Below the pieces are notes generated by a model. It ran no database searches, was not told the DNA's origin, and worked only from the letters and a program-made list of their open reading frames with translations. From a virus, in the IMG/VR virus record IMGVR_UViG_3300031576_001280, positions 1-21,802 of that record: a stretch of 21,802 bases of DNA; one strand, given 5' to 3'. A program made the translations under genes and the position numbers. Numbering within the stretch: the stretch's first letter is position 1; each line of letters opens with the position of its first letter. Below are positions 1 through 21,802 of this stretch, one piece after another.

Positions 1-162
1 ATGCCGCAGAGGATTTGCGATGCCTGTGGCAAGAGCAAAGATGTCAGCGGGGGCAAGACCTGTGAGAAGGGCCATTTCATTTGCAAGGACTGCGTCTACA
101 GCGGAGTTATCTTCGTGGCGGAAAAGCGGTCGTGCCCAATTTGCAGCAAGCCCTTAAGGTGA
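1..162 (+). CDS. Small RING-finger-like zinc-binding protein (53 aa)
   Basis: This short plus-strand reading frame starts with ATG at the first base and ends with TGA. It encodes a 53-residue protein dominated by metal ligands: Cys6, Cys9, Cys21, His25, Cys28, Cys31, Cys45 and Cys48. The spacing C-x2-C-x11-C-x3-H-x2-C-x2-C-x13-C-x2-C fits the classical C3HC4 RING consensus, in which eight ligands bind two zinc ions in a cross-brace. The ligand pattern is directly visible. That the fold is a RING, a related treble clef or two zinc ribbons is inference, and no function (for example ubiquitin-ligase-like activity) can be claimed. It is the only gene on this strand and converges on the phage operon, so it may be a moron, an early gene of another transcription unit, or host DNA beside a prophage. 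The ribosome binding site lies outside the window, and the true start could be further upstream. Confidence 0.7.
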   Translation: MPQRICDACGKSKDVSGGKTCEKGHFICKDCVYSGVIFVAEKRSCPICSKPLR

Positions 163-325
163 GGCCGTTTAGGCCCGGCAGGCGAGTGCAGGGTTTTTCA
201 GCCCACGTAGGCCCGAGGGTTCGACATCAGGGTGCGATAGTTCTGACCCCACCTTGGTGAACCGCGACGATTGGACGCTGCCTCACGAGCCCGGCATCAT
301 GAAGGGGGGTCGCCATTAATCGTGG
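163..325. other. Intergenic gap between convergent genes
   Basis: This 163-base stretch separates the plus-strand RING-like gene from the end of the minus-strand tail operon. I see no convincing open frame. Only weak inverted repeats are present, such as the 4-bp GGCC-GTTTA-GGCC hairpin near 164-176 and CACC-TT-GGTG near 250-260. None has a strong stem plus U-run, so no intrinsic terminator is called even though one would be expected between converging units. The minus strand carries TGGGGTCAGAAC around 236-250. Confidence 0.6.
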
Positions 326-3300
326 CTACAGCCTGAAGGTTCGGCTGTCGGTTGGCAGCGGCACGCCGCGGCCGAACAAGCACAGGTGGTCGTAGGCCCA
401 GATTTTGAACAAGGGTGTGCGGGAGCGGCGGCCGATCAGGTAGTCACGCTGCCACGGCCACCCCGCGTTGAACACGCCCATGAGGTATCGGCAGTCTGCG
501 CGTGGCCAGGAGAGGACGTCGAAGGGGTAACCGGCCATCCAGCGGACCTTGTCGAGGTTGCGGTCAACGCCGGCGAATTGGAAACCCTCGATCATGAAGT
601 TGTCGAAGCCGGAGCCTGACTTCGATTCCCACTCGAGCGGCAGGTTGATGTAGCGGTTCAGGCGGCGGGTGGCAGGATCGTTCACGTCCAGCGGCCAGAG
701 GAGTTCGAACTTCGCGTTCGGGCGGGTGGCGAGGACGTAGTTGCGGATCGCGTCGACGTGGTCCTTGGCTGTTTGGCGCAAGAAGTTGGCATCGACGTAG
801 CCGTTGACGGAGGGGTCGTCGTTCGGCGTGAGGAAGGTGTGGAGTGGGCGGCCGTACTGAGTCTGGAAGTGGCTGGCCGTGTAGGCGTCGTAGAAGGCCA
901 TGCCGGAGGCGTTGGCGAAGTACCACCAGAGCACCTCGCCGAACTGGAGCCGGGCAGTGAGGCCGGCGGCTTCCATCAGCCCGGCGACCTCCTCGTAAGC
1001 CTTCTTGATGTAATCGCGGAACGGCGGCGCGAAGGCGCAGTGGGAGGAGTTCTTGTTCCCGAAGCCAGTGGCGGTCTCGACCGGCTGGCCGTCCGGGTAG
1101 CGCTGGACCCAGACGGCCGAGGGCGCGTTGTCGGGCGGAAGGACCAACTCCTGGGAGAAGGCCGCCACGCAGGTCATGCCGTTGGCGACGAGCTCGGCGA
1201 AGTAGTTCTGGTGCCAATCACGAGCGGCACGGTTGAGCACCGGTGTTACGGTGTCGTCGATCACCCAATTGCCCATCGCTCCGCCCGTGAGGGACCCGGA
1301 GACGGTCACCGTGCCGTTCGCAGAAGTATGGCTTTCGGAGAAGCTGAACGAGTAGGCCGGCGCAGGTGAGCGGACCGTGATCGTGAGCACGCCACCGGAG
1401 GTCTGGGCCCAGACGCCAACGAAGACCTCGTTGATGTAGTAGGCGAAGTGGGCGGCGATGGTCGATGGGGTGTCCGCCGGGAAGACGCTCTTGCCGATGG
1501 TGGTGCCCCCGATGGTCAGGAAGGCCTCGTCGCCGCCGGCCCAGGTGCCGCCGTAGGTGACGGTGACGCTCGGGAGAAAGCCGCCGGTGCGCTTCCGTTG
1601 GTTCCACCAGAAGACCGAGACGTAGTGGTTGATCTCGCCGATCAGGCCTAGCTTGCGGATCGCCCAGACCAGCCGCTGGGGCGAGAGCTTGTAGGTGTGA
1701 TCGGTCCCGTAGTCGCACGCCACGGCGACGTCGGTGTGCGTAGCCGGAGGATCCGGCACGTCAGACGGAACGGCGCACTCCAGGAAGTCGAAGTAGTAAT
1801 AGAACCCCTGGCTGGCGGCGTTCTTCGTCCCGGTGAGGCGGATCTCGACGGAGTGCTGGCTCGCGGGGACGTTCGAGAACGCCTTGCGGCGAACCTGGCG
1901 CGCCTTGGCGGCCTGCTCGTAGCAATCGAGCTGCACTGGCGCCCCACCGTCGAGACGTACCTCGACGATCCCGCAATCGAAGTCGAGCCGGGTGCCCAGG
2001 TAGATGTCGTGGATCGCATTGCAGTGGGTCTCGACGGTCGCCGTGGCGCCGGCCTGCGCTGCACGCCGCGCGCGACCCTGGCTCCAGAATTGAGCCGGTG
2101 CCCACTCCCAGAAACCGGTGTATCGGACCCAGGCGTCGTTCTCTTCGACCCGGACCGACAACGGCCCGGCGACCTTGAGTGCCCGCTTGCTGAGCGTGTC
2201 CACGATGGTCCAATTCGAGAACATCGCCTCCCATTCCTGGTCCTGGTAGGCAGCCGAGTCGGCCAGCTTCGGCGCGAACGTCATCCAGATCTTCTGGAGG
2301 TCCGTCGCGCCCTCGGCCGAGAAGTCAATCGTGATCCGCCAGGTGGCGTCCGATGAGCCGCCGGAGAGCTGGCGCACCGATGGCGTGAAGTAGAGGTTCG
2401 AATTCTTGTGCAGCTCGTACAGCCGGATCATGTTGCCATCGTAGCCGGCTCGGGCGGCGGTGATCGTCAGGACGTTGCCGGAGGCTGTGGCGGCCAGGGG
2501 GATCAGCACCCCCGTCCAGTTGGTGTTGTTGATCTGGTCGCGGATGTTCCGGCAGATGGTCGTGTCCTTGACGTGGTAGAGGGTGTCCGAACCGCTGCCG
2601 GAAGCCGACACCGTGAAGCTCGTGCCGGTGTCCAGCTTACGCACGAGCTTCACGTAGTGGGCCTGGCTGCCGGTAGACGCGTCGACGTTCGGATCGGCCG
2701 AATATCCGCCCTCGAGGCCGTTGACGCGGTCGCGGAGATGGGCGGCGATGTCTGCGCTGCTGTCTCCGCTCTGCTCGGTGTAACTGTAGATGGTGCCGGC
2801 CACCGTGATCGAGTGCACCGTGCCAGGGCCTGCGGCAAAGAAGGGGAACTCAACCTCGACCTTGCCGGGGACGATGTAGTCGAAGGCCAAGTTCTGATAC
2901 CAGAGCGTGACGCGGTCGAATGCCCGCATGCCGGCGTCGACGAGGGTGAATGCTCCGCTCGCGGCGGTGTAGTTCCCGCCAACTTGGGTGGCGTGGTCGA
3001 ACAGGTTGATTTGCTTCAGGGTGCCGTCGGTCTTCAGGCAGTTCAGGTAGGGCCAGTCGATGGTGGCAAACTTGGGCGAGTCGATCGGCTGGAGATTCTG
3101 GTAGTCGAGATCGAAGGTGAGGATGATGCCGGAGAAGTCGCCGTCGGGCAGGTAGGAGAACCGCGGGTGGCCGAAAAAGTCGTCGCGGTCCCAGAGGACC
3201 AGGACGCAGAAGTCGGCGGCGTCGCGGAAGACACCGGAGACTTTGAAGCTGGTCTCTGAGGCGGAATGCAGCGCCGCCGCTGCGCCGAAATCAGAGAATC

Positions 3301-3349
3301 CTTGGAGATGGATCGTGCGGTTCGGCTGGAGTTTTTTGATCTGGTCCAT
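326..3349 (-). CDS. Large tail-tip protein with probable TIM-barrel C-terminus
   Basis: This 1007-residue protein is the last gene of the tail cluster, the place where lambda-type phages keep tip and host-contact proteins. The first 160 or so residues are aromatic and beta-rich. Two related modules at about 175-257 and 600-690 share a pattern of TIxGTxxY-like strand, a D-rich turn, an IAAHxxxxxN helix and a closing GxLTITxR strand; part of it recurs near 290-310. From about 715 to 1000 the sequence alternates strands and helices like a TIM barrel. FGEVLWWY (Glu805) and MIEGFQF (Glu921) sit where clan-A glycoside hydrolases place their two acids, and the region recalls the GTA TIM-barrel tail domain. 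Hydrolase activity is inference; the domain may only bind glycans. ATG at 3349 follows the stop of the upstream gene by three bases with only a weak ribosome site, suggesting translational coupling. It could also be called a receptor-binding protein. Confidence 0.75.
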   Translation of the reverse strand: MDQIKKLQPNRTIHLQGFSDFGAAAALHSASETSFKVSGVFRDAADFCVLVLWDRDDFFGHPRFSYLPDGDFSGIILTFDLDYQNLQPIDSPKFATIDWPYLNCLKTDGTLKQINLFDHATQVGGNYTAASGAFTLVDAGMRAFDRVTLWYQNLAFDYIVPGKVEVEFPFFAAGPGTVHSITVAGTIYSYTEQSGDSSADIAAHLRDRVNGLEGGYSADPNVDASTGSQAHYVKLVRKLDTGTSFTVSASGSGSDTLYHVKDTTICRNIRDQINNTNWTGVLIPLAATASGNVLTITAARAGYDGNMIRLYELHKNSNLYFTPSVRQLSGGSSDATWRITIDFSAEGATDLQKIWMTFAPKLADSAAYQDQEWEAMFSNWTIVDTLSKRALKVAGPLSVRVEENDAWVRYTGFWEWAPAQFWSQGRARRAAQAGATATVETHCNAIHDIYLGTRLDFDCGIVEVRLDGGAPVQLDCYEQAAKARQVRRKAFSNVPASQHSVEIRLTGTKNAASQGFYYYFDFLECAVPSDVPDPPATHTDVAVACDYGTDHTYKLSPQRLVWAIRKLGLIGEINHYVSVFWWNQRKRTGGFLPSVTVTYGGTWAGGDEAFLTIGGTTIGKSVFPADTPSTIAAHFAYYINEVFVGVWAQTSGGVLTITVRSPAPAYSFSFSESHTSANGTVTVSGSLTGGAMGNWVIDDTVTPVLNRAARDWHQNYFAELVANGMTCVAAFSQELVLPPDNAPSAVWVQRYPDGQPVETATGFGNKNSSHCAFAPPFRDYIKKAYEEVAGLMEAAGLTARLQFGEVLWWYFANASGMAFYDAYTASHFQTQYGRPLHTFLTPNDDPSVNGYVDANFLRQTAKDHVDAIRNYVLATRPNAKFELLWPLDVNDPATRRLNRYINLPLEWESKSGSGFDNFMIEGFQFAGVDRNLDKVRWMAGYPFDVLSWPRADCRYLMGVFNAGWPWQRDYLIGRRSRTPLFKIWAYDHLCLFGRGVPLPTDSRTFRL

Positions 3350-3352
3350 GGC

Positions 3353-6300
3353 TCACAGCCTGATGCTCACCACCAGCCGCTCGCCGGGGAAGGTGCTGCC
3401 GACGGCCGTGACATCCAGTGTGATGGGCTGGGTGGGTTGGATCGCCGGTAGATCCTTGCCGTCGATGGAGTTCGCCGGGAAGGTCTGGCCGTCGTTGATG
3501 ACGACGGTGCCGATCGGATTGCCGGCGACTTTGACCACCGCGTTGATGTTGCCGCCTTGGGGAGCGGTCTTGCAGTAGGCGTAGAGGTCCCGGATGCTGG
3601 TCGCCTGGCGCAAATAGACCGGCGGCACCGCGTCGCTCTCGATGCCAATGACGCCCTCAACGATCAGGTCCACCTGCTCCCCACTCAGAATCCGGATGCG
3701 GCCGTCGACGAAGCTGCTGGTGTAGTTGTTGACTGCGATCGGGGAGTTGCCGTGGATGTTGGTGACGTAGAGTTCGACCGCGCAGACGGCCATCGAGCGG
3801 AACGGCTCACGGGCCTCCCAGTCGCCTGAGTCCGGCGTGCCGTAAAAGTTGCGCGGGACGTTGTAGATGAACAGCCGCTTGTCGAGGCGGATCAGCCGGG
3901 CGCCAGCGTTATGCACGGTGGCCGTTGATTCCTTCTGTGCTCGCTCGATCTGAGCCGTGTTGCCGGTGATCGAGACGAGCTTTACGATCTCCGCGTCGAG
4001 CAGGGCGAGGTCGCCGTCGCTGAAGGATGCGAGGCTCGCAGCGGTCAGTGACGTATCCGTGGCGCTGATCCCTGCCGAAAGCGTGGTCTGGACTGGCGCG
4101 GTCTCATCGAAGTGCCAGACGGTGAAGGTCAGGGTGGAGATCGTCTTCGTGTTGGTGAGGTCCTGGAAGCCCACGCCAGCGATGAGCAGCACACCCGCCT
4201 GCGGCGCGATCCCGAATCCCGGTTCCGGTGGCGCGGCATTATCGGTCACGTCGGGTTCGGTGGGAACAGGCGATGCGGGCACGTCGGCCGGTTTCGGTCC
4301 GATGACCAGGTCGTACATCGAGTCGGTCGTGGTCCGCCCCTGGATGTCGATCGAGAAGTCCTTGTTCAATCGCCACGAGGTGACCCGGAACTCTCCGGAA
4401 CCGCCCGGCATGTCGGGTTGGGTAATCGAGCAGACCATGCCCGGCTCGGTGTTCAAGGCGAGCACGGTGGTTCGAAAAGAGATCTGCCGTGCGGCCTTCC
4501 ATTCCGCCGGCGTGATCCCGCCCAGCTCCTCTCGGAGGCGCGCGGTGATCAGCCGCGCGGCCTGGGACTTGCTTGCGGTGCCCGACAGGTTCAGATTCGA
4601 CTTCAGGAACAGGGGCGAGACGGCGCCGCCGATGAGCTTGGCGTGGTCGATGTCGTAGAGGGTGATCGAGTTGTTGACGAACTCGAACTCTTCGTCAGCG
4701 AAGTTCGCAGTCAGGTGATTGAAGGCCGGCCGCAAAGGAGCCAGTTGCAGGCTCTGGAACAGGATGTTGCCCACCGTGAACGGTTCGATGACTGAAGAGT
4801 TCACCCGGATACCAACCTTCAGCCTGCCGAACGCGAAGGTGTAGTAGCCCAGGCAGTTCATCAGGATCTCTTGAATCCAGTCCCGCAACGGCTTCTCCTC
4901 CTGGAGCACGCCTCGGAACTTGAACTGCGTCTCGGTGCCGGTTCCCACCAGTTTATCCACCTGCTCGTTGCAGATGGACGCGGCGGCGATTGCAGCGTCG
5001 ACGTCGAAGTACTGCTCGGCGGTGGCCGCGTCGGCAAAGCGCAGGCCGCGCGCCCGCAGCAGCGTGTTGATCACGATCCACACCGGGTTGGTGAGCACTT
5101 GCTGCGACCGCGAGCCGGGGGCCGTCCACACCCAGCCGCTCAAGCCCTGGTTCACGATGGCCTGCATCGAGTGCTCGCCAATCCGTGAGGGTTGGATGCC
5201 CTTGGCATCGGCGCGGCGCAGCTCGATGAAGGCTGTGCCGGCGGCGAAGTTGTCGAGGTAGGTGCTGTTGCCCGAGTAAACCTTGCGCCAGTATCCGCCC
5301 GTCTGGTCGCCCGACTGGCCGAGGGAGAAGAAATCGGTCGCACCAGCAGGGTCCGTTCCGAGGGCCGTTCGAAGGCCCAGTGAGCCGGGATAGCCGTGGT
5401 GAAACTGGCCGTCTAGCTTATGGCCGGTCCCGAAAGCGCCGAGCGGGCCCTCGCCGACGATCCCGAGCGCGTCGTAGAAATCGGATTCGTCCCGACCTGC
5501 GGCGATCTTGCAGTTCACAGGCATGTTCGCATCGGTGTAGATCTCCGGCAGGACCTCGTCGTAGATGGAGTCCGCGACAAGCGAGACGCTGGTGATGGAG
5601 GACCGCCCGAAGCCCCAGGTGCCGGTTGAGTTATCCTTGATGCGGACGCCTTGCGGTTCGGCCAGGAGGCCACCGAAGTAGCGCTTCATGCCGTGGGCGA
5701 GGCACCCGTTCGGCGTCTCGTATCCCTTGTCGCACTTGGTCGAATCAGCCGATGGGAAATGGACCAGATCCATTACGCCCTGCGCGGCGAACGGGCAACC
5801 AAGACCGTCGTTGAACTGTTTCCAGCACGTGCGCGAGATGCGGCGGGTGGGAAAGGGGAGATTGAGCTCGTAGAGGCCATCAGCGGCCGTGATGTGGAAG
5901 TCCGGCCCGGAGTCCATCGACCAGTTGACGATATCGCCCTTCCAGAGGTCGAGCTTGATGCCTGTGCCGATGTGGAACAGACTGAACTCGATTGACGCGC
6001 GGAACAGATCGACGTCGTTCGCGAGGTCGCGCAGAACGCGGTCCGCATTGCCGAAGCTGAACTGCGCTTCGTCCGCCTCATTGCCGATGGATTGCGAGAT
6101 GCCGTCGAACTCGACGAGCCGCGCCTGATAGAGCTGGCTGCCGATGGTGCAACGGCGGTCGGACACGAAGATCGCCGGGTAGCCGGCCTGGAGGGGCTGG
6201 ATCTTGACGAGGGGAATCAGTTCCTGAACCTGGGAAAGCAGCGCCGCGGCAAGTGCGCTTGAGGGGAAGCGGGAGAGGGTTTGGTTCAGAGTGTAGGTCG

Positions 6301-6709
6301 GGGCCGTCGTCGGGATCTCGACCAACGTCACCCCGACCGAGCACACGGCGTCCGAGACCATTTCCCAGGAGAGCGGGTCGTTTTCGAACCGGCAGGTATA
6401 GCGCGTGGTGCCGTTGCCGTCGTCGTTCGGAGCGTCGTAGTAGAACGCGCCGTAGGGACCGTAGTGGTTGTCCCAGAAGTCGCGGAGAGCGATGCGATCG
6501 GATTCCTTGAGCCGAGCCCGGCGGACGGTGAAGTGCTTGGCCCCGGTGCCGAGCAGGAACCGCTGCTCGATCTTGGCATTCGCGCTGCCGAACTGATGGA
6601 CGACGACCTCGGGCGCGTGTGCGCGGCCGTGGGGGGAGTCCGGGACGATGGGGAAGACGCCGGAGACGGCGATCTCCGGCACGGGGATGTTGCCCAGATA
6701 GTCGCTCAT
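3353..6709 (-). CDS. Fused tail hub/tip protein: DUF2460-like N-terminus, gpL-like cysteine cluster, C-terminal tip domains
   Basis: This 1118-residue protein appears to merge several lambda tail-tip functions. Residues about 35-135 resemble the preceding DUF2460-like gene (ALRDFWD, FYYDAP, TTRYTCRFE, VTLVEIP). Residues about 140-345 contain Cys295, Cys305, Cys326 and Cys336, spaced C-x9-C-x20-C-x9-C and followed by HGMKRYFGG. This closely recalls lambda gpL and related tip proteins, whose four C-terminal cysteines bind an iron-sulfur cluster. The middle (about 350-790) is probably a hub domain of the tube-cap type. Near 880-940 is a module common in phage tail-tip proteins, with LLDAEIVKL, an IERAQ strand and TVHNAGARL (His933). 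ATG at 6709 lies four bases after the upstream stop; the ribosome site is poor, so coupling is likely. Tip role is well supported by position and motifs; iron-sulfur binding and exact domain limits are inferred. Confidence 0.8.
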   Translation of the reverse strand: MSDYLGNIPVPEIAVSGVFPIVPDSPHGRAHAPEVVVHQFGSANAKIEQRFLLGTGAKHFTVRRARLKESDRIALRDFWDNHYGPYGAFYYDAPNDDGNGTTRYTCRFENDPLSWEMVSDAVCSVGVTLVEIPTTAPTYTLNQTLSRFPSSALAAALLSQVQELIPLVKIQPLQAGYPAIFVSDRRCTIGSQLYQARLVEFDGISQSIGNEADEAQFSFGNADRVLRDLANDVDLFRASIEFSLFHIGTGIKLDLWKGDIVNWSMDSGPDFHITAADGLYELNLPFPTRRISRTCWKQFNDGLGCPFAAQGVMDLVHFPSADSTKCDKGYETPNGCLAHGMKRYFGGLLAEPQGVRIKDNSTGTWGFGRSSITSVSLVADSIYDEVLPEIYTDANMPVNCKIAAGRDESDFYDALGIVGEGPLGAFGTGHKLDGQFHHGYPGSLGLRTALGTDPAGATDFFSLGQSGDQTGGYWRKVYSGNSTYLDNFAAGTAFIELRRADAKGIQPSRIGEHSMQAIVNQGLSGWVWTAPGSRSQQVLTNPVWIVINTLLRARGLRFADAATAEQYFDVDAAIAAASICNEQVDKLVGTGTETQFKFRGVLQEEKPLRDWIQEILMNCLGYYTFAFGRLKVGIRVNSSVIEPFTVGNILFQSLQLAPLRPAFNHLTANFADEEFEFVNNSITLYDIDHAKLIGGAVSPLFLKSNLNLSGTASKSQAARLITARLREELGGITPAEWKAARQISFRTTVLALNTEPGMVCSITQPDMPGGSGEFRVTSWRLNKDFSIDIQGRTTTDSMYDLVIGPKPADVPASPVPTEPDVTDNAAPPEPGFGIAPQAGVLLIAGVGFQDLTNTKTISTLTFTVWHFDETAPVQTTLSAGISATDTSLTAASLASFSDGDLALLDAEIVKLVSITGNTAQIERAQKESTATVHNAGARLIRLDKRLFIYNVPRNFYGTPDSGDWEAREPFRSMAVCAVELYVTNIHGNSPIAVNNYTSSFVDGRIRILSGEQVDLIVEGVIGIESDAVPPVYLRQATSIRDLYAYCKTAPQGGNINAVVKVAGNPIGTVVINDGQTFPANSIDGKDLPAIQPTQPITLDVTAVGSTFPGERLVVSIRL

Positions 6710-6713
6710 AGTG

Positions 6714-7115
6714 TCAGGCGAGCTCTACAAGCTCGATCTCAACGTCGATCCGCGCCAGTCCGGCGCTCTGCTGCCACGCACCTTCGAAGCGCACGGTATA
6801 ACGTCCCTGGGTCGCCGTACCGGTCGGGTCGTGGCTGAACTTCGGCACGGTTTCCCAGGGGTCGTAAAAGTAGAACGGCTCTTGCGATGCCTTGCGGGCG
6901 TCGTAGAAGTCCCGCAGGGCCTGGAGTTCGGCCGGCGCGAGCCGCTTTCCCAGACGCCAGTGCTTCCGGCTGGTGTCGGTCAGGCGTCCCCGCTGGGCTT
7001 CGCCGTTGCGGTACTCGTTCACCTGGACCGCATACTCACGGGAGTGGACAAACACGCGAGAAAGGCTCTGCGGCAGCACCGTCGAAGGTGCTGCATTAGG
7101 AACGGACCCAGGCAC
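6714..7115 (-). CDS. DUF2460-like minor tail protein (133 aa)
   Basis: This is a small minor tail protein of the type that sits at the end of the tail tube near the hub. After a proline- and serine-rich start come the hallmarks of the DUF2460/minor-tail group: a basic WRLGKRL stretch, the helix LQALRDFYDAR, the aromatic FYFYDPWE motif, then a TVRFEG strand and a final IDVEIELVEL strand. The same order of motifs appears at the N-terminus of the next, much larger gene, so the two look paralogous. The start is GTG at 7115, chosen because GGAG lies 10 bases before it and because it begins three bases after the TGA of the upstream gene. The lambda equivalent by position would be gpM, but I do not see enough to equate them. 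Confidence 0.72.
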   Translation of the reverse strand: MPGSVPNAAPSTVLPQSLSRVFVHSREYAVQVNEYRNGEAQRGRLTDTSRKHWRLGKRLAPAELQALRDFYDARKASQEPFYFYDPWETVPKFSHDPTGTATQGRYTVRFEGAWQQSAGLARIDVEIELVELA

Positions 7116-7119
7116 CGGC

Positions 7120-8820
7120 TCACCGCTCCAAAAGGGCTATGGGGGGCTGGTTGGACGCGGCCACGGTCAGCGACCCGCAGGTAGCAGGGAAAGTTCCGGC
7201 GCTCCCGTTGTTGCCACCTTGGGCGAATCTCTTGTTCGCCTGCACGTTCAGCATGGAGATGGCCTGGCTCGGGATGCTGGTGGACCGGAGCGTCAGGGTC
7301 GTAGAATCCGTCGTCATCGCCAGAAAGTAGACGCCGGGGTTCAGCGTGACGGGACCACCGGAGATAGTCTTGGTCTTGACCCCCGCCACGTTGATATCCG
7401 GGCTGCCGCCGGCGGTCATGACGCCTGAGTTCAGCATGAGGCTCGAGCACGACGCGTCCCAGATCCCGAGACCAAGCGAAGTTCCTGCGCCGCTCGTCGC
7501 GACCACCTCAAAGCTCATCTGGTTCACCGTGACCGCGAAGGGCAGGACGAACTGCCAGACCCGCACGTTGTTTGCTCCGAACGTGTTTGTGGCGCCCGAC
7601 GACTGCGGCGCCTGGATCGTAACTGGGAAGAAATACCCCTGATCCACCGTGCCGACAAGGACCGGCTGCCAACCCTTGTCGAGACGACCGGAGCCATCGG
7701 CCTTTGGGATAGCGTTCGCCGCGGCTGTCGCCTGGGCTACTTCATCAGACCCACCGTTCTTGTGTGTCGGTGCGTGGGCCAGGGGGGTTCTGGCGTCGCT
7801 CAGGCGGGAATCGGAGTTGGTGACGTACTTGTTGCCGCTACCGGGAGTCCCAGAAGTGCCGGACAGGGCCGCCTTCTCGCCAGTGGTGGGCAGATTCGCT
7901 CCGTCGACGAGAGCCGACGTTGGCACCGTGGCCGGGTCCAGGCCAGCACCGGAGCCGAAGAACGTCTTCGCCTGTAATTCGGCCAGGTCATTGGCCCCGC
8001 TGTTCCACACCTTGAACCGGCTCTTGTTGCCGAAGAGCGTGATCCAGTCGTTTGATCCGGTGTTCGTTAGCGTCAAGAGATCCGTCGTACTTGCCTGGAT
8101 CGTTTGCGGCTGCAAGAAGACGTTCGCCTCATCCTTGTAGCCGGTCTGCACATGCTGGCGGGCTTTCGCCAGGGTTCCGGTCCATCCCAAGGTGTGCGTG
8201 CTGCCGGAGCTGGAGATCGTTACGTTCGTGTCGTTCGCAAAGGACTGGCTGCTGGAGTTGAGGCCGTTTATCGAGAGAATCCCGCTGCCCGCCGGCGAAG
8301 ACCACTTCAACCCCAGCGGGACCGATGAGTCGGCCGTGAGCACCTGGCCATTCAATCCAACCGGCAGCCGCCCCCAGGCCGTTCCAAATGCGATTACGTC
8401 GCCCTTCGCCGCCCCGAGGATGCTCAGCTGCGATAGGGCCACGCTGAGGGCCGGGGTCGGAACCGTGGTGACCGCCACGTCCTTGATCTTGAGCGGCGTG
8501 GCCGAAGTCGGAACCACCCAGTACTGCAGGTAGGTTCCTCGCGTGAGATAGAAGCGAACTGCGTAGGAGGTCCCGGATGGCGTGGCCGTATCGTTCGGTT
8601 CGAGCGTAATGTCGACGACGCCGTTGGTGATGGTCGCCGTCTGCTTGCTGGCCCCGATCGGTTCATTTCCAGGGGTGAAGAATGGCGTAAAGAGAGTGAC
8701 TTCGGCTCTCCCGCTGGCCGGCGTTCCGTCCGGGTACTTGACGGTGTCCTGAATCCTGGTGCCGGCTAACGCCAGAGCAGGCAACAGGACGAATGCCAGG
8801 ATTTCATTCGTGATTCGCAT
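7120..8820 (-). CDS. Tail-fibre-like protein with N-terminal signal peptide (566 aa)
   Basis: This protein sits between the tape measure and the hub genes, inside the tail operon, yet begins with a typical Sec signal peptide: an Arg at position 2, a hydrophobic core ILAFVLLPALALA, and an ALA-G cleavage site around residue 19. The next 100 residues form a beta-rich domain (GTRIQDTVKYPDG onward) that looks like an immunoglobulin or carboxypeptidase-regulatory fold. The middle carries a fibre-type linker, SDSRLSDARTPLAHAPTHKN followed by GGSD, a pattern often found in phage tail fibres. The C-terminal 190 or so residues are beta-rich, with two cysteines that could pair. ATG at 8820 has no Shine-Dalgarno; the bases just before it read CCTCCTC, the reverse of one, so translation may depend on coupling to the tape measure seven bases upstream. 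Role as a fibre or an exported surface protein is inferred. Confidence 0.6.
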   Translation of the reverse strand: MRITNEILAFVLLPALALAGTRIQDTVKYPDGTPASGRAEVTLFTPFFTPGNEPIGASKQTATITNGVVDITLEPNDTATPSGTSYAVRFYLTRGTYLQYWVVPTSATPLKIKDVAVTTVPTPALSVALSQLSILGAAKGDVIAFGTAWGRLPVGLNGQVLTADSSVPLGLKWSSPAGSGILSINGLNSSSQSFANDTNVTISSSGSTHTLGWTGTLAKARQHVQTGYKDEANVFLQPQTIQASTTDLLTLTNTGSNDWITLFGNKSRFKVWNSGANDLAELQAKTFFGSGAGLDPATVPTSALVDGANLPTTGEKAALSGTSGTPGSGNKYVTNSDSRLSDARTPLAHAPTHKNGGSDEVAQATAAANAIPKADGSGRLDKGWQPVLVGTVDQGYFFPVTIQAPQSSGATNTFGANNVRVWQFVLPFAVTVNQMSFEVVATSGAGTSLGLGIWDASCSSLMLNSGVMTAGGSPDINVAGVKTKTISGGPVTLNPGVYFLAMTTDSTTLTLRSTSIPSQAISMLNVQANKRFAQGGNNGSAGTFPATCGSLTVAASNQPPIALLER

Positions 8821-8827
8821 GAGGAGG

Positions 8828-11800
8828 TCAGCTCGTCAGCGTTCCTGGACTCAACTGCAAGCTCAGCATCTCGCGGCGGCCGGCGTTGGCTCGCGTGGCC
8901 GTCATCGTCGCGCCTTGAACCAGGCGTGGATTGTTGGCGATTGCCTGAACCGCTTCGCCCTGAAGCAGCGCCGTCGTGGCCGGCCCGTCGAGTTGGATCA
9001 CGATGGGTCCAGCGTTCTGCGGCGTCCCGGCACTGATGCGGTCGAGGCCGATAGTGGGCAGGCCGCCCAAGGAGGGCAGCGGGCTGGCGTTCGAGAAGCC
9101 GGGTTGCTGGTACAGGGAGCCGCCGCTTTCCACGAGCGTCACCGGTCTTGACGTGGCTGGCATTCCCGAGACCCGCTGGCCCGTGGCCATCGCGTAGAGT
9201 TCGATCAGATCGCGGATCTGTGGACTGCGGATCGCCACGTCAAGATTCCCGCCGAAGCCCTGCTTGGCAGTGTCCACGATCTGCCGCAGGATCGCTTTGT
9301 CCGAGATGGCGACACCGTAGATGGCCTTGATCTTCTCTCGCGCCTTCTCCTGGGCGCCCTTCACGAAGAGCCGGATGGTGCCGGCGATGGCCCCGGCGAT
9401 CGCACCGATGGCCGCGCCGACCGGGCCACCGAACTTGAAGCCGATCAGGGCGCCGCCGCCGGTGGTCATGGCGAGACCGGAAGCCCCGCCGCGCCGCAGA
9501 CCTTCCATGGCTAGGAGCGCGCCGCCCATCAATGCGGCGTCCGACTTGCCAATCGCCGACAGCTTTTGGCCCATCGTGGCCGCCTGCCAGGTGGTGGCCA
9601 TGCCCGGGCCGAGTTGTACGCTACCGCCGACGCCGAAGAACGACTTCAATCCGGGTACCATGCCGGCGAAGTTCGCGCCCCACGTGCTCGCGGTTCCCGC
9701 CGGGGAGCCACCCATCGAGACCGGTCCAGTGAACCCAACCGTGCCGCCCGGTGCGCCGGGAATGCCAAACCCTCCGAGGCCCGGCACGCCGCCGCCACCG
9801 AAGACTGGGACCGCGCCGATCCCCAGTAGGGTCCCGAGCCGCCCCAATGAACCGCCGCCCCCAACACCGCCTGGAGCAAGGGACACCCGGGTCCCCATGA
9901 ATAGTTGCATAAGCATGGCGGCCACCCGGCTGGTGATCACGTCCTTGATGGCCGTGAGCAGGGCGGTTTTCAGGGAATTTCCGATGGCCGACCAGATGGA
10001 TTGGGACTTGGTCAGCAGTGCGTCGAACACGCCCTCGGCTTGGCGCTTGAAGGACTCGAAGATCTGGCGGTTCTGGTCCCGGATCGCCTGCGTCTGCCGG
10101 ATGGCGGCGTTCTCGCGGGCGGCGGCGATGGCCGCGTCGGTCTGTTCTGACATCTGCTGCCGGATGTCCTCGCGCTGCTGGGTTAGTTCGGCGATCCGTT
10201 GGTTGATTCGCTCGGCCGTGTAGCCCAGTGAGCGCAGGCGGGACTGCTCCTCCAGCGCCATGCGGAAGGTCTCCATGTCGAACAGGCGCAGCTTGATCTC
10301 GTGGACCTTTTCGAGGTACTCGACCTCGATCTCCATCTTGCGCTGCTCGACGGCGAGCTTCTGCCGGAGCGTCTGGGCATCGGCCGCTTCGAGCGCGCGC
10401 ACCTGGGCGTCGCGGGAGAACCCAGCACGCTGCTCCTCAAAGCCATAGACCTTTTCCAGGTGCTCGACGGCTTTGGTCGCCACGTCTTCCTCGTATTGAA
10501 GGCGCTTCTGGTAGAGGTCCGACTCCCAGGCGAGCCGCTGCTGGATAGCCTCCTGCTGCTCCTTCAGGTACGCGGCCATCTCCTCCTTCTGCATCGCCCG
10601 GACCTTGGCGCTCAGTTCCCGCTCGAGGTTGGCCCGTGTCTCTGCCAACAGCGTGAACTTGTGCAGCGCGCCCTTTTCGTCGACGAACGTGCTGTACTTG
10701 AGGGCATCCCTTTGGACTTCGAGCAGTGCCTTGGCCGGGCCCTTGATGGACGCCTGTTCAGCCTGGAGCGCCGCCTCAGCCGAACTCCGGACCGCCTCCA
10801 TCTGCTTTTTGCGGATCTCGCGGGCCAGTTTGAGCTGCTCTTCGGTGGGCCCAGTGTCGAGTTTCAGCTTTGGGAGGTTTTCCCCGAAGATCCAGTCCTC
10901 CTTCCCCAAGAGCTTACGTTTGCCGCCTGTAAGCGCCTCGCGGATGTCTCCCTCCGTGAAGCCCATCTCCTTCATCTGGGCAGCCGTCTTGCCCTGGCGC
11001 ATCGCGTCGATGATCTGGGCCTTCTTGATGGTCTCCCCGAGCGATTCGTTCAGCTGGTCGAGCTTCTTCTTCTCGTTCCAGAGGACCAGTCCGAAAACCG
11101 CCACACCGGCCGTGAGCAGAGCGAAGGGGTTCGCGGCGACCCACGCGCCGATGGCAGCGAGCCGAAACGCCTGAAGCGCCTTCACGACCGACAGGATCTT
11201 GGGCGCGACCTCGTAGGCCACGATGACGATGGCGATGTTCTTGATGGCTTCGGCGAGCGTGGTGAGGTGCCCCACATTGTCTTTGGCCCACTGCGCGAGA
11301 TCCTTCAACGTGCCCAGGAACTTCTTGTACTCTTCCTGGAAGTGCGCGCCGAGCTCCTCCTGCAAGTCGTGGAACTCCCGCTTCAGTCCCTTCAGCATCG
11401 ACTCGGCTTCGCCGGACGCGGCGGCGTGGGCGCCCTGGATCTTTGCGCCTTCGCGCATCACGGCGTTGTAGCGGACCTGTTTCTCTTCCGCCTCCGTGAG
11501 GGCGCGGCCCAGTTTCAGTTCCTGGAGCGTGACGTCCTTCTGGAAATCCACGAAGATGCCCATGCTTCTCAGACCGCGCGAAGCACCCGATTCGATGGCC
11601 TGAATAATGCCTTCGATAGCCTGCCCCGCAGACACGTTTTCAATCGCCGCCGCGTCTTTGGCGAGCTTCGCCAAGCCCTCGGCTTTCGACAGTTCCAAGC
11701 CGGCGATTATCAGCCGGTCAATCGCATGCAATGCCTCTTCGTTTTCGAAACCGATCCGCTGGATGGCCTCGGCATATCTCATGGCCTCACCGGCACTCTG

Positions 11801-12112
11801 CCCGTGCGCGCGGGCCAGCTGCTGGGTGACAACGGTCATGCGGGACACCTGGGCGGCGGCCTGGACCGCGCCGACCGTCCAGTCCTTGGCCCAAGTGAGC
11901 GCGGTTTTGATGACGTCGGCGAGGAGGTTGCCAGCGGTCGCGCCCTTCACCATGCTCGCCGTCATCCCGTCGATGCCCTGCGAAGCGCCCTTGGCCGCGC
12001 TGACGGCGGTGGTCTCGATGCTCGACAGTCCGGCGTTCACGCTCTTGATGGAGACATTGGCCTTGTCGGCGTCGACCTGGATGACGAGTTGAAGGGTGTT
12101 AGCGGCGGCCAT
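8828..12112 (-). CDS. Tail tape measure protein
   Basis: This 1094-residue protein determines tail length and is ejected with the DNA; it corresponds to lambda gpH. It has the usual tape-measure layout. The N-terminal 280 residues are Ala-rich and helical. Hydrophobic segments at about 290-350 (including IAIVIVAYE and FALLTAGVAVFGLVLW) could span a membrane. A long charged coiled coil covers about 415-690, rich in Glu, Gln, Arg and Lys. A Gly/Pro-rich flexible region follows at 735-880, and a second Gly/Ala hydrophobic stretch lies near 885-915 (VGAAIGAIAGAIAGTI). Its ATG overlaps the end of the frameshifted chaperone frame by 14 bases, typical for this gene pair. Tube length scales with tape length; about 1100 residues suggests a tail somewhat longer than lambda's, if the usual proportion holds. 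Confidence 0.92.
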   Translation of the reverse strand: MAAANTLQLVIQVDADKANVSIKSVNAGLSSIETTAVSAAKGASQGIDGMTASMVKGATAGNLLADVIKTALTWAKDWTVGAVQAAAQVSRMTVVTQQLARAHGQSAGEAMRYAEAIQRIGFENEEALHAIDRLIIAGLELSKAEGLAKLAKDAAAIENVSAGQAIEGIIQAIESGASRGLRSMGIFVDFQKDVTLQELKLGRALTEAEEKQVRYNAVMREGAKIQGAHAAASGEAESMLKGLKREFHDLQEELGAHFQEEYKKFLGTLKDLAQWAKDNVGHLTTLAEAIKNIAIVIVAYEVAPKILSVVKALQAFRLAAIGAWVAANPFALLTAGVAVFGLVLWNEKKKLDQLNESLGETIKKAQIIDAMRQGKTAAQMKEMGFTEGDIREALTGGKRKLLGKEDWIFGENLPKLKLDTGPTEEQLKLAREIRKKQMEAVRSSAEAALQAEQASIKGPAKALLEVQRDALKYSTFVDEKGALHKFTLLAETRANLERELSAKVRAMQKEEMAAYLKEQQEAIQQRLAWESDLYQKRLQYEEDVATKAVEHLEKVYGFEEQRAGFSRDAQVRALEAADAQTLRQKLAVEQRKMEIEVEYLEKVHEIKLRLFDMETFRMALEEQSRLRSLGYTAERINQRIAELTQQREDIRQQMSEQTDAAIAAARENAAIRQTQAIRDQNRQIFESFKRQAEGVFDALLTKSQSIWSAIGNSLKTALLTAIKDVITSRVAAMLMQLFMGTRVSLAPGGVGGGGSLGRLGTLLGIGAVPVFGGGGVPGLGGFGIPGAPGGTVGFTGPVSMGGSPAGTASTWGANFAGMVPGLKSFFGVGGSVQLGPGMATTWQAATMGQKLSAIGKSDAALMGGALLAMEGLRRGGASGLAMTTGGGALIGFKFGGPVGAAIGAIAGAIAGTIRLFVKGAQEKAREKIKAIYGVAISDKAILRQIVDTAKQGFGGNLDVAIRSPQIRDLIELYAMATGQRVSGMPATSRPVTLVESGGSLYQQPGFSNASPLPSLGGLPTIGLDRISAGTPQNAGPIVIQLDGPATTALLQGEAVQAIANNPRLVQGATMTATRANAGRREMLSLQLSPGTLTS

Positions 12113-12425
12113 GGGTTTGTTCGCGCTCGAGTCGATCTCGCTCCTCCTCGACGAGCAGCATGGTGTAGAACTCGTCCGCGGCTATCTCATCGAGGCCGAC
12201 TCCAACGCCCAGCTTGAGTGCGGCGCGAAGATCGAGTGCCCGGCGGATCAACTGGCCCGGTTCGGAGAATTGCGCTGCGTCGAGCCGGTCGAGGGGACAG
12301 TGGTCGCAGCGGCCACCGTCATCCGGGGCATCCGGACACAGACCCGGATCGCACAGTTCCTCCCGCCGCAGGGCCCAGTGAATCAGGAACCGGAGGGAGG
12401 GCTGCTCGGGCCACTCCCCGTTTGA
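12099..12425 (-). CDS. Tail assembly chaperone, -1 frameshift extension (GT-like)
   Basis: This open frame has no ATG, GTG or TTG until well past its middle, but translates into a convincing protein that fills the otherwise empty gap before the tape measure. It lies in the -1 frame relative to the G-like ORF, is open through at least the last 150 bases of that ORF, and ends with TAA 14 bases inside the tape-measure gene. In lambda the same position holds T, made only as a gpGT fusion by -1 slippage. If slippage occurs at the TTT codon, the fusion has 314 residues, of which 108 come from this frame. The extension includes RFLIHWALRREEL, then four cysteines spaced C-x4-C-x9-C-x2-C that may bind zinc, then an acidic helical tail. 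The start given is the likely slip point, not an initiation codon. Expression mechanism is inferred from layout. Confidence 0.8.
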   Translation of the reverse strand, partial: SNGEWPEQPSLRFLIHWALRREELCDPGLCPDAPDDGGRCDHCPLDRLDAAQFSEPGQLIRRALDLRAALKLGVGVGLDEIAADEFYTMLLVEEERDRLEREQTHGRR

Positions 12426-13042
12426 AAACTTGCTGTGCTGTCCTCCTGGAATCCAGCGTCCAGCGCGTCGATGGTCGCTTTCACGGTGACCGCCTGGTGG
12501 ATGATGGGGACCGCGCCGGCATAACCCTCGGTCGACTGCGTAAGCCTCCCGTAGAGCGAGCCGGCGGCAGCGAGGTTGATCGTGAGTTCCTGCTTGTTGA
12601 AGGGCAGATCCAGCACGCGCGCGAAGCCGCGCCGGTATTCGATCACGTCCTTGGCGCTCGGCATCCGCAGGAGATGAGCGGTCAGGCCGCCGGGAACCCG
12701 CAGGCTCACCCGAAACGCGCCGGCCTCCGGAAGAACGTCGTCCACGTCCGCCTGGCTGAGTTGTTCGATGATCCGGCTCGCCTCGAATGCGTCGACCTCC
12801 GGGCCTTCCTCAACCCGGATCTTGGCGAGCAGCACGGAGTCCACATCCTCGGAGCTTGGAATGACCGTCTCGGAGATCCCGCGGCCCAACTGCTTGATGA
12901 TGATCTTCCGGCGCCTCTGCCGCTCCGTCCATTCCTCGTCAGTCGGAAACCGGACCTTGACGGTCTTTGTCCCTTCGGCCGAACGAAGCTGGACCTCCAC
13001 TTGCCGTCCAGCGTCAAACACAGCCTTCTTTTGCTCTTCCAT
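12383..13042 (-). CDS. Tail assembly chaperone (G-like), 219 aa
   Basis: This ORF lies between the tail tube and the tape measure, where lambda-type phages encode the chaperone that coats the tape measure during tail assembly. The frame is open upstream to 13141, but the start at 13042 is preferred: AGGAGG lies six bases before this ATG, overlaps the stop codon of the tube gene, and the resulting protein begins MEEQKKAVFDAG. Residues 1-60 are charged (TDEEWTERQRRRKII), the middle is alpha/beta, and the last 25 residues are Ser/Gly/Pro-rich low complexity, typical of a tail encoded beyond a frameshift site. I see no enzyme motif. The identification rests mainly on position, size and the partner frame that follows in -1. 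Confidence 0.75.
   Translation of the reverse strand: MEEQKKAVFDAGRQVEVQLRSAEGTKTVKVRFPTDEEWTERQRRRKIIIKQLGRGISETVIPSSEDVDSVLLAKIRVEEGPEVDAFEASRIIEQLSQADVDDVLPEAGAFRVSLRVPGGLTAHLLRMPSAKDVIEYRRGFARVLDLPFNKQELTINLAAAGSLYGRLTQSTEGYAGAVPIIHQAVTVKATIDALDAGFQEDSTASFQTGSGPSSPPSGS
12394..12447 (-). promoter_or_regulatory. Probable programmed -1 frameshift signal
   Basis: Within the G/GT overlap lies an internal Shine-Dalgarno-like AGGAGG (12442-12447). Thirteen bases further on is T-TTT-C (12424-12428), where a Phe tRNA can slip back one base without mismatch, and shortly after G-GGG-A (12415-12419), which allows the same for a Gly tRNA. GGGGAG (12414-12419) can pair with CTCCCT (12394-12399), one pair being G-U, around a 14-base loop. 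An upstream Shine-Dalgarno and a downstream stem are the known stimulators of -1 shifting, as in dnaX. No canonical X-XXY-YYZ heptamer is present, so the exact slip site is uncertain. Confidence 0.5.
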
Positions 13043-13052
13043 AGCTGACCTC

Positions 13053-14087
13053 CTATTGGCAGATGCCATCGGTGTTGCACAGCGCCACGGCCGAGAGAAC
13101 GCCGTTGGTCGCGTCGTATTGCGGCTGGCACTCAACGGCAACCGTGACCAGCCCGTCCGTATCGCCCACCTCGGCAGCCGAGAAGCTGACCTTGTGGAAA
13201 GTCACCGTGAGCTTGTTATTGGCGTCGTACTGCAACGCGATCACAGCGGTCCCGGTGGTCTGGTTCTTCAGGCTGGTCAGTTCCGGCGAACCGCTGGCGA
13301 ATCGTGCCACGAACTTCAAACTCCCCTGGCGGTTGCCGCACTCCAGGCGCCCGCGAATCGCTCCCGAGGTGGCATCACCCGCGCTCTGGAAGCCAGAGCC
13401 GGGGAAAAACCCTGCATCGAGGCGAATGTTGTTCTTCCAGCCGAAGTCCAGCGAGACGATGTTCTTGTTGGTGACGTAGTCAACGCTGTTGATGGTGAGG
13501 GTGAGCGAAGCTGAAGGCAGCAGCTTCTCTACGGTTGCGGCCGGGAGTGTGATCCCAGATGGTTCCGTGAGCTTGCCCGAGCTGACGAACTCGATGTTGA
13601 TCTTGCTGTTGGCGCGGCCCGGCCCCGAGCCGACCATAATGGTCCAGCCCTCAACGGCACACCCCACGGCCATCCGGTCGATGACTGACGAACCGCCCGG
13701 CCGGATCTGCTCGATGAAGCTGAAATACGGCAGTTCGATTCCGTCGGCAGTTGGGTTGAGCGGCGTGCACGTGTAGGTGAAGTTGGGAGTCGCGCCGCTC
13801 TTGACCACCTTGCCGAGGCCGAACGCCATGGCCCAGGCGGCGATGTCGGAACTCAGGTACTTCTCGATCGTGCCCGCGATGTCCCAGGAAGTCTTGAAGA
13901 CCTGCGTCGCAAACTCGTGGCCTTTGCCAAACTCCTCGGCGTCGCTCTCGGTGTTGAGTTTCGGGTTGGCAAGCGCCGCGTTCAGCTTCTTCAGTTGCCA
14001 GATGTTGGCGACCAGGTTGGCTGTGGCGATGTCGGTCTGCTTGCCCTTGCCAAAACCGATCAGGATTTCACGAATGTTCGCGGACAT
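13053..14087 (-). CDS. Major tail tube protein (V-like)
   Basis: This 344-residue protein most likely forms the tail tube, polymerising in rings around the tape measure. It begins with a helical segment (IREILIGFGKGKQTDIATAN) and continues as alternating strands with GxF, NITSxx-like and SLDFGWKNN motifs, as in the large two-domain tube proteins of siphoviruses. It sits directly upstream of the chaperone/tape-measure block, the position of lambda V. ATG at 14087 is preceded at nine bases by AGGAGG, so high expression is expected, fitting a major structural protein. The start region overlaps the last 20 bases of a tiny upstream gene. The last residues contain several cysteines (VAVECQPQYD, ALCNTDGICQ), unusual for a tube protein. 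Family assignment is by pattern and context. Confidence 0.82.
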   Translation of the reverse strand: MSANIREILIGFGKGKQTDIATANLVANIWQLKKLNAALANPKLNTESDAEEFGKGHEFATQVFKTSWDIAGTIEKYLSSDIAAWAMAFGLGKVVKSGATPNFTYTCTPLNPTADGIELPYFSFIEQIRPGGSSVIDRMAVGCAVEGWTIMVGSGPGRANSKINIEFVSSGKLTEPSGITLPAATVEKLLPSASLTLTINSVDYVTNKNIVSLDFGWKNNIRLDAGFFPGSGFQSAGDATSGAIRGRLECGNRQGSLKFVARFASGSPELTSLKNQTTGTAVIALQYDANNKLTVTFHKVSFSAAEVGDTDGLVTVAVECQPQYDATNGVLSAVALCNTDGICQ

Positions 14088-14217
14088 CTTCGGTTACCTC
14101 CTCGGGCGGGTCACACTGGCTCCAGCCCTGAACGAGCAGCGGTACCAGGATCTCGGGTGTTGCTTCCACTTCCTTCGGCTCGCCGCCCTCTGGGCCGCGC
14201 ATCCAGACTTTTGGCAT
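14068..14217 (-). CDS. Small phage protein, 49 aa, unknown function
   Basis: This short ORF fills the gap between the terminator-like and tube genes. Its ATG shares one base with the TGA of the upstream gene (TGATG), and its own TGA lies 20 bases inside the tube gene, so it is translationally linked on both sides. It begins MPKVWMRGPEGGEPKEVEA and continues TPEILVPLLVQGWSQCDPPE, ending in an acidic stretch. Small proteins that open with a strand such as K-V-x-M-x-G-P-x-G and continue to a short helix ending in GW are common accessory ORFs in phage structural clusters, which is why I accept it. Its role is unknown; it might simply couple translation. Confidence 0.55.
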   Translation of the reverse strand: MPKVWMRGPEGGEPKEVEATPEILVPLLVQGWSQCDPPEEVTEDVREHS

Positions 14218-14690
14218 CAGTCATCTCCAATCTCGGTGAACGACATGGAAACCTCGAAATAGTCCAACCCCTCGGCGTCGGTGGCGCGATGGATCGACGG
14301 CACGTCCATCGGGTAGCAGGACTGGTGGACTGTCGAATTGATCATGGGGGTCCCCGTGCCTGCAGGGAGGCCCTTCGTCAACAGCCGAAACAGCCGGTAG
14401 TAGGCCGTGGGAGGCTCTTTATCAAACGTCTCGTGAGCGCGCAGATAGAGCGCGACCTGATGTTTCCACGTCTCGTTGCCGCCGAAGCTGCCCGGCGCCG
14501 TCCCCTGCCAGGCGACCATGATGGAGGGCGCCGGCATCTGATGTATGGCAAGCGCGAGGCTGACTTTCTTCGGGTATTGGTCGTGGTAAGCGTAGATCCG
14601 GCTGGTGTCGCCGTCCATTTCCAAGACCAGTTCAGGGATGTCCCGAAGCAGGGTTACCAGGGAATCGATAATGGCCGAAGGATCAATCAT
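14217..14690 (-). CDS. Tail terminator-like minor tail protein (U-like)
   Basis: This 157-residue protein lies between the completion protein and the tube gene, matching lambda U, which caps the tail and joins it to the head. It opens with an amphipathic helix (IIDSLVTLLRDIPEL), followed by a YAYHDQYPKKVSL segment, a central strand PSIMVAWQG, a KHQVALYLRA strand and a C-terminal YFEVSMSFTEIGDD strand. This alpha/beta order is that of the tail-terminator fold. Its ATG overlaps the upstream stop by four bases (ATGA), the usual sign of coupled translation. Assignment is by fold pattern and synteny; sequence identity to lambda U is not obvious. Confidence 0.65.
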   Translation of the reverse strand: MIDPSAIIDSLVTLLRDIPELVLEMDGDTSRIYAYHDQYPKKVSLALAIHQMPAPSIMVAWQGTAPGSFGGNETWKHQVALYLRAHETFDKEPPTAYYRLFRLLTKGLPAGTGTPMINSTVHQSCYPMDVPSIHRATDAEGLDYFEVSMSFTEIGDD

Positions 14691-15142
14691 CGCTGTTTCC
14701 CGCCGAGTGCCTTCTCAAGGACGAGGCGTCTGATGTTCTCCTGAAACACCCGGCGCGCGGCCTCCGTTACCGCCGCGCGGTTCTTGGGCGAAAACACCAG
14801 CCAGGGCTCGATCTTCTGGTTAGCCCACGCTTTGATGCGCTCCTTCCGCGAAGTCACGTTGGCTTTGGCCGAGTTCTCGCTCACGGTGCGGAGCGAGAGG
14901 TTCCGCAGCATATTGCCGGTGAAGGTCAGATTGCGGCGGTTGCCCAACCCGAGCTTGGTTTTGCGGATCGCGTACCGCTTCGTCAGCGGCTTGGCCGGCC
15001 CATCACCGGCGCCGAGAGCTGCCGTGATGCGGTTCTTCACCGTTGCCACACCCACGGTCCCGATCTTCACCATCTGGTGCTGGCGAAAGTTCAGGTGATC
15101 GAGGACGATCTGCTTCTTCTGCCAGATGCGAACACTGGGCAT
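14687..15142 (-). CDS. Tail completion / virion morphogenesis protein (Z- or HK97 gp10-like)
   Basis: This 151-residue, strongly basic protein occupies the position of lambda Z. A long N-terminal helix region (QIVLDHLNFRQHQMVKIG) leads into a loop rich in Lys and Arg, then TFTGNMLRNLSLR, which recalls the TGxLRxSI signature of HK97 gp10 and Mu gpG-type morphogenesis proteins. The centre holds WLVFSPKNRAAVTEA, and the C-terminus is a basic helix (IRRLVLEKALGGKQR). Such proteins sit at the head-tail interface and are needed for stable joining. ATG at 15142 starts six bases after the stop of the upstream gene, with no strong ribosome site, and its end overlaps the next gene. The exact family is uncertain. 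Confidence 0.62.
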   Translation of the reverse strand: MPSVRIWQKKQIVLDHLNFRQHQMVKIGTVGVATVKNRITAALGAGDGPAKPLTKRYAIRKTKLGLGNRRNLTFTGNMLRNLSLRTVSENSAKANVTSRKERIKAWANQKIEPWLVFSPKNRAAVTEAARRVFQENIRRLVLEKALGGKQR

Positions 15143-15148
15143 AGCGAA

Positions 15149-15457
15149 TCACTGCAGGCGTAACCCGAGGGTAGCGCCGCCCTGCCCGTCAGCCTCGATC
15201 TCGAACACCTTGTATACGGAGTCGCCGACCTGCACCTCATCTCCGCGATCCGGCGCCTGGGGCAGGTCAGACAGGCGGATGAACAACAGAGCGTAGGTCC
15301 CGGGCGAGTTTTCCTCGCTTCGGTGGGTCGCCTCGAAGATTGCCTTGAGGGTCACAGCCACTGACCCACCGACCTGCGGTGAGTAGGTGACCTCCCTGCC
15401 GAACGCAGCGAGAGCGCTCGTGTTGAGACCGTCGATCAGGGAGGCCCAGTCGCTCAT
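15149..15457 (-). CDS. Head-tail attachment protein (FII-like)
   Basis: This 102-residue protein follows the major capsid gene, as FII does in lambda, where it binds the portal/W ring and receives the tail. It starts MSDWASLIDGLNTSALAAFG, a helix shared by several FII/attachment proteins, then a beta-barrel-like part with REVTYSP, LKAIFEATHR, YALLFIRLSDL, RGDEVQVGDSVYKVFEI and ATLGLRL strands. The short size and helix-then-barrel layout fit the family. The gene begins two bases after the capsid stop codon with only a weak AAGG site. No separate FI gene is present between it and the capsid gene. Confidence 0.75.
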   Translation of the reverse strand: MSDWASLIDGLNTSALAAFGREVTYSPQVGGSVAVTLKAIFEATHRSEENSPGTYALLFIRLSDLPQAPDRGDEVQVGDSVYKVFEIEADGQGGATLGLRLQ

Positions 15458-15459
15458 GC

Positions 15460-16467
15460 TCAGGCCTTGGTGCCCTTGACCAGTACCTCCGGCCGCAGGC
15501 AGACCGGAAGCGGGTTGGACTGCGTGTGCACATCCGTGCCGCGCCCGAACTTGCGCGGTTCCTGCTTGGCGTAAAGCGGCAATCCCAGCGTGTTCGCCGT
15601 CTCGTTGAAGTCCGCCGGCGCAAAGAAGGTCCGGAAGGTGTTCGCGGTCCCCAGGGGGAAGAAGTGGGCTTCGTCATCGGCGATGAACTTGCGGACATTG
15701 CCCGCCGCGTCAGTCGCCTGGCCGCGGTACTCCTCGAAGGTCACCCCGCCGAAGGTGAACCCGGTGCGGTAGTCGTTGCCGAGTTGCTGGTTGCGCTGGA
15801 AGTACATGAACGCTTCCTTCACCTTCGCGTGCGTGGTGAAGGCATCGTAGAAGCCCTGGGAGCACAGGCACATGACACCCGTCATGAACTCGCCCTTCAG
15901 GTTGTCCTCGATGTGCCGCTTCACTTCGAGCACCTTCAGCAACACCTCGGTCGAGGCGGTGCCCAGCACGAAGCTGACCGTCTTCGCGGTGATGCTGAAC
16001 TCGCTGTAGAGGTCGTACAGCGTCGAGCCGTCCGCATCCAGGATCACGCCCTTCAGCGCCCCCATGCGCAGGTACTCGAGCGTGATGGCGTGCTTGTTGC
16101 GCATGTTCTGCAGCTTCAGCGCCAGCAGATTGGAGACGGCGTCCGTCTCGGTCTCCGAGCCGAACGCGCGGATGCCCTGGACCTCCTCGGGCAGCACCGC
16201 ATCATCGTGCGGGATGTGCGGGATCACGAACGACCGCACCTTGCGCTTGCCCGTGGTGCCCAGAGTGCCCGGAGCGCCCACCGGCTGCGTCGGAAGCAGG
16301 TTCAGCACGCCGCTCATCTCCTCGATGATGATGGTGCGGGTGCGCACACCTGTCGGCGTCATCAGGTTCAACTGCTCCAATCGCCCGTAGGTGTTCGGGA
16401 TCTTGTTGATGGCGGCCGTCAAGGCCACCATGTCGAAAGCGTCAGTGGCAAAGGGGTTCAGGATCAT
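15460..16467 (-). CDS. Major capsid protein (lambda gpE family)
   Basis: This 335-residue protein forms the icosahedral shell with the HK97 fold. Features typical of the lambda gpE family include the N-terminal FDMVALTAAINKIPNTYGRL, the RTRTIIIEEM strand, a long basic/Gly loop (GTLGTTGKRKVRSF) corresponding to the E-loop region, the HDDAVLPEEVQGIRAFG segment, a spine helix rich in NLLALKLQNMR, and a C-terminal beta domain with TFGGVTFEEYRG and the motif DEAHFFPLG. Length matches lambda gpE closely. ATG at 16467 has AAGGAG eight bases upstream and lies three bases after the stop of the decoration gene, as D and E are arranged in lambda. High expression is expected. Confidence 0.93.
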   Translation of the reverse strand: MILNPFATDAFDMVALTAAINKIPNTYGRLEQLNLMTPTGVRTRTIIIEEMSGVLNLLPTQPVGAPGTLGTTGKRKVRSFVIPHIPHDDAVLPEEVQGIRAFGSETETDAVSNLLALKLQNMRNKHAITLEYLRMGALKGVILDADGSTLYDLYSEFSITAKTVSFVLGTASTEVLLKVLEVKRHIEDNLKGEFMTGVMCLCSQGFYDAFTTHAKVKEAFMYFQRNQQLGNDYRTGFTFGGVTFEEYRGQATDAAGNVRKFIADDEAHFFPLGTANTFRTFFAPADFNETANTLGLPLYAKQEPRKFGRGTDVHTQSNPLPVCLRPEVLVKGTKA

Positions 16468-16470
16468 GGG

Positions 16471-17139
16471 TTAGGCTCCTTGGCGGACGAGAATGCCCGC
16501 ATTCTTGAGTTGCGCGATCGCGGCGTTCTTCTGGTTGGTGGTCGCGCCCGCCGGCCAGAGGATGCCGTTGTCGGAGACAATGGCGCTCCGCGCGATCGCA
16601 ACCGCGGCTTTATCGCTGCCATCGGGCGCGGTAGCGTCAAGCAGCAGAATGCCGCAAGCCAGGTCGCTGCCATCGGTGGCCGCGAAGTCGATCTGCTTGA
16701 CCTTGCCCGATCCCGCCGCCACGGTAATCGTGAAGGCGTCACCAGAGGCGAAGTCCGTCGAGCCGTCGGCGATGGTAAAGGTCAGATGAGTGGTGAACTC
16801 GACCCCGACCGTGGCGACGCCGATCAGGATGCCGTCCGGGCCCTCGACGGTGAACTTGCCGGCGTTGGTGGCGGGCTCAATACAGACCAGTTGGTAGACA
16901 CCGGGCTTGGCGGCCTGACCCACGGTGGGCGCTGCGGTGATCGTGCCGTTGCCGGTGTTGCCCGCTACGGCGGCTCCGGTCGCGGCGCCCTTGGTGATCT
17001 TGCCCAGGACCATCCCACTCAGCAGCGCCCGTTCGGCGCCGCTGCCGGCCAGCACCGTAATGACATCGCGGCTGAACTGGTTCTCGTACTCGAACTTGAG
17101 CCAGTCGCCCAGGTATTTGCGTTCGGTTAGCACAGACAT
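16471..17139 (-). CDS. Head decoration protein (gpD-like) with an internal insertion
   Basis: This protein should bind as trimers on the outside of the expanded capsid and stabilise it. Its N-terminus (LTERKYLGDWLKFEYENQFS) and the VITVLAGSGAERALLSGMVL segment are typical of gpD-type decoration proteins, as are the C-terminal parts SDLACGILLLDA, ARSAIVSDNGILWP and ALKNAGILVRQ-like end. At 222 residues it is about twice the length of lambda gpD. The extra material (about residues 55-140) consists of Gly/Thr/Ala-rich strands such as GVYQLVCIEPATNAGKFTVE and FTIADGSTDFASGDAFTITV, seen in many larger phage decoration proteins. ATG at 17139 has AGGAGG 10 bases upstream inside the end of the protease gene. 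Confidence 0.87.
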   Translation of the reverse strand: MSVLTERKYLGDWLKFEYENQFSRDVITVLAGSGAERALLSGMVLGKITKGAATGAAVAGNTGNGTITAAPTVGQAAKPGVYQLVCIEPATNAGKFTVEGPDGILIGVATVGVEFTTHLTFTIADGSTDFASGDAFTITVAAGSGKVKQIDFAATDGSDLACGILLLDATAPDGSDKAAVAIARSAIVSDNGILWPAGATTNQKNAAIAQLKNAGILVRQGA

Positions 17140-17142
17140 CGG

Positions 17143-17487
17143 TTACTTGCCTCCTTTGCCGGACGAGCCGGCCAGCTTCTCGACGGCCTTGATCACCGGG
17201 TTGTTATCGAGACTCGGTTTCGCCGCCGTCCCGGTCTCGGGCAGCACGTGCGAGCGGATCTCGGTCGAGTCCTCGGTGGCGCGGGCTTCGAGCAAGTGCT
17301 GCCGCGCCTCGACCGCGGTCATCTGCTTTGCGAGAAGCGGCGCCGCTCGGGCCGGCATGCCGGCGAGCGCGCAGAGCTCCACGATCTCCCGTGCCTCGGC
17401 GTAGCCGTGCCTGCGGGCTTCGGCACGCATGGCCTCGATGTCAACAGCTGGCTCGATGCTCTCGATCCGAACCGGTTCTTCGTTCAT
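17143..17487 (-). CDS. Capsid scaffold from an internal start (Nu3-like)
   Basis: Inside the protease gene, in the same frame, an ATG at 17487 is preceded at seven bases by a perfect AGGAGG. Translation from here gives a separate 114-residue protein identical to the C-terminal third of the protease. It is acidic and helical at first (MNEEPVRIESIEPAVDIEAM), with a REIVELCALAGM helix and an AVEARQHLLEA helix, and ends in a basic GSSGKGGK tail. In lambda the scaffold Nu3 is made in exactly this nested way from gene C, so that excess scaffold builds the procapsid while the fused copies bring in the protease. The nested start is seen in sequence; scaffold activity is inferred. Confidence 0.78.
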   Translation of the reverse strand: MNEEPVRIESIEPAVDIEAMRAEARRHGYAEAREIVELCALAGMPARAAPLLAKQMTAVEARQHLLEARATEDSTEIRSHVLPETGTAAKPSLDNNPVIKAVEKLAGSSGKGGK

Positions 17488-18357
17488 GGTCTTGCCTCCT
17501 CGTTGGATTGAAATGGTGGGCCGCGCCTGAGCCTGCCTCAGATCGCCGAGCGCTTCGGCACGCGTTCCCATGCGGTCGGCGAGACGGACCTGGATCGCGC
17601 CATCGCCGAAGTAGCGCGCCGCCTCGGTGTCGCGGATGGCCGCCTCAGCGAGGCCGCGATTGCGCGCGACCGCCTTTACGAGCATTCCGTAAGTGCGGCT
17701 CAGCTCGGCTTCGATGGCGGCGCGGGCTTCCTCGGTCAGCGGCGTGTGCGGATTGAAGTCCGCTTTGCGCGCTCCGGCGTGCAGGATGGTGTACTTGAAG
17801 CCGAGCTTCTCGTCGTTCCCGCTCACGTCGAGATGCGTGACGATAACGCCAATGCTCCCCAGACCGGACGACTGACCGGCGTAGATCCGCTGGGCTGCGG
17901 AGGCCAGCAGGTAGGCGCCACTGAAGGCGTCCGCGTTGGCGACGGCGAAGATGGGTTTGGCCGAGCGAGCCGCGTAGATCGTGTCGGCGAGTTCGAAGAC
18001 CCCGGCCACCTCGCCGCCCGGCGAGTCGACGTCGAGCAGGATGCCTTTAACAGCGGGGTCGGTCGAGGCGTCCTCGATCTCGTTCTGAAGATCCACGTAA
18101 GCCTGCATGCCCGACAGCGCGTCGAGTCCGTAGGACTTGTGGACAAGCGTTCCCTCGATCGGGATGATGGCGATCCCGTCGGGAGTGAGTTCGTACGTCT
18201 TCCGCGAGGCGGGCTGTGCTGTGACCGCGGCCACGGGGGCGGGAACCTCCAGTCCCAGGCGCGGAGCCAGCACGCCGAGGATCACCTCCAGCTTCTGCGG
18301 CGCGATCAGCAGCGGGGTGTCAAAGATCCGAGTTGCCAGATGAGACAGATGCTGCAT
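17143..18357 (-). CDS. Head maturation protease, S49/SppA-like (lambda gpC type)
   Basis: This 404-residue protein should cleave scaffold and portal during procapsid maturation. The peptidase domain covers about 60-270: a VKGILLDVDSPGGEV strand-turn typical of S49 peptidases, then FSGAYLLASAA with the nucleophile Ser146, GLGSIGVIVTHLDVS, and GARKADFNPHTPLTEEAR with the general base Lys198. The Ser-Lys pair lies 52 residues apart. After about 290 the protein continues into the nested scaffold. The frame is open to 18591, but the start at 18357 is preferred because AAAGGA stands at seven to eight bases before the ATG, the protein then begins MQHLSHLATRIFDTPLLI as in relatives, and the extra upstream residues are low-complexity Arg/Ser. 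It overlaps the end of the portal gene by 38 bases. Confidence 0.92.
   Translation of the reverse strand: MQHLSHLATRIFDTPLLIAPQKLEVILGVLAPRLGLEVPAPVAAVTAQPASRKTYELTPDGIAIIPIEGTLVHKSYGLDALSGMQAYVDLQNEIEDASTDPAVKGILLDVDSPGGEVAGVFELADTIYAARSAKPIFAVANADAFSGAYLLASAAQRIYAGQSSGLGSIGVIVTHLDVSGNDEKLGFKYTILHAGARKADFNPHTPLTEEARAAIEAELSRTYGMLVKAVARNRGLAEAAIRDTEAARYFGDGAIQVRLADRMGTRAEALGDLRQAQARPTISIQRGGKTMNEEPVRIESIEPAVDIEAMRAEARRHGYAEAREIVELCALAGMPARAAPLLAKQMTAVEARQHLLEARATEDSTEIRSHVLPETGTAAKPSLDNNPVIKAVEKLAGSSGKGGK
17495..17500 (-). promoter_or_regulatory. Internal ribosome binding site for the nested scaffold
   Basis: AGGAGG on the minus strand, seven bases before the ATG at 17487, inside the protease coding region. 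A full-consensus site at optimal spacing within an ORF is unlikely by chance and matches the lambda C/Nu3 arrangement. Confidence 0.75.
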
Positions 18358-19771
18358 TCGGTTCCTTTCGTGGGTCGGAGTCGTACTCAAGGCCGAGCGA
18401 ATCGGCTCGCTCGTTATCAGCCGCGATCTCCCGGTCAAGCGCCTCGGCGTCGTAGCCCTGCTCGGAGACGACCTCGGCGCGGCTCTTGAAGCCGGCCCGC
18501 ACGGCCATGATCTGGGCCTTGATGTCCTTGAGCGGATCAACCCAGGCGAAGCCCGGCGGAATCCACTTGACGTCGTAATACCCCGCATCATCGGCGGTCG
18601 CCGGCAGCGCGCCTGCGAGCATGGCCGCCTGAATCCACTGGTGCCAGATGGGGCGGCACATCTGGAACACGATCACCTGGTGCTGGAACTGCTCACAGCG
18701 CCGGCGGAACTCCAACAGCCCGGCTCGGATCGACGAGTAGTTGACCCCGGTGAGGTCTCCGGTTAACTGCTCGTAGGTGATCCCCATGCCGGCGGCAATG
18801 CTGCGCAACTGCACGCGCATGAACGTTTCGTAGGTGGCGCCCACGTCCGCCGGGGTCGAGAACTTGACGTCTTCGCCGGGAAGCAGCACTTGAAGCGTGC
18901 CTGGTTCGAGGCCGGCCAGGGCTGCACCCGTCGAATCGGGTGATCCTTCCCCGAGGATCTGGTCCTCGGGCGCGTTCTTGGTGACGAAGCCGGCGAACAT
19001 GGCGGCCGTCTTCTTCCGGACCAGCTCCGCGTCATCGTACTGATCGAGCTCGTAGAGCTTCACCAACACCTGCGTTAGCCAGGGCTGGCCCCGGAGTTGC
19101 CCTGGGCGGATGGGCCGGAACAGATGAAGAATGGATTCGGCCGGCACACGGACCAGTTCGGTCGAGGCCATCGGGTTGCTGGTGTCGCCGGGATGCTCTC
19201 TGTAAAGATGATAGGCGACCCGTTTCCCAATCCCGTTGAACTCGATTCCCGCTCGAATGTAGTTCCCGTTCTCCAGCTTTCGCGTCTCATTCGTGGGCAG
19301 GTGCTCGGCCTCGAGAAGCTGCAACTGTAGAGGCACCGACAATCCATCCTTTGGCAACCGGGGCCGCAGCCGGATGAAACACTCACCGGCCTCCATTACC
19401 GAGCGGCAAGCCATCGCCTGCAACCCGTAGAAATCCGTCAAACCCGATGCGTCGGCTTCGTCCGTCCAGCGCAGCCACAGCGCCTGGATCTGTTCCTTGG
19501 TTTGGCCGTCCGGATGCTGCGACTGCGGCTTGATTCCGGTCCCGATGCAGTTCCCAACGAAGGAATCGAAGGCGTTGGTTGCCCACGGATTCCGGCGGAC
19601 CATGTCGCGCGAGCGGCTCCGCAGGGTGTCGGCGCTGCGGAAGACCAGCGTGTTGATATCGCTGGTCGAAGTGATCCAGCCGGTAGTCCGGCGCGTGCTG
19701 GCTGCAGCCTCATAATCGGATTCCGCCCTGAGCCGCGGGAACGCGGCCTGCAGTCGCTTCCAGAGACGCAC
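18320..19771 (-). CDS. Portal protein (lambda gpB family)
   Basis: This 483-residue protein forms the dodecameric ring through which DNA enters and leaves the head. It carries hallmarks of the lambda portal family: an N-terminal RSRSRDMVRRNPWATNAFDS segment, the FVGNCIGTGIKPQSQ motif, a DFYGLQAMACRSVMEAGE-type helix before FIRLRPR, LQLLEAEHLP, the GIEFNGIGKRVAYHLY strand, VPAESILHLFRPIRPGQLRG, and the C-terminal GMGITYEQLTGDLTGVNYSS with IRAGLLEFRR. Length is close to lambda gpB. The start is GTG at 19771, three bases after the joiner stop. Its C-terminal codons overlap the start of the protease gene. No scaffold or protease is fused to it. Confidence 0.95.
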   Translation of the reverse strand: MRLWKRLQAAFPRLRAESDYEAAASTRRTTGWITSTSDINTLVFRSADTLRSRSRDMVRRNPWATNAFDSFVGNCIGTGIKPQSQHPDGQTKEQIQALWLRWTDEADASGLTDFYGLQAMACRSVMEAGECFIRLRPRLPKDGLSVPLQLQLLEAEHLPTNETRKLENGNYIRAGIEFNGIGKRVAYHLYREHPGDTSNPMASTELVRVPAESILHLFRPIRPGQLRGQPWLTQVLVKLYELDQYDDAELVRKKTAAMFAGFVTKNAPEDQILGEGSPDSTGAALAGLEPGTLQVLLPGEDVKFSTPADVGATYETFMRVQLRSIAAGMGITYEQLTGDLTGVNYSSIRAGLLEFRRRCEQFQHQVIVFQMCRPIWHQWIQAAMLAGALPATADDAGYYDVKWIPPGFAWVDPLKDIKAQIMAVRAGFKSRAEVVSEQGYDAEALDREIAADNERADSLGLEYDSDPRKEPNAASVSSGNSDL

Positions 19772-19774
19772 GTC

Positions 19775-19981
19775 TCAGAAACCCTTCTGTGTCGAGATCC
19801 GGATCTGCCGCGTCACTGGAGTGCCCGTGTCCTTCGCAAGTTCGGCCTCCGCCGCGGCGATGGCTGCTTTCAACTCGTCGATGCTGCGGTACTCGATCTC
19901 GCGGTCGGCGAAGCGGACCCGCCTTGCGCCGTTGGCCAGCGCATCCCGCAAAGCCTGAAGTTGTTGCTGGGTGTAAGGCAT
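19775..19981 (-). CDS. Head-tail joining protein (gpW-like), 68 aa
   Basis: This small protein should bind the portal after packaging and prepare the head for tail joining. It has the gpW layout: an N-terminal helix (YTQQQLQALRDALANG), a short beta hairpin (RRVRFADREIEYRSI), a second helix (DELKAAIAAAEAELAK), and a short flexible basic end. The length equals that of lambda gpW. Its ATG directly follows the TGA of the terminase gene (TGAATG), and the portal gene starts three bases after its stop, the A-W-B order of lambda. Confidence 0.9.
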   Translation of the reverse strand: MPYTQQQLQALRDALANGARRVRFADREIEYRSIDELKAAIAAAEAELAKDTGTPVTRQIRISTQKGF

Positions 19982-21802
19982 TCAGCGATCCAGAAACTGA
20001 GATCGGACGATGCGCCGCACCGGCGCCGCCCTTTGAGATGCCACCACGGCCGCCGACGGCTGGCCGGCCTCCTGTTGTTCTTGCTTGCGCCTGACGGCCG
20101 CCCCAACTTGCTCTTCGAGCGCGTTCCAATGCCGTTCCGCGAATCGATCCAGGCCATAGACCGTCGCCGCGGCCCGCGCGTAGACCCGGCAGTCGAGCGC
20201 CTCATTACGCTCGCGCATCTTCTGCCACTCCATCCGCCGGTAGCCTTTGACTACCTTCGTCACCAACTGCTCGGCGGTGAGCTGCTTGAAGAACTCCTCG
20301 GAATACTTCGGAAAATGGCAGAAGCCAGACGGATACGGTTCGCCACTTTCGTCAGTCGGTTTCTCCAGCCGCAGCCAGCGGTAGATCTCCTCTTTGATCA
20401 GCCCTGAGCACACCGGCCACACCCGGATGCCACGCCGCATCCGCTTGCCGCTGGCCGAGACATCGACCGCTGTTGCCTGGCCCACCGGCGCCGCCCCGCG
20501 CTCGATGCCTTTGACGACCATCACGCGGCTCGAGGCTTGCCGCCGCGCCCAGTTGTAGACTTCCTGTGTCGCGTAGCCCGAGTCGACCGCGAAACGAACG
20601 ACCGGCAACTCCACGCCTGAGGCCGTCGGATAGGTTTCATCGAGGAGCGCCGATAGCCTGTCCCAGACGTCGTTTCTCGATGTGTCCCCTTCGACCACCC
20701 GGTATTCGACCGACCACGATTCTTTCCCTCGGCCCCAGGCCACGACCTCGCACTCGATGCGATCCCGCTGAACGTCAACGCCGGCAGTGAGGAAGAGCCC
20801 GCCCGCCGGCACGATGCCGGTCTTGTAGTCCTCGCGGCGCTCATACAGCCGCTGCCAATCCGGCGCCTCACCCATCTGGGTCCAGGTCTCACCCAGTACC
20901 GTGTTCACGAAGACTTGGAGTAGCGACTGATCCTTCTGGGCCTGCTCGAACATCTTCGCGGCATCAGCCCAACTGAACCAGCCGACCGGGCTGTAGAGGC
21001 TCGATAGATGAAACCCCGCCGGGCGGCCGTCAGCCACTGCGCTCGGCCGCCACTCGCCGCGCGCGAGCATCTGATGCTTCTGGTGGTTCTCGATCCTGGC
21101 GCCGCAGTGCTCGCAAACATAGGCTGCTTCTTCGGGCTTCCCCTTGGGCCAGGTGAGCTGAGCGAACTTCAGCGTCTGGAACTCACCGCAGGCCGGGCAG
21201 GGGACCCAGTAGCGTCGTTGGTCGCTCTCCTCAAAGGCCTTCTCAATGCGGCTCAGACCGGCGATCTTCGGCGTCGAGGCCAGGAAGATCTTGCGGCGCG
21301 CAAAGGTTCTGGTTCGCGCGAGCGCCAGGTTGACCGGATCGCCCTCACCGTCGACGTCGCCCGGGTAGCCATCCGCTTCGTCCAGGAACAGATACCGTGC
21401 GGCCATCGACCGTAGGCCGACGGCCGAATTGGCGCCCGTCATCACCAACACGCCGCCAGGGAACTCTTTCGCGAGAACCGTGTTGCCCGAGTCGCGGGAG
21501 CGCGGGTCGCGAACCAGTTTCCGTAGGACTTCGCTCTCCTCGATTAACGGATCGACGCGCTGCTTCGAGTTGCGCTTGGCCATCTCGACCGTGGGCTGCA
21601 CGGCCATCATCGGGCCGGGCGCCTGATGAATCACGTAGCCGATCCAGTTGTTGCCGCACTCGGTCGCTCCCACCTGGGCGCCTTTCATGAACACCACACG
21701 CTCGAGCGACGAGGACGGCGACAGGCAATCCATGATCTCCCGCAGGTACGGCGTTCGATCGGTGCGCCACGGCCCTGGCTCCGCCGAAGCCCGCGTTGAC
21801 AA
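19982..21802 (-). CDS. Terminase large subunit, GpA family (N-terminus outside window)
   Basis: This is the packaging motor ATPase and genome-cutting nuclease. The visible part holds 606 residues. Near its start are EPGPWRTDRTPYLREIMD and the Walker A-like FMKGAQVGATE (about residues 38-48), then Walker B YLFLDEADGYP (Asp141, Glu142), coupling motif LASTPK (about 175-180), and a zinc ribbon CPAC (202-205) with CEHC (230-233), all standard for GpA. The nuclease half contains AGVDVQRDRIECEVVAWG and FAVDSGYATQEVYNW with acidic residues suited to metal binding. The frame is still open at the window edge; the TTG there is not a credible start, and family members usually have some 40 more residues. 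A small terminase would be expected just beyond. Confidence 0.95.
   Translation of the reverse strand: MSTRASAEPGPWRTDRTPYLREIMDCLSPSSSLERVVFMKGAQVGATECGNNWIGYVIHQAPGPMMAVQPTVEMAKRNSKQRVDPLIEESEVLRKLVRDPRSRDSGNTVLAKEFPGGVLVMTGANSAVGLRSMAARYLFLDEADGYPGDVDGEGDPVNLALARTRTFARRKIFLASTPKIAGLSRIEKAFEESDQRRYWVPCPACGEFQTLKFAQLTWPKGKPEEAAYVCEHCGARIENHQKHQMLARGEWRPSAVADGRPAGFHLSSLYSPVGWFSWADAAKMFEQAQKDQSLLQVFVNTVLGETWTQMGEAPDWQRLYERREDYKTGIVPAGGLFLTAGVDVQRDRIECEVVAWGRGKESWSVEYRVVEGDTSRNDVWDRLSALLDETYPTASGVELPVVRFAVDSGYATQEVYNWARRQASSRVMVVKGIERGAAPVGQATAVDVSASGKRMRRGIRVWPVCSGLIKEEIYRWLRLEKPTDESGEPYPSGFCHFPKYSEEFFKQLTAEQLVTKVVKGYRRMEWQKMRERNEALDCRVYARAAATVYGLDRFAERHWNALEEQVGAAVRRKQEQQEAGQPSAAVVASQRAAPVRRIVRSQFLDR

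Follow-up and report, generated by a model that had tools for sequence, protein, structure and literature searches.

The window, by which we mean the whole 21,802-nt stretch analysed here (IMG/VR virus record IMGVR_UViG_3300031576_001280, positions 1 to 21,802), probably produces a pair of tail assembly chaperones, G and GT, by programmed -1 frameshifting at a working tetramer slip site. Most ribosomes would read G to its stop codon, and a minority would move back by one base with tRNA-Phe on the TTT of AGT TTT CAA. The tRNA-Phe would re-pair perfectly on the overlapping TTT one base upstream, and reading would go on into T, resulting in a 314-residue GT. An upstream AGGAGG, predicted to pair with 16S rRNA, together with a hairpin that starts 5 bases downstream, would hold the ribosome at the site. 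By analogy with lambda, G may coat the tape measure protein and T may recruit tail tube subunits; T carries a four-cysteine element that is probably zinc-binding. G/GT is a known kind of chaperone pair, and the family described here is new and unannotated, with a variant slip site.

Reading frames of the putative tail assembly chaperone locus

All of the morphogenesis genes of the window are on the minus strand, and the late gene order is lambda-like, with the head genes identified by Pfam followed by the tail genes. The upstream head module, also lambda-like, consists of GpA terminase, portal_2, S49 protease, decoration protein D (HDPD), capsid E (cap_E), and FII-like Phage_attach. A putative G-like tail assembly chaperone gene (12383..13042, minus strand; 0 frame, 219 aa, ATG to TGA) lies between an ORF of the size of a tail tube gene and the tape measure ORF. 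The former (13053..14087, minus strand; 344 aa), upstream of G, was assigned by synteny as a putative tail tube protein. The latter (8828..12112, minus strand; 1094 aa) was assigned as the tape measure protein from its position and length, and no match to a curated family was obtained for it.

The -1 frame is open from ca. 12812 to 12099 on the minus strand. Its T extension (12099..12425, minus strand; 108 aa) has no start codon of its own, as ATG, GTG, and TTG are absent from the first 58 residues past the slip point, and it overlaps the ATG of the tape measure gene (12112) by 14 bases. Gene callers are likely to miss the T domain because of this lack of a start codon. Slippage at TTT (12427..12425) was computed to yield a G-T fusion of exactly 314 residues with the predicted junction sequence ASFSNGEWPEQPSLR; slippage at TTT would give ASFSNGEW. 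Hence, the 108-residue frame without an ATG, GTG, or TTG before residue 59, the 14-base overlap, and the 314-residue product, all of which had been proposed in a sequence-only reading of the window, were recovered.

Distribution and conservation of the G/GT family

A first viral scan with G yielded 26 contigs. Alignments of T and G were then used to scan viral sequences twice more and to scan a set of 84,980 genomes once. These scans gave a total of 234 loci besides the window, many of which overlap on the same contig. A profile search, adopted after two motif patterns written by hand had failed or recovered only a minority of the loci, detected an open-frame T match in 234 of the 234 loci. 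When the window T was compared with those of relatives, dN/dS was 0.06-0.16, with the changes falling mostly on third positions of T-frame codons. The window T is thus under strong purifying selection, a measure that cannot date the loss of the stop codon adjoining the slip site described below. No relative with an intact G had a second frame destroyed by stops, and a consistent start codon at the beginning of the second frame was seen in none. The earlier proposal of a G/GT -1 frame therefore held beyond chance.

It is very unlikely that T instead has its own translation start within G, at a non-standard codon reached from AGGAGG or through reinitiation. While AGGAGG looks like a ribosome binding site and CTG and ATT codons occur in T from residue 14 on, the -1 frame contains no ATG, GTG, TTG, CTG, or ATH at a usable distance past AGGAGG, and internal initiation at AGGAGG was ruled out for this reason. 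Furthermore, the conserved element past AGGAGG in the relatives is the slip heptamer and not a start codon, and the conservation of T begins ahead of any candidate start.

Most of the loci belong to phages or prophages of Acidobacteriota. The named hosts were almost always Acidobacteriota (Bryobacterales, Solibacteraceae, and Terriglobia), with one Planctomycetaceae bin, and the window appears to be a phage of soil Acidobacteriota. The locus from the bin named Planctomycetaceae (L207) was nested among Acidobacteriota loci in the tree, reflecting either misbinning or a host jump. A sampled search of the phylum to which the genome carrying L199 belongs found the family in 3 of 396 genomes. Some genomes (those of L208, L209, L211, L216, L225, L195, and L196) had two or three copies of the T gene each, which suggests several related prophages.

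The G proteins of most relatives were 63-78% identical. In a FastTree tree of 139 G+T proteins, which has many open forks and whose deepest branches (L026 and L232) were too long to place, the window stood alone on its own branch, next to a group in which all three canonical slip-site types occur; its highest identity on the tree was 76%. No tblastn match to G or T was found in 50,697 phage records (GenBank collection). As a separate observation, the major capsid protein (15460-16467) was up to 67% identical to that of Wolbachia phage WO, which was at the top of 1204 matching phage records, yet G and T had no match in the same collection.

Proposed slip site of the window and its relatives

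We compared 147 distinct sites, using the conserved EWPE of T as the alignment anchor; the degenerate loci L204 (frame offset just past TGG), L227, and L233 (both without G) were not counted. A canonical heptamer was present in 131 of the 147 sites (ca. 90%), namely C CCA AAC in 96, A AAT TTT/C in 27, and G GGA AAC in 8. In the window, no X-XXY-YYZ heptamer occurs in the overlap. The alignment position of the relatives' heptamers is occupied there by A AGT TTT, followed by C (12425..12431, minus strand), whose core tetramer T_TTT is at 12428..12425. The non-canonical slip site that had been read from the window was therefore real for the window itself, but the heptamer-less state did not extend to the family as a whole; on this comparison, heptamer loss is a trait of the window's lineage. 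L046, L062, L073, and L215 each have a pair of heptamers that overlap and are in frame, G GGC CCA and C CCA AAC.

In the relatives, the G stop is usually 0-1 codons past the heptamer, and about 13 codons earlier than that of the window. In L023, only 9 nt lie between the opening of the -1 frame and the end of the G stop, and because the overlap is only 9 bases, the heptamer must be the slip site. The slip stretch of the window has the same base count as those of the relatives. L234, which is identical to the window over its 27 available T residues, differs from it over the slip stretch by six substitutions and no indel. Since GCA AGT TTT CAA of the window is aligned with GCA AAT TTT TGA of L234, the window's site would be of the A AAT TTT type, in which the P-site codon became AGT and the stop became CAA. 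The comparison fits a descent of the window's site from A AAT TTT.

Transcriptional slippage, or a sequencing or assembly error, as the source of the frame change or of the odd site is scarcely credible. The site does have four consecutive Ts, and the virus record was assembled from a metagenome. However, four Ts are short for polymerase slippage, and the frame change is found in all relatives, including those whose sites have no T run. The six substitutions without an indel against L234, an AAT-TTT relative, are unlike an error, and other, independent assemblies also have A AGT TTT.

The other heptamer-less sites (n = 12) were A AGT TTT (six sites), G AGT TTT (two sites), and C AGT TTT, A ACT TTT, A AGT TTC, and A GAT TTT (one site each). 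Thus, T_TTT or T_TTC was kept in 13 of 13 non-canonical sites, including the window, which has the Z_ZZN tetramer pattern with T_TTT in the 0 frame at the shift point. This retention in all reduced sites points to single-tRNA(Phe) slippage, and tandem slippage seems unlikely because the serine tRNA on AGT would re-pair poorly in the -1 frame (AAG). Codon choice was also skewed: TTT was present at 37 of 40 TTY sites, as compared with phenylalanine encoded as TTT in 148/874 G codons (17%), and serine was encoded by AGT at 11 of 11 such sites, as compared with 43 of the 1124 serine codons of G (ca. 4%). Mapping the non-canonical label on the tree required ca. 8 changes, of which well supported branches force at least 4; one clade (L096, L104, L207, L208, and L209; support 82) had non-canonical sites only.

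We consider it highly improbable that the window's slip takes place elsewhere, for example on ACG GGG A downstream or at an earlier point of the long overlap with the T frame. Such sites are physically possible, as the -1 frame is open for ca. 400 nt upstream and G runs past GGGG, but the relatives end G ahead of the GGGG run, and their -1 frame may not open until the heptamer itself. In addition, for a G_GG.G construct, the signal measured in E. coli was ascribed to initiation and not to frameshifting (PMC4066793). GGGGA was ruled out as the slip site since G of the relatives ends upstream of it. Of the two runs that the sequence-only reading had offered as candidates, the T run was therefore retained, lying at the position of the relatives' heptamers, and G-GGG-A was discarded.

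The evolution of a slip site is rarely visible, and ca. 150 related sites of one phage family show it here. Within this family, C CCA AAC, G GGA AAC, and A AAT TTT have been exchanged for one another, and sites have repeatedly been reduced to a T_TTY tetramer. This amounts to a natural mutagenesis series that indicates the essential part of the slip site in bacteria far from E. coli, and this family series is the most useful result of the analysis, more than the single window.

Putative frameshift stimulators

AGGAGG (12442..12447, minus strand) is a Shine-Dalgarno (SD)-like candidate stimulator; a distance of 12 nt separates the end of its GGAG core from the P-site codon. An SD match of at least 5 nt was present upstream in 74% of sites, as compared with 41% by synonymous resampling. 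The spacing was fixed at 9 nt in most sites or at 12 nt in the AAT-TTT class and the window.

A predicted hairpin, GGGGAGTGGC/GCCCTCCCT, with a GGGGAG/CTCCCT stem (12394..12419, minus strand), starts 5 nt past the slip site. The 51-nt stretch of the window folds at -18.7 kcal/mol, and 8.5% of its synonymous versions fold at least as strongly. Over the 51 nt that surround and follow the conserved WPE, the mean folding z was -1.36 (144 sites, synonymous controls); at a control position it was -0.18. Across the 144 sites, 89% of cells paired in the nine-pair stem of the window, as compared with 50-67% with slid partners, counts in which the related sequences are not independent. At 13 sites, the doubly wobble pair of the stem was changed from G-C to C-G. 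Since the hairpin overlaps invariant protein sequence, its conservation is partly that of the protein, and stem conservation may be taken as support for a stimulatory hairpin rather than as proof. AGGAGG (12447..12442), the T run (12428..12425), GGGGA just downstream, and the stem (12419..12394) had all been pointed out in the window beforehand and are present, with AGGAGG and the stem kept above synonymous expectation across the family. Both known kinds of bacterial stimulator, an upstream SD and a downstream hairpin, are therefore found at this site; stimulators were expected because tetramers are barely shifty in E. coli without a strong one (PMC4066793).

The stop adjoining the slip site is present in every intact relative and gone in the window. 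Since no other intact locus lacks a 0-frame stop next to the slip site, the window may have a weakened or recently broken site. In the stronger form of this explanation, the family uses G/GT frameshifting while both the heptamer and the stop of the window have decayed, and GT is absent or made at a useless level; we regard this as unlikely. It is favoured by the absence of both elements and by L230, the sole other locus that has a -1 T frame and a G remnant with no adjacent stop, and in which G is disrupted upstream. However, the altered part is the part that was also lost in twelve other sites, and T_TTT, the 12-nt SD spacing shared with the AAT-TTT class, the hairpin, and T are all intact. 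The head genes, the tape measure gene, and the other large ORFs of the window are likewise open. Functional tetramer slippage is thus the reading that we prefer for the window. In L230 itself (around 506-766), the site reads G AGT TTT TGG and the G stop is absent; this locus may represent a prophage that has decayed, or a poor assembly, and it is weak support for stop loss because its G is disrupted.

The T domain and its four cysteines

The motif C-x4-C-x9-C-x2-C in T (12297..12353, minus strand), already noticed in the window as a possible zinc site, proved to be a family character. All four cysteines were present in 141 of 141 sequences, with the spacing C-x4-C-x8 to 10-C-x2-C in 138 of the 140 pattern-matching sequences. 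Zinc is the natural guess since an invariant CxxxxC...CxxC occurs in a cytoplasmic protein, and zinc binding by this element is plausible. The AlphaFold2 model of T was helical (pLDDT 85.6), and the cysteine loop had a low value of about 65.

Neither T nor the G of the window matched a Pfam or PHROG family, and one relative gave a weak match to PHROG 344 'tail assembly chaperone' (E 0.067). Fold searches of T and G against solved structures and viral models yielded no convincing match: the best hits of T (Z 2.9) were unrelated proteins, Mu FS-gp41 was low in the fold list (E 0.21), and the match to BFVD H9YT29 covered 53 columns only (E 0.67). Profile searches of the PDB gave chance-level matches only, and a literature search by title and abstract for cysteine- or zinc-bearing tail chaperones found nothing relevant. 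A wider proposal is that the tandem heptamer was given up repeatedly in this family in favour of slippage by tRNA-Phe alone on T_TTT, the window being the most extreme member because it lacks the adjacent stop as well, and that T is a zinc-stabilised adaptor unlike described tail chaperones. We put this proposal forward tentatively, rating its chances slightly below even.

Comparison with known frameshift systems

The slip heptamer of lambda is G GGA AAG, to which G GGA AAC of some relatives is close. As in lambda, the window has G between the tail tube and tape measure genes, a -1 shift near the end of G, and a start-less T frame that reaches the tape measure gene. Unlike lambda, its T has four invariant cysteines and its slip site is A AGT TTT C without a heptamer or an adjacent stop; no sequence similarity was detected between its proteins and described G or T families, including those of the lambda gpG/gpGT tail chaperone frameshift (Xu, Hendrix and Duda 2004; reviewed in PMC5009743). 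HK97-type tail chaperone fusions, confirmed at 6-7% in reporters (PMC3711429), have the same arrangement of genes, and a product of a few percent would likewise be expected here; for the T domain of the window, no homology was detected in Pfam or PHROGs.

With a stimulator, tetramers in E. coli rank A_AA.G >> U_UU.C > U_UU.U, with 0.26 to 5.6% frameshifting for the six best motifs (Sharma et al., PMC4066793), and such known rates come from hosts other than that of the window. Among natural IS tetramers, A_AA.G and U_UU.[U,C] predominate (PMC4066793). The U_UUU/U_UUC frameshifts of the IS1/IS3 families resemble the proposed mechanism in combining a T_TTY tetramer and a stimulator with single-tRNA re-pairing, but they occur in transposase genes, not tail genes, and have other stimulators (PMC4066793). 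AAGTTTT also matches the two-one-four pattern as named in PRFect, whose 'twoonefour' motif is among the patterns inferred from annotated phage (SEA-PHAGES) frameshifts (PMC10885494). That motif was derived from annotation without evolutionary comparison, whereas here the connection with A AAT TTT can be seen in a single family. The slip-site variant proposed for the window thus agrees with the published tetramer rules and with this motif. The E. coli dnaX site (A AAA AAG) likewise combines a slip site with an upstream SD and a downstream hairpin; it differs in being in a cellular gene and in using tandem slippage of lysine tRNAs.

Elsewhere in the window, a 133-aa protein (6714-7115) gave a match to DUF2460 below the threshold (E 6.6e-5) and is possibly a tail tip component.
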